Below are positions 1 to 64,000 of a stretch of DNA of 64,000 nt, piece after piece. Within the stretch, counting starts at the first letter, position 1; each line of letters starts with the position of its first letter. The stretch comes from Albibacterium bauzanense (GTDB lineage Bacteria; Bacteroidota; Bacteroidia; Sphingobacteriales; Sphingobacteriaceae). The stretch is taken from the NCBI RefSeq assembly GCF_004339765.1, contig NZ_SMGO01000002.1, forward strand, positions 1,090,001 through 1,154,000, in the 5' to 3' direction. The notes under the pieces are model-generated. The model was not told the DNA's origin, searched no databases, and saw nothing but the letters and a program-made list of their open reading frames with translations. Made by a program: the position numbers and the translations under genes.

Positions 1-1
1 G

Positions 2-118
2 GGGCACCAAGAGGTTACTACATTATTAGACCAAACATTGAAAAATGAGAAGGATACTGACGTTGCTTTAACTAAAATTGCAGTGAAGCATATCAACGAA
101 AAGGCCTCCGAAGAGTAA
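2..118 (+). CDS. DUF892 (YciE/YciF-type) ferritin-like protein, C-terminal end only
   Basis: Only the last 38 codons lie inside the window, ending at TAA 116-118; the start is off the left edge. The visible tail (GHQEVTTLLDQTLKNEKDTD, then a helix ending in KASEE) matches the last helix of the DUF892 ferritin-like family, where a GH-E-A-LL-TLDEEK pattern is usual. Members are four-helix proteins linked to stress and stationary phase, with no settled enzymatic role. It lies 37 bp upstream of another four-helix stress-type gene in the same direction, so the two are probably co-transcribed. The family call rests on a short tail and is moderate. Confidence 0.6.
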   Translation, partial: GHQEVTTLLDQTLKNEKDTDVALTKIAVKHINEKASEE

Positions 119-155
119 TTAATAATTCCATCAACAATACAAAATCATAATTAAC

Positions 156-614
156 ATGTCAACAGCAAGCAATACAGCAGAAGTATTAAATGATCTGATT
201 CAGATAAATAATGATAGAATTGAAGGATACCAAAAAGCATTAGAAGAATTAGATTCTGTAGATGCTGATTTGAATAATCTTTTCAATAGTTTCATAACTC
301 AAAGTCAAGAATTGAAATCTGCATTACAAAGTGAAGTATCTTTACTTGGCGAAGAAGTCGATACAGGTACAACCGTATCCGGTAAAATTTACCGTACATG
401 GATGGATGTAAAATCTGTTTTTACTGGAAAAGATCGCCAAACTGTATTAAACAACTGCGAATTTGGAGAAGATGCAGCCCAGAAGGCTTATAAAGAAGCT
501 GAAAAGTCCGACGATCTCTTGCCAAATGCGCGAGCTTTAATAACCAGTCAAAAACTAGAATTGAAGTCTTCTCATGATAAGGTGAAAATTTTGCGTGATA
601 GTGAGAAACTGTAG
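156..614 (+). CDS. PA2169 family four-helix-bundle protein (DUF2383)
   Basis: The 152-residue protein is mostly charged helix with no signal peptide or membrane segment. The N-terminal LNDLIQINNDRIEGYQKA, the central SGKIYRTWMDVKSVFTGKDR and the later CEFGEDAAQKAYKEA correspond to the conserved pattern of the PA2169/DUF2383 ferritin-like group. That group forms a four-helix bundle of unknown function and is often found with DUF892 proteins in stress gene clusters. The ATG at 156 gives the usual family length. It follows the DUF892 tail gene by 37 bp and is followed by a strong hairpin terminator, so it is likely the last gene of a stress operon. Metal binding or catalysis cannot be judged from the sequence. 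Confidence 0.8.
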   Translation: MSTASNTAEVLNDLIQINNDRIEGYQKALEELDSVDADLNNLFNSFITQSQELKSALQSEVSLLGEEVDTGTTVSGKIYRTWMDVKSVFTGKDRQTVLNNCEFGEDAAQKAYKEAEKSDDLLPNARALITSQKLELKSSHDKVKILRDSEKL

Positions 615-623
615 GTTCATTTT

Positions 624-663
624 ATAAGACAGATAGAATAGCAATCAATTCTATCTGTCTTAT
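624..663 (+). terminator. Rho-independent terminator after the PA2169-type gene
   Basis: A 16-bp perfect inverted repeat (624-639 pairs with 648-663) encloses an 8-base loop. It starts 10 bp after the stop codon at 614, and T-rich sequence follows. It probably serves the stress genes on the plus strand and, because it is symmetric, could also act on the minus strand. Confidence 0.8.
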
Positions 664-707
664 TCTCTTTTCTAAGCGGAATCTAATGAATAGAAAACGA
701 GTTAATT

Positions 708-905
708 CTACGACATTCTTTCAAAATTGTATTTGTCCTTTATTTTTTGATTAAAATAAGTACCCTTAGATCTTGATCTTCTCATTCCTTCATAGATATT
801 AACAGGCACATCAAAGTAGCTGTATTTCAACCCGGAGACAAAACGAATTTCTAACTTCGAGTTCTTTTTGTCATAATTAAAAGAAGCTATTACTGATGAA
901 GGCAC
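708..905 (-). CDS. KTSC domain protein
   Basis: This 65-residue protein has the KTSC layout: an N-terminal segment with SSVIASFNYDKKNSKLEIRF, then GLKYSYFDVPVNIYEGM and a C-terminal SKGTYFNQKIKDKYNFERM. In this family the first motif normally contains S-x-x-I-x-x-x-x-Y-D and the end contains GxFFNxxIxxxY, both recognisable here. The domain occurs as a small stand-alone protein or fused to lysyl-tRNA synthetase; its biochemical role is not established. It is transcribed divergently from the AI-2E family gene at 981, with only 75 bp between them, so the two share a promoter region. Length and start are normal for stand-alone members. Confidence 0.75.
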   Translation of the reverse strand: MPSSVIASFNYDKKNSKLEIRFVSGLKYSYFDVPVNIYEGMRRSRSKGTYFNQKIKDKYNFERMS

Positions 906-980
906 GATAATTATTATTAGTTTTTACCATTCATATAACACTATGTAAACTTTTTTGTTTATAGAGAAAAAGATCTAAAT

Positions 981-2063
981 ATGATTGGAAAACTACAACT
1001 CTCCGTATATGGATTGCTTTTTATCTCTTTAAGTGTTAGTATATTATACATCGCCAGTGCATTTTTAATTCCTTTAACATTAGCAGGTATTTTATCTATG
1101 CTATTTGTTCGTTTATGTGATAAGTTAGAAAAATATGGAATAAGTCGCGCTCTTTCTGCACTCATTGCCGTGATAATATTATTAGCCGTAATCAGTACTA
1201 TTCTTCTTCTTCTTACCTGGCAGCTTAATGATTTAACAAAAAATATTGAAGGAATGAAGCAGCGAGGTATGTCATTCCTTCAAAGTTTAAGAGAATGGAT
1301 CAATGAAACTTTAGGTATATCATCAAAACAGCAAGAACAAATATTAAAAGAACAAGGAAACAGTTCTGGAGAAACAGGGAATATGCTTGCCAGTTTTGCA
1401 ACAAGTATTCTTGGAGCTTTAGTTAATGCCATATTAATCATGGTGTATATCTATCTGTTTTTATATTACCGATCTCGTATTAAAAGGTTTCTATTGAAAC
1501 TTGTTCCGCTTACTCAAGAAGCGAAAGCTAAAAAAATACTTCAACAAGCTACCCATGTTTCTCAACAATATTTAAGCGGATTGGCTGTAATGATCCTTGT
1601 TTTATGGATCATGTACGGCATCGGTTTTACGCTCATGGGTGTAGAAAATGCCCTGTTCTTTGCCATCCTTTGTGGTATATTAGAAATTGTCCCATTTATT
1701 GGCAATATAACCGGCACTTCCATAACTGTTCTTGCTGTTATAGCACAAGGTGGTCAAACAGATCAGATTATTGGAGTTGTTATTGTTTATTTGATTGTTC
1801 AGTTTCTTCAAACCTATCTATTAGAACCATTAATTGTTGGTGAACAGGTCAATATAAATCCACTCTTTACGATTATGGTTTTAGTAGGAGGAGAACTAGT
1901 CTGGGGCATTGCAGGAATGGTACTGGCCATTCCTTTACTAGGCATTGTTAAAATAATCTGTGATAATATTCCTGTTTTAGCGCCTTACGGTTATTTGATA
2001 GGTACAGATAAAAAAAGAAGAACGAATCTTCTCGAAAAATTAAAAAATAGCTTTAAAAAATAG
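981..2063 (+). CDS. AI-2E family (UPF0118/PerM-type) membrane transporter
   Basis: This 360-residue inner-membrane protein has about eight hydrophobic segments: two near residues 9-45, one at about 60-80, one at about 150-168 and a cluster from about 205 to 330. A soluble region with a predicted amphipathic helix lies between segments three and four. The run EIVPFIGNITGTSITVLAVI and the later LEPLIVGEQVNINPLFTIM are hallmark motifs of the AI-2E transporter superfamily. Members move varied substrates (AI-2 export, Na+/H+ exchange), so the substrate here is unknown. The gene converges with the minus-strand gene at 2068, only 4 bp away. The family call is secure and the function is not. Confidence 0.85.
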   Translation: MIGKLQLSVYGLLFISLSVSILYIASAFLIPLTLAGILSMLFVRLCDKLEKYGISRALSALIAVIILLAVISTILLLLTWQLNDLTKNIEGMKQRGMSFLQSLREWINETLGISSKQQEQILKEQGNSSGETGNMLASFATSILGALVNAILIMVYIYLFLYYRSRIKRFLLKLVPLTQEAKAKKILQQATHVSQQYLSGLAVMILVLWIMYGIGFTLMGVENALFFAILCGILEIVPFIGNITGTSITVLAVIAQGGQTDQIIGVVIVYLIVQFLQTYLLEPLIVGEQVNINPLFTIMVLVGGELVWGIAGMVLAIPLLGIVKIICDNIPVLAPYGYLIGTDKKRRTNLLEKLKNSFKK

Positions 2064-2067
2064 CTGT

Positions 2068-2679
2068 TTATAAAATATTACGTTGTTTATCAACTAACCC
2101 TTCAATCAAACTTTTCCATTGAGAATAAGATAGTCCTAATTTCGCAGCTAAGCCTACAATAATATTTCGGAATTTATCTGTGAGCTTGGTTGCATCTTCA
2201 TTTATTAATTCATTTCTGCCATGATACTCTGCTCTCACATGTAGGTTTTGTCGTTTAGCCAACAATGTAGAGGTCGCCATACTTTTGAAAAAATGCGCTA
2301 TTTCATCATTATTTTCTTCTGGGTTTGAAGTGGGTCTCAATGTTATTGAACATAGATCTTCCTTTTCATTTTTTTCCTCTGTTATTTTCTCAACTTTAAC
2401 CCAATCAAAACCATTTCCTGATGAGTTGCCCGGTCCTGGTATATCAATGCGAATCAAATCATTTTCCTTCATCTCCCGTATTAATTCTCGTCCCAAATGA
2501 TCTGTTAAAACAAATGTAGCAGCTGGTATTTTAGCAATATCATACCATTCAAAAGATCGTAATAAACGTTTTCTTACAACCTGAAAGAATTCTTTGGCCT
2601 CTTGTTCATTATCTAATAAAGTTTCAGCATGCAGGTCTAATTGCTTTCCTGCATATTGTGGTGGAGTTGGATCTTTCAT
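2068..2679 (-). CDS. Conserved hypothetical soluble protein
   Basis: The 203-residue protein is soluble, without signal peptide or membrane segment. The N-terminal third contains NEQEAKEFFQVVRKRLLRSF and a short barrel-like stretch around IRIDIPGPGNSSGNGFDWV. The C-terminal third is helical and ends in AAKLGLSYSQWKSLIEGLVD. I do not recognise a named domain; proteins of this kind seem to occur in Sphingobacteriaceae near stress genes, which is an impression rather than a search result. The codon use matches its neighbours and the reading frame is intact. It converges on the AI-2E permease with 4 bp between stop codons. No function is proposed. Confidence 0.6.
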   Translation of the reverse strand: MKDPTPPQYAGKQLDLHAETLLDNEQEAKEFFQVVRKRLLRSFEWYDIAKIPAATFVLTDHLGRELIREMKENDLIRIDIPGPGNSSGNGFDWVKVEKITEEKNEKEDLCSITLRPTSNPEENNDEIAHFFKSMATSTLLAKRQNLHVRAEYHGRNELINEDATKLTDKFRNIIVGLAAKLGLSYSQWKSLIEGLVDKQRNIL

Positions 2680-2897
2680 AAAAAGATTATTAATTTCTAA
2701 TTAAAATATAATTGACTTTTAGTAATAACTTGGAAAAGAACGTTTGGTTTCTCTTCCTTACAAATTAGGTATTATATGAAAAGGTGTACAGTATATTTAC
2801 GTAACAAGGGGGTAAATACCCGTTTTTATTTATTATTATAACTAATTGATAGATTGGATGTTGGTAATTAAAAATGTTAAATTAAAAATAAATAAAA

Positions 2898-3113
2898 ATG
2901 AAAAAATTAGGTTTATGTATGATAATTGGCGCCCTTGCTTGGAGCTTACAGGCGTGTAATAGTTCGAATAGAAATGATGAAATGGATAATTCGGACAGTC
3001 TTTATAACAATGATAATATGGATGTACCACCCGTTGATACAACAGGTATGGGTACAATGAGGGATTCTATAGACAGTACCAATCAATTAGATACCGTTGG
3101 AAGAGGTTTGTAA
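2898..3113 (+). CDS. Small acidic lipoprotein
   Basis: The 71-residue precursor starts with MKKLGLCMIIGALAWSLQAC, a lipoprotein signal with the lipobox LQAC, so the mature protein would start at Cys20. The remaining 51 residues are rich in Asn, Asp and Ser (about nine aspartates and several DN/SN pairs) and look unstructured. There is no recognisable domain. It stands alone between the minus-strand gene at 2679 and a perfect 48-base palindrome at 3141 that probably ends its transcript. The upstream 218 bp includes a GGTAAATACC element at 2811-2820. Small acidic lipoproteins of this kind are common in Sphingobacteria and their role is unknown. Confidence 0.65.
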   Translation: MKKLGLCMIIGALAWSLQACNSSNRNDEMDNSDSLYNNDNMDVPPVDTTGMGTMRDSIDSTNQLDTVGRGL

Positions 3114-3140
3114 GAGAAGTTTATAAAAACGAGAGGGAAC

Positions 3141-3188
3141 AATTCTAAAAGAGAGGAAGATGTATACATCTTCCTCTCTTTTAGAATT
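3141..3188. terminator. 48-base perfect palindrome, probable bidirectional terminator
   Basis: Bases 3141-3164 are exactly the reverse complement of 3165-3188, with no unpaired spacer. It starts 27 bp after the lipoprotein stop codon. In RNA it would form a stem of about 21-22 bp capped by a tight loop, with A-rich and T-rich sides. It is placed as a terminator, but the unusual length and perfection deserve note. Confidence 0.7.
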
Positions 3189-3308
3189 ACAGTCAGGTGA
3201 GCCTGCCTGCTTATAAAATTATTAACCAATAGAACATTCTTTCATTGCAATTGTTCATAAACAGTGAATGTTAAGAGGAATAAAAAAATCTGTTTTTAAT
3301 AATCAGTA

Positions 3309-4937
3309 GTGGCTAAGCAATATCATATTTCTGAGGAAAAACTCAAAGCTATACTATTAAGAAATTCTGAAAGGATGAAACTTAGTAATAATGGGCAGGA
3401 AAGTATAAAGCGAATCTTAACTAATGGCGATATTTCTACACTTTTAAATGAACTCAATGTTTATCAGGTTGAACTTGAGATGCAGAGTAACGAACTTCAA
3501 ACTTCATATGAAACGCTCGATGCTGAGCGCGGAAAATTTGCCGACCTGTACGATTTTGCACCTATAGGGTACTTTATAATAGACCATTTAGGCATGATAG
3601 AAGAAGTTAATCAAACAGGTATTAACCTTCTTGGTTTCTCTGGGCCTATCTTAAGAAATAAAAGATTTCAAAGCTTTATCTGTCATCAGCATCTTGAAAA
3701 GTTTTATAGCTTTTTGAATAGAATGCAAAATTCAAATGAAAAAATTAATACTGAGGTTAAATTAATATTGGCCAATCAACAAGTTTTATATGTACGGATG
3801 GAAGGAATAGTAATCCCAAGTTTTAGTTCTTCCAATATAAAATATTATATAACTGTTATTGATATTACAGAAAGTCGCAATGCCCAGCAATTATTGCAGG
3901 AAACAAAAGAACGCCTGGAGATGACTTTAAAAGCCTCATCAATGGGCTTCTGGAGTATTGAGAATGGAAGCGATCAAATCGTTTTAGATGAGTATAGTCA
4001 TGATATATTAGATCTAGATCCCTTGAAATTTAATGGAACATTAAAATCATTTTTTTTACTGATCCATCCTGATGATCAGTCTAAAGTGCGCTACAGTTAT
4101 ATGTATAGTCTGAATAACCTTACCGAAATGGATCTTGAATTTCGGATACTTACACAGAGCGGTACCATAAAAGATATAGCAACCAAAGGCCAGCAAATAG
4201 TTGTATCAGAAGATCATAAATTCTTCGCTGGTATTATTATGGATATTACTGAGCGTAAGAAATTATTAAGAGAAGCTGAAGATTTAAAATTGGAACAACA
4301 AAGAGCAGTGCTCTCTGCAACGTTAGATGCCCAAGAAAATGAACGTTTCAAAATTAGCCGAGCCCTTCATGATAGTATTTGTCAGATATTGTATGGTATC
4401 AGGTTAAATTTACAGAGCCTGAGGCACTATAAAAACCATACAAGAGATTTTGAAAATGTAGATCAACTATTGGACCAAGCAATACGTGAGACGCGGGAGA
4501 TTTCTTATGAGCTTACTCCATCTGTACTTAAAGATTTTGGGTTTTGTGCAGGCATTAAAGAAATGACCATCCGCTTGAGTACTCCAGAATTTTTGATCAA
4601 AACCAGTATTAGTAAAAATATTGATAAAATTCACCCTACTATTCAGCTTTATGCCTTTCGAATTATACAGGAATTGATAAATAATTGTATAAAACATGCG
4701 CATGCTACCTTGGCCGAAATAACTGTACGTCTCAAAAATGATTCGATAACAATCGTCGTATTTGACAATGGAGAAGGGTTTAAAACAGATTTAACACATG
4801 CTTTAAGACATGGCTCTGGTTTAAGAGGAATTAAAAATCAGGTCTTTCTTTTAAATGGAAATATAGATTTTGAAACTACAAGTAAGGGAACAACTATAAC
4901 TATAACATTTAATAAAGATATTCATTTAGCGGTATAG
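3309..4937 (+). CDS. PAS-domain sensor histidine kinase (HisKA_3 type)
   Basis: This 542-residue cytoplasmic kinase starts at GTG 3309; an internal ATG at codon 18 is an alternative. An N-terminal helical stretch (LLNELNVYQVELEMQSNELQ) precedes a PAS domain at about residues 75-190 (DLYDFAPIGYFIIDHLG) and a second PAS at about 200-315. The phosphoacceptor motif SRALHDSICQ places His354 in a HisKA_3 dimerisation domain, followed by the N-box ELINNCIKHA (about residue 455) and the ATP-binding DNGEGF and GSGLRGI motifs. No membrane segment is visible, so the signal is probably intracellular. The response regulator gene follows 38 bp downstream, so this is a NarX/DegS-like pair. The signal is unknown. 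Confidence 0.85.
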   Translation: MAKQYHISEEKLKAILLRNSERMKLSNNGQESIKRILTNGDISTLLNELNVYQVELEMQSNELQTSYETLDAERGKFADLYDFAPIGYFIIDHLGMIEEVNQTGINLLGFSGPILRNKRFQSFICHQHLEKFYSFLNRMQNSNEKINTEVKLILANQQVLYVRMEGIVIPSFSSSNIKYYITVIDITESRNAQQLLQETKERLEMTLKASSMGFWSIENGSDQIVLDEYSHDILDLDPLKFNGTLKSFFLLIHPDDQSKVRYSYMYSLNNLTEMDLEFRILTQSGTIKDIATKGQQIVVSEDHKFFAGIIMDITERKKLLREAEDLKLEQQRAVLSATLDAQENERFKISRALHDSICQILYGIRLNLQSLRHYKNHTRDFENVDQLLDQAIRETREISYELTPSVLKDFGFCAGIKEMTIRLSTPEFLIKTSISKNIDKIHPTIQLYAFRIIQELINNCIKHAHATLAEITVRLKNDSITIVVFDNGEGFKTDLTHALRHGSGLRGIKNQVFLLNGNIDFETTSKGTTITITFNKDIHLAV

Positions 4938-4975
4938 GCTTAGAAGAATATTAAATCCATAGTTAAAATATAAAG

Positions 4976-5626
4976 ATGATAAAGATTATACTAGCAGAAG
5001 ATCATAATATTGTTCGTAATGGAATAAAGGTTCTCTTAGAGTCTGAAGAGGGGCTTAGTGTTGTAGGAGAAGCAAAAAATGGTCAGGAAGTCCTTAATAT
5101 GATATCTAAAGAAAATCATATTGATTTGGTATTAGCCGATATTAATATGCCTGTGATGGATGGAATCGAACTTGTTAAAAAATTAAAAGCAACATATCCT
5201 AAAGTTCGTCTGATTATTCTCTCTATGCTTGATAGTGAGAAATATGTAATTCAGGCATTCTCCGAAGGCGCGTGTGGTTATTTACTTAAGAACGTAAGCT
5301 CAGACGAATTAATTTTTGCTATCAAACATGTAAGTATTGGAAGTAAATACTTATGTTCAGAGTTATCAATTAAGATGCTTGAAAGATTGATAAATTCCTC
5401 TATATCATCTCAATCGGCGTTTGAAGATGATATAGATTTTTCCTCCCGCGAAATTGAAGTTCTGAATTTAATAGCTCAAGGTTTAACGAATCATGAAATG
5501 TCCGAAAAATTATTCCTCAGCAAGCGTACCATTGAAGGTCACAGACAAAGTCTGATTGAAAAGACCGGTTCCCGAAATACAGCTTCACTAATTCGCTATG
5601 CTGTACTAAATGGTATAGTGCAATAA
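4976..5626 (+). CDS. NarL/LuxR-family response regulator
   Basis: The 216-residue protein has a receiver domain (residues 1-120) with the acidic pair in LAEDH, the phosphorylation site Asp55 in LADINMPVMDG and the conserved lysine in YLLKNVSSDELI. A LuxR-type helix-turn-helix (about 150-212) follows, with SSREIEVLNLIAQGLTNHEM and the recognition helix in LSKRTIEGHRQSL. It lies 38 bp after the HisKA_3 kinase and is almost certainly its partner. It should bind DNA as a phosphorylated dimer. Nothing in the window identifies its targets. The start ATG at 4976 gives a normal length. Confidence 0.9.
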   Translation: MIKIILAEDHNIVRNGIKVLLESEEGLSVVGEAKNGQEVLNMISKENHIDLVLADINMPVMDGIELVKKLKATYPKVRLIILSMLDSEKYVIQAFSEGACGYLLKNVSSDELIFAIKHVSIGSKYLCSELSIKMLERLINSSISSQSAFEDDIDFSSREIEVLNLIAQGLTNHEMSEKLFLSKRTIEGHRQSLIEKTGSRNTASLIRYAVLNGIVQ

Positions 5627-5770
5627 GTACGTATCGCATTGTTTTTATACTCAATACCTTGTGTAAAAAATACCTGAAAAGTGCTGTAACAGGTAATAAC
5701 AAGGCATCTGTAATCAAACTTAATAGCAACGGCATAGTCTTTGGTCTTATTATATATAAAATCAAAAGAC

Positions 5771-6037
5771 ATGAGAATTCACGCTATTAAGGATTTGAAA
5801 GTTTCAGTAAAGAAAAAATTAACAATTACAGCTAGTCTTACAGCAGTTATTGTTATTCTCGTTATAACCTATAAAAAACTCGAACCAAAGTTCCTTAGAT
5901 TTCTTAAAACTAAAAAGCGCTTGTATCGTAAGATGAAGAAACGAGCTATTAATAAAGAAATAGAATACGAAAAGTATATTGATACGATGATTGAAATACG
6001 TAAAACCTATGAAAGTGAACCAACTTTATGGATTTAA
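5771..6037 (+). CDS. Small basic single-pass membrane protein, unknown
   Basis: An ATG at 5771 gives an 88-residue protein; a TTG 10 codons upstream would also be open but is less likely. One hydrophobic segment (about residues 20-36, LTITASLTAVIVILVITY) is followed by a strongly basic region (KKLEPKFLRFLKTKKRLYRK) and a mixed-charge helix. By the positive-inside rule the long basic tail would be cytoplasmic. No family is recognised. The gene stands alone, 144 bp after the response regulator, and its stop overlaps the stop of the convergent kinase gene by 4 bp. The frame is open and codon use is normal, so it is probably real, but support is limited. Confidence 0.45.
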   Translation: MRIHAIKDLKVSVKKKLTITASLTAVIVILVITYKKLEPKFLRFLKTKKRLYRKMKKRAINKEIEYEKYIDTMIEIRKTYESEPTLWI

Positions 6038-7587
6038 ACTTCAGTTCTAATAGGGATTATGAAATTGAAAGTTGAACCCTGATTCACTTCACTTTCAATG
6101 AACATCTTGGCTTGATGTTTTTTTAAAATTTCCGTTGAAATAAATAAACCAACTCCTAATCCCGGGAAGCGCATGGTACTGTTATCAACCCGGTAATAAC
6201 GTTCAATAACATGCTCTAAGTATTCGTTAGGAATACCAATACCATAATCTTTCACCGAAACTACTAAGTTGTTACCCTCCTTTACAGATTCAACTTCAAC
6301 TTTATTAGCATTTGGTGAATATTTTATTGCGTTTGTCAGTAAGTTATTAAGTACTTGCTCTAATCGTATTTTATCGCCAATCATGACTACATCGGCTGTT
6401 TTTTTAACAACAATTGTATGAGTATTTGAGAACAGCTGTACATTGCTCACACTCGCTCTTATAACTTCATTGAAATGAATAAGCTCCATATTGTAAGAAA
6501 GTTTCCCAGCCTTTATTTTAGAAACATCCAATAAGTCATTGATCAGATTTTCTAAACGTGAAATGCTTTGTAATGCACGTTTTATAAGATCTTCTTCTCT
6601 TGGATTAGCCTCTATAGCTTTATTAAGAAGTTGGATATAAGCCTTCGCACTTGTCAGCGGTGTTTTTAATTCATGGCTGGCAAGGCTCATAAATTCATCT
6701 TTTTGTCGATTAAGGTTTTCGAGCTCCTTGGTGTACTTCTTTATCTTTTTTCTCGAAGCAACCTGCTCACTAATATCACGAGCGATCTTAGAGGCACCTA
6801 TAACCATTCCTTCTTGATTTCTTATAGGAGAAATGGTAAGTGAAATTTTAATAATCCTGCCATCTTTGGTAAGCCGGTCGGTTTCATAATGGCGCACCTG
6901 TTCTCCTCTGCTTATACTTGCCAGAATTTCATCCTCTTCATTATACCTGTTTTTAGGAATTAACAGTTTGATAGATCTCCCTATAACCTCCTCTGGTTTA
7001 TATCCAAACATTTTAGTTGCAGATTCATTCCAGCTGGTAATTACTCCATTTAAATTTTTACTGATAATGGCATCGTCAGAAGAAGTGATAATATTAGCAA
7101 GCATTAATTGCATTGCTTCCTCTCTTTTTTGTTTGGTAATATCAACCAAGGTGTTATGTGCACCAATAATGTTATTATCAATATCAAAAATAGGTTTAGC
7201 GTATGCTAAAACATTGCGGATGCTCAGGTCCGGACGCTCTATTATAATTTCTACACCTGCATGTGCCTCTCCTAAATGAAGACACATAGCCATCGGACAA
7301 ATCTCTACAGGCATAAACATTCCATCCGGATAGTATAATTTCCAGGAGCCACACCAAAGATCTTTGCCTATTTCTGGGGTCCTGCCCCAAAGCTCGGCAG
7401 CAGCATTATTAAAAAAGTTAATGTATCCATCAGCATCACAAGTATAAAAAGCTATTGGCAGATGTGAGAATACAGAAATTGGTTCTAGATAATCCTGACC
7501 TAAAACTTGCGGCTGGAATGCTGGTTTACTTTGGCTGATGTTGGCACTTTTTTCCATTAACTTACATCTTAACGTAATTTTAAGCAT
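6034..7587 (-). CDS. PAS/PAC sensor histidine kinase (HisKA type), unpaired
   Basis: The 517-residue protein lacks membrane segments. A first PAS domain spans about residues 35-145 (LPIAFYTCDADGYINFFNNA) and a second about 165-285 (SSDDAIISKNLNGVITSWNE). The HisKA dimerisation domain has the H-box ASHELKTPLTSAK with His305, followed by the ATP-binding domain with N-box LNNLLTNAIKYSPN, G1 DYGIGI and LGVGLFIS. Codon 11 is an alternative ATG. The first PAS may sense a diffusible ligand or redox state, but this cannot be read from the sequence. No response regulator gene is adjacent, so it is an orphan kinase here. The gene converges with the small membrane protein gene, overlapping it by 4 bp. 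Confidence 0.85.
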   Translation of the reverse strand: MLKITLRCKLMEKSANISQSKPAFQPQVLGQDYLEPISVFSHLPIAFYTCDADGYINFFNNAAAELWGRTPEIGKDLWCGSWKLYYPDGMFMPVEICPMAMCLHLGEAHAGVEIIIERPDLSIRNVLAYAKPIFDIDNNIIGAHNTLVDITKQKREEAMQLMLANIITSSDDAIISKNLNGVITSWNESATKMFGYKPEEVIGRSIKLLIPKNRYNEEDEILASISRGEQVRHYETDRLTKDGRIIKISLTISPIRNQEGMVIGASKIARDISEQVASRKKIKKYTKELENLNRQKDEFMSLASHELKTPLTSAKAYIQLLNKAIEANPREEDLIKRALQSISRLENLINDLLDVSKIKAGKLSYNMELIHFNEVIRASVSNVQLFSNTHTIVVKKTADVVMIGDKIRLEQVLNNLLTNAIKYSPNANKVEVESVKEGNNLVVSVKDYGIGIPNEYLEHVIERYYRVDNSTMRFPGLGVGLFISTEILKKHQAKMFIESEVNQGSTFNFIIPIRTEV

Positions 7588-7747
7588 TTAATACCAAAAG
7601 AAAAAAAGAAATTGCATATCACGTATTTCTAATAAACAAAAAAATATTTTCTACGTATTTATCTTAAATAAACAGTTATTATACGCTCTAAAATTTCGTA
7701 TATATACTTAACTATCTAATTGCATTTTAAAAGAAGAAACAGAAACC

Positions 7748-7945
7748 TTACTCTTCATTAGCATCATTCTTACCTTCATCTTCTCCGCGATCACCCAGAT
7801 CTTCCCGGTTTTTTTCAGCATCCTTCTTATTAGAATGTCTGCTTGGTTTGTATTGCCCTTCATCTGTTTTATTAGCTGAATTTCTTAGGGCATTCTGACC
7901 TTCATTTTCTTCCTTACCATCCCATTCGTGCTTTTTCTGTGCCAT
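7748..7945 (-). CDS. Small hydrophilic charged protein, unknown
   Basis: The 65-residue product is nearly all charged or polar (many Lys, Glu, Asp, Asn) with no hydrophobic core, so it is probably disordered. It starts MAQKKHEWDGKEENEGQNAL and ends in an acidic stretch. No domain is recognised. Proteins with this composition often accompany stress genes in Sphingobacteria, and the similarly charged 77-residue protein at 10528 may be of the same kind. It lies between the orphan kinase and the DUF6266 gene, both on the same strand. The frame is open with a clear ATG, but a short ORF of biased composition has limited support. Confidence 0.5.
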   Translation of the reverse strand: MAQKKHEWDGKEENEGQNALRNSANKTDEGQYKPSRHSNKKDAEKNREDLGDRGEDEGKNDANEE

Positions 7946-8024
7946 AATCTTCTTCGTTTTATTAATTGTTTAATAAGAAAACACCGATCAGAAACAGAAG
8001 TTTTAATTTATTAAGCCTTATCCA

Positions 8025-8681
8025 TTAAATTGTTACCGTTCCCAGGTAAATGCTATCCGATTGCCTGCTTCGGTCCATAGCAGAAAAGGCTACATAAACA
8101 TGATAGTCAAGATCTGGCTTTTGCGGATTAGGTGTAACTTGTATCCTATCAATTCCGTTCTTTCGGAATTGTCCTGCAACGGTGCCAAAAACATCGCCTA
8201 CAATTACCTTATCTTCATCTTGGATATTGTAGGCTAGTAACATTATTTGATCATTTGGATGGCTGTCGGCTATATGTCCTCCTTCCCATGTAAAAGTTAA
8301 TTCGGTCGGACTGGTTTTTTCTACTTTAATATCATCCGATAAAGGCAAAGTACCTATACTTACTTTCACTAAATGCGGATGGATTATAGAATTAAAGCCA
8401 TCCTTTGTAAGTGCAGTTTTGTATAAGTATGATTTGGCTGCATTTACCCCATAAACGGTATGATTATCATCTTTAAAACCTACCTTAAGGAATTCCTTTA
8501 TGGGTTGCAGCCAAAGTTGAGTATATGCAAAAACAAAACGATTTCCTAATTCTCCTTCCGTTGGAGGTTTTGTCCGTTTTGGTCTACTTTTAACATACAC
8601 AATACCTCTCCAGGAGCTTCCTACAATGTCTCCGATTTTTCCTGAGATTGGTCCAAGCAGACCCTTTTTCATTTTTGCCAT
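8025..8681 (-). CDS. DUF6266 family protein
   Basis: The 218-residue protein begins MAKMKKGLLGPISGKIGDIV followed by GSSWRGIVYVKSRPKRTKPP. This is the diagnostic opening of DUF6266, a Bacteroidota family in which a short G-P-x-G-x-x-G motif leads into R-x-x-P-x-x-x-x-x-P-T. The rest is mostly beta strands, including LTFTWEGG and DKVIVGDVFG, and may form an Ig- or fibronectin-like sandwich. There is no signal peptide. The function is unknown, although a phage-tail-like or surface origin has been suspected for similar proteins (inference). It is preceded by a 248-bp gap that holds a small repeat cluster at 8798-8849. Confidence 0.75.
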   Translation of the reverse strand: MAKMKKGLLGPISGKIGDIVGSSWRGIVYVKSRPKRTKPPTEGELGNRFVFAYTQLWLQPIKEFLKVGFKDDNHTVYGVNAAKSYLYKTALTKDGFNSIIHPHLVKVSIGTLPLSDDIKVEKTSPTELTFTWEGGHIADSHPNDQIMLLAYNIQDEDKVIVGDVFGTVAGQFRKNGIDRIQVTPNPQKPDLDYHVYVAFSAMDRSRQSDSIYLGTVTI

Positions 8682-8797
8682 TTCCGAAATCTTTAATACA
8701 ATAAGGTGAAAATTAATATAATATTGCTAAATCCTTAATATACAGTTTATTAATGACATTCAGAGCTTAAACACTAATTAAGCAGTAATTAGACAAT

Positions 8798-8849
8798 GGT
8801 TAAACAGTGGTATAATGACTGTTTGACCACTGTTTGACCACTGTTTGGT
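8798..8849. repeat. Short tandem and inverted repeat cluster (ACTGTTTGACC)
   Basis: Two full tandem copies of the 11-mer ACTGTTTGACC occupy 8818-8839, with a third truncated copy at 8840-8848. An inverted partner, GGTTAAACAGTGGT, lies at 8798-8811. The cluster could fold into a hairpin in the spacer between the MFS gene (3' end at 8930) and the start of the DUF6266 gene. No T-run follows on either strand, so it is not a typical terminator. A protein-binding site or a residual repeat are both possible. Confidence 0.5.
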
Positions 8850-8929
8850 TTGAATAAATCTTATTTGAAGAACTTTCTTATGTAAACTCCTTTTAGAAAC
8901 GGACAGATAACAGATAGGAAAATGGCTTT

Positions 8930-10414
8930 TCAGGTTTTAGAGATAACTTTTCTTTTTCCTTTTACAATGGCTTTTAACTGGTTATTCAGGTTTATTATAT
9001 CACCGATAATGAAGTATTCTTTTAGGTTACTTTTAATGCGGGTACGTAATATTCTTCTAACTACATCTTTATGAACTTCGCCTACTTCCTTAACTTGTTT
9101 TAACAGATTTAAGGCAACTATTGCAAGCAGAGCTCCAATTAAGAAAAGAAAGCTCCATTCATGTAAGGAGACCAGGCGCACTGTTTTATTGAATAAAGGT
9201 ATAGGACTGATCCATTGTGCAGAAATTATGAGGCTTCTATTTACGAAGAAATCGGCCAGCAAGCCACCTATTAATGGTCCGATGGAGGAAAATATCGCAG
9301 TAATAATATTCTTAACAGATAAGTAGACAATAGCATCTTCTTTGGGTGCAAGCTTTAGACCAATATTAGCGGTTGAAAGATTAATGCCGGCAGTAGCAAT
9401 ACCACTGCAGAGATGAATAACTACCAATAAAGCAATATTTAGATAGAGTTGAGAATATATGCCTACAAAACACCAGGCTATAATACACAATATATAAATT
9501 GGAGCGCTAATGGAAATAATGCTTTTATTGCTGTAGCGGTCAGAAAGTGTACCCCACATCCGCAATGTTAATATGCTGAAAAGCTGGCTGATGGTTGCGA
9601 GTATAATAATGTAAGAGATTGGCAATCCCATACTTTTCATCATGAATACGATGAAGAAAGGTGTGGCAATATTTAAGGCCAGAACCCACATTGAATTGAA
9701 TATTAGTAAGCATCGAAAATTATCGTTTTTTAAAGGCTGTTTAAATAAGGCTATAATATTGGCATTGGATAAATAGGATTGGGGTTCAGGTGCTTTAGAC
9801 AATAAAAGTCCGCCAACGATACCAATTGTGCCGGCAATAAGAAAAAACACTGCATAGGCAGTCAGCTCATATCCCGGATAAGAGTTTTTAATAAAGTCAA
9901 GTATTATTGCCAGCGAAATGCTCAATATAATATTTAGTATTTGAGTGTATTTGCTGCGGCGTGAAAAATACTCGCCGAGTATTTTTTCAGGAACCATATC
10001 CTTCATCCAGGAGTTCCAGCTGGGACCAGCAATAGAACCGAAGAAATAATAAAAGAACAGGAAAAATAGAAGCATATTGACCGACTCATTTGATAGCCAT
10101 AAGATCATACATCCAATGATGATGAGCGGAATTCTTGCTAAAAAGGAACAATATACTGCCACCGCACGCCTGTTATTGTATTTTCGTACGAGCCATATTG
10201 ATAGTAATTGAAAAACATTGGTAAACATAGGCAGGGCCGCCAATAAACCGATCTGAAGATTGTTAGCACCCAATAAGATGGCTAAGGCTATAAGGAATGC
10301 GCCTTCTGTAAAAGAGGTCATAACTTCGGCGGTTAATCCATCCCAGATAACCATTTTTAAACCTTTTTGTACCTCACTTTCTGTTAGCTCTGGTTTTGGT
10401 TTTAATCTCCACAC
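8930..10414 (-). CDS. MFS transporter
   Basis: The 494-residue membrane protein has about twelve hydrophobic segments in two halves separated by a polar loop near residues 215-235. Features of the major facilitator superfamily include the inter-helix motif LSDRYSNKSI (a D-R-x-x-x-K/R variant) and LRMWGTLSDR in the second half. The N-terminal segment (GLTAEVMTSFTEGAFLIALA) and a long soluble C-terminal tail (about residues 445-494, basic) are less usual. The substrate cannot be predicted; sugar or drug efflux are both possible. It stands alone on the minus strand. The start ATG at 10414 gives a full-length protein. Confidence 0.75.
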   Translation of the reverse strand: MWRLKPKPELTESEVQKGLKMVIWDGLTAEVMTSFTEGAFLIALAILLGANNLQIGLLAALPMFTNVFQLLSIWLVRKYNNRRAVAVYCSFLARIPLIIIGCMILWLSNESVNMLLFFLFFYYFFGSIAGPSWNSWMKDMVPEKILGEYFSRRSKYTQILNIILSISLAIILDFIKNSYPGYELTAYAVFFLIAGTIGIVGGLLLSKAPEPQSYLSNANIIALFKQPLKNDNFRCLLIFNSMWVLALNIATPFFIVFMMKSMGLPISYIIILATISQLFSILTLRMWGTLSDRYSNKSIISISAPIYILCIIAWCFVGIYSQLYLNIALLVVIHLCSGIATAGINLSTANIGLKLAPKEDAIVYLSVKNIITAIFSSIGPLIGGLLADFFVNRSLIISAQWISPIPLFNKTVRLVSLHEWSFLFLIGALLAIVALNLLKQVKEVGEVHKDVVRRILRTRIKSNLKEYFIIGDIINLNNQLKAIVKGKRKVISKT

Positions 10415-10527
10415 ATTTAATTGTTAATAGATGCCAATACAAAATAACCCGCTGTATGAAAAATGGTTTTAGGAATAAAAAAACAAACTAGATAGGCTGT
10501 TGTTGTTTTTTTAAATGAATGGAGCTT

Positions 10528-10761
10528 ATGTCAAAAGAAAATAAAGAAGCCAAAGAATCACAAGAACGTGATATACGCTTGCCAGAAGAAGCTGATTCAA
10601 AGGAGGAACAGCGTAAGAAATCTGTTAAAAATACTGAAAAGAGGTATGAAGCTGAAAGTCCGGCAGATCCCTATCAAGATCCTCCTGAAGAAATTCAGGA
10701 TAGAGCTCAAGACAACATAGATTATGCTGAGAATGATATGAATGAAGAGGATCTTCCATAG
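10528..10761 (+). CDS. Small hydrophilic acidic protein, unknown
   Basis: The preferred ATG at 10528 has GGAG about 5 bp upstream and gives 77 residues; an ATG at 10519 is also in frame. The product is almost wholly charged (MSKENKEAKESQERDIRLPE at the start, EENDMNEEDLP-like acidic end) and likely disordered. There is no recognisable domain. It is followed 35 bp later by the mechanosensitive channel gene in the same direction and may be co-transcribed with it. With the 65-residue protein at 7748 it forms a pair of similar disordered small proteins in this stress-type region. The functional role is unknown. Confidence 0.5.
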   Translation: MSKENKEAKESQERDIRLPEEADSKEEQRKKSVKNTEKRYEAESPADPYQDPPEEIQDRAQDNIDYAENDMNEEDLP

Positions 10762-10796
10762 AATAAATTAAAGTTAGATGAACAAATACTTAAATT

Positions 10797-11870
10797 GTGA
10801 TTGATTTCCTGACTAGATTGTCTGATAGAACTCCTGACCTGATTTGGAATTTATCTATTATTTTATTTTCCATATTGATCGGTGTTCTTATAAAAAACAT
10901 TCTTGTTCCCATAATAAGAAAGTATTCAAGCACAGATCAAAATTATTCAATTATACGGTCATCAATTAAGCATTTTCGCTTAACTTTTACTTTCTTTATA
11001 CCCTTGCTGATCTTCAATGCATTATTGCCCTTAATGAAGATAGAGGCCTTAACTCGTGCTGGTTTTCAAAAGACTGTCGAGATTGCTTTAACAGTTTGTT
11101 TTGCAATTATATTTATACGTACCATCCGTATAATTGAAGATTATCTCTATTATCGCCATGATTATACGAAGGCAGATAACTTACGTGAAAGAAGGTTAAG
11201 AACGCAGATTCAGTTTATAAGGAAATTGCTGGTAGCAATTATTGTTATTATTACTACCGCAATAATACTCTTGAGCTTTGATAGTATGCGCAAAATTGGC
11301 GCAGGCTTATTAACGGGTGTTGGTGTTGGCGGTATTATTATTGGTTTCGCTGCACAGAAATCGCTTGGGAATCTTTTGGCAGGCTTTCAAATCGCATTTA
11401 CTCAGCCAATGAGAATTGATGATGTTCTTATTGTAGAAGGGGAATGGGGAAGGGTAGAAGAAATAACGCTTACCTATGTAGTGGTTAATATTTGGGATAA
11501 ACGGCGGCTTATTCTTCCTATACAATACTTTATAGAAACACCTTTTCAAAACTGGACCCGTACAACGGCTGAAATACTGGGGACTGTATTTATTTATACA
11601 GACTTTACAATTTCTGTCGGTCATTTAAGAGAAGAACTAAGCCGATTGCTAAAAGGCAATTCTCTGTGGGATGGTAAGGTAAACGTTTTACAAGTAACAG
11701 ATTTCAAGACTGATGTTATGGAAATTCGCTGTTTGATGAGTTGCCGTAATTCGGGCGATGCTTTTGATCTTCGTTGTTATGTAAGAGAAAATATGATAGA
11801 TTTTATTAAAAATAATTACCCAGAAAGTTTATCTCAAACACGTGTGGTATTAAAAAATACAAACTCCTAG
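10797..11870 (+). CDS. MscS family mechanosensitive ion channel
   Basis: The 357-residue inner-membrane protein starts at GTG 10797. Membrane segments lie at about residues 18-36, 58-82, 88-108 and 135-160, and the pore-lining helix follows with AGLLTGVGVGGIIIGFAAQK (Gly/Ala packing typical of MscS TM3). The soluble beta domain then contains FTQPMRIDDVLIVEGEWGRV and the motif RRLILPIQYFIETPFQNWTR, both strongly characteristic. Such channels open under membrane tension to release solutes in hypo-osmotic shock. It probably shares a transcript with the small acidic protein gene 35 bp upstream. The family call is firm and the pore size class is not known. Confidence 0.88.
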   Translation: MIDFLTRLSDRTPDLIWNLSIILFSILIGVLIKNILVPIIRKYSSTDQNYSIIRSSIKHFRLTFTFFIPLLIFNALLPLMKIEALTRAGFQKTVEIALTVCFAIIFIRTIRIIEDYLYYRHDYTKADNLRERRLRTQIQFIRKLLVAIIVIITTAIILLSFDSMRKIGAGLLTGVGVGGIIIGFAAQKSLGNLLAGFQIAFTQPMRIDDVLIVEGEWGRVEEITLTYVVVNIWDKRRLILPIQYFIETPFQNWTRTTAEILGTVFIYTDFTISVGHLREELSRLLKGNSLWDGKVNVLQVTDFKTDVMEIRCLMSCRNSGDAFDLRCYVRENMIDFIKNNYPESLSQTRVVLKNTNS

Positions 11871-12059
11871 TATAAACCCCTTATTTCATAATCTAATTCA
11901 TTGCGTTAAATCTTACCCTGCTCTGGTATAAATACCTAAGTGTTAGCAAATACTACCTGATTTGCGTAAATGAGCAATCAAAGGAGATAATTCAATCGTT
12001 AATGCTGGTACCAAATCAAGCTAGAAGACGAATTATTTTAGAATCTAAATTTTAAGGAA

Positions 12060-12596
12060 ATGATTGACTATGAATTTGAATCGATGGTATCAAAACAAGC
12101 TGCGGCGTTAAAAGTATATGCTTTGAATTTTACCCGTGATGAGCAAGATGCTGAAGACTTAGTGCAAGACACTATTTTGAAAGCAATTACCTATCATGAT
12201 AAATTTCAAGATGGGACTAATTTTAAAGGGTGGTTGTATACCATCATGAAGAACACGTTTATTAATAATTACCGGAAAATAGTAAGAACAAGCGGTGTTG
12301 TTGTAAAGTACGAAGAGATTTCATCTTCAAATTTAATGTACAGCTCTACTGTGAACCGGGGAGAAAACAAGTTCATAATGGATGATATAAAAGATGCCCT
12401 GAACAAACTATCTGAAGAGTATTATGTTCCTTTTATAATGTACTTTGAAGGATATAAATACCAGGAAATAGCAGATTATTTGAAGATACCCATAGGGACT
12501 GTAAAGACCCGGATTCGTATGGCGCGTATTATGTTGAAAAAGCATCTTCGTCCTTATGGTGTAAAATCACAACCTTATTTGTTTGCAATGAGGTAA
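12060..12596 (+). CDS. ECF-type RNA polymerase sigma factor
   Basis: The 178-residue protein has sigma region 2 at about residues 10-80 (RDEQDAEDLVQDTILKAITY, then NFKGWLYTIMKNTFINNYRK) and region 4 at about 115-165 (LSEEYYVPFIMYFEGYKYQE, then IPIGTVKTRIRMAR). This is the standard two-domain ECF arrangement. No anti-sigma gene follows; the next gene is the exonuclease of the ligase operon, 57 bp downstream, so read-through into that operon is possible. In Bacteroidota this short ECF type, lacking an obvious FecR or zinc anti-sigma partner, is common. A GGTATAAATACC element lies 123 bp upstream at 11925-11936. Confidence 0.88.
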   Translation: MIDYEFESMVSKQAAALKVYALNFTRDEQDAEDLVQDTILKAITYHDKFQDGTNFKGWLYTIMKNTFINNYRKIVRTSGVVVKYEEISSSNLMYSSTVNRGENKFIMDDIKDALNKLSEEYYVPFIMYFEGYKYQEIADYLKIPIGTVKTRIRMARIMLKKHLRPYGVKSQPYLFAMR

Positions 12597-12653
12597 TGCA
12601 GGCGATATTTTTCCTGAAAAGAGTACAAATTTTTTTGCTCTATCAGTTCAAAT

Positions 12654-13658
12654 ATGATTCAATTCAAACCGGAAGGAATTTATTGTCCGCAAGCCGATGT
12701 ATACATTGATCCATGGCTCCCTGTAAATAAAGCAATTATTACTCACGGTCATAGTGATCATGCAAGACCAGGGCATAAAGAATATTTATGTCATACGCTT
12801 TCAAAAGAGATCCTTAAATTAAGATTAGGACAAGATATATCTGTTCAGACCTTGGCTTACAATGAAGCTATTTCTATAAATGGTGTGAAAATTAGTTTGC
12901 ATCCAGCCGGACATATTATTGGTTCTGCGCAAGTGCGTTTAGAATATCGAGGAGAAGTCTGGGTAATTTCCGGCGATTATAAGGTGTTAAATGATGGAGT
13001 ATCGGCACCTTTCGAGGCTGTGAAGTGCAATAGTTTTGTAACCGAAAGTACTTTTGGCCTGCCTATTTATGATTTTGATCCTTTCGAAAAGATCTATGCC
13101 GATATGAATAATTGGTGGCAAAACAATTCAAAAGATGGCTTTAATAGTGTAATTATCGGTTACTCTTTAGGCAAGGCTCAGAACATTTTGCAGCATTTGC
13201 AAGCATCTGATACAAGAATATATTTGCATGGTGCGGTAGCTAATATTAACGATGCTCTTCGTCTTTCAGGTTTTGATTTTAAAGGTGAAAGATTAGGGGA
13301 GGCATTTGATCGGAAAAAGCTAAACGGAGATATTATTATTGCACCTATGAGTGTAATTGGTTCTCCGTGGTTACGTAAGTTTCTACCTTACCGGATTGCT
13401 GTATGCAGTGGGTGGATGACCCTTCGTGGAGCGCGTCGCCGGTATGGTGTTGATAAAGGATTTGTATTATCAGATCATTGTGATTTTAAGCAGTTGAATT
13501 ATGCGATCAAAGAAACAGGTGCTGAAAATATTTATGTAACGCATGGTTATCAATCCATTTATGCCAAATGGCTTCGTGAATCTTATGGCCTTAATGCCAT
13601 AGAAATCAAAACCATGTTTGAACCCAATCCGCTGGAAGAAATAGAGGAAGGGCTATGA
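12654..13658 (+). CDS. Ligase-associated DNA exonuclease (beta-CASP metallo-beta-lactamase)
   Basis: The 334-residue protein is a metallo-beta-lactamase fold nuclease. The zinc motif THGHSDH gives His31, His33, Asp35 and His36; further metal ligands appear in AGHIIGSAQ and SGDYK, and a late His lies in LSDHCDF. This matches the exonuclease that accompanies a bacterial ATP-dependent DNA ligase and Lhr-like helicase, related to archaeal and eukaryotic SNM1/CPSF-type enzymes. Its stop overlaps the ligase start by 4 bp (ATGA at 13655-13658), as expected for translational coupling. It probably trims DNA ends for repair. The reaction is inferred from family and operon context. Confidence 0.88.
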   Translation: MIQFKPEGIYCPQADVYIDPWLPVNKAIITHGHSDHARPGHKEYLCHTLSKEILKLRLGQDISVQTLAYNEAISINGVKISLHPAGHIIGSAQVRLEYRGEVWVISGDYKVLNDGVSAPFEAVKCNSFVTESTFGLPIYDFDPFEKIYADMNNWWQNNSKDGFNSVIIGYSLGKAQNILQHLQASDTRIYLHGAVANINDALRLSGFDFKGERLGEAFDRKKLNGDIIIAPMSVIGSPWLRKFLPYRIAVCSGWMTLRGARRRYGVDKGFVLSDHCDFKQLNYAIKETGAENIYVTHGYQSIYAKWLRESYGLNAIEIKTMFEPNPLEEIEEGL

Positions 13659-15259
13659 GGTATTTTACAGAAATCTTTCAAGCAATAGATGCTTCTACCA
13701 AAACGAACGATAAGATAACGGCTTTAATAGAGTATTTTAGGAAAGCAGAAGATCTTGATAAAGTTTGGGCCATTGCAATATTGACTGGCAATAAACCTAA
13801 AAGACCCGTTAAGGCAACAGATCTTCGTTTATGGGCATCCGAAATTGCAGATCTTCCATTGTGGATCATAGAGGAATCTTACTATGTGGTGGGTGATTTA
13901 GCGGAAACCTTATCGCATATTGTAGGAAATAGTGATGCTGTAAAGCAGGAAGAAATTCCTCTTCATGTTGTTGTAACTCAATTGAAAGATTTGTTTACAG
14001 CATCGATAGAAGAAAAGAGAGAGTTTATTCAGGCTTTTTGGAGAAAAGGGAATAAGGATGAGAACTTTGTTTTTAATAAGCTGATTACCGGGAATTTCAG
14101 AATAGGATTAAGTAAGCAGTCGGTAATAAAAGCTTTGGCTATTTATTTAGAAAGGGAAGAGAAGGAAATTGCTCATCGTTTAATGGGTAAATGGAATCCG
14201 GCAAAAGAGACTATGGAGTCGCTTTTTTCGGAAGATTCGCTTGTCTCGAAAGACTATTTGCCTTATCCTTTTTTTCTGGCTTATCCTTTAGAAGAGGCTC
14301 CATCTGCGTTTTTAGGTAATATTGATGATTGGTTTTTAGAGAAGAAATACGACGGTATCCGCGGGCAAATTATTGTTAGAAATTCGCAGGTATATGTCTG
14401 GAGCCGTGGGGAAGAATTGCTTACAGATAAATTTCCTGAGTTTCATATATTGCATATGCATTTGCCGGATGGGACGGTAATTGATGGAGAGATTATTCCC
14501 TGGAAGGAGGGTGCTCCTTTACCTTTTGGCATTATGCAAACAAGGATTGGCAGAAAGAATTTGTCAGCAAAGTCATTGGCAGAAGCACCGTTGGTTATGG
14601 TTTGCTATGATTTAATGGAGTATGAAGGTGTGGATATCCGACATTGGCCACTGTCGGAAAGACGCAAGAAGCTATTGGAGTTGATCAATCAGGAAGCGTT
14701 ACAGGTTCTATTGATTCCATCACCGTTGGTAGAGTTGGATACTTGGGAAGATGTGGCTCATTTTAGGAGAAACGCACGAGAGGAATTCTGTGAAGGATTA
14801 ATGATTAAAAGGAAAAGCAGTCCTTATGAAACAGGGAGGAGGAGAGGGAATTGGTGGAAATGGAAAACCGATCCTATGACCATTGATGGAGTGTTGATTT
14901 ATGCACAAAGTGGCTCTGGCAGACGTGCTAATCTTTTGACGGATTATACCTTTGCGGTTTGGGATGGCGACTTGCTGGTTCCTTTCGCTAAAGCCTATTC
15001 CGGACTGACGGATAAGGAAATTTTAAAGCTGGATAAGTGGGTTAGAAGAAATACGCTTGAGAAGTTTGGACCGGTTAGAAGTGTTAAAGCAGAGCTGGTG
15101 TTTGAAATAGCTTTTGAAGGGATCAATAAAAGTACGCGGCATAAATCAGGTGTTGCTTTACGTTTTCCAAGAATAGCGCGATGGCGTGAAGATAAACCTG
15201 CTATTGAAGCAAATACAAAAGAAGATTTGGTAGCCATTTTAAATTCAATTCAACAGTGA
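13655..15259 (+). CDS. ATP-dependent DNA ligase (bacterial LigC/Lhr-associated type)
   Basis: The 534-residue protein seals nicks using ATP. An N-terminal helical DNA-binding domain (about 1-200) is followed by the nucleotidyltransferase domain with motif I EKKYDGIRG (Lys231 is the expected AMP-accepting residue), motif III VYVWSRGEE-like, EGLMIKRKSSPYETGRR (motif IV region) and WWKWKTDP (motif V). An OB-fold domain ends with RHKSGVALRFPRIARWREDK, which is motif VI. It is the second gene of the four-gene repair operon and overlaps both neighbours by 4 bp. The main NAD-dependent replicative ligase would be elsewhere. The call is secure. Confidence 0.92.
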   Translation: MRYFTEIFQAIDASTKTNDKITALIEYFRKAEDLDKVWAIAILTGNKPKRPVKATDLRLWASEIADLPLWIIEESYYVVGDLAETLSHIVGNSDAVKQEEIPLHVVVTQLKDLFTASIEEKREFIQAFWRKGNKDENFVFNKLITGNFRIGLSKQSVIKALAIYLEREEKEIAHRLMGKWNPAKETMESLFSEDSLVSKDYLPYPFFLAYPLEEAPSAFLGNIDDWFLEKKYDGIRGQIIVRNSQVYVWSRGEELLTDKFPEFHILHMHLPDGTVIDGEIIPWKEGAPLPFGIMQTRIGRKNLSAKSLAEAPLVMVCYDLMEYEGVDIRHWPLSERRKKLLELINQEALQVLLIPSPLVELDTWEDVAHFRRNAREEFCEGLMIKRKSSPYETGRRRGNWWKWKTDPMTIDGVLIYAQSGSGRRANLLTDYTFAVWDGDLLVPFAKAYSGLTDKEILKLDKWVRRNTLEKFGPVRSVKAELVFEIAFEGINKSTRHKSGVALRFPRIARWREDKPAIEANTKEDLVAILNSIQQ

Positions 15260-17700
15260 ATGAACTAGCAGAACATTGGTTTAAGCTTCAAAACTGGCAA
15301 CCTTACGCTTTTCAAAAGGATAGCTGGGATCAAATGGCAAAAGGTAAATCAGGCCTGTTAAATGCTCCAACTGGTTTTGGAAAAACAATGGCTATCTGGT
15401 TTGGCGTATTAGAACATTATTATTTAAAGGTTGAACCTAAGTTAACTGATAATAGAAAGGCGAAGAAATTACACTGTTTATGGATCACACCCTTGCGTGC
15501 TTTATCAAGAGAGATCCATCAGGCTACAAACGCAGTTAGCGATGATTTGGGAATAGATTATACCATCGGACTTCGAACCGGGGATACACTTGCTACTGAA
15601 CGTAAGAAACAAAAAACAAAACCTCCGAATGCTTTAATTACTACACCAGAAAGTGTTCATATTATGTTGGCTACGAAAGGCTATTCTGAATACTTTGCAG
15701 AACTTTCTGTTATTGTTGTTGATGAATGGCATGAGTTAATGGGCAGTAAACGAGGCGTATTAATTGAATTGGCTTTAAGCAGGTTAAAGGCCTTAAATCC
15801 TAAATTAATAATCTGGGGAATATCGGCCACCATTGGGAATTTAAAACAGGCAAAAGCTATTTTGTTAGGTACGATGAATGCAGGTGTATTGGTGCGAGCA
15901 GAGTTGGATAAGAAGATCGATATTCATACTATTCTCCCTGATTCATTGGAAAAGTTTCCCTGGGCCGGCCATATGGGATTAACATTGGCTGAAAAGGTTT
16001 TACCTTTAATTCAGCAGGGTAGCAGTACGTTGCTTTTTACCAATACACGCGCACAAGCGGAAATATGGTATCAACGATTATTGGATATAGCTCCCGATTT
16101 AGCAGGTGTAATGGCATTGCATCATGGCAGTCTGAGTCAAGATTTGCGAAATTGGGTAGAGAATGCATTGCATGAGGGGATCTTGAAAATAGTGGTTTGT
16201 ACCAGTAGCCTGGATTTGGGAGTAGATTTCAGGCCTGTTGATACAGTTATACAAGTAGGTTCACCGAAAGGTATTGCGCGTTTTTTACAGCGTGCTGGCA
16301 GGAGCGGCCATCAGCCGGGAGCATTGAGTACGATTTACTTTCTTCCTACACATTCGCTTGAAATTATGGAAGGCGCGAGTCTGAAATATGCAGTTGCCAA
16401 AGGAATGGTTGAAGATAGGATTCCTTTTATCCGATCGTTCGATGTATTGATACAGTATTTAACTACGCTGGCAGTATCTGAAGGTTTTGATGCTGATGTT
16501 ATCTTTAAGGAAGTAATAAAGACCCATTGCTTTGAGAGTATTAATCGTCAGGAATTTGATGATTGCCTTTTATTAATTTATAAGGGTGGAAAGACATTGG
16601 ATGCCTATGATGAGTTTCATAAGGTTAAAATTATTGATGGTCTGTATAAGGTAACTGATAAAAAAATAGCCTTAAGGCATGTGATGTCAATCGGTACTAT
16701 TGTGAACGATGCGATGATGCAGGTGAAGTTTTTAAATGGCAAATACCTGGGATCTATTGAAGAATGGTTTATTTCAAGACTTAAGCCGGGCGATACTTTC
16801 TGGTTTTCGGGTAGGAGCCTGGAGTTGATCATGGTAAAATATATGCAGGTTATTGTGCGTTCATCTAATAAGAAGCGAGGTAGAATTCCTTCATGGATGG
16901 GCGGGCGCCTTCCCATTTCTGCGAATCTTGGTGCGGCTATCCGTCACACTTTTAAAGAAATACATTATAAATCTGTTGAGAGTAAAACGCCTGAAGTAAA
17001 GTTTTTAATGCCTTTATTTAAAGAACAGAGCCGGTTAAGTTATCTCCCAAAAGAGAATGAGTTGTTGATAGAATATGTTCATACAAAATATGGTTATCAT
17101 TTATTTGTTTATCCATTTGAAGGGAAATTGGTTCACGAGGGGATGGCTGCTGTATTAGCTTATCGGCTTTCTAAAATCAAGAAATCAACCTTTAGCATTG
17201 CTACCAATGAATATGGTATTGAGCTTTTGAGTGATGAAAAGATTGCTGTTGCTGAAATGTCTTTGGAAGATTTGTTTTCTACAAAGGAGCTATATAGAGA
17301 TATTCAGGAGGGGATTAATACCATGGAAATGGCTCGTCGCCAATTCCGTGAAATTGCAGGCATCTCGGGTTTGGTTTTTAAGGGATATCCGGGGAAACAG
17401 ATAAAGACTAAACATTTGCAGGCTAATTCTGGTCTGTTCTTTTCTGTATTTGAAGATTATGACAGGGATAATCTTTTGCTCCGGCAAGCCTATGATGAGG
17501 TGTTTATTTTTCAACTTGAGATTGTAAGGATGAATGCAGCATTTCAACGAATTGAAGCACATAAAAAGGTTTTGCAAACCTTGCAGCATTTAACACCCTT
17601 TTCTTTTCCATTATTTACGGAGTCTTTTCGCGAAAAATATTCAAATGAAGATTGGCTATCGAGGATTGAAAAGATTAAACAACAATTGGAAGAATTATGA
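15256..17700 (+). CDS. Ligase-associated DEXH-box (Lhr-like) helicase
   Basis: The 814-residue protein starts at GTG 15256, overlapping the ligase stop. Two RecA-like domains are clear: Walker A APTGFGKT near residue 38, motif II DEWH at residue 156, SAT-like motif in GISATIGN, and motif VI QRAGRSGHQPG. The DEWH box rather than DEAH is typical of Lhr-core helicases. The C-terminal half (about residues 420-814) would hold the winged-helix and Lhr-specific domains. It likely unwinds DNA or RNA-DNA hybrids during repair together with the ligase, the exonuclease and PdeM. Direction of translocation and substrate are known only from the family. Confidence 0.9.
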   Translation: MNELAEHWFKLQNWQPYAFQKDSWDQMAKGKSGLLNAPTGFGKTMAIWFGVLEHYYLKVEPKLTDNRKAKKLHCLWITPLRALSREIHQATNAVSDDLGIDYTIGLRTGDTLATERKKQKTKPPNALITTPESVHIMLATKGYSEYFAELSVIVVDEWHELMGSKRGVLIELALSRLKALNPKLIIWGISATIGNLKQAKAILLGTMNAGVLVRAELDKKIDIHTILPDSLEKFPWAGHMGLTLAEKVLPLIQQGSSTLLFTNTRAQAEIWYQRLLDIAPDLAGVMALHHGSLSQDLRNWVENALHEGILKIVVCTSSLDLGVDFRPVDTVIQVGSPKGIARFLQRAGRSGHQPGALSTIYFLPTHSLEIMEGASLKYAVAKGMVEDRIPFIRSFDVLIQYLTTLAVSEGFDADVIFKEVIKTHCFESINRQEFDDCLLLIYKGGKTLDAYDEFHKVKIIDGLYKVTDKKIALRHVMSIGTIVNDAMMQVKFLNGKYLGSIEEWFISRLKPGDTFWFSGRSLELIMVKYMQVIVRSSNKKRGRIPSWMGGRLPISANLGAAIRHTFKEIHYKSVESKTPEVKFLMPLFKEQSRLSYLPKENELLIEYVHTKYGYHLFVYPFEGKLVHEGMAAVLAYRLSKIKKSTFSIATNEYGIELLSDEKIAVAEMSLEDLFSTKELYRDIQEGINTMEMARRQFREIAGISGLVFKGYPGKQIKTKHLQANSGLFFSVFEDYDRDNLLLRQAYDEVFIFQLEIVRMNAAFQRIEAHKKVLQTLQHLTPFSFPLFTESFREKYSNEDWLSRIEKIKQQLEEL

Positions 17701-18341
17701 CCATAAGCATCCGAGGTACAGAGATTCAGTTGTTATCGCAAAAGGCGATTTATCTGGTTCAATATAAAATATTGGTCATTGCAGATATGCATTTGGGCAA
17801 GCTGCTTCATTTTAGAAAGAAAGGGATATTTGCTCCTAGTATTTCTATTAATGAGGATTTGGAAACGATGCAAAGCTTGATTGAAGAATATAAGCCTGAT
17901 GAGGTTGTGTTTTTAGGCGACTTATTTCATAGTGAACTAAACAGTGACTCTGATTACTTTTTAAAAAAGATCGCTTTGTTTCCTCATATTAGATTTACTC
18001 TTACAAAGGGCAATCATGATATTATTCCCGAAGAGTTTTTTAATAATGCCCAGATAGATATTATTCAGGAAAGGATTCTTGAGGATAAAATAACTTTAAG
18101 GCATCAGCTTCCTGTAAATCTTGAACCTGATAGTTTCTATATTATTGGACATGTGCATCCTGGTTATGTGGTTCAGCGCAAAGCAAGGCAAACTTTTCGT
18201 TTACCTTGCTTTTATCAATCTGGAAATGTTTTTATACTTCCTGCGTTTGGCAGATTTACTGGTCTTTTTATACCAGAATTTTCAGAAGAAGGTATCAATT
18301 ATGTAATTATTAATAATGAAGTTATTCATATAGCTAAATAG
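17697..18341 (+). CDS. pdeM: Ligase-associated DNA damage response endonuclease PdeM
   Basis: The 214-residue protein is a calcineurin-like metallophosphoesterase. Metal-binding motifs are ADMHLGK, FLGDLFHS, TKGNHD and the late IGHVHPGY. The start overlaps the helicase stop by 4 bp, and the gene ends the four-gene ligase-associated operon. Family members of this size act as a DNA endonuclease or phosphoesterase in damage repair. The last 8 bp overlap the last 8 bp of the convergent glucan synthase gene (18334-18341), so the transcripts must overlap at their 3' ends. No terminator was seen between the two. Confidence 0.88.
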   Translation: MTISIRGTEIQLLSQKAIYLVQYKILVIADMHLGKLLHFRKKGIFAPSISINEDLETMQSLIEEYKPDEVVFLGDLFHSELNSDSDYFLKKIALFPHIRFTLTKGNHDIIPEEFFNNAQIDIIQERILEDKITLRHQLPVNLEPDSFYIIGHVHPGYVVQRKARQTFRLPCFYQSGNVFILPAFGRFTGLFIPEFSEEGINYVIINNEVIHIAK

Positions 18342-21300
18342 CAACATGTACTTCTACTGTATGCTCGGTTCCATCATCTACTAATTGAATACTGTTTCCT
18401 TCACCTCGTGAATCTCCTGCTTTCCACCAGGATTTACCTTCTGTTATTTGATAAACTGTAATCTTATAGGTTGAACTCTTATAACGGTAAACCATGGAGA
18501 TAGATGGCCATTCTAACGGGAAGCAAGGTGCAAAGTTTAGTCGATCGACTTGCAAGTTTATTCCCAGCATTGAATAAGTAATAAATTGATACATCCATCC
18601 GGCAGAGCCAGTATACCAGGTCCATCCTCCTCTTCCTAAGTGCGATTCGTTTGCATAAACGTCGGCAGCCATTACATAAGGTTCTACTTTGTAAGTTTGT
18701 ACAGCTTTCATATCCAATGCATGGTTGATGGGTTGAATCATGCTAAACAATTCATACACCTTTTTTCGATCGCCTAAAGCAGCAAAAGCCATGAGTGTCC
18801 AGATGGCAGCATGTGAATACTGACCTCCATTTTCACGAACTCCAGGAACGTAGCCTTTAATATAACCCGGGCTCGGTTTGGCGACATTGAAAGGAGGATC
18901 TAGCAATTGGATAATTTTCATATCCTTTTTTACAAGGCGCTTGTCTAAAGAATCCATGGCTGTATTTCTTCTTTCCTCTGGTGCAGCAGTAGATAATACA
19001 GACCAGCTTTGGGAAATAGCATCGATACTGCATTCTGTGTTTTCTTTTGAACCTAGAGGCGTTCCATCGTCAAACCAAGCTCGTTTATACCATTCTCCAT
19101 CCCAGGCTGATGCTTCAATATTAGCTTGCAATTTAGCAGCTTCGTTTTTGCAGGTTTCTGCGAAAGCAGCGTCACCGTGATTTAATGCGGTGTCTGCGAA
19201 GTCGATGAGTATGGTGTATAGGAAAAAGGCAAGCCATACGCTTTCTCCACTTCCTTTATTACCTACTAAGTCCATACCATCATTCCAATCGCCTGAACCC
19301 ATTAATGGTAAGCCATGTTTTCCAAATCTGAGGCCATGCTTGATAGCGCGAACACAGTGTTCGTATAAATCGCCATTTAAGTTACCATTAACCGGTAGAT
19401 CATATAAGGAATCTTCTCCTTCATGAAGAAGTCTGCATTCAAGGAAACCGACTGATTCTGCCAATATTCCTGTATCTCCTGTAGTATTGATGTAACGAGA
19501 AACTACGAAAGGCAGCCATAATAAATCATCGGAACAGTTGGTTCGTACACCTCTTCCTTCAGGTGGGTGCCACCAATGTTGAACATCACCTTCAACAAAT
19601 TGTCTGGAGGCATTGAGAAGGATTTGTGCTCTTGCCAATTCAGGTTTGTTATGCAATAGTGAAAGTACATCCTGCAGTTGATCTCTAAAGCCAAATGCTC
19701 CGCCCGACTGATAGAATCCGCTACGAGCAAATAAACGGGAGGCGATGGTTTGATAAGTAAGCCAGCCATTTGTCAGTAAATTAAGCGATTGATCGGGCGT
19801 GTTTACTTGCAGCGTACTTAATGTATCTTTCCAGTATTCTTTTACCTGTTGCAGTGATTCCAATACCCGATCGTGCTCTGTAAATTGTTGAATGAGGTTT
19901 AGTGCCTGAGTGCCACCAGCTTCATTACCTATTTGAAAAATAATTAACTTTTCTGCTCCGTCTAATAGATCAAATCGTACTTGTAAGGCAGCACAAGTAT
20001 CCATATCTGAACCGACTCTGCCTGATAGTTTTTTGCGATTTAGCGCTTGCGGGTTCACTAAGTTCCTGTTTCTGCCGATAAATTCAGATCGATCTGTAGT
20101 GAAGCTGAAATTATTGCCCCCGTTAACTTTGAAGAAGGCAACTTGTTCTGCAAAGGCTGTATTATATCGGTTTCTGAATAATAATGCACCGCTTGGTGTA
20201 TCATGTTCTGCAAGAATGTGCATATTCGTCTTTGAACGCACATCGCCAAGTATTATTTCTAAGAAGCCTGTTGAAGAAAGTTTGCGTATCCGGCCTGATT
20301 GGTTTTTCACTTTTAGAACAATGAACTTGATAGGCAGGTCTTTATCTACAAATACGGACATCTCTGAATGGATACCGCTTTCGATGTGTTCATAGGTGCT
20401 ATAACCGAAACCATGTGTAGTTATATAAGGAGTTTTTCCTCCTGCAGGAAAAGGAGAAGGTGACCAGAATGCACCGGTTTCTTCATCGCGCAGATAGAAT
20501 GCTTCTCCACCGATATCACTTACCGGATCGTTGCTCCACGGTGTAATTCGGTATTCATGTGCATTAATAGCCCATGTATAAGCTGAGCCACTTTCTGAAA
20601 TTACTGTTCCGAGAATAGGATTAGCAATGATGTTTGCCCAAGGGGCAGGGGTACCTTTCTTTTTATCTGTTATTATTTTGTATTCATCACCACTTGGTGC
20701 AAAGCCTCCAGTGCCATTAAAGAAAAGCAGGTCATCTGGAAGATCTAATTCTTGTTTGGTTTCACTTTCCTGAGAGATAATTGATTTAAGCTCTAATAAA
20801 GGAGGCAGCACTTTTTCTGTATTATGCTGATTGATCTGTTCAGAAAGAGTGCTCTCGCTGTCGCGAATGATTATTCGTGCAACACTTTCAAAAAGTATGC
20901 GGTCTTCGGATGATATCTGATCGGCTGATTTTACAAATACATTGCCCGGGTTGCTATGCGTGAAGGTTGTGATGGCTGCAGACGAGATCATTCCTAAGAT
21001 CTGATCTTGTAGCTCATGCCTGTAAGAACCATGATCTTCATTCCATATCACAAGATCGACTGCCAATCCTTTTAATTGCCAGTAGGCATGTGCCTGAATC
21101 ATTTGGCTTACTAATTCAATGCTATCCGGGTTGTCTATTTGAAGAAGAATGATTGGTAAATCGCCGGATACAGAATGACTCCATAGTCCGGACTGACCTC
21201 TAAAGTTGCTATTGATCGTAGTTGAATCTGCCCTTAAATTAGGATTAGCATAAATGATAGAAGCTGCCAATTTTCCGTATAGCTGAGCATCAGCCTCGGT

Positions 21301-24300
21301 TGCATTAATTTGTCGGAGCAATACCTGACTATGTGTCCAGGATAGTTCAAATGCACGTTTCTTTAGATTGCGATCCCGGTATTTATGCATCAGGGCATCG
21401 CAGCTTTCTTTGGTTTCACTGATTCCGTAAATGAGATCAATCGTAGCTACTTGATTCGGCTTTATGACTATTCTATAGCGAATAGCCATAATTGGATCCA
21501 AAACTGATCCTTGATTACCAGCCAGGGTGCTTACTTCCATGGCTTGCGGATGTGCTATATTCTTTCCTCTGCCAATAAATTCCATCCGGTCAGTTTCATA
21601 GGAAACCTCCTGAATCTCTACACCGTGTACATCCATTAAATGGAATAAGTGAGGTGGTTGTTCAGCTTCAGAGCGAGAACGACGAGTGCTGAATATTGCA
21701 TTGTATTCAGGCATTATCTCAGTTTGTACAAAAAGATTACTAAATGCCGGATGTGCTTCGTCAGATGCCTGGCTCGCTACTACAATCTCAGTATAGCTTG
21801 TAATTTCCAGAGTTTTTGCAGATTGAGACTTATTTGTTATTCGTATCCGTCTCATTTCAGCATCATCTTCAGGAGATACTACAATTTCGGTCTTCGTATC
21901 TATTCCATAATCTTGCCTGTAGAATTCAACATGCCCTTGAGAGAAGGTAGCTTTATAGTTCGTTGCCGGATGCATGGTTGGATGATGGGTATTTGACCAG
22001 AAATTACCCGTATTAACATCTTTAATGTAGCAGAATATTCCATAATCATCCTTGGTAGCATCTTCCCGCCAGCGCGTAATGGATAAATCTTTCCATCGAC
22101 TGTATCCGCCACCCGAGTTTGTAACCATTACTTGATAGTGGCCATTGCTTAACAGTTGAATCTCAGGAATGGCTGTATTTGCTGTGCTGATAGTTCTTAC
22201 CTGCACATCGGCATCGGTAGTACGCATTTCACTGATATCAGCAGTGTGTGCATAGAAAATGGATGTTTTAGGAATACGTTCCTGCAATAATAATAGGGTG
22301 GCCTGGAATCGCAATTCAGATACAAAGCGCTGTTGCATAGGCTTGTTTAACAATACGTAAGCCAGTGATAAGAAACCCATACCTTGGTGATGTGCCATAT
22401 ACGAATTAATGATCGCATAATTTTTTCCTCGTGGGAGACGGCTTGTTGTATAATCGATGGCTTCGTAAAAACCATATTCACCTTCAAAACCTTCGAGCGA
22501 CATAAATTGCAGGTTAGCACAAGCTTTAGCAGGTGATATCATTAATGCAAGCATAGCGGCATAGGGCGCTATAACAAGATCTTCTTCCAAACCACGTTTG
22601 AGTCCGAGACCAGGTACACCGAAAGCGTGGTATTGGTAATTTAAATTAACATCTACATTGTTGTAGCCCGACTCTGATATACCCCATGGAGTTCCACGTT
22701 TTTTGGCATATTCTATCTGCCGTTTTACAGTGGCTTTATTTGTTTGATAGAGTAAGGTGTTTTCGTAAGATGGCATTATTAGTTGCGGCATCAGGTATTC
22801 AAACATAGATCCACTCCAGGATAGCAGGATAGGTCCGGCATTAGAATTAGTAAGCAGACGACCCAAAGAGAACCAACTTTCCTGAGGTAGTTTTCCTTGT
22901 GCAATAGCCACAAAAACCGCTAAACGCGCTTCGGATGCTAACATATCATAGAAACTATCATCTTTTCTTTGTTCGTCGACATTGAAGCCGATTCTTAATA
23001 GGTTAGTCGACTTATCGAATAGGAAGTCGTATTCTACTGTGCTTAACTCCTCACATTGATCTGCCAGTTGCTTTAAGAAAATTATCTTTGAAACAGCCGC
23101 AGTATAGCCTTTTGTAAAAGATGCTTGTAGCTTAATTAGCCATTCTCTATCCTCTGCATTATTCTCTTGTTTTTTATAGTGGTTGATATATTGTATAAAC
23201 TCATCCGATGTTTCTTGGATGGATTTGAGAGAAAGATTGTAGTCTAACAGTGCCAGTTGAATAAATTGATTGGGAACTGGTAACATATCTAACCATGGAA
23301 TATTTGTTGCCAGGTCATCGCGAATGCTTTTTATTTGCAAAGACAATCTCTTTGTCCACTTAGGCAGATCTGTTTCATTTTCTTCTTCCCATAAAGCTAA
23401 TTCGTCAGTAATGAGGGCCAGGTTATCGAGATGTTTTTTTATGGTACTTAAAGAATGACTGTTTTCCTGGATAATGGTATCCAATAGTTCTAATATCTTT
23501 TCTATCAGTTCATTTTTCTGAATCTTAAGTAAGTCGTTTATTATCTCAACCGTTGTTCTTAGTCCTTCGAAGCTCCGGTAATTGAAGATCGGCTCATTTG
23601 GAAGTGAGATAAGGCCTTGTTTGAGTGTTAATAAATTACCTAAAAGATTGCCGCTATCCACACTAGATACATACCTTGGTTGCAAAGTTAATAGGGTGGT
23701 TGTATCGTACCAATTGTAAAAATGTCCTTTATATCGATCCATTCTCAACATAGTTTGCAGGGTGTTGTTGCAACGAGTAACAAACTCACCAGCAGGTATA
23801 TACCCAAAATCATAGGCTGCTAAGTTGGCAAGTAAAGCCAATCCGATATTGGTTGGAGATGTACGATGTGCAACAATTTTATCAGGATGCTCTTGCAAGT
23901 TATCAGGCGGCAGCCAGTTTTCTTCTGCATTTACAAACTGCTGGAAGAATGACCACGTTTTGCGAGCAGACTTGTGCAGGAAAAGAGTCTGTTGTTCGGT
24001 TAATTCAGGAGCCTCTTCTTCTTCCGGAATACTTAAACGCCATGCAAGCGCTGGTGATATTATCCAAAGTATAAGAATAGGTGAAGCGACATAAAATGCC
24101 GGATGATTAGAATAAAGAAATAAGATAGTACAAATAGCGGCTACTACCGGGCCAATCCACATAGAAAGGTAGTTTGATAGAATCGTGTTTTTTGAATGAC
24201 GCGATGTTTGTGCCGAAGGAGTCCATTCCAATAGTTTTTTACCGGTAAATATCATACGCCAATTGGTAAGTATGATAGCATGTGTATAACGGTAAGTTTC

Positions 24301-27036
24301 GTAGGGTAGAACCGCCATATCAAACATAAAGCGAATTAATACATCTCTTACAGAACGGCCCACATCAGATATGTGTGCTTTTAAATCAATGTCTTCGGGC
24401 CTATGAATTAAACGCAGCGCTGCTGCTGCCATAACTGGCAGGAGCACAATAATGGTAACGGCTAATGTCCAGAACCACGGATAGGGTAGAATTGACCATC
24501 CAAACAATAATATGAGTAATAAAGATAGAGGTAAGATACTTCTGCGAAGGTTATCGAATATTTTCCACCTGGATAGAGTTGAAAGATGGTTTCTTGTAAA
24601 ACGGCCGTCTGCTCTGGTAACAAAGGGCATTATCCATGCGCCTATCTGCCAATCGCCCCTGATCCAACGATGATGTCGCTGAACATCTGTTTCATATTCA
24701 GCAGGATTTTGTTCGTATAATATTACATCGTTTAATAGTCCTGAACGTGTGTAACAGCCTTCTAATAAATCATGACTTAAGATACGGTCTTCTTGAAAGG
24801 TATTGCTTAATGTGCGTATAAATATATCAACATCGTAAATTCCCTTTCCAATAAAGGAACCTTCACGAAATATGTCTTGATACACATCAGACGATGCCCG
24901 TGTATAAGGATCAATGCCGGAAACGTCACCTTGCATACGAAGATACAGAGAGGTAGCACCTTTCGGGAAATTTGATGCTACGCGAGGTTGCAAGATGCCA
25001 TAACCTTCGATAACTCGTCCCATTTGAGGATTGTATACGGCATGGTTTAATGGATGTGCCATGGATGCAATCAGCTTCCATGCAGCTTCACGAGGTAGCT
25101 GGGTATCTGAATCGAGTGTGATTACATATCTGACATTGGTTAATACCTGGTATTGGCCAACGATATGAGAAAACCTGTTTTCCTGGTTTCGTAACAGAGC
25201 ATTTAACGCTGCTAATTTCCCTCTTTTACGTTCGTAACCCATCCATTTGTTTCCCTTTGCATTCCATTGTCTTGGACGATGGAAGAGAAAGAAAATATCG
25301 GATTGTTCAGGCTGATTGTATTTCTCGTTTAGTTCTTTAATTCTTTCGCTGGCCAGTTCTAACAAGGCATTATCCAGTGGCATAGTCTCGGTATCTGCAT
25401 CCATAAAATCAGTTAGCAGTCCGAAATGTAAATTAGCTTCGCGGTTAGCCAGAAAACGAACTTCAAGTGCTTCAACCAGCTCTTCAATATACTTTTTGCT
25501 GGATAGCATGGTCGGAATGATAACCAGGGTACGACATTCATTAGGAATTCCTTTTGAGAAATCCATTCGAGGAAGCAGTGTCGGTTTTACCCATATCGTG
25601 GCTAGCCAATTTATAAAGGATATAGCTAATTGGGCAGAGCCTGCAATGCATAAAAAACCAACTATGGTTAATATTTCCCAGTCGAAAGTGCCGTGTCGAT
25701 AAGCCAATAAGAACATGGCAGACGCGCCCAATAAGGTTACGATCGTAATGGAAAGGAAATAGATGGATACAGGCTTTCTATTTGTGAAATTAGTGATCTT
25801 CTGTTTAAAGGTATAGCGCATTCCGGCAGCCTGTTCGGTTTGCTTTCTTCCTTTATCAATTAAATAATAACCTATATGCTTGCGCCTATTGTCTTCTCCT
25901 TCGGGTACTATATAATTCTGCGCTATTTCTAAGGCTTTTTGTGCAACTTCTGTCTCGGATAGGAGGGTGCCTTTGGCAATAGCTTCTACTTCATGTCTAT
26001 ATCTATCGCGTGTTGCAAAATTCATCTTTTGGTAAGTACCAGTAACATCTTGACGAAGAACCTGATCTACGCTGCTAAGAGTTTCAACAAATTCACGCCA
26101 GTCTGTTTTGCCAATGAATCTTAATGTTCCTATGCTGTTTCTTACAGATACCTGATCGGCTGCCTGCTTTTGATTTTCTTGCCATACTAAATCATTGCTT
26201 GCAATACCCATTCTTGATAGCTGTTGCTCCATCCAATTAAGGGGCAATGCCAAAGCAGGTCCTTTACCTTGTAATTTGCGTGTAAAGCTAGCAACGAAAG
26301 GACTGTTAAGCACTGGTCTGGAGCGTGCCATATCCGCAATTGTTAGAACCAGATTAGCTGGTTCTTCCTTTACGGTGGTCATCATTTTTTCAGCCCAATA
26401 ATCTGCCAGATTATTGTCGATCATATCCAAAGCTATCCGTTCTGAAACTCTCCGCAGGTTTTCAAGAACAGCGAGTCTGAGCATAATCGGGATTGCCCAT
26501 AGCTCACCCAATGTTAATATTTTCTCAGTTTGATAGGCAGCAATAAAACCACTTAGACTTTTTACATCTACACGTCCGTCGCTATGTGATATGATTTCCA
26601 GCACAATATCATACACCCTTGGCATGCCGGCTGAATTTCCATTCTCTAAGTAAGGCAGACCTTCACTATATCCTTTTGGTAAGTGTTTTCGGGCTATTAC
26701 TACTTGTTCTTCTATAAGATAGTAGTTATCAAGTAACCACTCTGCACCTGGAGTTATTGTTTGCCCGGATCGGATACTTTCAACCAACAGGTTTCGTACA
26801 TCTAATAATATTTTCTCATTATTTCCGAGCCTCTTTAACAGCTTGTCAGAAGATTTTCCTTTTAGCAGCTTGTGAGATCGAGCCACTACTTTAGCATGGA
26901 CTTCCATTTGATCGGAGTTGTACAATTCTGATCGAAATGGTTCTTCATTACGTGAGTTTCCAATGGAATTGCTTCCCTGGAAATAAACACGCATACGTGA
27001 CAAGATATCGAAAACGGTACTAGTTTTAACCTTCAT
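18334..27036 (-). CDS. NdvB-like cyclic beta-1,2-glucan synthase / GH94 protein
   Basis: This 2900-residue membrane protein follows the NdvB order. A long N-terminal cytoplasmic helical domain (1-415) is followed by paired membrane helices (about 424-480) and a GT84-type glycosyltransferase domain with the metal motif ITLDSDTQLP (near residue 641) and RHHRWIRGDWQIG. More membrane helices lie at about 836-872 and 952-1002. A glycoamylase-like domain contains VPGLGLKRGLEEDLVIAPYA (near 1470) and YMAHHQGMG. Two GH94-related beta-sandwich/helix blocks form the C-terminal half, with GSGDWNDGMDL near residue 2579 and NGGQYSHAA. It should polymerise UDP-glucose and trim or cyclise the product at the inner membrane. 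The length is normal for NdvB. Confidence 0.88.
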   Translation of the reverse strand: MKVKTSTVFDILSRMRVYFQGSNSIGNSRNEEPFRSELYNSDQMEVHAKVVARSHKLLKGKSSDKLLKRLGNNEKILLDVRNLLVESIRSGQTITPGAEWLLDNYYLIEEQVVIARKHLPKGYSEGLPYLENGNSAGMPRVYDIVLEIISHSDGRVDVKSLSGFIAAYQTEKILTLGELWAIPIMLRLAVLENLRRVSERIALDMIDNNLADYWAEKMMTTVKEEPANLVLTIADMARSRPVLNSPFVASFTRKLQGKGPALALPLNWMEQQLSRMGIASNDLVWQENQKQAADQVSVRNSIGTLRFIGKTDWREFVETLSSVDQVLRQDVTGTYQKMNFATRDRYRHEVEAIAKGTLLSETEVAQKALEIAQNYIVPEGEDNRRKHIGYYLIDKGRKQTEQAAGMRYTFKQKITNFTNRKPVSIYFLSITIVTLLGASAMFLLAYRHGTFDWEILTIVGFLCIAGSAQLAISFINWLATIWVKPTLLPRMDFSKGIPNECRTLVIIPTMLSSKKYIEELVEALEVRFLANREANLHFGLLTDFMDADTETMPLDNALLELASERIKELNEKYNQPEQSDIFFLFHRPRQWNAKGNKWMGYERKRGKLAALNALLRNQENRFSHIVGQYQVLTNVRYVITLDSDTQLPREAAWKLIASMAHPLNHAVYNPQMGRVIEGYGILQPRVASNFPKGATSLYLRMQGDVSGIDPYTRASSDVYQDIFREGSFIGKGIYDVDIFIRTLSNTFQEDRILSHDLLEGCYTRSGLLNDVILYEQNPAEYETDVQRHHRWIRGDWQIGAWIMPFVTRADGRFTRNHLSTLSRWKIFDNLRRSILPLSLLLILLFGWSILPYPWFWTLAVTIIVLLPVMAAAALRLIHRPEDIDLKAHISDVGRSVRDVLIRFMFDMAVLPYETYRYTHAIILTNWRMIFTGKKLLEWTPSAQTSRHSKNTILSNYLSMWIGPVVAAICTILFLYSNHPAFYVASPILILWIISPALAWRLSIPEEEEAPELTEQQTLFLHKSARKTWSFFQQFVNAEENWLPPDNLQEHPDKIVAHRTSPTNIGLALLANLAAYDFGYIPAGEFVTRCNNTLQTMLRMDRYKGHFYNWYDTTTLLTLQPRYVSSVDSGNLLGNLLTLKQGLISLPNEPIFNYRSFEGLRTTVEIINDLLKIQKNELIEKILELLDTIIQENSHSLSTIKKHLDNLALITDELALWEEENETDLPKWTKRLSLQIKSIRDDLATNIPWLDMLPVPNQFIQLALLDYNLSLKSIQETSDEFIQYINHYKKQENNAEDREWLIKLQASFTKGYTAAVSKIIFLKQLADQCEELSTVEYDFLFDKSTNLLRIGFNVDEQRKDDSFYDMLASEARLAVFVAIAQGKLPQESWFSLGRLLTNSNAGPILLSWSGSMFEYLMPQLIMPSYENTLLYQTNKATVKRQIEYAKKRGTPWGISESGYNNVDVNLNYQYHAFGVPGLGLKRGLEEDLVIAPYAAMLALMISPAKACANLQFMSLEGFEGEYGFYEAIDYTTSRLPRGKNYAIINSYMAHHQGMGFLSLAYVLLNKPMQQRFVSELRFQATLLLLQERIPKTSIFYAHTADISEMRTTDADVQVRTISTANTAIPEIQLLSNGHYQVMVTNSGGGYSRWKDLSITRWREDATKDDYGIFCYIKDVNTGNFWSNTHHPTMHPATNYKATFSQGHVEFYRQDYGIDTKTEIVVSPEDDAEMRRIRITNKSQSAKTLEITSYTEIVVASQASDEAHPAFSNLFVQTEIMPEYNAIFSTRRSRSEAEQPPHLFHLMDVHGVEIQEVSYETDRMEFIGRGKNIAHPQAMEVSTLAGNQGSVLDPIMAIRYRIVIKPNQVATIDLIYGISETKESCDALMHKYRDRNLKKRAFELSWTHSQVLLRQINATEADAQLYGKLAASIIYANPNLRADSTTINSNFRGQSGLWSHSVSGDLPIILLQIDNPDSIELVSQMIQAHAYWQLKGLAVDLVIWNEDHGSYRHELQDQILGMISSAAITTFTHSNPGNVFVKSADQISSEDRILFESVARIIIRDSESTLSEQINQHNTEKVLPPLLELKSIISQESETKQELDLPDDLLFFNGTGGFAPSGDEYKIITDKKKGTPAPWANIIANPILGTVISESGSAYTWAINAHEYRITPWSNDPVSDIGGEAFYLRDEETGAFWSPSPFPAGGKTPYITTHGFGYSTYEHIESGIHSEMSVFVDKDLPIKFIVLKVKNQSGRIRKLSSTGFLEIILGDVRSKTNMHILAEHDTPSGALLFRNRYNTAFAEQVAFFKVNGGNNFSFTTDRSEFIGRNRNLVNPQALNRKKLSGRVGSDMDTCAALQVRFDLLDGAEKLIIFQIGNEAGGTQALNLIQQFTEHDRVLESLQQVKEYWKDTLSTLQVNTPDQSLNLLTNGWLTYQTIASRLFARSGFYQSGGAFGFRDQLQDVLSLLHNKPELARAQILLNASRQFVEGDVQHWWHPPEGRGVRTNCSDDLLWLPFVVSRYINTTGDTGILAESVGFLECRLLHEGEDSLYDLPVNGNLNGDLYEHCVRAIKHGLRFGKHGLPLMGSGDWNDGMDLVGNKGSGESVWLAFFLYTILIDFADTALNHGDAAFAETCKNEAAKLQANIEASAWDGEWYKRAWFDDGTPLGSKENTECSIDAISQSWSVLSTAAPEERRNTAMDSLDKRLVKKDMKIIQLLDPPFNVAKPSPGYIKGYVPGVRENGGQYSHAAIWTLMAFAALGDRKKVYELFSMIQPINHALDMKAVQTYKVEPYVMAADVYANESHLGRGGWTWYTGSAGWMYQFITYSMLGINLQVDRLNFAPCFPLEWPSISMVYRYKSSTYKITVYQITEGKSWWKAGDSRGEGNSIQLVDDGTEHTVEVHVAI

Positions 27037-27214
27037 AGTAATTTAGAAAAGAGAGATTCCGAAATGGAGATAGATGATATTATTTGCACTAGGATTCTAA
27101 AGATAGCCATTTTTATTGATTATTGAGCCATATAGATCCGAAGGACCCTTTGATTGACTCTATGTACCATAACAATCCAGACGTTAAAATAGTTAGGGAG
27201 ATAATGAAAAAAGA

Positions 27215-27262
27215 TTCAATAAAAAAAGGGAGCAAATATATTTGCTCCCTTTTTTTATTGAA
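27215..27262. terminator. 48-base perfect palindrome, terminator for the minus-strand gene at 27275
   Basis: Bases 27215-27238 are the exact reverse complement of 27239-27262. A GC-rich core GGGAGCAAATA is flanked by A-tracts and T-tracts, giving a stem with a T-run on both strands. It begins 12 bp past the stop codon of the minus-strand gene at 27275. It is the same length and design as the palindrome at 3141. Confidence 0.8.
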
Positions 27263-27274
27263 TTGTTTATATGT

Positions 27275-27670
27275 TTATAGTTTAACGCGTTTGCCTTTTG
27301 CGGGAAACTGATTCATCATCGACCCTTCTACATTGTCTTGATCTGTTCTTTTTAAATATAGGTCAACATCGGTTTCTGAAGCAAAGAAATAAACTACAAT
27401 TGCATCTTCAAGCTCATCGACAGCATCAATTTTTGCAACTTCAGATTTAGAGGCAGTATCGGTTATTACACCTACTAATTTTCCATCTTTTCTCTCTAAT
27501 TTAATGGTAAGATTTACATCTCCAATAGGAACGTCTGCAACTGAAACATTCCATGAGCCTATAAAATAAGTTGATGGAGCTTGTGCATTTGCTTTGATTG
27601 AGATTGAAAGGCATAATATGAATGCCACAATTACAAGCCCGAATTTCTTTGTAATGGTTGAGTTTTTCAT
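27275..27670 (-). CDS. Exported beta-rich protein, unknown
   Basis: The 131-residue precursor has an N-terminal signal peptide (hydrophobic FGLVIVAFILCLSISI then AKAQ-like NAQA, cleavage near residue 30). The mature part is predicted all-beta: GSWNVSVADVPIGDVNLTI followed by KDGKLVGVITD and DLYLKRTDQDNVEGSM. The GSW-N-V start and repeated short strands resemble small lipocalin-like proteins, but I cannot assign a family. It sits just upstream of the palindromic terminator and is transcribed in the same direction as the isomerase/ThuA pair, though separated from it by another terminator at 27832. Periplasmic location is likely. Confidence 0.5.
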   Translation of the reverse strand: MKNSTITKKFGLVIVAFILCLSISIKANAQAPSTYFIGSWNVSVADVPIGDVNLTIKLERKDGKLVGVITDTASKSEVAKIDAVDELEDAIVVYFFASETDVDLYLKRTDQDNVEGSMMNQFPAKGKRVKL

Positions 27671-27831
27671 AATAAATAGGTGTAAGTTAGTATTAATTAA
27701 TTATTGCGTTTGTTAGACACAATAAAAGTAATCAAAATCTTAATATTTCAAATTTTTATTTAGGTGTAATTTAAGCTATTTAAAGAATTAATTTATTATC
27801 TAGTTTTTAGATGGGATAGCAGAAGGAAAGA

Positions 27832-27886
27832 TATTATAACAAAAAAGCCTGTCTGGAATTTCCAAACAGGCTTTTTTGTTATAATA
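27832..27886 (-). terminator. Rho-independent terminator after the isomerase-like gene
   Basis: A 21-bp inverted repeat (27832-27852 with 27866-27886) encloses a 13-base loop, with an A-run on one side and a T-run on the other. It lies 10 bp past the stop codon of the TIM-barrel gene (27897) and should end that minus-strand transcript. Confidence 0.85.
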
Positions 27887-27896
27887 TGAATGTTAA

Positions 27897-28859
27897 TTAA
27901 ACATAGATATTTGCTTTTAACCATTTTACGCTATCTGCTACATCTGTAATAGATTTAGCTCCATCTTGCTCTATAAACGTATGTTGAACGCCTGAAAGTT
28001 GAGAATTGGTAAAGATGCGTTTGAAGTCAACTTTTCCTTTTCCAACAGAAGTTGGACGGTTAGAAGTAGGATCAATATCTTTAACGTGCCATAGTGGGAA
28101 TCGTCCTGGATATTGTTTGAACATTTCTACAGGGTCCATTCCTGCTTGTGTAGCCCAAGCTAAATCGACTTCCATAAATACTTCATCTTTATTAGTTTGC
28201 CCTAATACATATTCATAAGCACTTGTACCTTCAATTTCATCAAATTCTGATTGGTGATTATGATAAGCGAATTTCATTCCGCTCTTTCTTGCTGCCTCTC
28301 CTGCGTTTGAAAAGATTTCAGTGGTTTTTTTGATTTCATCCATGTTTGATTCCGCAGAACTTGCACAGATAACCCATGAACATCCACCTTCCGCTGCTTC
28401 ATCAACTATTTGTTGTAGATTATCGCGAAGATTGGTGCGTTGTCCGGCTGCAGCCATTGCAGCAGCAGCTTCAGGGCTAGGAGCGGGACGAGCTGGAGCA
28501 TTTGCATTAGCTGGTCTGGTGCGAGGTAATCCACCTACGTGGTTACCGATCCATTTCATACCTAAATCGTTTACCATCGCAGCAAATTCTTTAGCTTTAT
28601 GACCATAGTAAAGTCCGGTTGTACTTCCTGTTGCAGTTTCTAATTCTTTAACACCGATGTCAGCAATTTGCTTTAGTACATCTTTAGTGCTTAAGTCTTT
28701 ATTGTTAAATAAAACACCTAGCGTATAAGTTTGTAAACCTACGGGTGGATAATTAGCTGCAAGTCCGGTAAATAATGTATTTCCTCGGCTTAATCCTGGT
28801 AATATACTGGCAGCAGCTAGTGCACCAGTAGTTTTTAAAAATGATCTTCTGTTGGACAT
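27897..28859 (-). CDS. Sugar phosphate isomerase/epimerase family protein with Tat signal
   Basis: The 320-residue protein starts with MSNRRSFLKTTGALAAASIL, a Tat (twin-arginine) signal. The body is a xylose-isomerase-like TIM barrel: VGLQTYTLG, WVICASS, MKFAYHNHQSEF, FMEVDLAW and LWHVKD carry the expected metal-binding Glu/Asp/His residues. A low-complexity Ala/Pro insertion (ANAPARPAPSPEAAAAMAAA) lies around residues 118-140. Secreted members of this family in Bacteroidota act on sugars or polyols, often with a ThuA-domain protein, which follows here upstream in the same direction. The substrate is unknown. Its start is well supported by the signal peptide. Confidence 0.82.
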   Translation of the reverse strand: MSNRRSFLKTTGALAAASILPGLSRGNTLFTGLAANYPPVGLQTYTLGVLFNNKDLSTKDVLKQIADIGVKELETATGSTTGLYYGHKAKEFAAMVNDLGMKWIGNHVGGLPRTRPANANAPARPAPSPEAAAAMAAAGQRTNLRDNLQQIVDEAAEGGCSWVICASSAESNMDEIKKTTEIFSNAGEAARKSGMKFAYHNHQSEFDEIEGTSAYEYVLGQTNKDEVFMEVDLAWATQAGMDPVEMFKQYPGRFPLWHVKDIDPTSNRPTSVGKGKVDFKRIFTNSQLSGVQHTFIEQDGAKSITDVADSVKWLKANIYV

Positions 28860-28964
28860 AATTTAATGATTAATTGTTATTTGGTTTTATTGACCTACAA
28901 TGTTAAATAAAATTATGAAACAATCATTATAATTTATTATAATTTAACAGTCCGTTCAATGGGT

Positions 28965-29717
28965 TTATTTTCCCATTGCGTATTGAAGTCCAGCCCAAAG
29001 ATGTCTAAGGAAAAGAGGCTCAGAAAAACTAACATCTGTGTGGCCTCCAGCAGTATAAAATGCTCTTCCGCCATCAAATTCGTGGTACCAGGCCATTGGG
29101 TGATTATCGCCATTTGTTCCACCACGGTAAGTTTTTTCGTCAATTTTCAATAAAACGTGGATGTCATTACTTATGTTTTTGAAAGAGTAAAATTCGTCTT
29201 CTCTTTCCCATCTTTCTGGTAGAAAGCTGGTAGCCGGATTGTTCTTATCAACAACTACGAAAGTTCCTTTCTGTACGTTATCCGGGCCTGGATGGCCTGC
29301 AAACCATGCACCAGCTAATTGACCATACCAAGGCCAGCTGTATTCAGTATCAGTAGCAGCATGGATACCCAAATAACCTCCTCCTGATTGGATATAACGT
29401 TCGAAGCTTTTTTGTTGTTCTTCATTTAAAATATTACCAGTAGTATTCAGAAATATTACGGCTTTGTATTGTTTTAGGTTTGCATCAGTAAATTTACTAG
29501 CGTCTTCTGTGGTATCGATAGTAACTCCATGTTCTTGACCTAATTTTAATAATGCTACCTGACCTGGCTCAATGGAGCTATGTCTAAATCCTGCGGTTTT
29601 ACTGAACACTAAAACTTTGGGAGGAGTTTGAGAATTAAAAGATGATAAGGTTACGATTGTTCCAATTAACAGGAAAGAAAGTATCCAGTTTTTTGACATT
29701 TTTAAATAGTTTTTCAT
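28965..29717 (-). CDS. ThuA domain protein (trehalose-utilisation type), exported
   Basis: The 250-residue protein has an N-terminal signal (hydrophobic WILSFLLIGTIVTLSSF). Codon 7 is an alternative ATG. The ThuA/GATase1-like fold is clear from KVLVFSKTAGFRHSSIEPG, YKAVIFLNTTGNIL, GGGYLGIHAATDTEYSWPWY and MAWYHEFDGGRAFYTAGGH. ThuA domains bind or oxidise sugars in trehalose and related disaccharide breakdown. The Tat-exported TIM-barrel isomerase gene follows 105 bp downstream, so the two likely form a periplasmic sugar-modifying pair. No transporter or hydrolase accompanies them here, which limits the prediction. Confidence 0.82.
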   Translation of the reverse strand: MKNYLKMSKNWILSFLLIGTIVTLSSFNSQTPPKVLVFSKTAGFRHSSIEPGQVALLKLGQEHGVTIDTTEDASKFTDANLKQYKAVIFLNTTGNILNEEQQKSFERYIQSGGGYLGIHAATDTEYSWPWYGQLAGAWFAGHPGPDNVQKGTFVVVDKNNPATSFLPERWEREDEFYSFKNISNDIHVLLKIDEKTYRGGTNGDNHPMAWYHEFDGGRAFYTAGGHTDVSFSEPLFLRHLWAGLQYAMGK

Positions 29718-29977
29718 AGATTAAGATATTAGATTATTTATTTGTGGTTATTGTTTTTATGCTTGAACTGATATGGTAATCGAGATTAAATATGGTATTG
29801 GTAACTCAAATATAGAAAACTAAAAATCATTTTAGGATATTTTATTTCGACATTAATACTAAAAAAGTGATTTATGCGAAGATAATGAGTATGCTAATGG
29901 AGATACCTTTTGTACAGGATTTTTGTACGTTTGTGTCAGATCTAAATCGAGTAAAACTATAATTATCCATTAAATAA

Positions 29978-30715
29978 TTGACAACCAGCTTGCTATTACT
30001 CTATGTTATTGTCGTTGTTTTTATAGCAACTTTAATCCGTTCGGCTTTTGGATTTGGCGAATCGCTGGTTGCAGTTCCATTACTTGCTTTTTACATTCCA
30101 ATTGAAATTGCAGTTCCTGTTTCAGTGTTGGTTTCTATTACCATTGCAGCTGTTGTGGTAATACAAGATTGGAAGAAAGTTCATATACAGAGTGCCGGAA
30201 GCTTGTTTATCTTTACTTTGTTAGGAATACCACTTGGCCTTTTATTATTGGTAACCGCCAATGAAGAGCTTGTAAAAATTGTTTTAGGAGTAGTGATTAT
30301 TGCATTCTCAGTCTATTCTTTATTTTACCAATCTATAGAGTTAAAATCAAAAAGCTGGTTGTGGCTTTTCTTATGTGGGCTATTTGCCGGAGTATTGGGT
30401 GGAGCATATGGCTTAAATGGACCACCTTTGGTAATTTACGGATCTATGCGTCGTTGGACCGCACAACATTTTAGAGCGACTTTACAAGGTTATTTCTTGC
30501 CTGCAAGCACCATTGGTATGATTGGCTATTGGCTAAGCGGACTTTGGGTTCCTGCCGTTACTTATTATTATTTATGGAGCCTGCCTTTCTTATTCCCTGC
30601 AATTTTCCTGGGTAGAATGATCAACCATCGTTTACATGGAGATACTTTCTTTCGGTATGTTCACTATGGTTTAATAGCTATCGGTATTATACTTTTACTT
30701 CAATCCGTAATGTAA
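29978..30715 (+). CDS. TauE/SafE family permease
   Basis: The 245-residue protein starts at TTG 29978. It has seven or eight hydrophobic segments and the TauE/SafE signatures RSAFGFGESLVAVPLLAF (first repeat) and GVLGGAYGLNGPPLVIYGSM (second repeat). Members export sulfite, sulfoacetate or related small anions. No sulfur gene is near this copy, unlike the second TauE gene at 62452, so its substrate is open. It is divergent from the ThuA gene and ends in a terminator whose loop contains its own stop codon. Confidence 0.82.
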   Translation: MTTSLLLLYVIVVVFIATLIRSAFGFGESLVAVPLLAFYIPIEIAVPVSVLVSITIAAVVVIQDWKKVHIQSAGSLFIFTLLGIPLGLLLLVTANEELVKIVLGVVIIAFSVYSLFYQSIELKSKSWLWLFLCGLFAGVLGGAYGLNGPPLVIYGSMRRWTAQHFRATLQGYFLPASTIGMIGYWLSGLWVPAVTYYYLWSLPFLFPAIFLGRMINHRLHGDTFFRYVHYGLIAIGIILLLQSVM

Positions 30716-30738
30716 GTTGATAATTACGGATTGAAGTA
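30696..30738. terminator. Terminator overlapping the TauE 3' end
   Basis: A 16-bp perfect inverted repeat (30696-30711 with 30723-30738) has the TAA stop of the TauE gene (30713-30715) in its loop. The neighbouring minus-strand gene ends at 30756, so the hairpin may serve both convergent genes. Confidence 0.65.
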
Positions 30739-30755
30739 TTAATATTTTATGGTAA

Positions 30756-31433
30756 TTATTTTTGTGTCGTAATAACGATTACACCGTTTGCTCCTCGAGT
30801 ACCATAGATTGAAGTTTCTGCAGCATCTTTTAAGACGGATATCTTACTGATACTATTGGGGTTTAAACTAGATACATCATCCATTGAAATGCCATCTACC
30901 ACATATAAAGGTTCTGTTGTATTTTCTCCATTTTTACCCGAATTAAATGAACTGACGCCCCGAACCCGAATTCTAAATGTGCCGTTGTCATTAGAAACAA
31001 TTACTCCCGGAAATCGGCCTTGCAATTGTTCTCTAACATCGGATGATTTTTTCATATCATCTTTTGAAATGGACTTCGATGCACTAAGCGAAGTAGAAGT
31101 GTAACCATTAGAAACAGTTGTTTCAGATGGATTAGAACCGTTTAGGAATACTACAAGGTCACTTTTACTATTGAATTTTTTCTGAGTATCCTTATAACCG
31201 GGGGTTACGAATACAAGAGTTCCTTTTGATTTAGGAGACTCTATGGAGAAAGTTCCATCAGCAGCAGATCGTGTTTGTAAATCCGTCCCCTTTATTTTGA
31301 TTAGAACTTCTTTTAAAGGTTCTCCATCCTGGCTAGCTACATTACCTTTTATAACGGCTTGAGCGAATGCCAGGTTGCTTAGGGCTATTAGTCCTGCAAT
31401 ATTCAGAATAATAGCATAGTAGGTCCTTTTCAT
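30756..31433 (-). CDS. Exported CarboxypepD_reg-like plus TonB plug domain protein, no barrel
   Basis: The 225-residue precursor has a signal peptide ending in LAFAQA. The mature protein begins with a carboxypeptidase-regulatory-like beta-sandwich (about 26-105, VIKGNVASQDGEPLKEVLIK) and continues into a TonB-receptor plug domain (about 120-225) with REQLQGRFPGVIVSN, EPLYVVDGISMDD and SIYGTRGANGVIVITTQK. In SusC-type receptors a beta barrel of about 700 residues should follow, but a stop codon comes right after the plug. The DNA beyond is the convergent TauE gene, so there is no barrel remnant. Stand-alone plug proteins of this kind occur in Bacteroidota and may interact with TonB. Confidence 0.8.
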   Translation of the reverse strand: MKRTYYAIILNIAGLIALSNLAFAQAVIKGNVASQDGEPLKEVLIKIKGTDLQTRSAADGTFSIESPKSKGTLVFVTPGYKDTQKKFNSKSDLVVFLNGSNPSETTVSNGYTSTSLSASKSISKDDMKKSSDVREQLQGRFPGVIVSNDNGTFRIRVRGVSSFNSGKNGENTTEPLYVVDGISMDDVSSLNPNSISKISVLKDAAETSIYGTRGANGVIVITTQK

Positions 31434-31559
31434 GATAATTAAGTTTAGAGTGTTTGCTTTGATCTTAATGTAAATATAAACAAAAACAATTATCTCATAT
31501 AATTTAATTATCTCATTTTAAGTAACTTAATTATTATACAAACGAGCCTGAGAAATATG

Positions 31560-32402
31560 CTATTTAATAGCAGGTTTTATTACTTTAATGATCTTTTTTG
31601 CTATTATTTTGTTTCCTTTATCAGAAGGATGCAATCCATCGTAGGTTGTATTAATCGCTTCAGGCGGATAAGGATATTCGTCAGTTTCAGGATTAAAAGG
31701 GATGTCAATAAAATCAGGGTATTTGAAGTTTTTATACTCTCCAGTTTGAGGATCTTTCAGCCTTTTAAAATTAACAATGTTCTTATAATTGAAATCGTTG
31801 GAGTTGTAGAGGTCAATCACTTTGTAATTCTCGAAGTTTCCAATTTCAATGACTGCGTTTGCAAATTCGGCCAGGTCTTTTCCATTCTTAGTTTTATAAG
31901 ATCCGTAGGCATTGTTTTTCATATTATTGTAGTAAACAAAATCCAGTCTCTTCAGTGGAGTAATTAAAATGACCGCGGCCTTTGGGTTTAAGTTTTTTAG
32001 TTTGTCAGTAATTATCCTATAAGAACCATATACGGTTGATGTTCCTGTGCTATTTTTATAATCATCCATAGTTCCTAAAGTTTGACTGCCCCACCAGTCA
32101 TTGGTTCCTAAAAATACGGTATATACATCTGCCGGTTTTAAGTTAAGCTTGTCAATTTCTTTGGCTATACGCACTACTGTCCAGCCATTATGACCTTGAT
32201 TTTCATATTCTAAGCCTGGTATTTTATCTACAACCAATGACATATAGCCTTGCGTTACTCTGTTGCCGGTTTCATTTAAATGATCATTAAGATAAGTTAT
32301 TGAATCTCCTATAGCTACCCACGTGGTTTTTGGCGGAAAAGTGAAAGCTGAAATAATGACATATAATGAAATAATTAATAGGGTTTTAAATTTCTGGCTC
32401 AT
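31560..32402 (-). CDS. SGNH/GDSL-family hydrolase, exported
   Basis: The 280-residue protein has an N-terminal hydrophobic signal (LLIISLYVIISAFTF). SGNH blocks are visible: WVAIGDSITY (catalytic Ser, block I), VFLGTNDWWG (block III) and DGLHPSDKGN (block V with Asp and His). The family holds esterases and carbohydrate acetyl-esterases acting on sugars or lipids in the periplasm or outside the cell. A central insertion (about 150-245) rich in Asn, Tyr and Lys may shape the substrate site. It is divergent from the ECF sigma gene at 32637. The exact substrate is unknown. Confidence 0.82.
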   Translation of the reverse strand: MSQKFKTLLIISLYVIISAFTFPPKTTWVAIGDSITYLNDHLNETGNRVTQGYMSLVVDKIPGLEYENQGHNGWTVVRIAKEIDKLNLKPADVYTVFLGTNDWWGSQTLGTMDDYKNSTGTSTVYGSYRIITDKLKNLNPKAAVILITPLKRLDFVYYNNMKNNAYGSYKTKNGKDLAEFANAVIEIGNFENYKVIDLYNSNDFNYKNIVNFKRLKDPQTGEYKNFKYPDFIDIPFNPETDEYPYPPEAINTTYDGLHPSDKGNKIIAKKIIKVIKPAIK

Positions 32403-32636
32403 AATTTAACGGGTTATTTTAAGAACATTATCAATCTTTAATTGAATATTTATTCTTAAAGATATTATTTATTTTTTTTAGAACCAGAGTGTGTGAATAA
32501 ATAGAGCGGGGTAACAAGAAAATAGAAAGTTATAAGGTTAAAATATTTTAAATAAAATGAAATTATTCTGAAATATTTTAATCACTCGTCCGTCTATTAT
32601 GTTAGAGGTTGAAAACAAGCTCAATTTTAAAAATCG

Positions 32637-33197
32637 ATGGCTGATAAAAAGCACAGTATAATCTTAACAATTATAAAATCTTATAGTAAAGGTTTATCGG
32701 GCTTTATTCGGAAACGAGTTGATAATGAAGAAGATGCTCAAGATATTTTGCAGGATGTATGGTTTCAGTTAAGTTCTGTTATTAATTCGCAACCGGTTGA
32801 ACAGGTTGGCGGATGGCTTTATCGGGTAGCAACTAATAAGATTATTGATAAGCGTAGAAAGAAAAGTGAATCATCCTGGATATATAAGGAGGAGGAGCAA
32901 GAAGAATCGAGTTTGTATGATCAATTTCTAAAAACGGAGAAAACACCTGAAACAGAATATCAGGATCGCATTCTTTGGCAGGAATTATTTAAGGCTCTTG
33001 AAGAGTTGCCAACGGAACAAAGAGATGTTTTTATCTGGCATGAGTTAGACCGTGTATCGTTTGCAGAGATATCGGCAGATACGGGAGAGTCTATCGGGAA
33101 ATTGATATCACGTAAGCACTATGCTGTTTTGCATCTACGGAAACGTTTAAAAGTATTTTATTCAGAGTTTAAGGAATCACAATTTAAAAGCATATAA
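32637..33197 (+). CDS. ECF-type RNA polymerase sigma factor
   Basis: The 186-residue protein has sigma region 2 (about 15-80, VDNEEDAQDILQDVWFQLSS, then GWLYRVATNKIIDKRRKK) and region 4 (about 120-170, LPTEQRDVFIWHELDRVSFA, then GESIGKLISRKHYAVLHLRK). It belongs to a group that lacks FecR or zinc anti-sigma partners. It is followed 17 bp later by a small membrane protein gene and then an overlapping AraC gene, giving a three-gene transcript. The upstream 234-bp divergent region includes ACTCGTCCGTCTATTATG near 32583, which could be an autoregulated ECF promoter (inference). Confidence 0.88.
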   Translation: MADKKHSIILTIIKSYSKGLSGFIRKRVDNEEDAQDILQDVWFQLSSVINSQPVEQVGGWLYRVATNKIIDKRRKKSESSWIYKEEEQEESSLYDQFLKTEKTPETEYQDRILWQELFKALEELPTEQRDVFIWHELDRVSFAEISADTGESIGKLISRKHYAVLHLRKRLKVFYSEFKESQFKSI

Positions 33198-33214
33198 ATT
33201 AATATTAAAATATC

Positions 33215-33592
33215 ATGAACAGGAATTTCAGATTTAGAAAACGATTTATTTTTATCCCTATTTTGGCAATTGCTTTTGTATTTCTAGTAAGCTTTCTGGT
33301 CATGCTTCTATGGAATTATACCTTGCCATCTATTTTCGGATTTACAACCATTACCTTGTGGCAAGCAATGGGTTTATTTCTTCTTTGCAAGCTTTTATTT
33401 GGTTTTGGAAAAGGCCCAAAACGTGGAGGCCCCCCTTGGAAAAGACGATACATGGATAAAGATCTTTCTGAGCTTACTGAAGCAGAGAAAGAAAAATTTC
33501 AACAATATATTGATCAAGAAAGATGCTCCTGGGGCAAACCTACATTTAGATCGGATGAAAATAGACCAAATCAGATGAATCATGAACAATAA
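33215..33592 (+). CDS. Small two-helix membrane protein linked to the ECF sigma factor
   Basis: The 125-residue protein has two membrane segments, at about residues 10-35 (FIFIPILAIAFVFLVSFLVM) and 42-65 with the motif TLWQAMGLFLLCKLLFGFG. A basic, Gly/Pro-rich stretch and an acidic helix (LSELTEAEKEKFQQYIDQER) follow. The pattern of two helices, T-L-W-Q-A and then a charged helix is one I associate with proteins encoded after ECF sigma genes in Bacteroidota; it may act as a membrane partner or anti-sigma, which is inference. Its gene starts 17 bp after the sigma gene and overlaps the next gene by 11 bp. Confidence 0.6.
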   Translation: MNRNFRFRKRFIFIPILAIAFVFLVSFLVMLLWNYTLPSIFGFTTITLWQAMGLFLLCKLLFGFGKGPKRGGPPWKRRYMDKDLSELTEAEKEKFQQYIDQERCSWGKPTFRSDENRPNQMNHEQ

Positions 33593-34553
33593 AAGAAGCT
33601 TAAACGAAGTATTGACATTAACACGTTTCAATGATAAAAAGTTGAAAGTTTGCGACCCTGCTCTAAATAACTTCTCCGTAATAGAAGATCTTTATGTAAC
33701 TCAAGAGGCTTACTTGAAAAGTGAAACCTGCCCAGAGGCAATGTCCATCTTTATTGTAACCAATGGAAGTGGGAAAATAAACCTTAATTTGGAGGAGGTG
33801 GATATTCAAGAAAACAGTTTGGTTCAGCTGGTTACAGGCAATATCAACGAGGTATTTATTGAAAGTCAATCATTATTAATCTCAGGTGTGAGTTTTACAA
33901 GAGATTTTATTGAAGAGATGGGAATCATGACCGAGTTTTTGCCAAATATTTTTAGTTTTTTCTCCTCGGGTTCATTTCTTGCATGGAATCTGAAGCCTGA
34001 AGATACAAATACGATCAAACATCAAATCCGATTATTAGCAGAGTATGCCAATAATTTTACTACACACCCTTACGGAAAAGAGATTCTTGTCCATACTTTT
34101 TATGTCTTTCTTTTTGAGATTGAGGCTCTTCGTATGAAATACTCGGGTTCAACATATTTCCCTTTTTCTCGTCAGGAGATACATGTCCATAAATTTATGA
34201 AGCTTGTTCAACAGCAGTTTCGAAAAGTTCGAGCAATTAAAGATTATGCATCACAACTGAATGTATCAGCAAAGCATCTTACCGAAATCGTAAAACAGTT
34301 TACTGGGAAAAACGCAAGTGAAATGATAACTGAGCAAGTAATAAAAGAAGCGAAGATTTTATTGAAAGACCCCCAATTGAGTATTGGAGAAATTGCCTAT
34401 AAACTATATTTCAGTGATCAATCTTTCTTTGGTAAATATTTTAAAAGACAAACAGGGATCTCTCCTAAAACTTACCGCGAATCTGTATTTATAAATCAGC
34501 ATACAGATCGGAATCTACTTTATGAAGCTAAAAGATTTTCATATGGTGGATAA
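33582..34553 (+). CDS. AraC family transcriptional regulator
   Basis: The 323-residue protein has an N-terminal cupin-like sensing domain (about 1-190) and a C-terminal AraC DNA-binding domain. The latter contains LVQQQFRKVRAIKDYASQLN, VSAKHLTEIVKQFTGKNASE and the signature IAYKLYFSDQSFFGKYFKRQ followed by GISPKTYR. The gene begins 11 bp inside the upstream membrane protein gene and is probably co-transcribed with the ECF sigma factor. The adjoining NmrA-type reductase and aldo/keto reductase are plausible targets, with a second AraC gene at their far end. The ligand is unknown. Confidence 0.85.
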   Translation: MNNKRSLNEVLTLTRFNDKKLKVCDPALNNFSVIEDLYVTQEAYLKSETCPEAMSIFIVTNGSGKINLNLEEVDIQENSLVQLVTGNINEVFIESQSLLISGVSFTRDFIEEMGIMTEFLPNIFSFFSSGSFLAWNLKPEDTNTIKHQIRLLAEYANNFTTHPYGKEILVHTFYVFLFEIEALRMKYSGSTYFPFSRQEIHVHKFMKLVQQQFRKVRAIKDYASQLNVSAKHLTEIVKQFTGKNASEMITEQVIKEAKILLKDPQLSIGEIAYKLYFSDQSFFGKYFKRQTGISPKTYRESVFINQHTDRNLLYEAKRFSYGG

Positions 34554-34646
34554 CGCCATTGCTGTTTTTTGGCTACAATAAGCATAGATTTGACTACATC
34601 TGCTCTTTTGTTTGTGCGCAACTTTGGATTAACAAAAGAAGAAAAA

Positions 34647-35543
34647 ATGAGAATTATAATTACAGGTTCGTTAGGCCACATCAGCAAACCATTAACACAA
34701 GAGTTAATAGAAAAAGGACATTCTGTTACGGTTATCAGCAGTAATCCCGAAAAGAAAACGAACATTGAAGAACTGGGTGCAAAAGCTGCAATCGGTTCTT
34801 TAGAAGATGTTTCGTTTCTAACAAAAACTTTTACCGGAGCAGACATTGTTTATCTTATGGAACCTCCTGTGTATTTCTTAAACCCCACAGCAGATCCTGA
34901 AAAGCAATGGAGCAACATTGTACAAAGCTATTTACTAGCTATTCAGCAATCGGGCGTAACGAAAGTGGTGCACCTCAGCAGTATTGGTGCTCACACCGAC
35001 AAAGGCATTGGAATGCTAGAGACTCATCATTATGTAGAAAACATTTTGAAACAATTGCCGAACAATATTTCCATTAAATTTATGCGTCCTGTTGGTTTTT
35101 ACTATAATATGTTTGCTTTTTTGCCAACTATAAAAGCACAAGGTATAATCGTTCAAAACTATGGAGGCGATGAAAAGGAGCCCTGGGTTTCACCTTTGGA
35201 TATTGCAGCTGTGATTGCCGAAGAAATTGAGAAACCATTTGATGGCAGGGAAATCCGTTACATAGCAAGTGATGAAGTTTCGCCAAATGAAGTGGCAAAA
35301 ATTTTGGGGGAGGTTATCGGTAAAGCTGATTTAAAATGGCTTGTTATTTCTGATGAACAATTTAAGGAGGGATTGATATCAGCAGGATTCGGTTTAAAAA
35401 GTGCGAAAGGTTTAACAGAAATGAATGCTAGTAGATTTGGCGGTGTGTTATATGAAGACTATTACCGCAATAGACCTGTGTTGGGGAAAGTGAAGCTGAG
35501 AGATTTTGGGAAGGACTTTGCAGATGCTTTTTTTAAATCCTAA
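34647..35543 (+). CDS. NmrA-type NAD(P)-binding reductase
   Basis: The ATG at 34647 gives 298 residues starting MRIIITGSLGHISKPLTQEL; an upstream TTG is open but would add a tail that does not fit. The dinucleotide-binding Rossmann motif is the unusual GSLGHIS, with ITGSxG retained. Later segments VTKVVHLSSIGA, IKFMRPVGFYYNMF and YIASDEVSPNEVAKILGEVI match the NmrA/HSCARG group of atypical short-chain reductases, which often act as redox sensors or quinone oxidoreductases. It lies 93 bp after the AraC gene and 17 bp before an aldo/keto reductase on the same strand. The substrate is unknown. Confidence 0.8.
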   Translation: MRIIITGSLGHISKPLTQELIEKGHSVTVISSNPEKKTNIEELGAKAAIGSLEDVSFLTKTFTGADIVYLMEPPVYFLNPTADPEKQWSNIVQSYLLAIQQSGVTKVVHLSSIGAHTDKGIGMLETHHYVENILKQLPNNISIKFMRPVGFYYNMFAFLPTIKAQGIIVQNYGGDEKEPWVSPLDIAAVIAEEIEKPFDGREIRYIASDEVSPNEVAKILGEVIGKADLKWLVISDEQFKEGLISAGFGLKSAKGLTEMNASRFGGVLYEDYYRNRPVLGKVKLRDFGKDFADAFFKS

Positions 35544-35560
35544 TAAATAAATAGAAAATT

Positions 35561-36439
35561 ATGAATATGCAAGAAATTACAATTGCAGGAGAAAGCAAAC
35601 ATCCGTTGAAAGTAAAACGTTTCGGGTATGGAACTATGCGACTTACCGGTGAAGGTATTTGGGGAGAGCCTGCAAACCGTCCAGAAGCGTTGCAAATTTT
35701 AAAGCAATGCATTCAACGTGATGTTAATTTTATAGATACAGCCGATTTTTATGGCGAAGATGTCACTAATCGTTTGATAGCAGAAGCCTTGTATCCTTAT
35801 CCAGACGGTTTGGTGATATGTACGAAAGTTGGTGGTGCAAGAAAACCCGATAAAAGCTGGGTGCCATTTAATCGCCCGGAAGATTTACGAAACAGTATAG
35901 AAAATAATTTGCGTACATTGAAGTCAGATCAGATAACCCTTGTTCATTTCAGGATTATGCCTGAAAGTGATGTGCCTTTTAAAGAATCAATGCAGGCTAT
36001 GTTTGATATGCAGAAAGAAGGGAAAATATTGCATGTAGGGCTGAGCAATGTTAGTCCTGAAGAATTGGAAACGGCTATGACTATGGGAAATATTGCCACA
36101 GTAGAAAATATGTATGGGCATGCGCAGCGCAGTACAATAGACCTATTTGGAGGTGAAACTAGAGGCGGTGAAGAAGTGCTTGCTATGTGTGAGGAACATC
36201 AAATACCATTGATTCCTTTCTTTTCTTTATTTCAATCCATGCCGAAAAAGGATAACAGGATTTTAGCCATTGCAAGAAAGTATAACGCTACTAATGCTCA
36301 AATAAATTTAGCCTGGCTGCTGCATCGATCTCCCTGGATATTGCCCATACCCGGCACTTCATCTTTAAAGCATTTTGAAGAAAATTTAAAAGCAACTGAA
36401 ATAGAATTGAACGAAGAAGATATGCTGTTTCTTGAATAA
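35561..36439 (+). CDS. Aldo/keto reductase
   Basis: The 292-residue protein is a TIM-barrel NADPH-dependent oxidoreductase. It shows the AKR motif FIDTADFYGEDVTNRLIAEA (catalytic Asp and Tyr), VICTKVGG (catalytic Lys) and ITLVHFRIMPESD (the His of the tetrad), followed by LHVGLSNVSPEEL. The C-terminal AWLLHRSPWILPIPGTSSLK is the expected cofactor-binding segment. Codon 3 is an alternative ATG. The gene sits between an NmrA-type reductase and an AraC regulator, with gaps of 17 and 11 bp, so a small aldehyde or ketone detoxification unit is likely (inference). Confidence 0.88.
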   Translation: MNMQEITIAGESKHPLKVKRFGYGTMRLTGEGIWGEPANRPEALQILKQCIQRDVNFIDTADFYGEDVTNRLIAEALYPYPDGLVICTKVGGARKPDKSWVPFNRPEDLRNSIENNLRTLKSDQITLVHFRIMPESDVPFKESMQAMFDMQKEGKILHVGLSNVSPEELETAMTMGNIATVENMYGHAQRSTIDLFGGETRGGEEVLAMCEEHQIPLIPFFSLFQSMPKKDNRILAIARKYNATNAQINLAWLLHRSPWILPIPGTSSLKHFEENLKATEIELNEEDMLFLE

Positions 36440-36450
36440 AAAATATACAA

Positions 36451-37371
36451 ATGCCGAATAAACAACCGTATAGGATTGAAACCATCAATGAGTTTCACCA
36501 GTTTAGAGGATTACCTAAGCCAGAGCATCCATTAATCAGCGTAATAAATGTTATAGATATTAAACGTTTACACGACAACGAACCAAACAATTTTGTCTAT
36601 GATTTTTATTTCATTGCGTTGAAAGAAAACTGTAACGTCAAATATAAATACGGGCAACAACAATATGATTTTGATGAAGGTACGATGTTCTTTATATCGC
36701 CTAAACAGGTTTTCGGAATTGAACAGGATAAAAGTGAAACCTCTAAAAAATCAGGATTGATGTTGCTTATTCATCCTGATTTTTTATGGAATACATCCTT
36801 AGCAAAAAACATAAAGCAATACGAGTATTTTGATTATACGGTACATGAAGCTTTGTTTCTTTCAGAGAAAGAAGAAACAATTATTGCTGATATTATGAAA
36901 AACATTCAACAAGAATATCATTCGAACATTGATAAATTCAGTCAGGATATCATCATTGCTCAATTAGAGCTGTTGTTAAATTATGCAGATAGGTTTTATC
37001 ATCGCCAATTTCTTACAAGGAAAATAACTAACCATCAAATCCTGAATCGTCTGGAAGAAATTCTTTCAAAATATTTTAACGATAATGACTTAATGGAAAA
37101 GGGGTTGCCTACCGTCCAACACATTGCTGAAACATTAAACGTATCACCTAATTATTTGAGCGGATTGCTAAAAGTACTGACAGGACAAAGCACGCAGCAA
37201 CATATTCACAATAAATTGATTGAAAAGGCTAAAGAAAAATTATCAACTACAAATCTATCTATAAGTGAAATAGCATATGAATTAGGCTTTGAACATCCGC
37301 AATCGTTCAGCAAATTATTCAAGAACAAAACAGATTTATCACCACTGGAGTTCAGGCAGTCATTTAATTAA
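36451..37371 (+). CDS. AraC family transcriptional regulator
   Basis: The 306-residue protein has an N-terminal AraC-type sensing region (about 1-180) and the DNA-binding domain at about 200-306 with LPTVQHIAETLNVSPNYLSG, LKVLTGQSTQQHIHNKLIEK and the signature ISEIAYELGFEHPQSFSKLF followed by DLSPLEFRQ. It follows the aldo/keto reductase by 11 bp and closes the oxidoreductase cluster. A hairpin with a T-run begins immediately after the stop codon. It is a different subfamily from the AraC protein at 33582. It probably controls the two reductase genes. Confidence 0.85.
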   Translation: MPNKQPYRIETINEFHQFRGLPKPEHPLISVINVIDIKRLHDNEPNNFVYDFYFIALKENCNVKYKYGQQQYDFDEGTMFFISPKQVFGIEQDKSETSKKSGLMLLIHPDFLWNTSLAKNIKQYEYFDYTVHEALFLSEKEETIIADIMKNIQQEYHSNIDKFSQDIIIAQLELLLNYADRFYHRQFLTRKITNHQILNRLEEILSKYFNDNDLMEKGLPTVQHIAETLNVSPNYLSGLLKVLTGQSTQQHIHNKLIEKAKEKLSTTNLSISEIAYELGFEHPQSFSKLFKNKTDLSPLEFRQSFN

Positions 37372-37398
37372 ACTGCTATTACATTGCAGTGTTTTTTT
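37372..37398 (+). terminator. Hairpin and T-run after the AraC gene
   Basis: ACTGC at 37372-37376 pairs with GCAGT at 37386-37390 and is followed by GTTTTTTT. The stem is short but the T-run is typical. It begins immediately after the AraC stop codon at 37371. Confidence 0.6.
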
Positions 37399-37528
37399 AG
37401 TGTTGTTCGTGCATTAAGTCTGCGCTAAAATGCATGAATTAGCACTGACATAGCGCACTCATACTGCAGTATTAACACAGTTGTGTAAAGCCAGTGTATT
37501 CCTAGGTAAAACCAGACTACTAAAATTA

Positions 37529-38263
37529 TTAATTTAAAGCAAGGTACAAGCACGCAGCCAGAAGCGCCCCTATTACAGGACCTAGTATGGGAATCCAAGC
37601 ATAGGTCCAATCTGTTTTTCCTTTATTTGGAATCGGCAATAGGGAATGAATAATTCTTGGTCCTAAGTCCCGAACCGGATTGATAGCATATCCTGTTACT
37701 CCACCTAATGAAAGACCAATTACCCAAACTAAGAATGCTACAGGAATAGCTCCAATAGATCCTAAACCGATGGGCGTATCATCAGAAGAGATGTAGCCCT
37801 CTGTGAAATGAAAGATAACGAAAATTAAAACAAAAGTGCCAATAAGTTCGGAAATCAGATTTGTAGAAAAGTTGCGAATGGCAGGACTGGTATAAAATGT
37901 AGCAGATACTAAGCCCGAGTCTTTTGTTGCTTTATAATGGTCCTTATATATGAGCCATACCAGGCATGCGCCCAACATCGCCCCCAGGAGTTGGGCCAAA
38001 ATATATGCAGGCACACTTTCCCAAGGGAAAGCTCCACCCATGGCCAAGCCAATACTAACTGCCGGGTTTAAATGTGCTCCACTAATTGGTCCGGCAATCA
38101 CCACACCGGTAAATACAGCCAATGCCCAACCGGTAGTAATAACAATCCAGCCTCCACCATTACCCTTTGTGCCTGTTAAAACTACATTTGCTACCACACC
38201 GTTCCCTAATAAAATCAATGTCATTGTTCCAAGAAGTTCTGCTATAAAAGGAGTCATTGCCAA
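37529..38263 (-). CDS. glpF: Aquaglyceroporin GlpF (MIP family)
   Basis: The 244-residue inner-membrane channel has six hydrophobic segments. The first half-helix carries AHLNPAVSIG (NPA) and the second GYAINPVRDLGPR, where NPA is replaced by NPV but the R-D that follows is kept; Asp at this position is typical of glycerol facilitators. It lies 23 bp after the glycerol kinase gene and is last in the glpD-glpK-glpF operon, so glycerol uptake is the likely role. It is slightly shorter than E. coli GlpF (281). The altered second NPA is a real sequence feature, but its effect is not known. Confidence 0.88.
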   Translation of the reverse strand: MAMTPFIAELLGTMTLILLGNGVVANVVLTGTKGNGGGWIVITTGWALAVFTGVVIAGPISGAHLNPAVSIGLAMGGAFPWESVPAYILAQLLGAMLGACLVWLIYKDHYKATKDSGLVSATFYTSPAIRNFSTNLISELIGTFVLIFVIFHFTEGYISSDDTPIGLGSIGAIPVAFLVWVIGLSLGGVTGYAINPVRDLGPRIIHSLLPIPNKGKTDWTYAWIPILGPVIGALLAACLYLALN

Positions 38264-38286
38264 ATTTATTAAATGGTTTAAAATAA

Positions 38287-39795
38287 TTAGTTCTTAGTGG
38301 TATTGGATTCACTTTCCGCCCAAAACAGCGCAGCAGCTATTGCAGCATTCCATTTTCCTATGAGCTCCTTGGTATTGTTTTCTTGTGGTGAAAAAACCCT
38401 GTCGGTCTGCCATTGTTTTTTAATTTCGTCCAGATTTTCCCAAAAACCGACTGCAAGCCCGGCGAGATAAGCGGCGCCAATAGCAGTAGTTTCAGTAATT
38501 TCTGGCCGTATGACCTTAGCATTCATGATGTCTGCCTGAAATTGCAAAAGAAGATTATTCCGGGTGGCTCCTCCATCTACGCGAAGCTCTTTTATTTCTA
38601 AATTTGCATCCGTACGCATAGCTGTCAATACATCCATTGTTTGAAAGGCAATGCTTTCGAGTGCAGCTCGAGCAATATGACTATCATTTGTTCCTCTGGT
38701 GATTCCAAATATCGTACCGCGTGCATGTTGATTCCAATAAGGAGCTCCTAAGCCTGTAAATGCTGGCACAATATAAACACCACCATTATCTGGAACCATA
38801 GCTGCCAAAGCTTCTATCTCTTCAGAATTTTTTATCAGTTTCAGCTCATCGCGCAGCCATTGAACAATGGCACCGGCAATGAAAATACTTCCCTCAAAGG
38901 CATAGACTGTCTGGTCGCCAATCTTCCATGCAATGGTAGTTACTAAATTGTTCTTTGATAATATGGGTTGGTTTCCAATGTTCATGAGCATAAAACAGCC
39001 CGTTCCATAGGTGTTCTTAACCATTCCTTTTTCGGTACATAATTGCCCAAAAAGAGCTGCTTGTTGATCTCCTGCAATGCCAGCAATGGCTACTTTTCTG
39101 CCCAATAAATTCCCCGCGGTATGTGCATACACCTCACTTGAACTTTTTACAACAGGAAGCATGCTTTCTGGGATATCAAATAAGGTTAACAATTCGGTAT
39201 CCCATTTCAATTCATTGATATTATACAATAGCGTTCGGGAAGCATTACTTACATCTGTTACATGGACTTCACCGTCTGTTAAATTCCAAATGAGCCAAGA
39301 ATCTACGGTTCCAAAAGCAAGTTTTCCTTCCATGGCTAGTTCACGCGCATCTTGGACATGATCTAAGATCCAGCGGATCTTAGTGGCAGAAAAGTAAGAA
39401 TCAATGATGAGCCCGGTTTTCTCTTTAATTAATTGAGATAAGTTTCGTTTCTTCAATTCATCGCAATATGCAGCTGTTCGTCTATCTTGCCAAACAATGG
39501 CATTGTAGATGGGTTTGCCGGTTTCTCGGTTCCAAACGATGGTTGTTTCGCGCTGATTGGTAATGCCAATAGCTGCGATTTGAGTTGTATTGAAATGCCC
39601 CTTTGAAACTGCTTCAGTAATAACTGATGCTTGGCTCGACCAGATTTCCATTGCATCGTGCTCCACCCATCCAGGTTCGGGATAATGTTGTTGAAACTCT
39701 TTCTGCGCAAGCGATACAATCTTACCCGCATGGTCAAATAGGATGGCTCTGGAGCTCGTCGTACCTTGATCTAAAGTCAGTATATAGTTTTCCAT
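38287..39795 (-). CDS. glpK: Glycerol kinase
   Basis: The 502-residue FGGY-family kinase phosphorylates glycerol to glycerol 3-phosphate. It shows the N-terminal [17 protein letters not shown] (phosphate 1), [20 protein letters not shown] and IVWQDRRT typical of Glp[14 protein letters not shown] with the catalytic Asp, and the signature [20 protein letters not shown]. The length is the normal 500-odd residues. It lies between glpD (4-bp gap) and glpF (23-bp gap) on the minus strand. The start ATG at 39795 is consistent with the family. Confidence 0.95.
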
Positions 39796-39799
39796 ATGG

Positions 39800-41383
39800 T
39801 TAGTGTAAGGTATATTTTTTCGTCAATTTTACAAAATTATTCACCTGCTGCTGTTTCCATTCAGCTGACTTCCCTAATTCTTCTCCTAAAACTTCTGCAG
39901 TCATTTTTGCAGCACTTGCAGCCTCTTTAGCATCCAGAAAAAGTAACCTCATTCGTCGTGCTAATACATCCTCTACGGTTTGTGCCATCTCATGACGTGC
40001 CGCCCATATCACTTCAGAAAGTGTATAAGGTTCACCTTTAAGTAAGGGTTTACTTAATTGTGGGTTTTCCTTTTCCAATTGTTCAATATGAATTGAATCA
40101 GCGCCATAAATTCCGCGGTAGGTATCCTGCTTTATCGCATTATATCCATGAATTCTCAAACCCTTTGTCTGACATGCCTTTGAAGGTAATTTTCCTATAC
40201 TAATTGCCTTATTTATGGTATCTTCTCCCATCTTTCGATAGGTAGTCCATTTTCCACCTGTGATGGTTATTAATTTGGAATTCTCAACAATGAGCTTATG
40301 ACTTCTTGATATTTCTTTTGTGGTGTTTGTATCTTTATCAGGAACAGCCAATGGTCTTAATCCTGCAAAAACCGAAAGCACGTCTGACCGTTGCGGCTTA
40401 CTGGTTAAATATTGATCAGCTGTTTTTAATATAAAGGTAATTTCTTCTTCTAAGGGTGTAGGTTCCAAACTATGCTGATTCAATGGGGTATCGGTTGTGC
40501 CTAGAATAATATGATTGTGCCATGGAACAGCAAACAAGACCCTTCCATCCGAGGTTTTTGGGATCATCATGGCTTTTCCTCCTCTAAGAAAAGATTTGTT
40601 TAGAACTATATGAGTGCCCTGGCTAGGTCTAACTAATGGTTTCCGATTTGGAATATCCATTTGCAGGATCTCATCCACAAATACGCCTGTCGCATTGATG
40701 ACAATTTTAGAGTGGATGGTATATTCTTCTTTAGTTTCTTCATCTACTGCCTTTACCCCACAAATAAGTCCCTGTTTATCTTTAAGCAGACCAATTACTT
40801 TCACATAATTAATCAATGTTCCTCCTTGCTCAGCACAGGTTTGTGCCAGATTAATGGCGAGTCGTGAATCATCAAACTGCCCATCAAAATATCCCACGCC
40901 TCCCGTCAGTCCCATGTGTTCTACTTGAGGCATTTCCGATAGTAACTCCTTTTTGGAAAGTAGGGTCGATTTTCCAAAACTGTACTTACCTGCTAATAAG
41001 TCGTATATTTTTAAGCCGATTAGGTACTTTGCCTTTGAAAAGAAATCGTAACATGGAATGATAAATTTTTGCTTTTTAACCAAATGGGGAGCATTATTAA
41101 AAAGCAACCCCCTTTCCTTAAGTGCTTCTCTTACTAAACTTATATTGCCTTGGGCAAGGTAACGTACACCTCCATGAACAAGCTTTGTGCTTCTGCTTGA
41201 GGTGCCTTTAGAAAAGTCGGCTTGTTCTAAAAGCAAGGTTTTATAACCTCTTGAAGCGGCATCAACAGCCGCACCTAGTCCCGTAGCTCCACCACCAATA
41301 ATTAGAATATCCCAGTTCGAACCCTCATTTAGCTTAGCAATAGAGCTAGCCCTGTTAAATTGTTGCTTACTGGTCATATTCAA
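39800..41383 (-). CDS. glpD: Glycerol-3-phosphate dehydrogenase (FAD, quinone-linked)
   Basis: The 527-residue flavoprotein oxidises glycerol 3-phosphate to dihydroxyacetone phosphate at the inner membrane and passes electrons to quinone. It has the FAD motif [19 protein letters not shown], the family signature [17 protein letters not shown], the [11 protein letters not shown] segment and the C-terminal [16 protein letters not shown]. It is the first gene of glpD-glpK-glpF. A plausible promoter -7 box (TACATTTA on the minus strand) lies at 41398-41405. A decayed DeoR-type regulator gene lies divergently upstream at 41469, so the operon may have lost its repressor. Confidence 0.93.
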
Positions 41384-41397
41384 TATTTGAAATGAAT

Positions 41398-41405
41398 TAA
41401 ATGTA
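41398..41405 (-). promoter_or_regulatory. Possible -7 promoter box for glpD
   Basis: Read on the minus strand the bases are TACATTTA, one change from the Bacteroidota box TAnnTTTG. They lie 14 bp upstream of the glpD ATG. The leader would therefore be very short. No convincing -33 box was seen, so support is weak. Confidence 0.3.
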
Positions 41406-41468
41406 TTTGAATTATTTTTTCAATTGAGGTTTCCTTTAACAATAATATGAAAGAATTATTAAAAAAGT

Positions 41469-41675
41469 ATGATTGAGGAGAATGATTCGGTGGTTATAGC
41501 ATCAGAAACTACAGTCTTAAACTTTGCGAGACACATTAAAGTCAAAGGAACATTGACTGTTATTACATCGGCTTTGCAGGTTACTGCCCATTTACATAAC
41601 CCGCTTCGAATGCTTTTGGCCATTGAATATCTGTATGCATGGTTGAAAGGGCGGTATCAATGTCTCTTGCGTTGA
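41469..41675 (+). pseudogene. DeoR-family regulator remnant (GlpR-like fragment)
   Basis: A 68-codon open stretch reads MIEENDSVVIASETTVLNFA followed by RHIKVKGTLTVITSALQVTAHL. This matches the start of the DeoR sensor domain, where I-x-x-x-D-x-V-I-x-A-x-TTV-L-ARHI and LTVITSALQV are conserved in regulators of sugar and glycerol genes. The N-terminal helix-turn-helix is missing and the reading breaks down after HNPLRMLL, so it is a fragment. It lies divergently beside glpD, the usual place of a glp repressor. The region around it (41384-41861) holds no other gene. Confidence 0.55.
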
Positions 41676-41804
41676 AGGCGAGAGACGCTTTTTTGATTAA
41701 GTCTTGAATTTGCCTTTAATTGAGATGTATTGCTTTGCAATGTAGCAGATTTTTAGGGTTTATACAGAAACTCTGAAGTTTTAATATGAACTAATAAAAG
41801 TAGA

Positions 41805-41836
41805 AAACCCTGTAAATCAGACTATTTACAGGGTTT
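41805..41836. terminator. Terminator-type hairpin left of the tRNA remnant
   Basis: AAACCCTGTAAAT (41805-41817) pairs perfectly with ATTTACAGGGTTT (41824-41836) around a 6-base loop. It lies 25 bp beyond the 3' end of the tRNA-Met remnant on the minus strand, the usual position for a tRNA terminator. Confidence 0.7.
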
Positions 41837-41861
41837 CGGACTAGCGTGAACTAGTATTTTG

Positions 41862-41908
41862 TGCGCCCACCTGGGCTCGAACCAGGGACCAAAAGATTAT
41901 GAGTCTTC
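41862..41908 (-). other. 3' half of a tRNA-Met(CAT) gene, putative island attachment site
   Basis: Read on the minus strand, bases 41908-41862 form a correct tRNA 3' half. There is a 5-bp anticodon stem GAAGA/TCTTT around the loop CTCATAA (anticodon CAT), a 5-base variable region, a T arm CCTGG-TTCGAGC-CCAGG, the acceptor 3' strand TGGGCGC and discriminator A. The expected 5' acceptor strand GCGCCCA and a normal D arm are absent; the bases upstream read TGTCCCATATAGGACGG instead. A 3' half alone is the footprint left at one end of an element integrated into a tRNA gene. The intact tRNA would then be at the other, right-hand end, outside this window. Confidence 0.65.
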
Positions 41909-42102
41909 TAGTCTGACCGTCCTATATGGGACAAAAATCTTCGTTTCTGACTTACAGAGGCAAATATAATCAATTTTTTGAAACCACGAAATTTTGCTCC
42001 GTTACGTATTTGTTACGGTTTTTTCAGGTTTAATGGATTCTGCGTAAAATGAACAACGCATGTCAAGTTTTACTCCTGTGTAAGTAAGCTAACCCAGCTC
42101 TA

Positions 42103-42134
42103 AAAAAATCAACGGCTGAAATCGTCGATTTTTT
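42103..42134. terminator. Hairpin with A- and T-runs upstream of ynfA
   Basis: AAAAAATCAACG (42103-42114) pairs with CGTCGATTTTTT (42123-42134) with one mismatch around an 8-base loop. It resembles a bidirectional terminator. The surrounding gap 41909-42160 holds no gene or recognisable integrase sequence. Confidence 0.55.
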
Positions 42135-42160
42135 TTGTTCCCCGACCTGTACCTAATGAA

Positions 42161-42168
42161 TATATTTG
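42161..42168 (+). promoter_or_regulatory. TAnnTTTG promoter box directly before ynfA
   Basis: TATATTTG matches the Bacteroidota -7 consensus exactly. The ATG of the YnfA gene begins 4 bp after the box, so transcription from this promoter would give an almost leaderless mRNA. A TTTG lies 23 bp upstream at 42134-42137. Confidence 0.45.
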
Positions 42169-42172
42169 ACCC

Positions 42173-42505
42173 ATGGAGATTATAAAATCATTATCAATAT
42201 TTATTTTGGCTGGCCTTTGTGAAATTGGCGGTGGCTACTTGATCTGGCTTTGGCTCAAAGAAGGTAAGCCACTATGGTACGGTATTATTGGAGCAATAAT
42301 CCTAATCGCCTACGGCATTGTGGCCACCTGGCAGACGGCAAACTTTGGCAGGGTGTATGCGACTTATGGAGGGGTATTTATTGTTCTAGCTTTACTGTGG
42401 GCTTGGAAAGTTGATGGATTTAAACCGGATAAATGGGATATTATTGGAGCTACAATAGCACTAATCGGGGCATGCATTATCATCTACATGCCCCGAAATT
42501 CCTGA
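42173..42505 (+). CDS. YnfA family (UPF0060) small membrane protein
   Basis: The 110-residue inner-membrane protein has four hydrophobic segments and the UPF0060 motifs LAGLCEIGGGYLIWLWLKEG, TWQTANFGRVYATYGGVFI and VDGFKPDKWDIIGATIALIG. YnfA proteins are small, drug/metabolite-transporter-like proteins, and the E. coli member has been linked to efflux of small cations. It is the first gene inside the proposed island, 264 bp right of the tRNA fragment. The next gene is convergent. The transport role is inferred from the family. Confidence 0.88.
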   Translation: MEIIKSLSIFILAGLCEIGGGYLIWLWLKEGKPLWYGIIGAIILIAYGIVATWQTANFGRVYATYGGVFIVLALLWAWKVDGFKPDKWDIIGATIALIGACIIIYMPRNS

Positions 42506-42526
42506 ACAGCATTGCTTTTGTTGGCT

Positions 42527-43264
42527 TTATTTGGCAAGGCGCAATGCGTCTGCAAATTCTTTTGGAAGTAGACTGTTTTCAATTGCAGCAGCCGAGGCCT
42601 CCACGTCATATTTCACTCTAATGAAATCGACTGTTACCCCATCAGCAATCGACGTTGAACTATTTTCATGTACAGTTAACATAACATAGCAGCCCCTTGG
42701 ATCTCCATCTTTAGGCTTTCCGACTGAACCCAAGTTGACCACATGTTTGAATTCGCCATTCGATGCTTTTAAAATCCTATGATACGATTTATGGGAGTGG
42801 CCAACAAAAAGAAGATCTGCATCAGCTTCTTTTAATAGTTCTAAAACATAACTTTCATCTGTATCAACAAGTACATACTCGTCGATACTTCTGGTACTGC
42901 CATGAGCAAATACAAGATTCAGTTTTTCACCGTTAATTTTATACTCCAATCTAATGTGTGCCGGAAGAGTTCTTAAGTATTTCCTGTTATCCTCACGGAT
43001 CAGATGATAAGCATATTTTTTGCCCGGTTCAGGTAAACTCTCAGGTATTGTGGTGATGTTTTCTACCTTTTCATCATGGTTGCCTTTAAGGGTTGCAATA
43101 CCACGTTTTCGGATTTCATCGATGACTTCATTTGGGTAAATATGGTAACCCACCAAATCCCCGAGGCAATAAACTGCATCCGGTTTTTGGCTATCCATAT
43201 CCTTCAGCATAGCTTCAAAAGCGGGCAAGTTGGCGTGTATGTCTGAAAAAAGTGCGATCCTCAT
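42527..43264 (-). CDS. Calcineurin-like metallophosphoesterase (first of a pair)
   Basis: The 245-residue protein has all five metallophosphoesterase motifs: FSDIHANLPA (Asp-x-His), YCLGDLVGY, LKGNHDEK (the full GNHD with catalytic His), VFAHGS and VGHSHKSYH. This predicts a two-metal phosphodiesterase or phosphatase of the YfcE/MJ0936-like type. It is a close paralogue of the next upstream gene, 3 bp away, and both follow acr3 at the end of the arsenic operon. Phosphoesterase genes are not a standard part of ars operons, so a role in arsenate or phosphate stress is inference. The substrate is unknown. Confidence 0.85.
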   Translation of the reverse strand: MRIALFSDIHANLPAFEAMLKDMDSQKPDAVYCLGDLVGYHIYPNEVIDEIRKRGIATLKGNHDEKVENITTIPESLPEPGKKYAYHLIREDNRKYLRTLPAHIRLEYKINGEKLNLVFAHGSTRSIDEYVLVDTDESYVLELLKEADADLLFVGHSHKSYHRILKASNGEFKHVVNLGSVGKPKDGDPRGCYVMLTVHENSSTSIADGVTVDFIRVKYDVEASAAAIENSLLPKEFADALRLAK

Positions 43265-43267
43265 AGC

Positions 43268-44038
43268 TTATCCGTGACGTAACATGTCTGCATATTCATT
43301 AGGCAGTGGGCTGTCCTCAACCGCTTTTACCGCTTTTTCTATATCGTATTCAAAGCGAATAAATTCAACTTTGATGCTGTCCTTATCAATAATCGTGCTG
43401 TCAGGGTTAATGGTTAGGATCACATACCCACCCCGTGGGTCTTTGTCCTTTGGTTTACCGACAGAACCGATATTTATAGCATGTCTGAAATGATCATTTC
43501 CGTCGGTACCTGAATTTAAAATGCGGTGATAAGGCTGGTGGGTATGTCCAAAGCACATGATATCGGCATCGGCCTGTTCCATAATCCTCAGCATGCTTTT
43601 TTCATCACGGTCTTCAAAAAGGTATTCGTTCACCTTTCTTGGGCTGCCATGCACAAAAAGGATATTTCGTTTGTCATGGTTCAGCTGGTATTCCAGCCTG
43701 ATGTGAGCTGGCAGGGTTCTTAGGTAAGCACGCTGTTCATCTTTTACCACTTCATTGGTGTAGGATATAGAAACTTTGCCCATTGCTTTCTCTTCGTCGG
43801 TTTTATAGGCGCACCCGCAGTCATCACTTGAACGGCCAATGCCCCAATCGTAGTTTCCCGCAATGGTTGGGATACCTCGTTTTCGGATCTCATCTATCAC
43901 CTCATTAGGCCAAATGTTATAGCCTACTAGGTCGCCAAGGCAATATATAGCATCCGTATTTCTTGTTTCAACGTCTTTAAAGAATGCCTCCAGTGCCGGA
44001 AGATTGGCATGGATATCAGAGAATAAAGCAATTTTCAT
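43268..44038 (-). CDS. Calcineurin-like metallophosphoesterase (second of a pair, GNYD variant)
   Basis: The 256-residue protein has FSDIHANLPALEA, YCLGDLVGYN, a third motif GNYDWGIG, LFVHGSP and CFGHTHQPYH. The His of the usual GNHD motif is Tyr, and the segment carries an extra DDCGCAYKTDEEKAMG loop with two close cysteines. The enzyme may therefore act differently from its paralogue. The pair share most other motifs and are adjacent (3 bp), so they arose by duplication. It follows acr3 by 31 bp. The Cys-containing loop is interesting next to arsenic genes, but arsenic binding is not shown by sequence. Confidence 0.85.
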   Translation of the reverse strand: MKIALFSDIHANLPALEAFFKDVETRNTDAIYCLGDLVGYNIWPNEVIDEIRKRGIPTIAGNYDWGIGRSSDDCGCAYKTDEEKAMGKVSISYTNEVVKDEQRAYLRTLPAHIRLEYQLNHDKRNILFVHGSPRKVNEYLFEDRDEKSMLRIMEQADADIMCFGHTHQPYHRILNSGTDGNDHFRHAINIGSVGKPKDKDPRGGYVILTINPDSTIIDKDSIKVEFIRFEYDIEKAVKAVEDSPLPNEYADMLRHG

Positions 44039-44069
44039 AAAGTAAAGTATGGTATGTTTTGTTGGTTTA

Positions 44070-45149
44070 TTAATTGGTAATTTCCGCGGTATTGTAGTAT
44101 TTTTTCCGGAACCAGAAGGCTAAGTTCACCAGGGCGATCAGTGCAGGAACTTCAACCAAAGGGCCTATTACACCTGCAAAAGCCTGTCCCGAATTAATCC
44201 CGAATACACCGATGGCAACTGCAATGGCCAGTTCAAAATTGTTTCCAGTAGCGGTAAAGGCAATGGAAGTACTTCTGGAATAATCTGCCCCGAAGTACTT
44301 GCCCGCAAAAAAGCTGATCACAAACATAATCGAGAAATAGATGACCAGCGGTATGGCAATCCGCACAACATCCATTGGAATCTGTAAGATCAGGTTACCT
44401 TTCAAGCTGAACATAACAACAATGGTAAAGAGCAAAGCAACTAAAGTGATCGGTGATATCAGCGGTACGAACCTGTGCTGGAACCAGTCTTCGCCTTTCA
44501 GTTTAATCAGTGCATACCTGCTGATGATACCCATTGCAAAAGGCAATCCTAGATAGATGCCTACCGATTTAGCGATCTCGCCAATAGTGATGTTTACTTC
44601 AAGACTTTTCAGTCCGAAGTAAGGTGGAAGCACGGTAATAAAAACGTAAGCAAATACGCTGTATAGCAACACCTGAAAGATACTGTTCAAGGCGATCAGG
44701 CCAGCTGCATATTCCCGGTTTCCTTCAGCCAGCTCGTTCCATACCACCACCATTGCAATACAGCGTGCAAGGCCGATGAGAATCAGACCAACCATATATT
44801 CAGGATAGTCCCTTAGAAATGTGATTGCAAGGAAAAACATTAACAGCGGGCCAATCACCCAGTTCAATACCAGGGAAACGCTCAATACCTTGGTGTCCTT
44901 AAATACTTCACCCATCTTTTCATATTTCACTTTAGCAAGTGGCGGGTACATCATCAGGATCAAGCCGATGGCCAAGGGTATGTTGGTCGTGCCGCTTGAA
45001 AAGGAATTGATAAAGCCGGAGGATGACGGGATAAAGTAGCCAACACCAACACCGATGGCCATGGCTATAAAAATCCATAGGGTTAGGTAACGGTCAAGAA
45101 AGCCCAGTTTTTTTCGCTCTGCTACGGGGGCACAATTGTTTGCACTCAT
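44070..45149 (-). CDS. acr3: ACR3 family arsenite efflux permease
   Basis: The 359-residue inner-membrane protein has about ten hydrophobic segments and the ACR3 motifs [20 protein letters not shown] (essential Cys in ARC), [19 protein letters not shown] and [18 protein letters not shown]. It exports trivalent arsenite using the proton gradient. It lies 3 bp after arsC in the arsR-DUF6428-arsC-acr3 operon and is followed by the phosphoesterase pair. A soluble N-terminal tail ([15 protein letters not shown]) precedes the first helix. The call is secure. Confidence 0.95.
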
Positions 45150-45152
45150 TGT

Positions 45153-45587
45153 TTATTTGTTTATATATTGACTTACAAAATCTGCTGAAAAGGCTTTGAT
45201 CAGCTCGCGCACTCTTCTAAACTCATCCATTACCTGCTCTGGTGTGCCAGTAGCTTTTGCAGGATCAGGGAAATTCTGGTGAAAGCGGTCTACTTTCCCT
45301 GTATAGAACGGGCAGGCTTCATTGGCATTATCGCAAACGGTGATCACCGAATCAAAATGTATTCCTGCATATTCATCCACATTGTTAGAGGTATGGTGGG
45401 AAATGTCAATATGGTCTTCCGCCATAACCTGTATGGCTTTTGGATTAACACCATGTGTTTCAATTCCGGCACTATAGATTTCAGCCTGGTCTCCGGCAAA
45501 ATGCCTTAAATAACCTTCTGCAAGTTGGCTTCTGCAACTGTTTCCCGTGCAAAGCACCAAGATTTTCTTAGTTTCCTTACTCATCAT
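45153..45587 (-). CDS. arsC: Arsenate reductase, low-molecular-weight phosphatase type
   Basis: The ATG at 45587 (or the adjacent ATG at 45584) gives about 144 residues; an upstream in-frame start would read into the DUF6428 gene. The P-loop LVLCTGNSCRSQ is the CX5R catalytic site, and the further ITVCDNANEACPFY supplies the two Cys used by thioredoxin-coupled ArsC enzymes. It reduces arsenate to arsenite, which the adjacent Acr3 exports. The start is 1 bp after the DUF6428 stop and the stop is 3 bp before acr3, so the genes are translationally coupled. Confidence 0.93.
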   Translation of the reverse strand: MMSKETKKILVLCTGNSCRSQLAEGYLRHFAGDQAEIYSAGIETHGVNPKAIQVMAEDHIDISHHTSNNVDEYAGIHFDSVITVCDNANEACPFYTGKVDRFHQNFPDPAKATGTPEQVMDEFRRVRELIKAFSADFVSQYINK

Positions 45588-45588
45588 A

Positions 45589-46056
45589 TTAGCAACAGCC
45601 TCCGCCTGGAGTACAGCTTGAACCATTAACCAGATTTACCATTTCAACCTTTTGTTTCTCTTGTGGAACACCACATTTATCCATCGCCAAACAAGCCGTC
45701 GTTTTTGCGATCAAAATGAAGTTCTCTCCATCATATCCTAAGTCATATTTACCAATGGTTTCCGCCTGGTACTCTACTTCAATCTCCGAATCTTCCATTC
45801 CCAGCACTTTTTCTGAGAGAGAAATGATATTGAGGAGTTTTCCAGCTTTTAAGCGGTGCTCATAATCGTTGGCATCCCACAACTGGAAATTGGCCACTTT
45901 TTCATGGCGAACCGTTCCGCCGCAGTCTATAAAATCCTTTGTGATGATGCCCACCTCTGTTACATGAAAATGCTCAGGTACAGCATTGCCATTTTCCAGT
46001 TTAAAATTTACGCTTTCGGCCGTAGCCAGGATTTCTTTTATTTCTGATAGTCTCAT
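45589..46056 (-). CDS. DUF6428 family protein in ars operon
   Basis: The 155-residue soluble protein starts MRLSEIKEILATAESVNFKL and ends SSCTPGGGCC. It matches a Bacteroidota family (DUF6428) that is regularly found between arsR and arsC. The middle contains HVTEVGIITKDFIDCGGTVR and a second Cys pair in TTACLAMDKCG, so it is a candidate metal- or arsenite-binding protein. The C-terminal CxxxxxCC resembles arsenite-binding sites, which is inference. It is the first gene after the operator-bearing gap downstream of arsR. Confidence 0.75.
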   Translation of the reverse strand: MRLSEIKEILATAESVNFKLENGNAVPEHFHVTEVGIITKDFIDCGGTVRHEKVANFQLWDANDYEHRLKAGKLLNIISLSEKVLGMEDSEIEVEYQAETIGKYDLGYDGENFILIAKTTACLAMDKCGVPQEKQKVEMVNLVNGSSCTPGGGCC

Positions 46057-46074
46057 AATGATATATTTAAAGTA

Positions 46075-46094
46075 TTATTGCAATTTAACGATTG
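46075..46094. promoter_or_regulatory. Second ArsR-type operator, before the DUF6428-arsC-acr3 genes
   Basis: TTATTGCAATTTAACGATTG matches the arsR-upstream element ATATCGCAATATTACGATAT at 14 of 20 positions, including the core GCAAT and ACGAT. It sits in the 55-bp gap between arsR (stop at 46112) and the DUF6428 start. It could be an internal operator and promoter; only the sequence match supports this. Confidence 0.45.
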
Positions 46095-46111
46095 ATATAA
46101 CTAAAAAAAGG

Positions 46112-46441
46112 TTAGCAGCAGCTAAGCTCTCCTTTGTAAGAGCCTAGAAAAGCACCAAGCTGATCTTCCAGTAATTTCCAGGTCTTAGGGTTGATACAAT
46201 AGCAGACACTTACGCCTTCGATCGTTCCCTGAATGATCCCGGCAGTTTTCAGTTCCTTAAGGTGCTGAGATATCGTTGCTTGCGCCAAGCCCAATTCTCC
46301 TACCAGATCCCCGCAAATACAGGTATTGGAAATGATGATTCTTTGCAGGATGGCGATACGGGCAGGATGTGCAATGGCTTTCAGCAAGGTGGAAAGCTGG
46401 TTCTGCTCGTCGGTGAATATTTCTGATTTTGTAAGTCCCAT
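46112..46441 (-). CDS. arsR: ArsR/SmtB family arsenic-responsive repressor
   Basis: The 109-residue repressor starts at ATG 46441; an earlier ATG at 46456 would run into the operator palindrome and is less likely. The winged helix-turn-helix is clear: LSTLLKAIAHPARIAILQRI then GDLVGELGLAQATISQHLKE. Cysteines in SNTCICGDL (an ArsR-type CxC) and the C-terminal CC are candidate arsenite ligands. It heads the ars operon and a palindrome overlaps its promoter. It is expected to repress until arsenite is bound. Confidence 0.9.
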   Translation of the reverse strand: MGLTKSEIFTDEQNQLSTLLKAIAHPARIAILQRIIISNTCICGDLVGELGLAQATISQHLKELKTAGIIQGTIEGVSVCYCINPKTWKLLEDQLGAFLGSYKGELSCC

Positions 46442-46447
46442 AATTTT

Positions 46448-46467
46448 ATATCGCAATATTACGATAT
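46448..46467. promoter_or_regulatory. ArsR operator upstream of arsR
   Basis: ATATCGCAATATTACGATAT is an 18-of-20 palindrome lying 6 bp before the arsR ATG. An overlapping perfect 12-bp palindrome, TACGATATCGTA, lies at 46460-46471. A repressor here would cover the promoter or start site. A related element is at 46075. Confidence 0.6.
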
Positions 46468-46553
46468 CGTATTCAAATTTCCAAATATTCCAATCGTAAA
46501 ATGGGGATTATGTTTTCAAATTGGTTTTAGTGCTTTTTTGCTGGTCATTTTTT

Positions 46554-46561
46554 TATCTTTG
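46554..46561 (+). promoter_or_regulatory. TAnnTTTG promoter box upstream of the SulP gene
   Basis: TATCTTTG followed by CCGC matches the Bacteroidota -7 box. It lies 107 bp before the SulP start. A second, weaker copy of the same context, TCTCTTTGCCGC, lies at 46640-46651, suggesting tandem promoters. Confidence 0.4.
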
Positions 46562-46615
46562 CCGCAATCGAAATGAGAAAAAAAGCTAAAGTTTCATTTA
46601 ACCCTGTGACATACC

Positions 46616-46631
46616 ACTGATTTAGATCAGT
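46616..46631. promoter_or_regulatory. Fnr-like palindrome ACTGAT-N4-ATCAGT before the SulP gene
   Basis: A 6-bp perfect inverted repeat with a 4-base spacer, containing the TGA-N6-TCA core shared by Fnr and Crp sites. It lies 37 bp upstream of the SulP ATG. The outer bases (CTGAT) differ from the GTGAC sites of the sulfur locus, so a different family member may bind. Confidence 0.4.
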
Positions 46632-46668
46632 ATGTTATTCTCTTTGCCGCTAAATTCTTAGTGGTTTA

Positions 46669-48240
46669 ATGTCCTATATTTTTAATTTTTTCATTACATT
46701 TTTTATGTTTTCACGTATAAATCTATTTGACTTTTCTCAAAAGGTCGACTATAAAACTGAAGTTTTGGCTGGCTTAACTGTGGCTATGACCATGATTCCT
46801 GAATCGTTATCCTTCGCAATTTTAGCAGGATTCTCCCCTTTAACCGGTCTTTACGCTGCTTTCTTGATGGGATTAATCACCGCTATCCTTGGCGGTCGTC
46901 CGGGCATGGTGTCCGGCGGGGCGGGTGCAACAGTAGTTGTGCTGATTGCGCTCATGCAATCACATGGAGTAGAATATGTCTTTGCCGCTGTTGTACTTGC
47001 AGGTGTCATACAGTTGCTAGTAGGAATATTTCGCCTAGGTAAGTTTATACGGCTCGTACCACAACCAGTGATGTATGGATTTGTCAACGGCTTGGCAGTT
47101 ATCATCTTTATGGCTCAGATTGAGCAGTTTAAAGTCGTTACAGCCAGCGGCACGACCTGGCTCTCAGGATCAGCACTATGGATCATGCTTGGACTTGTAA
47201 TGCTCACCATCGCAATTGTAGTGGTCTTTCCTAAATTGACCAAAGCCGTTCCAGCTTCATTGGTCGCCATTATTGTTGTCTTTTTAATTGTGTTAGGCTT
47301 TGGCATTGACACCAAAACTGTAAAAGATATTGCTTCTATCGGCGGTGGTTTCCCGCCATTTCACATTCCTGAAGTGCCATTTAACTTTGATATGCTAAAG
47401 ATTATCTTCCCATACGCACTGGTAATGGCAGGAGTAGGTTTAATTGAAAGCCTGCTTACCCTCAATGTGGTTGATGAAATAACAGGAACTAAAGGCCGTG
47501 GAAACAAAGAGGCGGTAGCACAGGGTACAGCGAATGTTGTGAATGGTTTCTTTACCGGAATGGGGGGCTGTGCCATGATCGCCCAATCTTTCGTCAATCT
47601 GGCCGCAGGCTCCAGAGCAAGGCTTTCCGGTATTGTCGCTGCTATAACCATACTTTTGATCATCCTTTTTGGCGCTCCTGTTATAGAGCTGGTACCGATG
47701 GCAGCTTTAACAGGTGTAATGATCATGGTCGCAATCGGTACATTTGAGTGGATCAGTTTGCGAATTGTCAACAAAATGCCCCGTCATGATATTGCTGTAG
47801 GTATTCTAGTTGCAGTAGTTACCGTCTGGTTACATAATTTGGCCCTGGCGGTTCTTATTGGGGTAATCATTTCAGCATTAGTTTTTGCCTGGGAAAGTGC
47901 AAAAAGAATACGTGCAAGAAAATATAATGATGAGAGTGGGATCAAACACTACGAGATATTTGGACCGTTGTTTTTCGGTTCGGTTACTGCTTTCAATGAA
48001 AAGTTTGATGTAAACCATGATCCTGAGGAAGTTATTGTAGATTTCAAAGAAAGCAGAGTCGCTGACATGAGTGCAATTGAAGCATTAAACAAACTCACTG
48101 AGAGGTATCAGAAAGCAGGTAAAAAATTGCATCTGCGTCACCTGAGCGAAGATTGCCGCACCTTGCTTCATAACGCAGGGTCTGTCATTGATGTAAACAT
48201 CATGGAAGATCCGAAGTACATAGTGGCAACTGACAAATAA
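46669..48240 (+). CDS. SulP family inorganic anion transporter with STAS domain
   Basis: The 523-residue protein has about eleven hydrophobic segments. The SulP signature LAGLTVAMTMIPESLSFAIL follows the N terminus, and the region FGKRG-like G-x-x-x-GRPGMVSGGAGATVVV is typical. A cytoplasmic STAS domain occupies about residues 425-523 (HYEIFGPLFFGSVTAFNEKF, DFKESRVADMSAIEAL). Substrates in the family include sulfate, bicarbonate and chloride; with a decayed nhaA next door, bicarbonate uptake is a possibility, which is inference. Codon 13 (ATG 46705) is an alternative start. An Fnr-like site and two promoter boxes precede it. Confidence 0.88.
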   Translation: MSYIFNFFITFFMFSRINLFDFSQKVDYKTEVLAGLTVAMTMIPESLSFAILAGFSPLTGLYAAFLMGLITAILGGRPGMVSGGAGATVVVLIALMQSHGVEYVFAAVVLAGVIQLLVGIFRLGKFIRLVPQPVMYGFVNGLAVIIFMAQIEQFKVVTASGTTWLSGSALWIMLGLVMLTIAIVVVFPKLTKAVPASLVAIIVVFLIVLGFGIDTKTVKDIASIGGGFPPFHIPEVPFNFDMLKIIFPYALVMAGVGLIESLLTLNVVDEITGTKGRGNKEAVAQGTANVVNGFFTGMGGCAMIAQSFVNLAAGSRARLSGIVAAITILLIILFGAPVIELVPMAALTGVMIMVAIGTFEWISLRIVNKMPRHDIAVGILVAVVTVWLHNLALAVLIGVIISALVFAWESAKRIRARKYNDESGIKHYEIFGPLFFGSVTAFNEKFDVNHDPEEVIVDFKESRVADMSAIEALNKLTERYQKAGKKLHLRHLSEDCRTLLHNAGSVIDVNIMEDPKYIVATDK

Positions 48241-48330
48241 AAAAAATCCAAACGAAGCGTGAGCGTTATATTCGCCATTATTGCCGAAAAAACCATTACA
48301 TATGTAGCGTATAAATCTTAATATATTCAA

Positions 48331-49110
48331 CAGTTCTTTAAGTCCAGCTCCGCTTCTGGCATCTTGATTTTTGGTTCTGTTATACTTTTACTTATTATCG
48401 CAATACAACTCTCGCTTCTTCATTTCAAGGATTGCTGGATACGCATCTTGGTTTCGAGTCAGACAAACTACACCTCCGTTATCCAATTCAACTATAGATT
48501 AATGATGGTTTATTGACTATCTTTTTTCTTATGGTAGGGCTGGAAAAAAAAGGGAAATGGCTGAGGGAAAATTATCAACGCCAAAGAAGGCACTGTTTCT
48601 CATTCTTTGTGCAATCGGTGACGCGGTCATTCTAGCAATAATCTACGCATTGCTAAACAAAGACTAACTTACCGCTGGAGGATGGGGGATTCCCATGGCG
48701 GCTGATATCGCCTTTGCACTTGCAATTATCGGAATGCTCAGCAAACGTGTACCTACCTCTTTAAAGATATTTTTGGCAGCACTCGCTATCGTGGATGATC
48801 TAGTAGCGATCCGGGTATTGCCATATTCTACCTTGGAGAACTACAGACTACATATCCGTTATACTCAGGAATTATAACCGCAATCCTTTTCATCTTAAAT
48901 AGTTTGAAAGTGAAAAGCCTGGCAGCATACCTCATACTCGGCATTGCACTCTGGTACTTTGTTCACAATTCTGGCATTCATGCCACTATCGCAGGCGTGT
49001 TGTCAGCCTTGTTTATTCCTACCACCCCAGATGATAAATAATCGCCCATAGAAAAGCTGGAGCACTTCCTCGCTACATCAGTAAATTATCTTATTGTTCC
49101 GAAACAGCAT
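48331..49110 (+). pseudogene. nhaA: nhaA Na+/H+ antiporter pseudogene
   Basis: Segments of NhaA can be read in order but in changing frames: ASGILIFGSVILLLII near 48345, LLDTHLGFES near 48432, INDGLLTIFFLMVGLE at 48498, [20 protein letters not shown] at 48680-48738, [14 protein letters not shown] near 48771, [16 protein letters not shown] near 48828 and YFVHNSGIHATIAGVLSALF near 48957. Frameshifts occur near 48435, in the A-run near 48546 and near 48810. In-frame stops lie at 48495, near 48665 and after the PTTPDDK segment near 49039. The C-terminal third is missing. The decay is real at several points, not one sequencing slip. It follows the SulP gene by 90 bp on the same strand. Confidence 0.85.
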
Positions 49111-49130
49111 TCAAAATCAAGAAAAAATTA

Positions 49131-49514
49131 CTATGTCTTCATCAGGTAAGCCATCAAGGTAACAGAGACTAAAACAATTAGTCCGGTGATAATCTTTGCA
49201 AAGAGAGTGGAATGGTAATATTCACCAATATCAATTTGCTTCTTAGTTTGAATATATCTCAAGTAAGACAACCCAATTGTAATTCCCCCCAAGGCAACCA
49301 ACATAATCCCAATAATATGCGAATAACCTGTCCGAGGCACAGATAATGAAGTTCCTAAAGCGGACCCGACCTGTCTTACAAAAAGTGAAAATTTCACGAC
49401 TACGAAACCAAAGCCCATTATGCCTATGCTAGTTCGTATCCATGCCAGAAATGTTCTTTCATTGGCCAAATGATCACCAGCATTTCCTCGAAACGGTTTA
49501 TCAGGAGCATCCAT
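49131..49514 (-). CDS. DUF202 family membrane protein
   Basis: The 127-residue protein has three hydrophobic segments and the DUF202 signature NERTFLAWIRTSIGIMGFGF near the N terminus. The second segment (HIIGIMLVALGGITIGLSY) and the third (LFAKIITGLIVLVSVTLMAY) follow. The family (YidH-like) is found in many bacteria and its role is unknown. It lies 74 bp after the TlpA-type gene with a hairpin between them, and its 3' end converges on the nhaA remains. The start ATG is consistent with family length. Confidence 0.88.
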   Translation of the reverse strand: MDAPDKPFRGNAGDHLANERTFLAWIRTSIGIMGFGFVVVKFSLFVRQVGSALGTSLSVPRTGYSHIIGIMLVALGGITIGLSYLRYIQTKKQIDIGEYYHSTLFAKIITGLIVLVSVTLMAYLMKT

Positions 49515-49524
49515 ATTATTAAAT

Positions 49525-49554
49525 TGATCATGTCGGCTTTATCCGACATGATCA
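49525..49554 (-). terminator. Hairpin between the TlpA-type gene and the DUF202 gene
   Basis: TGATCATGTCGG (49525-49536) pairs perfectly with CCGACATGATCA (49543-49554) around a 6-base loop. No strong T-run follows on the minus strand, so partial termination or an operator are both possible. Confidence 0.5.
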
Positions 49555-49588
49555 TTAAACAAGTCTAACGGTTGAAAGTTTAAAACAG

Positions 49589-50227
49589 CTATTTGCTGAG
49601 CTTGTCTATAAAAGCAGAAACTTCAGGGTTTTCATAATCTGCACCACCCAAATGATGGAATGCAATAGCTCCAGATTTGTCTAAAATGACTGTAGTAGGC
49701 ATAGAGCCGGAAAAATATTCCCGCGGAATCTCACTAGCTGGTACATACACGGGCAAATCGAATTTTCGCTTCTTCATAAATGCAGTTGAAGCATCAATTT
49801 TACTATCCACATCTACCAAAAGAAAAACTACTTTCTCATTATTCTTATACTTAGCCCGCAATTTATTAATCGAGGGCATCTCTGCAATACATGGAGGACA
49901 CCAAGTAGCCCAAAAATTCATGAAGACTACTTTGCCTTTAAGTTCTGAAAGGCTGATGGTCTTACCCTTAACATCTCTAAAGGAGACCTCCGGGATTTGG
50001 GCCGCCACAGCAGCATTTGAATCTTTGGTGGCCACTTTCTCCGGAATATCAGGTTGAAAGAGCCCTATTTTCATTAACCCCTGAATTACAGCACCCTTTA
50101 GATCAGGGCTAAAAAACATCGCAAGTAAAAATAACATCAGCACAGCTGTACTGATGTTTGAAAACGTGAACCACCTTTTTTTTACCTCTCTGGTATTCTG
50201 ATTGTTATTCTCTGTTGATATTGTCAT
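49589..50227 (-). CDS. TlpA-like thiol-disulfide oxidoreductase, membrane-anchored
   Basis: The 212-residue protein has one membrane anchor near residues 25-45 (FSNISTAVLMLFLLAMFFSP) and a thioredoxin fold facing the periplasm. The active site is FWATWCPPCIAEMPS (CPPC), the usual TlpA/ResA motif, followed by VVFLLVDVDSKIDAS and the cis-Pro segment GSMPTTVILDKSG. It should reduce disulfides in periplasmic proteins. It is the fourth gene of the TolC-RND-adaptor-TlpA run and lies 5 bp after the adaptor gene. A link with efflux of a thiol-reactive or metal toxicant is inference. Confidence 0.88.
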   Translation of the reverse strand: MTISTENNNQNTREVKKRWFTFSNISTAVLMLFLLAMFFSPDLKGAVIQGLMKIGLFQPDIPEKVATKDSNAAVAAQIPEVSFRDVKGKTISLSELKGKVVFMNFWATWCPPCIAEMPSINKLRAKYKNNEKVVFLLVDVDSKIDASTAFMKKRKFDLPVYVPASEIPREYFSGSMPTTVILDKSGAIAFHHLGGADYENPEVSAFIDKLSK

Positions 50228-50232
50228 GACTT

Positions 50233-51333
50233 TTATTTAATTACAATTTTCATTCCTTCTGTTAACTCTTCACTGGCAGATTTTACAATCTCGTCTTCCT
50301 GGGACAGCTCACCAAAAACCTCCTGCAGTTCACCATTCCGGATACCCAAGGTAACCGGTACCCTGAAAACCCTGTTCTGATCGATTTTTACTACAAAAAT
50401 ACCCGATTGTGCATTGACCACACTGCTTGTGGGCAACCATAATGTGCGCACTGGTCTTTGCAAGGACAGTTTTACCTGCGCGTAATCACCACCGGATAAA
50501 TCACCCCTGGAATTGCTGACATCAAATTCTGCAGTAATAGACCTTGATTGCTGATCAAGCACTCCACTTTTTCTGGAAAGTACCGATGGATAGACTTTCC
50601 CCGGATGACCAGCGACAGTAAAAGAAACTTTTGTATTTTTACTAAGGGATGGGCCATGTTTTTCAGGAATGGCGACCGTTAGCCTGAGGTCTTTCGTCTG
50701 TGATAAGGAGAATAAGGATGTTTGAGTTCCCTCACCGACCAAGGCCCCAACTGAAACATTTCTGTCAGTTATAATGCCATCAAAGGGCGCAGTGATTTTC
50801 AAATACTGCTGGAGTTGTGCGGAAGCACCTGTTTTTGCTTTTACCGAAGCGTATGCAGCACTATCGCTTCTAAACTTGCTGCTAGCCCTATCAAGTTCAA
50901 TTTCTGCAACAGCGCCAGATCTGGCAGCAGCTCTTTTAAGCCTTTCATAGGATTGGCGACTGTATTGATAGTCCTGATAAAATTTATTTTCATCTGCCTT
51001 TGCGGAAAGATATTGCTGGGTGATTTCCGGGGCTTCCAGCAAAGCAAGCAGTTGTCCACGATGGACATTTGACCCCCTATCCACAAAAAGCTGCTTGACG
51101 AAGCCTTTGACTTTGGGATAAAGTACAACCTGCTCGAAAGCCTTTAATTCTCCAGGCAGTTCCAGTAAATAGACGGCCTGATCTTCTACAGGTCTGACGA
51201 TTTGTACAGACTGCAGTTGTTTTTTTTGGGAATCTTTGGCTACCGGCTTCTCATTTCCACAGGCATTTATAAGAAGAATGAAGGGGATGAAGTATAACAC
51301 CTTCATGTATTTGTTGAAATTTATATGTCTCAT
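50233..51333 (-). CDS. RND efflux periplasmic adaptor (HlyD family lipoprotein)
   Basis: The 366-residue protein begins with a lipoprotein signal ending LLINACGNE (Cys25 from the first ATG; codon 10 is an alternative start). The biotinyl-lipoyl-like halves VLYPKVKGFVKQLFVDRGSN and FDGIITDRNVSVGALVGEGT flank a coiled-coil hairpin, and beta-barrel and membrane-proximal domains follow. It links the inner-membrane pump to the TolC-type channel. It is 6 bp after the pump gene and 5 bp before the TlpA gene. No His-rich metal-binding tail was seen, so a drug-type role is as likely as a metal one. Confidence 0.9.
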   Translation of the reverse strand: MRHINFNKYMKVLYFIPFILLINACGNEKPVAKDSQKKQLQSVQIVRPVEDQAVYLLELPGELKAFEQVVLYPKVKGFVKQLFVDRGSNVHRGQLLALLEAPEITQQYLSAKADENKFYQDYQYSRQSYERLKRAAARSGAVAEIELDRASSKFRSDSAAYASVKAKTGASAQLQQYLKITAPFDGIITDRNVSVGALVGEGTQTSLFSLSQTKDLRLTVAIPEKHGPSLSKNTKVSFTVAGHPGKVYPSVLSRKSGVLDQQSRSITAEFDVSNSRGDLSGGDYAQVKLSLQRPVRTLWLPTSSVVNAQSGIFVVKIDQNRVFRVPVTLGIRNGELQEVFGELSQEDEIVKSASEELTEGMKIVIK

Positions 51334-51339
51334 AACTCT

Positions 51340-54300
51340 TTAGTGGTTCGTTTGGATTAAATTATCAGGATTAGCATTTTCAGGATCATCTGGATCAAGT
51401 GTCGGATTGATCCTGGTTTTGTTTTTCATAATTAGCGCATATAGGTGTGGCAAAATGAGCAGCACGGTTAGCGTAGATAATAGTAATCCACCGATTACCG
51501 CCTGACCAAGTGGAGCAACCTGTTCTCCGCCATCGCCCATCCCTAAAGACATGGGCACCATACCCGCAATCATCGCAAGTGTTGTCATAATGATCGGCCT
51601 TAACCTTGAAGAGGCAGCTAAAAGCGCAGATTGTCTTGCTCCCAGGCCATGCTTTAATCGGTTGACCTCGGCTTGGTTCACCATCAAAACCGCATTAGAG
51701 ACAGAAACTCCTACAGACATAATGATCCCCATATAACTCTGAAGATTCAGTGTACTGCCGCTGAAAATCAACATGATCAGACTTCCACCTATAACTGCCG
51801 GAACAACAGACAATATCAAACCTGAAACTGCGAAAGATTGATAATAGGCAGTCAACATTAAAAATATGACAACTATAGCCATCAGGAGTCCTGTTTGCAG
51901 ACCTGAAAGTGTGTCATCCAATAACTGCATCAGGCCCTCTGTAGATACAATGGTGCCGCGGGGCGGTTCTCCGGCATCTGCAATTGCCTTTTTTACCGCT
52001 TTCGAGGCCGTTCCAAGGTCTGAGTTATAGGTGTTGGCCAGTACACTCACGTACCGGTTTGGCCCCTGTCTGTTAACCTGTGCAGCCAGCTTTACCATGG
52101 TTAAGGTGGCTACATCCTCCAGTACAGGTCTTGAGGCTCCTGCTTTTAATGGCAACGACCTCAGCTTATCTAGAGAATACATGTCTGCCTCTGGAATCTG
52201 GACCTGTACCTGAAAGACCAGTCCGGATTTTGGATCAATCCAAAGATTTTTATTCGTAAACCTGGTAGATGAGGTGGCTATAGTTAGCGTTCGTGCAACA
52301 TCTTCCATCGTCAGTCCAAATTGTGCTGCGAGTTCCCTGTCCACGTTAATTTGGAGGCTTGGTGAATTGACCGGTTCTGCGATGCGAATATCCCGGAGCG
52401 AGGGAATCGTCCTCATTCCTTTCTCGATTTTTTTCGCATATTTTTCTGCCGCTTTCAACTGTCCGGCTGCTACCTTAATCTGAATAGGAGTCATGGCACC
52501 CTGGCTCATAATCTTTTCAACCAGCTCAATGGGCTCAAAATCTATCTTTACTTCAGGAATGCGTGCTAAAATTTCCTTTCGGATCGATTCCTTAAGTTCA
52601 GCAATAGAACCCGTAAACACATCCTGATCAATAGAAATCTGCAATACCGATTCATGTGTGCCACTGGTAAACAAAAAGATAGGATTGATCGCCGTTGCCG
52701 AGGGCTGTAACCCTACAAAAGCAGAGGTGATCTTTATGGCATTTGCCGGTAGCTTTCCTTTAACGATTTCCGTTACCTTTTTCAAGTAAGCTTCGGATTT
52801 TTCAAGCCTACTTCCTTCTGGCGCCACAATTCGCAGTTGTATATCTCCGCTATTGCTGGTTGGAAGTATATCTGTTCCTATGAAGCTCCCGCCTACACCA
52901 ATAAGCACTACTACAATGAGCACATAGATCAGGATTATCCTGCCCATTCTGTTTTGTCCATATCTGGTCAGGATTAGGTAGCGACGCTTGAACTTTTCAA
53001 ACCTGGTCAATTTCTTAGGCTGATTGTTAGGTTTGTGATGGATCAGCAATTCTGGTTTCATTAGCCAGTTTGCCAGTATCGGCACGAAGGTCTGTGAGGC
53101 AATGAATGAGGCAAACATCGCAAAAGCTACTGCCAACGAAAGCGGCATAAACATATCCTTGGGTATGCCACTCATCATAAAAGAGGGAATCAATACGGCC
53201 AGAATACAAAACAAGATCAGGATCTTTGGAATAGAGATTTCCAATAAGGCATCCAGGATTGCGCGCTGTTTGGGCTTTTTCATTTCAAAATGCTGATGGA
53301 TGTTCTCAATGGTAACAGTAGCCTCATCGACAAGAATTCCGATGGCCAGGGCAAGACCGCTAAGGGTCATTACGTTGATCGTTTGACCAAACAGATACAG
53401 CATGATTACAGCGGAAAGAATAGCAATTGGGATGGTTAGCACCACAATTAAAGAACCCCTGGCATCCCCCAGAAAGAGAAAAACCATGATCCCCGTCAGC
53501 ACCGCACCAAGTATGCCTTCGTGGACCAGGTTTTCCAAAGATCTTTCAATGTAGCCAGACTGGTCAAATACATATTTGATGTCTACATCTTCAGGCATTG
53601 CGGCCTTGAGTTTCGGGATCGCAGCCTTTAGATTTTCAACCACCTTTAGCGTGGACGCGTCCGCCTTCTTGATCACGGGAAGGTAAACAGAGCGCTTGCC
53701 ATTGATGATCGCATAGCCTGTGGTAGCATCTGCAGCATCTTCCACGGAGGCAATATCCCGAATAAATATCGTATTTCCTTCGGTCAGCTTGACCGGAATG
53801 TTTAGGAATTCCTCAGGATCTTTGGCAACCGAGTTTAACGGACTCATCAGATTTTGGTCGCCTATTCTAATGTTGCCAGCAGGCGAGGGAAAGTTATTTT
53901 TGGCGATTGCCATCGTAACTTCTTGCGCAGAAAGTCCATAGGACTGCATCAAAGAAGGATTCACTTTTACCACCATGGTGCGGATATTACCGCCAAATGG
54001 TGCCGGAGCGGTTACTCCCGGAATAGTGACGAACATGGGCCGGATCTTGGTGAGCGCCAGGGTCTGTAGTTCCGTGATCGAGCGCTTTGGACTTTCAAAT
54101 ACGAGCTGACCTATCGGCAACGAACTCCCATCAAAACGTACCACCTGTGGAGGTACTGCACCTGGCGGCAAAAACCCCATTGCTCTGGACACTTGTGTGG
54201 AGACTTCTGCGGATGCCTGGGCCATATCGGTACCGGGATAAAAGGTAAGCTTCATCAGCGTGAAGCCCTGAACGCTTTTAAAATCGATGTCCTTTACACC

Positions 54301-54525
54301 ACTGACGAAAATAAGTACTTTTTGAAATTCATTGGCCATAAAACCGTCCATATAGGCTGGGGTAAGCCCTCCATAAGGCATAGCTATATAAATCACCGGT
54401 AGTTCCACCTTGGGAAATATATCGACGTTGATGCTGCGAATGGCGGTAAAGGAAAAGTAAGCGATAGCAATGACCGCTACCATTATGCTGAGTGGCTTTT
54501 TTAAAGCAAACCTGATCATATTCAT
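51340..54525 (-). CDS. RND efflux pump inner-membrane permease (AcrB/HAE type)
   Basis: The 1061-residue protein has twelve membrane helices and two large periplasmic loops. The transmembrane proton-relay segment is LALAIGILVDEATVTIENIH, with Asp-Glu where AcrB has Asp-Asp. Other RND motifs are KVELPVIYIAMPYGGLTP near residue 40 and SRLRPIIMTTLAMIAGMVPM in the second half. It uses the proton gradient to drive export through TolC. It lies between TolC (5-bp gap) and the adaptor (6-bp gap), so the order TolC-pump-adaptor is complete. The substrate is unknown. Confidence 0.92.
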   Translation of the reverse strand: MNMIRFALKKPLSIMVAVIAIAYFSFTAIRSINVDIFPKVELPVIYIAMPYGGLTPAYMDGFMANEFQKVLIFVSGVKDIDFKSVQGFTLMKLTFYPGTDMAQASAEVSTQVSRAMGFLPPGAVPPQVVRFDGSSLPIGQLVFESPKRSITELQTLALTKIRPMFVTIPGVTAPAPFGGNIRTMVVKVNPSLMQSYGLSAQEVTMAIAKNNFPSPAGNIRIGDQNLMSPLNSVAKDPEEFLNIPVKLTEGNTIFIRDIASVEDAADATTGYAIINGKRSVYLPVIKKADASTLKVVENLKAAIPKLKAAMPEDVDIKYVFDQSGYIERSLENLVHEGILGAVLTGIMVFLFLGDARGSLIVVLTIPIAILSAVIMLYLFGQTINVMTLSGLALAIGILVDEATVTIENIHQHFEMKKPKQRAILDALLEISIPKILILFCILAVLIPSFMMSGIPKDMFMPLSLAVAFAMFASFIASQTFVPILANWLMKPELLIHHKPNNQPKKLTRFEKFKRRYLILTRYGQNRMGRIILIYVLIVVVLIGVGGSFIGTDILPTSNSGDIQLRIVAPEGSRLEKSEAYLKKVTEIVKGKLPANAIKITSAFVGLQPSATAINPIFLFTSGTHESVLQISIDQDVFTGSIAELKESIRKEILARIPEVKIDFEPIELVEKIMSQGAMTPIQIKVAAGQLKAAEKYAKKIEKGMRTIPSLRDIRIAEPVNSPSLQINVDRELAAQFGLTMEDVARTLTIATSSTRFTNKNLWIDPKSGLVFQVQVQIPEADMYSLDKLRSLPLKAGASRPVLEDVATLTMVKLAAQVNRQGPNRYVSVLANTYNSDLGTASKAVKKAIADAGEPPRGTIVSTEGLMQLLDDTLSGLQTGLLMAIVVIFLMLTAYYQSFAVSGLILSVVPAVIGGSLIMLIFSGSTLNLQSYMGIIMSVGVSVSNAVLMVNQAEVNRLKHGLGARQSALLAASSRLRPIIMTTLAMIAGMVPMSLGMGDGGEQVAPLGQAVIGGLLLSTLTVLLILPHLYALIMKNKTRINPTLDPDDPENANPDNLIQTNH

Positions 54526-54530
54526 AGCGC

Positions 54531-55907
54531 TTATTTAAAATAGTTAAGTAATAAAGAAAAATCTCCGCTTAGTTCTGCCTGCGAAATAACAAGGTTCCAA
54601 TAGTTTTGGACAGCTTTAAGGTTCTCACGTTCCGCTTCTTGGAGCAGCGCCTGTATCTGAAGCAACTCGGTCAGATTGATCAGACCACCTTCATACCGTG
54701 CAAGATAAAGTTCATAGGCATCTGAGGCTTTAGTAAAAGCTGTTTGGGTCTGGATCAGCAACTTTCGCTGTTGGGTTATCCTGGAAGCAACAGCAGATAG
54801 GGCGGTATTCATCTGGAGCCGTTGAAGGTCCAGCTTTGCCTGTACGCCCTGAACAGTTTTCTGGGCCCTCCGCCGTTCCAGCGAACTGGTATAAGCGTTA
54901 CCGATATTCCAGGTAATCCCAACGCCAACCAGGTAGTTGCCCGCCATATTCTGATAGCCCGAATTGATCCCACGATCAACAAAACCATTCTGCCCAATAC
55001 CACTTCCCCTGGATGAGAGTCCACCTAAAACCGATAGGGACGGCAATGCTTTTCGCGCAGTAACCTGTAGTTGTGCTCCTTCATAAGAAAGTTGCTTATC
55101 AATGACCTGTAGGTAGGGATGTGTAGAATTTATGGTGTCTAAACTAAGATCAGAAAGACCCGGATTCATCAAAGAAAGATCCGGAAAGGACAAGTTTTCC
55201 AATGGAACCACTTCTTTAAAACTAGCTTTGCCTGCCTGGTATCTTCCAAGGCTTTCGTAACGGGCGGCTAAAGCTTTAGCATATGCAGATGCAACGATCG
55301 ATGTGTCGGCACCGGGTTTTAATCCTGCGGATGATAGGCTTTTTGCGAGCTCAAGTACCTGATGGAGACGGTCGACGTTTTTTTCCGACAATTGGAGGCT
55401 CGATTTACTATAGGTTGTCTCTAAGTACAACCTGCTAATCTTAATTTGTAAAGACAATCTGGATGCGTCGTAACTACTTTTGGCACCTTGAACCTGATAT
55501 TCTGCGGATTCAATTGCCTTTCTTTGTTTTCCGAATTCAAAGAATTTCCAATCCATAAGTACCGATCCAAAAGCATTTCCGGTAGCTTGTGCAGCAGTTT
55601 CCGATCCAATGCTGTTGCCTGTTACGTTAAATACTCCGGGTACCGGGAAGAATGCACCACCGCTGCCCTGGTAGGTTCCATAGGACTGTTGCGCCTGGAA
55701 TTGTATCTGGGGAATTGATCTGCTTTGAACCTCTTTTTTTCGGAACTGAAATTCCTCTACGATAGTCCTGCGTTCACTAAGTCCGGGATAGCTTCGGTCT
55801 GCCTCTGTAAACGCTTCGCCAAGGGTCAATATATTTGTCTGCTGAGCTTTCGCGGCACTTGCAAATGCCATAATGATCAAACAGACCGTTTGAAGGGTAT
55901 ACTTCAT
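54531..55907 (-). CDS. TolC family outer-membrane efflux protein
   Basis: The 458-residue precursor has a signal peptide (MKYTLQTVCLIIMAFASAAK, cleavage near AKA-QQ). Two TolC/OEP repeats of long helices are visible, with LTLGEAFTEADRSYPGLSER at the start and LSLQIKISRLYLETTYSKSS and LQRLQMNTALSAVASRITQQ as helical blocks, and a Gly/Ser-rich strand region between them. It forms the outer-membrane channel of the pump encoded downstream. A 20-bp palindrome lies 42 bp upstream of its start at 55950 and may be an operator for the whole efflux operon. Confidence 0.9.
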   Translation of the reverse strand: MKYTLQTVCLIIMAFASAAKAQQTNILTLGEAFTEADRSYPGLSERRTIVEEFQFRKKEVQSRSIPQIQFQAQQSYGTYQGSGGAFFPVPGVFNVTGNSIGSETAAQATGNAFGSVLMDWKFFEFGKQRKAIESAEYQVQGAKSSYDASRLSLQIKISRLYLETTYSKSSLQLSEKNVDRLHQVLELAKSLSSAGLKPGADTSIVASAYAKALAARYESLGRYQAGKASFKEVVPLENLSFPDLSLMNPGLSDLSLDTINSTHPYLQVIDKQLSYEGAQLQVTARKALPSLSVLGGLSSRGSGIGQNGFVDRGINSGYQNMAGNYLVGVGITWNIGNAYTSSLERRRAQKTVQGVQAKLDLQRLQMNTALSAVASRITQQRKLLIQTQTAFTKASDAYELYLARYEGGLINLTELLQIQALLQEAERENLKAVQNYWNLVISQAELSGDFSLLLNYFK

Positions 55908-55949
55908 TCTCTCAAAAATTTGATAGTAAAAAATTGCAATAGTATCTAA

Positions 55950-55969
55950 GTACCTTCTAAAAAAGGTAC
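55950..55969. promoter_or_regulatory. Palindromic operator-like site before the efflux operon
   Basis: GTACCTT (55950-55956) pairs with AAGGTAC (55963-55969) around 6 A-rich bases. It lies 42 bp upstream of the TolC ATG and just upstream of a TAnnTTTG-like box. TetR-type repressors bind sites of this form, but no such gene is beside it. A terminator of the upstream gene is less likely, as no T-run follows. Confidence 0.4.
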
Positions 55970-55991
55970 GGTCGGTATTTTACAATTAATT

Positions 55992-56432
55992 CTATATCAA
56001 GAAAATGCTGTTCTGGATGAACAGTGGAAGCTGACGCCAGTTTAATACAGCACGAGGAACCGAAAGGTGGATCCGGTCTTTGTACACCAACTGCAGTGAA
56101 ATCAGAAAGGCAGGCAGCAGGATAAAATAGAGGGCGAGATTTGACGATGCGGAATTATGAGCATCCATCCCGGAAACAGTGCTACCTACGATATCCTGAA
56201 TTTTACTACATACCTGGTTCCATGCAACTCTTTCAGATTGTAAGGAAAGATTCGATTTACCGGATTTTGTAGCATTAGTGGATGTAGTCTGCTGGCTTGA
56301 AAACAAATATTGTAAACCTTTCTTAACCCCACAGGATGAAATTGCAACCAATAAAATCAATACGATGACACCCGCCAGCTTGTAAATGCTGAGCTTATTC
56401 CTGCCTGACTGATATTGGTTTACGATATTCAT
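55992..56432 (-). CDS. Hypothetical membrane-associated protein, possible lipoprotein
   Basis: The 146-residue protein has a hydrophobic N-terminal segment (KLAGVIVLILLVAISSC) in which LVAISSC could be a lipobox, so Cys34 may be lipid-modified. A Ser/Thr/Asn-rich stretch follows, then a second hydrophobic segment (about 104-122, LALYFILLPAFLISLQLVY) and a basic tail. I do not recognise a family. It starts 24 bp after the SoxB-like gene and is therefore probably the last gene of the DsrE operon. The next gene downstream is the TolC gene, preceded by its own operator-like site. No function is proposed. Confidence 0.5.
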   Translation of the reverse strand: MNIVNQYQSGRNKLSIYKLAGVIVLILLVAISSCGVKKGLQYLFSSQQTTSTNATKSGKSNLSLQSERVAWNQVCSKIQDIVGSTVSGMDAHNSASSNLALYFILLPAFLISLQLVYKDRIHLSVPRAVLNWRQLPLFIQNSIFLI

Positions 56433-56456
56433 TTATTCAAAGATAGGGTTTTAATT

Positions 56457-57884
56457 TTAAACGAGCTGATAAGAGCTTCCTTTCAGCGGCTCATAGGGAT
56501 TATGCTTTTGTAAAAATACTGTGATCGCTTCCACCACATCGACACCAAGGTCTGCCCGGTTACGTCCCAGATTTTCCGGCACGCCCTGGCTGGTGATAAA
56601 GGCCGCTTTATAGGTCTTGTCCTTTTCAACTGGTTCTTCTCCAATAAATAGCTGTTGTATACGATGCCCCTTGGGATTCTCGATCCTTAAATAAACACTG
56701 ATCCCGATAGCCCGTTTCACATAACCGCCCATCTGGAGCATGGGGTCTGCCGAAAATGTCCTTTCCAGGTTTTCTTCCAGCATTTTGATGATCTCCGATC
56801 CGGTCAGTTCCACTACAGACACCGGCGGGTTCATTGGCACCATATTATAGAGGTCCCATTTGGTCAGTTTACCCGGTGAAATCGGACTGCCATACCTCCA
56901 GCCATTTGAAAACGCCAGACTGGTTTTGGCGGCATCACAGACCGATCGAAGTAACAGGTCATCCATAGAGGAACCGAGTGTATCATACCTGTCTAAAAGA
57001 CAGGTTGTTTCACCGACAAATTCCTCCTTTAGCTGCTGATAAGGTCTCATGATCTCCTCGATCATCGCTTTGGTCTGCAAATCTTCTGCTACGGCATCGG
57101 TAACCGGAACCAGCTGATAGCTGTAGTCGCTGATCTTTCCTTTATCAATGAAAAGATCAAGTTTTCCAAGAAACGCACCATGGCATCCGCACTGGATGAT
57201 GATAGATTCTCCGACGGGCGTTGGTTCAAATAACCTGTTGTGGGTGTGGGCGCTCAGGCACACATCGATACCAGGAATTTCGCTGAGCATTTTGATATCC
57301 TGAGGATAGCCATTATGCGACAACAAAAACACCAGATCAGCACCCTCTTTCTTCACGGCCTGAATCGCACCAGGAAGTTCTTTCATCCCATCGGTTACAG
57401 TAATCCCATCACTGAATTCTTTGGGCATGGTCTTGTCAATAATGTTTGAACAAATCCCGATCACCCCAATCTTTAGTCCACCTGTTTCAATGATTATATA
57501 TGGATCGAGCAGTAGGCCAGCATCCTTTTTATAAACGTTGATGCCCAGAACCGGATAGCCCATCCCGGCCTGAAGTTTCAGCAATTGTTCAGCTCCATAG
57601 GCAAAGTCCCAATGCCCCACCATCGCACTGAATCCAAATGCTTTGAGCAGCGGCATTATGGCCTCACCCTTGCTCTGGATCAATGGGAGTGTACCATGAA
57701 AAGTATCCCCACCGTCAAAGACGAGCGTATGCGGATTTTCGGCTTTCATCTGTTTAACCAGCGTCATGATCCTGGCGTATCCGCCTGCAGTTCTGATCAG
57801 TTTCTCTTCCCCCTCAAAAAAAAGTTCCGGATGTGGCTCGAGGTATCCGTGTACATCGTTCAAATAACCTATTGATAGTTTCAT
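56457..57884 (-). CDS. SoxB-like metallophosphoesterase/5'-nucleotidase family protein, no signal peptide
   Basis: From the ATG at 57884 (an earlier ATG is 8 codons upstream) the protein has 475 residues. The metal motif is LNDVHGYLEPH, then FDGGDTFHGT, and the third motif is MVGHWDFAYG rather than GNHEFDYG. SoxB thiosulfohydrolases carry GHWEFTYG at this place. Further matches to SoxB are LLSHNGYPQDIKML, SAHTHNRLFEP, GCHGAFLGKLDL and MLQMGGYVKR. SoxB acts in the periplasm behind a signal peptide; none is seen here. It starts 10 bp after the exported DsrE gene. A sulfur-related hydrolase is likely, but a nucleotidase cannot be excluded. Confidence 0.7.
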   Translation of the reverse strand: MKLSIGYLNDVHGYLEPHPELFFEGEEKLIRTAGGYARIMTLVKQMKAENPHTLVFDGGDTFHGTLPLIQSKGEAIMPLLKAFGFSAMVGHWDFAYGAEQLLKLQAGMGYPVLGINVYKKDAGLLLDPYIIIETGGLKIGVIGICSNIIDKTMPKEFSDGITVTDGMKELPGAIQAVKKEGADLVFLLSHNGYPQDIKMLSEIPGIDVCLSAHTHNRLFEPTPVGESIIIQCGCHGAFLGKLDLFIDKGKISDYSYQLVPVTDAVAEDLQTKAMIEEIMRPYQQLKEEFVGETTCLLDRYDTLGSSMDDLLLRSVCDAAKTSLAFSNGWRYGSPISPGKLTKWDLYNMVPMNPPVSVVELTGSEIIKMLEENLERTFSADPMLQMGGYVKRAIGISVYLRIENPKGHRIQQLFIGEEPVEKDKTYKAAFITSQGVPENLGRNRADLGVDVVEAITVFLQKHNPYEPLKGSSYQLV

Positions 57885-57894
57885 AGGTTGCTGA

Positions 57895-58356
57895 TTAAGG
57901 ATGAACAATTACCCAGCCCTGTGCAGACCTAATAATAATCTCCCCATTTCCACTGGGCACATAACTGATAAAATCAAACAGGTCTTTCTTATCGATCTTT
58001 CGCTCCCTGAGCGTATTTTCACACTGGGCGAGAATTACACCCTTCTGGGAAAGGTCTTTTAGGGGCTCCTGGTAATTGCCTGTTTTGTAATAAGCTGCCA
58101 CCCCTTCACCGAATACGATGAGTTCAATTTCCAGCTTGCCTTTCAGGCGCGGATCATTCAGGGCATTGTTGATGTTCCTGATGATCCCAGTAATCTTTTT
58201 TTCTTCGCCGCTATTGAGCACATACAATGCCTTATAATGCTTTTTAGTTGCTTTTGCACCCTGAAAGCTGTCCAAGGGGGCAGCTGTTTGTGCGAAAAGG
58301 GGATTTGACACCCATAACAGGGCAATGCTGAATAAAAGGGCTTTAAAATATTTCAT
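57895..58356 (-). CDS. Exported DsrE family protein
   Basis: The 153-residue precursor has a signal peptide (hydrophobic ALLFSIALLWVSNPLFA, cleavage before QTAAP). The mature domain is DsrE/DsrF-like: HYKALYVLNSGEEKKITGII, IELIVFGEGVAAYY, GVILAQCENTLRERKIDKKD with the conserved Cys, and VPSGNGEIIIRSAQGW. DsrE proteins carry sulfur as a persulfide on such a Cys. Being exported, this one would act in the periplasm. It is the first gene of an operon with the SoxB-like gene and a hypothetical gene. The function is a family inference. Confidence 0.85.
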   Translation of the reverse strand: MKYFKALLFSIALLWVSNPLFAQTAAPLDSFQGAKATKKHYKALYVLNSGEEKKITGIIRNINNALNDPRLKGKLEIELIVFGEGVAAYYKTGNYQEPLKDLSQKGVILAQCENTLRERKIDKKDLFDFISYVPSGNGEIIIRSAQGWVIVHP

Positions 58357-58399
58357 TTTTGCGTTGGACTTATTCTAATGTATTGATAAACCATAAAAA

Positions 58400-58420
58400 G
58401 ACCGTTTTGTTGGAACGGTC
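58400..58420 (-). terminator. Terminator of the persulfide dioxygenase operon
   Basis: GACCGTT (58400-58406) pairs with AACGGTC (58414-58420) around a 7-base loop. On the minus strand a run of five T follows. It lies 23 bp past the stop of the dioxygenase-rhodanese gene and before the DsrE start. Confidence 0.7.
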
Positions 58421-58443
58421 AAAATTTCATCGCTTTTTGATGA

Positions 58444-59781
58444 TCAACTGAATTGTTTGATCGCCTCACCAATATCAAATACCGGCACTTTACCTTTCTT
58501 TTCAGCCTCGATCATCGAACTGGCTGCCGCACTCCGGTATCCACCTGCGCAATGTACAGCGATGGGCTTACCGTTCGGGATCTCATCAATCCGGTCTCTT
58601 AGCTCACCAAGCGGAATGGGAATGCTGTCCTTGAATATCTTGTGTTCCTTGACCTCGGATTCATTTCTGACATCGACAATGGTGTATTTCCCGGTATCAT
58701 TTCGGAAGTCCTGGAGATCCAGCGCTTCCATTTTGAGCTCGCCACCTCCGGCAAAATATGCGCCCTTGATCTGTCCCTCGTAACCGATGGAAGCAGTACG
58801 GGCAATCAATGCCTTTAGTGTCGCCTCATCCTTAGCCTTCAGGTAAAAGGGTTCTTCCGGGCTGATGATACTCCCCAGCCAGGTCTCAAACTTGGTACCT
58901 TCCATGATATTGACCGAATGCTGCTGGTGAGCGGCTTTGAACTCCGTGTCCTTCCTGCTGTCAATGATCCAGATATTCTCCTGCTCTTCGGGATTGCCTT
59001 CGCTTATCGCTACCTGAGCTACCGAAGGCTGGAAATCAGCCGCACCTTTTTTGTTCAACGCTACATCATAAGGAAAATAGGCTGGTATAAATGGCTGGTT
59101 GGAAGTCAGCTCTTTGACAAATTCCTGTTCGGTCATCTCTTTCAATGACCAGTTGGTCTTCTTTTCTTCACCCATAGTGCTGCTGTTGGCCTCGCTAAGC
59201 GCCTTGCCGCAAAGCGTTCCTGCCCCATGCGCTGGATAGAGCACCACATCATCGGACAGTTTCATCAGCTGATCCCGCAACGAATGGTACATCTGGGATG
59301 CCAGGTGCATCCGCTCAGCATTTACATCGCCACCGCTTTCACGCAGGTCAGGCCTGCCGCAGTCCCCGATAAACAGGGTATCTCCAGAAAACAGCGCCTT
59401 GTCAATGCCCTCATGTTCCAGCACGATGCAGATACTATCTGGCGAATGGCCCGGGGTATTCAGTGCCCTTAGCCTGATCTTTCCTATCTCCAGTACATCG
59501 CCCTCATCAAACGACAGGAACGGGTAATCTGGCCGGGTCAGCTTGCTCGCATAGATGGGCGAACTGGCCTGTTTGTGGATCTCAAGGTGCGAGCTCACAA
59601 AATCCGCATGCGGGTGGGTTTCTATTATGCCGATGATCTCCGCATTATTTTCAATGGCATAATCATAATAAGGCTTAGGATCACGCGCCGGATCAATCAG
59701 GATCATCTTACTTTCGCATTCACTTAAAATTGCGTAACTATAATGGGATAAAAATTTGTCTTCAAACTGCTTTATCTTCAT
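58444..59781 (-). CDS. Persulfide dioxygenase-rhodanese fusion (MBL-fold hydrolase)
   Basis: The 445-residue protein has an N-terminal metallo-beta-lactamase domain of the ETHE1/persulfide dioxygenase type (ETHPHADFVSSHLEIH, NTPGHSPDSICIVLE, FSGDTLFIGDCGRPDL, LYPAHGAGTLCG). Two rhodanese-like domains follow. The first (about 250-345) lacks an active-site Cys; the second (about 355-445) has VHCAGGYRSAAAS with the catalytic Cys. It should oxidise glutathione- or other persulfides to sulfite and pass sulfur to an acceptor, detoxifying sulfide. It lies 15 bp after the DUF2892 gene. A Crp-type site stands before that operon. Confidence 0.92.
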   Translation of the reverse strand: MKIKQFEDKFLSHYSYAILSECESKMILIDPARDPKPYYDYAIENNAEIIGIIETHPHADFVSSHLEIHKQASSPIYASKLTRPDYPFLSFDEGDVLEIGKIRLRALNTPGHSPDSICIVLEHEGIDKALFSGDTLFIGDCGRPDLRESGGDVNAERMHLASQMYHSLRDQLMKLSDDVVLYPAHGAGTLCGKALSEANSSTMGEEKKTNWSLKEMTEQEFVKELTSNQPFIPAYFPYDVALNKKGAADFQPSVAQVAISEGNPEEQENIWIIDSRKDTEFKAAHQQHSVNIMEGTKFETWLGSIISPEEPFYLKAKDEATLKALIARTASIGYEGQIKGAYFAGGGELKMEALDLQDFRNDTGKYTIVDVRNESEVKEHKIFKDSIPIPLGELRDRIDEIPNGKPIAVHCAGGYRSAAASSMIEAEKKGKVPVFDIGEAIKQFS

Positions 59782-59796
59782 AATCTCTGAAATATT

Positions 59797-60009
59797 TTAT
59801 TTTTTATTTTTTACTCCACAGGTATTGATCCCTAATAACACATAGAGCGGACAAAAGCTCATAAAACTTGTCAGGATAAAAATCCCGGAAATCACCAGTA
59901 GGATAATGGCCGTTGTGCCGGAAATAACGTGTGTAAAATAAAGTACGATGATTGCCAGGGCAATCACTATTCTTATTGACCGGTCGAGGATGCCCATGTT
60001 GTTTTTCAT
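59797..60009 (-). CDS. DUF2892 (YgaP-like) membrane protein
   Basis: From ATG 60009 the protein has 70 residues (an earlier in-frame ATG at 60036 would lengthen it). The opening MKNNMGILDRSIRIVIALAI, with the DR-x-x-R motif, and the following two hydrophobic segments ending FMSFCPLYVLLGINTC are the DUF2892 signature. In YgaP this domain anchors a rhodanese. Here it is a separate gene 15 bp before the persulfide dioxygenase-rhodanese gene and may anchor it to the membrane. A conserved Cys pair (SFC and NTC) is present. A promoter with a Crp-like site is directly upstream. Confidence 0.88.
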   Translation of the reverse strand: MKNNMGILDRSIRIVIALAIIVLYFTHVISGTTAIILLVISGIFILTSFMSFCPLYVLLGINTCGVKNKK

Positions 60010-60033
60010 ATTGCTTAAATTTTTGACTACAAA

Positions 60034-60077
60034 CAAATTTACTACATCAAGGATTGATCGTTGGTGACTTTGGTCAC
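60034..60077 (-). promoter_or_regulatory. Crp/Fnr-type site and -7 box before DUF2892-dioxygenase operon
   Basis: On the minus strand GTGACCAAAGTCAC (60064-60077) is followed by exactly 22 bp and then TAAATTTG (60034-60041), an exact TAnnTTTG box. The ATG at 60009 is 24 bp after the box. The same layout occurs at 61938 and 63266. The palindrome would sit near -41, where Crp-type activators bind. Confidence 0.75.
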
Positions 60078-60092
60078 ACAGCCATTTACCAG

Positions 60093-60469
60093 CTAAAAAG
60101 ACCTGCGGTAATTCGGATCATATTTTATAGGTGATAAGAAATGAAGCAGTAATGTCCTGGCGTACCTAAAATTGAAAGTAAAAAGCAATATTACCGGAGA
60201 TACTGTCAAGCCGATTATACTCCACTGCTGGCTGCTGTCAAATACCATAAAGGCTATGACCCAGCTGTAACGAGTTCAGCGATGATCAGCACATAGCTAA
60301 CATACATTGCCGCCCAGAAAAAGCCTGGCTCGATCTCGTATTTTAGGTTGCAATTGGAACAATGGCTGTGCATCCTTGAATACTTATAGCTGAACATAGA
60401 AGTTTCATAGATGTCTCCCCGACGACACCTGGGGCATTTGTGATTGATTACGGCCAGTAACTTGCTCAT
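60093..60469 (-). pseudogene. DUF983 family protein gene with frameshift
   Basis: The first frame starts at ATG 60469: NHKCPRCRRGDIYETSMFSY, then HCSNCNLKYEIEPGFFWAAM and YVSYVLIIAELVTAGS, then a stop at 60254. The C-terminal part of DUF983 continues in another frame: VIAFMVFDSSQQWSIIGLTV, then RYARTLLLHFLSPIKYDP, ending at 60093. The break is in a GGG run near 60257, where one lost G would explain it. It may be a true mutation or a read error. DUF983 proteins are zinc-ribbon membrane proteins of unknown role. It is last in the YeeE-YeeE-rhodanese operon, 2 bp after the rhodanese gene. Confidence 0.8.
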
Positions 60470-60471
60470 AT

Positions 60472-60939
60472 TTATTTTGTCGATGACTTAAGCGGATACC
60501 CCTTGCTCACCCAGTCGGTCCTTAAGTTGGTCGGCAAATTCAAAAGCATTGCTTTTGAAAATTTTTGCGCTTTCAATAAGGTAAATGCCGGCCGGATATT
60601 GGGACAGCGATCAAATGGGCAGCAGCCGCAATACACAACGATCAGTTCACTTTTAGGCAGGGTTTTAACGACCTGGCTAAACTTGGCAAGGTTTTCTTTT
60701 TCACTTGCCGCTCCCATGTTGATTGCTCCGGGGATATCGTCCACTACTCCAATATTATAGATACGAACTTTCTTACCTTTTTTAATCATTGAGGCGAGCT
60801 GGGCAGGTTGCATCAACTGGGCACTCGTCCAGGGGTTGAATTGTAAAGTTGGGGCAGGACTTACCTGCGCCCAGCTGCTCAGTCCGGTGGATATCAAGAG
60901 GGCGAAGGCGGCAAATGTTCTAGTTAGGATCTTTCTCAT
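60472..60939 (-). CDS. Exported rhodanese-like protein with Cys-rich active loop
   Basis: The 155-residue precursor has a signal peptide (MRKILTRTFAAFALLISTGL, then SSWAQ). The rhodanese fold is seen from LASMIKKGKKVRIYNIGVVD, IPGAINMGAASEKE and LIVVYCGCCPFDRCPNIRPA. The active loop holds three close cysteines plus a fourth (YCGCCPFDRCPN) instead of the single catalytic Cys. It lies 9 bp after the second YeeE gene and probably hands sulfur between periplasmic partners such as the exported DsrE. A role with persulfides or copper-like metals is inference. Confidence 0.82.
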   Translation of the reverse strand: MRKILTRTFAAFALLISTGLSSWAQVSPAPTLQFNPWTSAQLMQPAQLASMIKKGKKVRIYNIGVVDDIPGAINMGAASEKENLAKFSQVVKTLPKSELIVVYCGCCPFDRCPNIRPAFTLLKAQKFSKAMLLNLPTNLRTDWVSKGYPLKSSTK

Positions 60940-60948
60940 GGGTCTTTA

Positions 60949-61362
60949 TCAATGTGGTAATTTATTTTTAATCAGTCCGTACAGGTAAGTACCTGTAACA
61001 GCACCGAAAGCTACAATAACCATTCCGAGATAACCATAGCCAATGTTGACGAAAATAGGCCCTGGACATGCACCTGTAAGCGCCCAGCCCAAACCAAAAA
61101 TTGTCCCGCCGATCAGATACTTCTTCCAGGCCATATCCTTATCCTGAAATTTGATCACCTCGCCGCTAAGATCCTTTAAATGGAATTTCTTAATCAGGTA
61201 AACCGCGATCACGCCCAGGGTGACGGCCGTACCAATGATCCCGAACATATGGAAGGATTGGAAGCGGAACATCTCCTGTATCCTGAACCAGGAAATGGCC
61301 TCGGACTTTGCCATCACAATACCGAACAAAATTCCGGTGAGTATATATTTTAAAAACTTCAT
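60949..61362 (-). CDS. YeeE/YedE family protein, half-size (DUF6691-like)
   Basis: From ATG 61362 the protein has 137 residues; an upstream open frame overlaps the previous gene and has no family match. Four hydrophobic segments and the motif GLGWALTGACPGPIFVNIG identify it as the second half of a YeeE/YedE transporter. Full-length YeeE proteins import thiosulfate. Here each half is a separate gene, 2 bp apart, so a heterodimer is likely. It lies between the first YeeE half and the exported rhodanese. The Cys in ACPGP is the conserved thiosulfate-relay residue. Confidence 0.88.
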   Translation of the reverse strand: MKFLKYILTGILFGIVMAKSEAISWFRIQEMFRFQSFHMFGIIGTAVTLGVIAVYLIKKFHLKDLSGEVIKFQDKDMAWKKYLIGGTIFGLGWALTGACPGPIFVNIGYGYLGMVIVAFGAVTGTYLYGLIKNKLPH

Positions 61363-61364
61363 GG

Positions 61365-61925
61365 CTAAAAAATTAAAGGAAATAAAAGATGGGTCATGGC
61401 AAGTCCGCCGATAAAAAAACCGATTACCGCAATCAGCGAGGGCACCTGGAGGTTGGAAAGGCCACTGATCGCATGGCCGGATGTGCATCCGCCAGCATAT
61501 CGTGATCCGAAACCCACCATCACGCCTCCAAACAGCAACAAAAACACGACTTTTGGAGAAGTAAGTGAACTAATTGAAAAAAGCTTTTCCGGGTTCAATC
61601 CGCCATCAAAAGCAATACCTAGCCCAGCAAGATCGCTGATGGTTGAAGCTGAAAGCTGTAGCGGCTGATCACTTTTAAGTAAAGTGGCGGATATAAATCC
61701 ACCTATAACAGCGCCAACTAAAAAAAGCAGGTTCCATCGCTGGGCTTTCCAGTCGAAAACGAAAAATTTCACTTTTTTGCCTGCGCCGGCCATACTGCAT
61801 ATGGTACGCAGGTTTGACGAGAATCCGAACGATTTCCCGAAATACAGCAGAACCACCATAATAAGGGCGATAATTGCGCCCGAGGTATACCAGGGCCAAG
61901 GTTGTTTAATGAGTTCTAACATCAT
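61365..61925 (-). CDS. YeeE/YedE family protein, half-size
   Basis: From ATG 61925 the protein has 187 residues (ATGs at 61940 and 61922 are alternatives). It has five hydrophobic segments and the motif GSRYAGGCTSGHAISG, the first conserved Cys motif of thiosulfate transporters. Together with the next gene (half carrying GACPGP) it makes a complete YeeE channel. A Crp-like site stands upstream at 61968. The pair should carry thiosulfate or a related sulfur anion across the inner membrane. Direction of transport and substrate are inferred from the family. Confidence 0.88.
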   Translation of the reverse strand: MMLELIKQPWPWYTSGAIIALIMVVLLYFGKSFGFSSNLRTICSMAGAGKKVKFFVFDWKAQRWNLLFLVGAVIGGFISATLLKSDQPLQLSASTISDLAGLGIAFDGGLNPEKLFSISSLTSPKVVFLLLFGGVMVGFGSRYAGGCTSGHAISGLSNLQVPSLIAVIGFFIGGLAMTHLLFPLIF

Positions 61926-61937
61926 TTTTAATTTATA

Positions 61938-61981
61938 CAAAAATATGCATCCAGATCCGCCTTCTTTGTGACTAAAGTCAC
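61938..61981 (-). promoter_or_regulatory. Crp/Fnr-type site and -7 box before YeeE-YeeE-rhodanese-DUF983 operon
   Basis: On the minus strand GTGACTTTAGTCAC (61968-61981) is followed by exactly 22 bp and then TATTTTTG (61938-61945), an exact TAnnTTTG box. The ATG at 61925 is 12 bp after the box. The palindrome directly adjoins the stop codon of the methyltransferase gene. The same layout is at 60034 and 63266. Confidence 0.78.
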
Positions 61982-62440
61982 CTACAAAAAAGGAAAGAAT
62001 CTTCCCGTTCTGCTTTTATAAGCCGGATATTCAGCAAATTTTTCCAGTAAAAGCCCTTCCTCATAACGGGACTTGAAATAAAATAGCACGACTAACAACA
62101 CGGAAACAACCAGTCTGGATAAACTGTCTGAGAACAGGGAATAACAAAAAATAAAGACAATGATACCTGTGTAGATGGGATGCCGCATGTACCTATACAG
62201 ACCTGTTTGTATCAGGGTGCCATTTTTGGTTGGGGACGGGAACGGCGTAAGGTTACTTTTGAGTTGCAGGATGGCCACCAAGGATATGAGTACCCCCGAA
62301 ATTGCGGGAATCAGCGCAAGTTTGCGATAAGACTCGGCAATGCCGATCTTAACCAGCGGCGGCATTAAAATAAAAGCTACCAGTAAACAGAGCTGGGTGG
62401 CTACATATATCAGGTCTTTTCCTCTGCTGTGTTCAAACAT
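61982..62440 (-). CDS. Isoprenylcysteine carboxyl methyltransferase-like membrane protein
   Basis: The 152-residue protein has four or five hydrophobic segments and the ICMT/PEMT-type motif YRYMRHPIYTGIIVF, followed by SRYEEGLLLEKFAEYPAYKS, which holds the conserved Glu pair used for S-adenosylmethionine and substrate binding. It follows the TauE gene by 11 bp on the same transcript. Such methyltransferases commonly accompany sulfur and metal loci in Bacteroidota, but their substrate is not known; methylation of a thiol is one possibility (inference). Confidence 0.82.
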   Translation of the reverse strand: MFEHSRGKDLIYVATQLCLLVAFILMPPLVKIGIAESYRKLALIPAISGVLISLVAILQLKSNLTPFPSPTKNGTLIQTGLYRYMRHPIYTGIIVFIFCYSLFSDSLSRLVVSVLLVVLFYFKSRYEEGLLLEKFAEYPAYKSRTGRFFPFL

Positions 62441-62451
62441 TTATCAGTCAG

Positions 62452-63249
62452 CTATTTAAGAAATAATTCTTTGGTAAGAATATACAAAGCCATCAGCAGC
62501 ACAAACCATCCGAATCCTTTTTTAAGCCTGGCTCCAGGTATTTTTTTGTTGATCTGTCCTCCAATAATTATCCCTGCAATTGCGATACCAGTAATTTTTA
62601 AAAGGAAAAACCAGTTGATGGCAAAATGCCCCAGATCACCGGTAAAACCAATCAATGAATTCAGCGCAATAATCAAAAGCGAAGTGCCTACCGCCTCCTT
62701 CATGGGCAAGCCAACCAGCAGCACCAGGGTTGGGATCAGCAGAAATCCGCCGCCCGCACCCAATAGTCCGGTGGCGATTCCAATTGCCACCCCATAAAAC
62801 AAAAGGGTGAACAGACCAGCGGGTTTAGCTGGGACATGTTCCTTTCCCAACGAATCGTTGTCCCTGATCATTGCAACAGCTGCTGCCAGCATCAGGATGG
62901 CAAAAAGCACCATAGTCATGATGTTTTCGGTAACCTCAAAACTGCCGATGTAAAATAGGTGTTTTGGAATTGACGGTATGAGGAATTTTCTGGTTAAAAA
63001 GACGGTACTTATTGACGCGGCGCCGAACATCAAAGCTGTTTTTACTTTCACAAAACCATTACTAAAATTCTGGAAGGCTCCGACTAGACTCGTTGAACCT
63101 ACTATAAAAAGGGAATAGGAAGTAGCCAGTAAAGGGCTGACGCCGAAAAGATACACCATCACCGGGACGGTCAAGATTGATCCCCCTCCGCCGATAAGGC
63201 CGAGGGAAACACCGATTAACGCACTGGCAAGGTATGCAAAGATTTCCAT
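62452..63249 (-). CDS. TauE/SafE family sulfite exporter
   Basis: The 265-residue protein has about eight hydrophobic segments with both TauE repeats: SLGLIGGGGSILTVPVMVYL and ATGLLGAGGGFLLIPTLVLL. In sulfur loci such as the cst operon, TauE removes sulfite made by the persulfide dioxygenase, and the dioxygenase gene is in this cluster. It heads a two-gene transcript with the ICMT-like gene and has a Crp-type promoter upstream. It differs from the TauE copy at 29978. Sulfite export is a family and context inference. Confidence 0.85.
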   Translation of the reverse strand: MEIFAYLASALIGVSLGLIGGGGSILTVPVMVYLFGVSPLLATSYSLFIVGSTSLVGAFQNFSNGFVKVKTALMFGAASISTVFLTRKFLIPSIPKHLFYIGSFEVTENIMTMVLFAILMLAAAVAMIRDNDSLGKEHVPAKPAGLFTLLFYGVAIGIATGLLGAGGGFLLIPTLVLLVGLPMKEAVGTSLLIIALNSLIGFTGDLGHFAINWFFLLKITGIAIAGIIIGGQINKKIPGARLKKGFGWFVLLMALYILTKELFLK

Positions 63250-63265
63250 GGTGTGATTTCTCAGA

Positions 63266-63309
63266 CAAAGATGCAGTCATTAAAGCCATGGAATGGTGAC
63301 CTAAGTCAC
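63266..63309 (-). promoter_or_regulatory. Crp/Fnr-type site and -7 box before the TauE gene
   Basis: On the minus strand GTGACTTAGGTCAC (63296-63309) is followed by exactly 22 bp and then CATCTTTG (63266-63273), one change from TAnnTTTG. The ATG at 63249 is 16 bp after the box. The same layout occurs at 60034 and 61938. It lies between the TauE gene and the Crp/Fnr gene. Confidence 0.75.
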
Positions 63310-63315
63310 ACAGGG

Positions 63316-63948
63316 CTATTTTAGATACTCGATAAAATTGCGGTGAAGCACCACCTCGCCCCGCTGTTCCATTTTTTTGAGCAACCTTGAAATCACCTCC
63401 CTGGAAGAATTCAGGTCGGTGGCAATTTCATTGTGTGTAATGACGAGTTCCCTTGTCCCTAGATCCCGATACTGTTTATCCAGATAGAATTCCAGGCGTT
63501 CATCCATACCCTTGAATGCGATGTGGTCGATCACCACCAGTAGTTCCTCAAAGCGCATCCGGTAGGTTTCCATCACAAAATAGTACCAGGTCTTGTACTC
63601 CTTCATCAGCGTGTCCATCAGCGCAATGGGAATCATCAGCACCTTTGTGTCGTCCACCGCCATGGCCATCACCTGGCTTGTTTCCTGCTTTGTCGCACAG
63701 ATCATCGACAGCGCACAGGCATTGCCCGGCTGAAGGTAATACATAAAAAATTCTTTACCTTCTTCCCCTTCCCTGTAAAGTTTTACCATCCCCTCAACGA
63801 TCAGCACAGTTGAACGCATGTTTTGTCCGGTTTGCATAAGCATGTCCCCAGCATTAAACTTTTTAATGACGGCATTTTCAGCCAGCACCTTTTTAAGTTC
63901 TGGTTCAAAATTCGGGAAGAGGGTTTGGAGGAAATCGTTTGGAGTCAT
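63316..63948 (-). CDS. Crp/Fnr family transcriptional regulator of the sulfur locus
   Basis: The 210-residue protein has a cyclic-nucleotide-type sensing domain (1-120), a dimerisation helix (KTWYYFVMETYRMRFEELLV) and a C-terminal helix-turn-helix (about 165-205). The recognition helix NSSREVISRLLKKME carries R-E-x-x-S-R, matching Arg180, Glu181 and Arg185 of Crp. Only two cysteines are present, Cys78 and Cys84, in NACALSMIC of the sensing domain, with no Fe-S cluster motif at the N terminus. Its gene lies next to three GTGAC-N4-GTCAC promoters, so it probably activates the sulfur genes. The signal is unknown. Confidence 0.88.
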   Translation of the reverse strand: MTPNDFLQTLFPNFEPELKKVLAENAVIKKFNAGDMLMQTGQNMRSTVLIVEGMVKLYREGEEGKEFFMYYLQPGNACALSMICATKQETSQVMAMAVDDTKVLMIPIALMDTLMKEYKTWYYFVMETYRMRFEELLVVIDHIAFKGMDERLEFYLDKQYRDLGTRELVITHNEIATDLNSSREVISRLLKKMEQRGEVVLHRNFIEYLK

Positions 63949-63970
63949 GGGTAAAAAGTTGAGATTTCTG

Positions 63971-63978
63971 TAAAGATA
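63971..63978 (-). promoter_or_regulatory. Possible -7 promoter box for the Crp/Fnr gene
   Basis: On the minus strand the bases read TATCTTTA, one change from TAnnTTTG, 22 bp upstream of the ATG at 63948. The -33 region is too close to the window edge to judge, and no GTGAC-N4-GTCAC site is visible, so autoregulation is not supported here. Confidence 0.4.
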
Positions 63979-64000
63979 ACGAAGAAATACGAATGCTCGT

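Follow-up and report, generated by a model that had tools for sequence, protein, structure and literature searches.

Three GTGAC-N4-GTCAC palindromes as probable operators of a Crp/Fnr-type regulator in a sulfur gene cluster of Albibacterium bauzanense

We analyzed a 64,000-nucleotide stretch of the Albibacterium bauzanense genome (the window) in which three palindromes precede sulfur genes. Judged from sequence comparison, the three palindromes are very likely operators of the Crp/Fnr-type protein encoded at 63316-63948, which would act as a class II activator of a gene set for sulfide-derived sulfur. An earlier note had placed 14-bp palindromes at 60064-60077, 61968-61981 and 63296-63309, and we found all three there, with perfect GTGAC and GTCAC half-sites and a palindrome-to-box distance of 22 bp at each promoter. 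The consensus of the Bacteroidota -7 element is TAnnTTTG. All three promoters read on the minus strand, as follows.

60064-60077, no strand assigned: palindromic site 1, GTGACCAAAGTCAC on the minus strand
60034-60041, minus strand: -7 box of site 1, TAAATTTG, 22 bp from site 1; the YgaP-like start codon follows 24 bases later
61968-61981, no strand assigned: palindromic site 2, GTGACTTTAGTCAC on the minus strand
61938-61945, minus strand: -7 box of site 2, TATTTTTG, 22 bp from site 2; the YeeE start codon follows 12 bases later
63296-63309, no strand assigned: palindromic site 3, GTGACTTAGGTCAC on the minus strand
63266-63273, minus strand: -7 box of site 3, CATCTTTG, 22 bp from site 3; the TauE start codon follows 16 bases later

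A genome-wide scan found exactly three GTGACN4GTCAC sites in 3,081,443 bases; they are these three and are not scattered, since all lie inside 3.3 kb, each preceding a -7 box and a sulfur gene. By chance alone a genome this large should hold two or three such dyads, and the reversed control gave two sites in the whole genome, so the site count by itself is ordinary; the clustering within 3.3 kb at promoters is not. In 100 dinucleotide shuffles of the window, the palindrome count had a mean of 0.00 and a maximum of 0. We give negligible odds to the palindromes being a repeat that arose by chance, or a structural element with no regulatory role, given their shared fixed gap, their proximity, and the family conservation and reversed controls described below; we rejected a chance origin on the genome, family-pattern, dyad-scan and one-mismatch controls. 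Relaxing the full 44-bp pattern (palindrome, gap and box) to at most three mismatches yielded 36 genomic matches versus 58 for the reversed control, and weak sites in this genome are therefore indistinguishable from chance. One single-mismatch site, at C1:1047361 (GTGAC-N4-GTCAT, gap 22 bp), lies upstream of a multicopper oxidase gene, beside ORFs that we take, by reading, to be cytochrome-like and NnrS-like, and some 3 kb away from the gene of another Crp-type protein, a receiver-Crp fusion whose helix differs. Because of these neighbors we did not count it as a fourth target.

The genes of the cluster, with the regulator, are listed here with their domain matches.

63316-63948, minus strand: Crp/Fnr-type regulator, 210 aa (PF00027 1.3e-12, PF13545 6.1e-07, PF00325 4.8e-05)
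63397-63402, minus strand: codons of R183-E184, which align with R180-E181 of E. coli CRP; E or V at 184 tracks the third base of the site
63715-63717, minus strand: codon of C78, whose counterpart in the E. coli CRP alignment is I70, next to the cAMP-pocket residues G71-E72
62452-63249, minus strand: TauE/SafE family exporter, first gene of unit 1 (PF01925 3.8e-37)
61982-62440, minus strand: ICMT/PEMT-like membrane methyltransferase, second gene of unit 1 (PF04191 5.6e-11, PF04140 2.5e-09)
61365-61925, minus strand: YeeE/YedE half 1 (Sulf_transp), first gene of unit 2 (PF04143 2.4e-18)
60949-61362, minus strand: YeeE/YedE half 2 (Sulf_transp / DUF6691; PF04143 5.1e-14, PF20398 4e-09)
60472-60939, minus strand: 155-aa protein, apparently with a signal peptide; some related loci encode homologues
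60254-60469, minus strand: 71-aa ORF, presumably DUF983-like
59797-60009, minus strand: YgaP-like membrane protein, first gene of unit 3 (PF11127 2.8e-21)
58444-59781, minus strand: metallo-beta-lactamase and rhodanese fusion, 445 aa (PF00753 1.6e-12, PF00581 1.4e-12)
57895-58356, minus strand: DsrE-like protein (PF02635 9.4e-07)
56457-57881, minus strand: SoxB-like metallophosphatase (PF00149, PF02872)

The YgaP-like protein is the DUF2892 protein of the earlier note. For the 155-aa protein, named rhodanese there, no Pfam or NCBIfam match was found at E 0.001. The 445-aa fusion is a probable persulfide dioxygenase-sulfurtransferase by its domains; it matches NF040641 at 9.7e-14, under that model's cut-off, and the SoxB-like protein matches TIGR04486 at 1.3e-91, likewise under the cut-off. 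Such a regulon would handle sulfide-derived sulfur through TauE export, YeeE/YedE transport, the persulfide dioxygenase-rhodanese, DsrE and the SoxB-like protein.

The protein at 63316-63948 carries the cNMP-binding fold (PF00027) and the Crp-type helix-turn-helix (PF13545) above cut-off, and all 50 matches listed in a PDB fold search are Crp/Fnr family members. With only Crp/Fnr domains found, we rejected membership of the CstR, BigR/SqrR and FisR families (CsoR-like, ArsR and sigma-54 activator, respectively). Its recognition helix is SSREVISRLLKK, and the base-contact residues R180, E181 and R185 of E. coli CRP align with R183, E184 and R188. The predicted operators, GTGAC-N4-GTCAC, contain the CRP-type GTGA-N6-TCAC site. 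The residues of E. coli CRP that contact cAMP are 71, 72, 82, 83, 127 and 128, according to the available part of PMC6603298. At these positions the regulator has A, L, T, S, L and L; S83 alone is kept and five of six are missing, and on these residues we rejected a cAMP receptor. FNR uses four cysteine ligands for its 4Fe-4S cluster, and the two cysteines present in the 210 residues, C78 and C84, are too few for FNR proper.

We asked how widely the arrangement is conserved among 201 genomes of the family. The 44-bp pattern had 59 matches in 33 of the 201 genomes and none for its reversed control, and 58 of the 59 lie in stretches that encode a homologue of the regulator or of the sulfur proteins in the window. 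An orthologue of the regulator (at least 54 percent identity) occurs in 37 of the 201 genomes, namely in 30 of the 33 with the motif and 7 of the 168 others (Fisher p 1e-25, relatedness ignored). Pedobacter nyackensis DSM 19625 (L136) is one bacterium that carries an orthologue. Four of the seven regulator genomes lacking the exact pattern (G098, G086, G065 and G164) carry a gap-23 or one-mismatch site, and the other three (G075, G078 and G011) have no site in the stretch examined. Conversely, the three motif genomes without an orthologue are G005 and G117, where a 41 percent paralogue adjoins the site, and G170, where the motif has no sulfur gene and is probably due to chance. When the gap was left free across the 201 genomes, 21 of 24 matches had a gap of 21-23 bp, 15 of them 22 bp (control, 5). 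Gap-21 and gap-23 sites were seen in G056, G092, G082 and G063.

A dyad scan approached the site from the regulator's side, using 80 named loci picked solely by homology to the neighboring Crp/Fnr gene. Among 1024 5-bp arms and 11 spacers (0-10), GTGAC-N4 ranked first, with 66 sites in 43 loci, and 56 of its 71 box occurrences in these loci fall at gap 22. Allowing at most one mismatch at a gap of 21-23 bp, the regulator loci hold 113 sites versus 0 for the reversed control on the same DNA. Most genes downstream of sites encode TauE, persulfide dioxygenase/rhodanese, YeeE or YgaP-like proteins. In other families GTGAC-N4-GTCAC also stands upstream of thioredoxin, 1-Cys peroxiredoxin and OsmC genes. 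Flavobacteriaceae loci had a perfect site in 0 of 16 cases and a one-mismatch site in 7 of 16.

The strongest tie between protein and site is that the two change together. Of the 37 weaker regulator matches (36-42 percent), 29 were retrieved. After dropping 18 identical regulators of 153, we compared 135 homologues, of which two short ones were left out of the tree. Sixty of the remaining 133 had no classifiable nearest site and were excluded from the covariation count, as were hybrid sites. For the other 73, the nearest site was GTGAC for 58 homologues with an R-E helix and GT(A/T)AC for 15 with an R-V helix (sulfur loci), with none contrary (0/73). The GT(A/T)AC sites keep the same gap as the GTGAC sites. 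Residue 184 and the third base agree in 4 of 4 independent pairs, although with four pairs p is no lower than 0.125. A further 23 sites of R-E homologues are hybrids in which a single arm is altered, so the base preference is not absolute, and 19 of 113 R-E homologues have no site within 5 kb with one mismatch allowed, some stretches stopping at a contig end. The expectation that R-V would read GTAAC was drawn from knowledge of NtcA ahead of the scan and recorded only after it. In the window's own genome GTAAC-N4-GTTAC has 4 copies versus 16 for its control and is therefore meaningless there. Residue 181 of E. coli CRP contacts the base pair aligned with the third base of the site, in the portion of PMC11253593 available. 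Because helix and site letter change together, the neighboring Crp/Fnr protein is very probably the regulator that reads the three sites. Comparison among loci shows the site, its spacing, the gene set, the tie to the regulator and the base paired with residue 184. The compact regulon that the earlier note proposed for this gene is thus borne out by genome-wide exclusivity, orthologue co-occurrence, the dyad scan and the helix/site covariation.

Could another Crp/Fnr protein of the same genome bind the three sites? The genome encodes seven proteins with a PF00027 domain; the one at C3:306353 has the helix SRETLSR, in which all three residues that contact bases are unchanged, and the receiver-Crp fusion on C1 lies near the GTGAC-N4-GTCAT site with its identical 22-bp gap. 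The other six are distant from the window's regulator, however: only one matches it, at E 0.01 and 23 percent identity, and none has the REVISR helix. Moreover, the site tracks the neighboring gene's helix across lineages, even at a locus (L129) where two paralogues sit together and a site matches the helix of each. We consider such a substitute very unlikely.

At class II promoters the palindrome takes the place of the -35 element, a constant number of base pairs from a -10 type box, with the site centered near -41.5. The constant 22-bp gap fits this position, both in the dyad scan (56 of 71) and when the gap was free. We infer that a dimer of the 63316-63948 protein would bind GTGAC-N4-GTCAC through R183, E184 and R188, centered about 41 bp upstream of the predicted transcription start and covering the place of the -33 element, and would activate rather than repress, contacting RNA polymerase in class II style. 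The same protein on the same sites might instead block RNA polymerase until a sulfur signal releases it. CstR and BigR sense such signals as repressors, in the available parts of PMC5480029 and PMC7315123, and a promoter-adjacent site can block that promoter. Yet a constant gap is what activation demands, whereas a repressor tolerates other positions. After 13 near-duplicates of 105 sites were removed, TTTG stood at N17-21 before the box in 0 of 92 sites and TTG in 2 of 92, which speaks weakly against repression, as the palindrome itself precludes three of the five offsets. We regard repression as unlikely and activation as the probable mode.

Our hypothesis for the signal is sulfane sulfur, or a sulfur species related to it, plausibly acting at the ligand pocket near C78. 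C78 is invariant (135 of 135 homologues), whereas C84 is present in 121 of 135, and 12 of the 14 without it are at sulfur loci. A C78-C84 dithiol switch, of which the reactive pair C34/C100 of BigR would be a counterpart (PMC7315123, in part), is disfavored because these paralogues retain C78 alone. An AlphaFold model (mean pLDDT 81.9, pTM 0.58) has pLDDT under 50 at residues 81-89 and so gives no basis for judging the cysteines. The regulator and sites may be right and the signal a different one, such as oxygen, nitric oxide, a general thiol oxidant or an organic ligand, with sulfur genes as one output. The thioredoxin, 1-Cys peroxiredoxin and OsmC genes behind the site in other families, and the loss of C84 from sulfur-locus paralogues, would suit this, and other Crp/Fnr members sense redox state or gases (PMC12937710 and PMC12750200, as far as available). 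Against it, all three perfect sites here and most in the family precede sulfur genes, and the protein has too few cysteines (two) for the four-cysteine cluster of FNR and lacks five of the six cAMP contacts. We rate a non-sulfur signal a real contender, somewhat short of an even chance.

The persulfide-responsive regulators that PMC7315123 names, in the part available, are CstR, SqrR/BigR and FisR, and none of them belongs to the Crp/Fnr family. It is conceivable, if not quite the better bet, that the regulator founds a novel sensor class for sulfane sulfur. In this reading it would be an activator of the Crp/Fnr family in which the cyclic-nucleotide pocket has turned persulfide-reactive around invariant C78; it would act at class II promoters in several Bacteroidota families, and sister lineages would have gone from GTGAC to GTAAC by one E-to-V substitution with their sulfur genes retained.

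The earlier note knew of no description of the site in this context, and we found none among the papers that our searches of open-access literature listed. The half-site as such is already known: the CRP core is GTGA-N6-TCAC (half-site T1G2T3G4A5), read in E. coli by R-E-x-x-x-R (PMC11253593, in part), a residue pattern that the regulator shares. Class II CRP/FNR promoters of E. coli likewise place a palindrome at the -35 position, at fixed distance from the box; here, in contrast, the box is the Bacteroidota TAnnTTTG, the arm is longer (GTGAC), by sequence the activator is no cAMP receptor, and the targets are sulfur genes. The S. aureus cst operon (CstR, TauE, CstA, CstB, SQR) resembles the cluster in its TauE exporter, sulfurtransferase and persulfide dioxygenase-sulfurtransferase (PMC5480029, available part), but has a CsoR-like dithiol repressor rather than a Crp/Fnr-type probable activator at three separate promoters. 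The yeeE-yedE-pdo2 operon of BigR and the FisR operon in A. baumannii share YeeE/YedE, persulfide dioxygenase and a persulfide-sensing regulator (PMC7315123, available part). The closest structure, PDB 3dv8 from Eubacterium rectale (best sequence match, 3e-22, and first in the fold search), is a Crp/Fnr regulator that has both cysteines and an R-E helix, but at 28 percent identity and with a title that names no function. BigR of A. baumannii is an ArsR-type repressor and FisR a sigma-54 activator; protein family, promoter class and operator differ from those here. Cyanobacterial NtcA, whose site is GTA-N8-TAC, responds to 2-oxoglutarate and controls nitrogen genes; its helix RVTVTRLL resembles that of the R-V paralogues and GTAAC-N4-GTTAC fits its site, but most R-V paralogues lie at sulfur loci.

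The E/V switch affects the classical specificity residue and amounts to a natural experiment: that one residue predicts a homologue's operator. A conserved probable activator with so sharply defined a site may serve as a model for class II activation and for the control of sulfide detoxification in Bacteroidota, a phylum with its own promoter code.

The three 14-bp palindromes GTGAC-N4-GTCAC lie in the window sequence exactly where the earlier note had placed them, and their promoters read on the minus strand. Each palindrome is followed, 22 bp downstream, by its own box, the Bacteroidota -7 promoter element (TAAATTTG, TATTTTTG and CATCTTTG), which bears out the constant distance claimed for the three promoters. 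The cluster has the following order:

63316-63948, minus strand: regulator, a Crp/Fnr-type protein of 210 aa
63296-63309: site 3
next, minus strand: TauE, ICMT-like protein
61968-61981: site 2
next, minus strand: two YeeE/YedE halves, 155-aa protein, DUF983-like ORF (60254-60469)
60064-60077: site 1
next, minus strand: YgaP-like membrane protein, metallo-beta-lactamase-rhodanese fusion, DsrE-like protein, SoxB-like protein

The distance from box to start codon is 16 bases for TauE, 12 for YeeE and 24 for the YgaP-like gene. The gene set resembles the S. aureus cst operon (tauE, cstA, cstB, sqr; PMC5480029) and the A. baumannii yeeE-yedE-pdo2 operon (PMC7315123). The DUF983-like ORF may be a decayed gene, because it encodes 71 aa, versus >120 aa for homologues at related loci, and is trailed by an open frame of 51 aa (60093-60248).

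A scan of the whole genome (3,081,443 bases, 6 contigs) found no perfect palindrome beyond these three. The reversed motif, our control, has two sites in the same genome, and a count of three is therefore not unusual by itself; what stands out is their shared spacing and their position at promoters inside a single 3.3-kb stretch. When three mismatches were allowed, the 44-bp pattern (palindrome, N22 and box) gave 36 matches in this genome versus 58 for the control.

We searched 201 genomes of the family with GTGACN4GTCAC-N22-NANNTTTG and obtained 59 matches in 33 genomes, against none for the reversed control. The surroundings of all 59 were retrieved for gene content, and 58 (all except that in G170) contain a homologue of the window regulator or sulfur proteins; the sole such homologue is a YgaP-like gene in four of the 58 (L059, L064, L066, L068) and a rhodanese-bearing reductase-like protein in one (L069). 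Regulator orthologues (at least 54 percent identity) occur in 37 of the 201 genomes. Motif and regulator are found together in 30 genomes, regulator only in 7, motif only in 3 and neither in 161 (Fisher p 1e-25, with genomes counted as independent and kinship ignored). Among the motif-only genomes, G117 carries a paralogue of 41 percent identity next to the site, and G005 has TauE and dioxygenase genes. Four of the seven regulator-only genomes have a gap-23 or one-mismatch site near the regulator, and in the other three the retrieved stretch held no site. Across the phylum the 44-bp pattern is rarer than in the family (17 of 395 genomes, with 2 control matches), and 13 of the 17 genomes, including that of the window, belong to the window's class. 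We note that G017, the only genome of the window's genus among those searched, is without the window's regulator and site; a similar gene set (L088) there has a paralogue with V at recognition-helix residue 184 (R-V) and GTAAC-type sites, so within a genus one of the two regulator types may stand in for the other.

The spacing was also recovered when it was not imposed. With a gap of 7-37 bp between palindrome and TANNTTTG, the 201 family genomes gave 24 matches, with gaps of 22 (15 matches), 23 (five), 21 (one) and 9, 11 or 16 (three together); the control gave 5. We then scanned every 5-bp dyad with spacers of 0-10 in the best 80 of 581 loci, chosen through regulator homology alone (57-80 percent identity) from Pedobacter, Mucilaginibacter, Chitinophaga, Dyadobacter, Flavobacterium and other genera, the organisms partly overlapping the family set. 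GTGAC-N4-GTCAC was the top dyad in these best 80, above A/T runs, with 66 sites in 43 loci. Of the 71 boxes NANNTTTG that followed within 60 bases, 56 stood at gap 22. Allowing up to one mismatch and a gap of 21-23 gave 113 sites (62 perfect) and none for the reversed control in the same DNA. Sphingobacteriaceae fit best (perfect site in 22 of 24 loci) and Flavobacteriaceae worst (perfect in 0 of 16, one-mismatch in 7 of 16).

Regulator residues R183, E184 and R188 align with R180, E181 and R185 of E. coli CRP. In CRP, the base pair touched by E181 and R185 is G4:C4 of the half-site T1G2T3G4A5 (PMC11253593), which corresponds to the third base of GTGAC. Paralogues about 40 percent identical, at YeeE-Crp-TauE-dioxygenase loci of other genomes, carry V at position 184. 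By alignment, NtcA has the same R-V helix, and its site is GTA-N8-TAC. From that helix and site, GTAAC-N4-GTTAC would be expected at R-V loci, and it was found there with the same 22-bp gap. Among 135 non-identical homologues (113 with E at 184, R-E, and 22 R-V; sites within 5 kb, box at gap 21-23), GTGAC dyads occur at 59 R-E genes and one R-V gene, and A/T-type dyads at one R-E gene and 15 R-V genes (Fisher p 9e-14). Both exceptions are locus L129, where one R-E and one R-V gene each have a matching site beside them; the nearest classifiable site agrees with residue 184 in all 73 genes that have one (58 E, 15 V). The tree supplies four independent pairs, and all 4 follow the rule, too few to reach significance by themselves (sign test 0.125). 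R-E genes also have 23 hybrid sites with one altered arm and R-V genes have one, and the Flavobacterium sites displayed are mostly of this kind; hence the base preference is strong but not absolute. This covariation makes it very probable that the neighbouring regulator reads the GTGAC-N4-GTCAC site.

A different Crp-type protein of the genome could read the sites instead; we consider this very unlikely. Among seven PF00027 proteins in the genome, only the window regulator carries the REVISR helix, but the one at C3:306353 (helix SRETLSR) shares the three base-contact residues and might be a second reader. A three-mismatch copy of the pattern lies just after the SRETLSR gene (C3:306050-306093); it may be chance, since with three mismatches the pattern does not outnumber its control. 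Elsewhere, GTGAC-N4-GTCAT with a 22-bp gap and a TACTTTTG box (C1:1047361-1047404, L093:5392) lies ahead of a gene for a multicopper oxidase that may be a Cu nitrite reductase. A fusion of a receiver domain with a Crp-type protein, helix NETVSR, is encoded about 3 kb away (C1:1050125, L093:7802-8863). Class II spacing may serve several Crp-type regulators of the phylum, with different half-sites.

We assigned a downstream ORF by rule to 105 distinct 44-bp sites of the retrieved loci. This ORF was TauE at 32 sites, a protein with a dioxygenase or rhodanese domain at 26, YgaP-like at 7, YeeE at 6, DUF983-like at 2, a regulator at 1 and something else at 31. Pfam on nine such or adjoining proteins gave rhodanese (2), OsmC (2), AhpC/TSA (2), thioredoxin (1) and no match for 2. 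By eye, about six of the 105 sites have no visible sulfur or thiol link (L040, L117, L130, L132, L133, L135). The first gene after a site repeatedly encodes a small membrane protein (66-87 aa) that carries a Cys motif, ACCGTSAC or SACGIGGC (L036:13301-13513, L059:10805-11005, L038:17123-17377 and relatives); neither of two submitted to Pfam had a match. A perfect site with a 22-bp gap also precedes an apparent (by eye) CoA-disulfide-reductase-rhodanese fusion (L069:7748-9406, G083:C1), on the same contig as the regulator's cluster but far away. Behind the sulfur operon of the window come genes for an RND pump and a TolC-like protein (51340-55907); a TolC-like ORF, assigned by eye, stands behind a perfect site in three named loci (L165:3955-5301, L187:1760-3106, L196:2373-3731), and in other genomes, too, sulfur loci have RND homologues in their vicinity (L051, L088, L089). 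An RND exporter may be part of the sulfur system.

With 22 bp between its end and the box, the 14-bp site is centred near -41 relative to the inferred start, the class II activator position. TTTG 17-21 bp before the box occurs in 0 of 92 non-redundant sites and TTG in 2 of 92, where the palindrome itself excludes TTTG at three of five offsets. The fixed gap is the main reason to regard activation by the regulator as likely. In alignment with E. coli CRP, five of six cAMP-contact residues (as listed in PMC6603298) are replaced. The regulator has two cysteines: C78, kept in all 135 homologues, aligns with I70, adjoining G71-E72 of the cAMP pocket, and C84 is kept in 121 of 135. A C78-C84 bridge is unlikely to be a general mechanism, because 12 of the 14 homologues without C84 still have a sulfur-gene homologue within 6 kb; a mechanism at the pocket that uses one cysteine or a ligand may operate. 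The structure model is unreliable in this region.

Site and regulator are a real, conserved pair. Conservation, fixed spacing and covariation of helix and site make the compact Crp/Fnr regulon claimed in the earlier note very probable, and with class II geometry it very probably controls sulfur detoxification. Among the open-access papers listed in our searches, no description of the site or of a Crp/Fnr regulator for this gene set was found; a prior description may exist elsewhere, subscription papers and regulon databases included. As a natural experiment, the regulator-site pair puts the specificity code to a clean test, and its sensor is a testable question.
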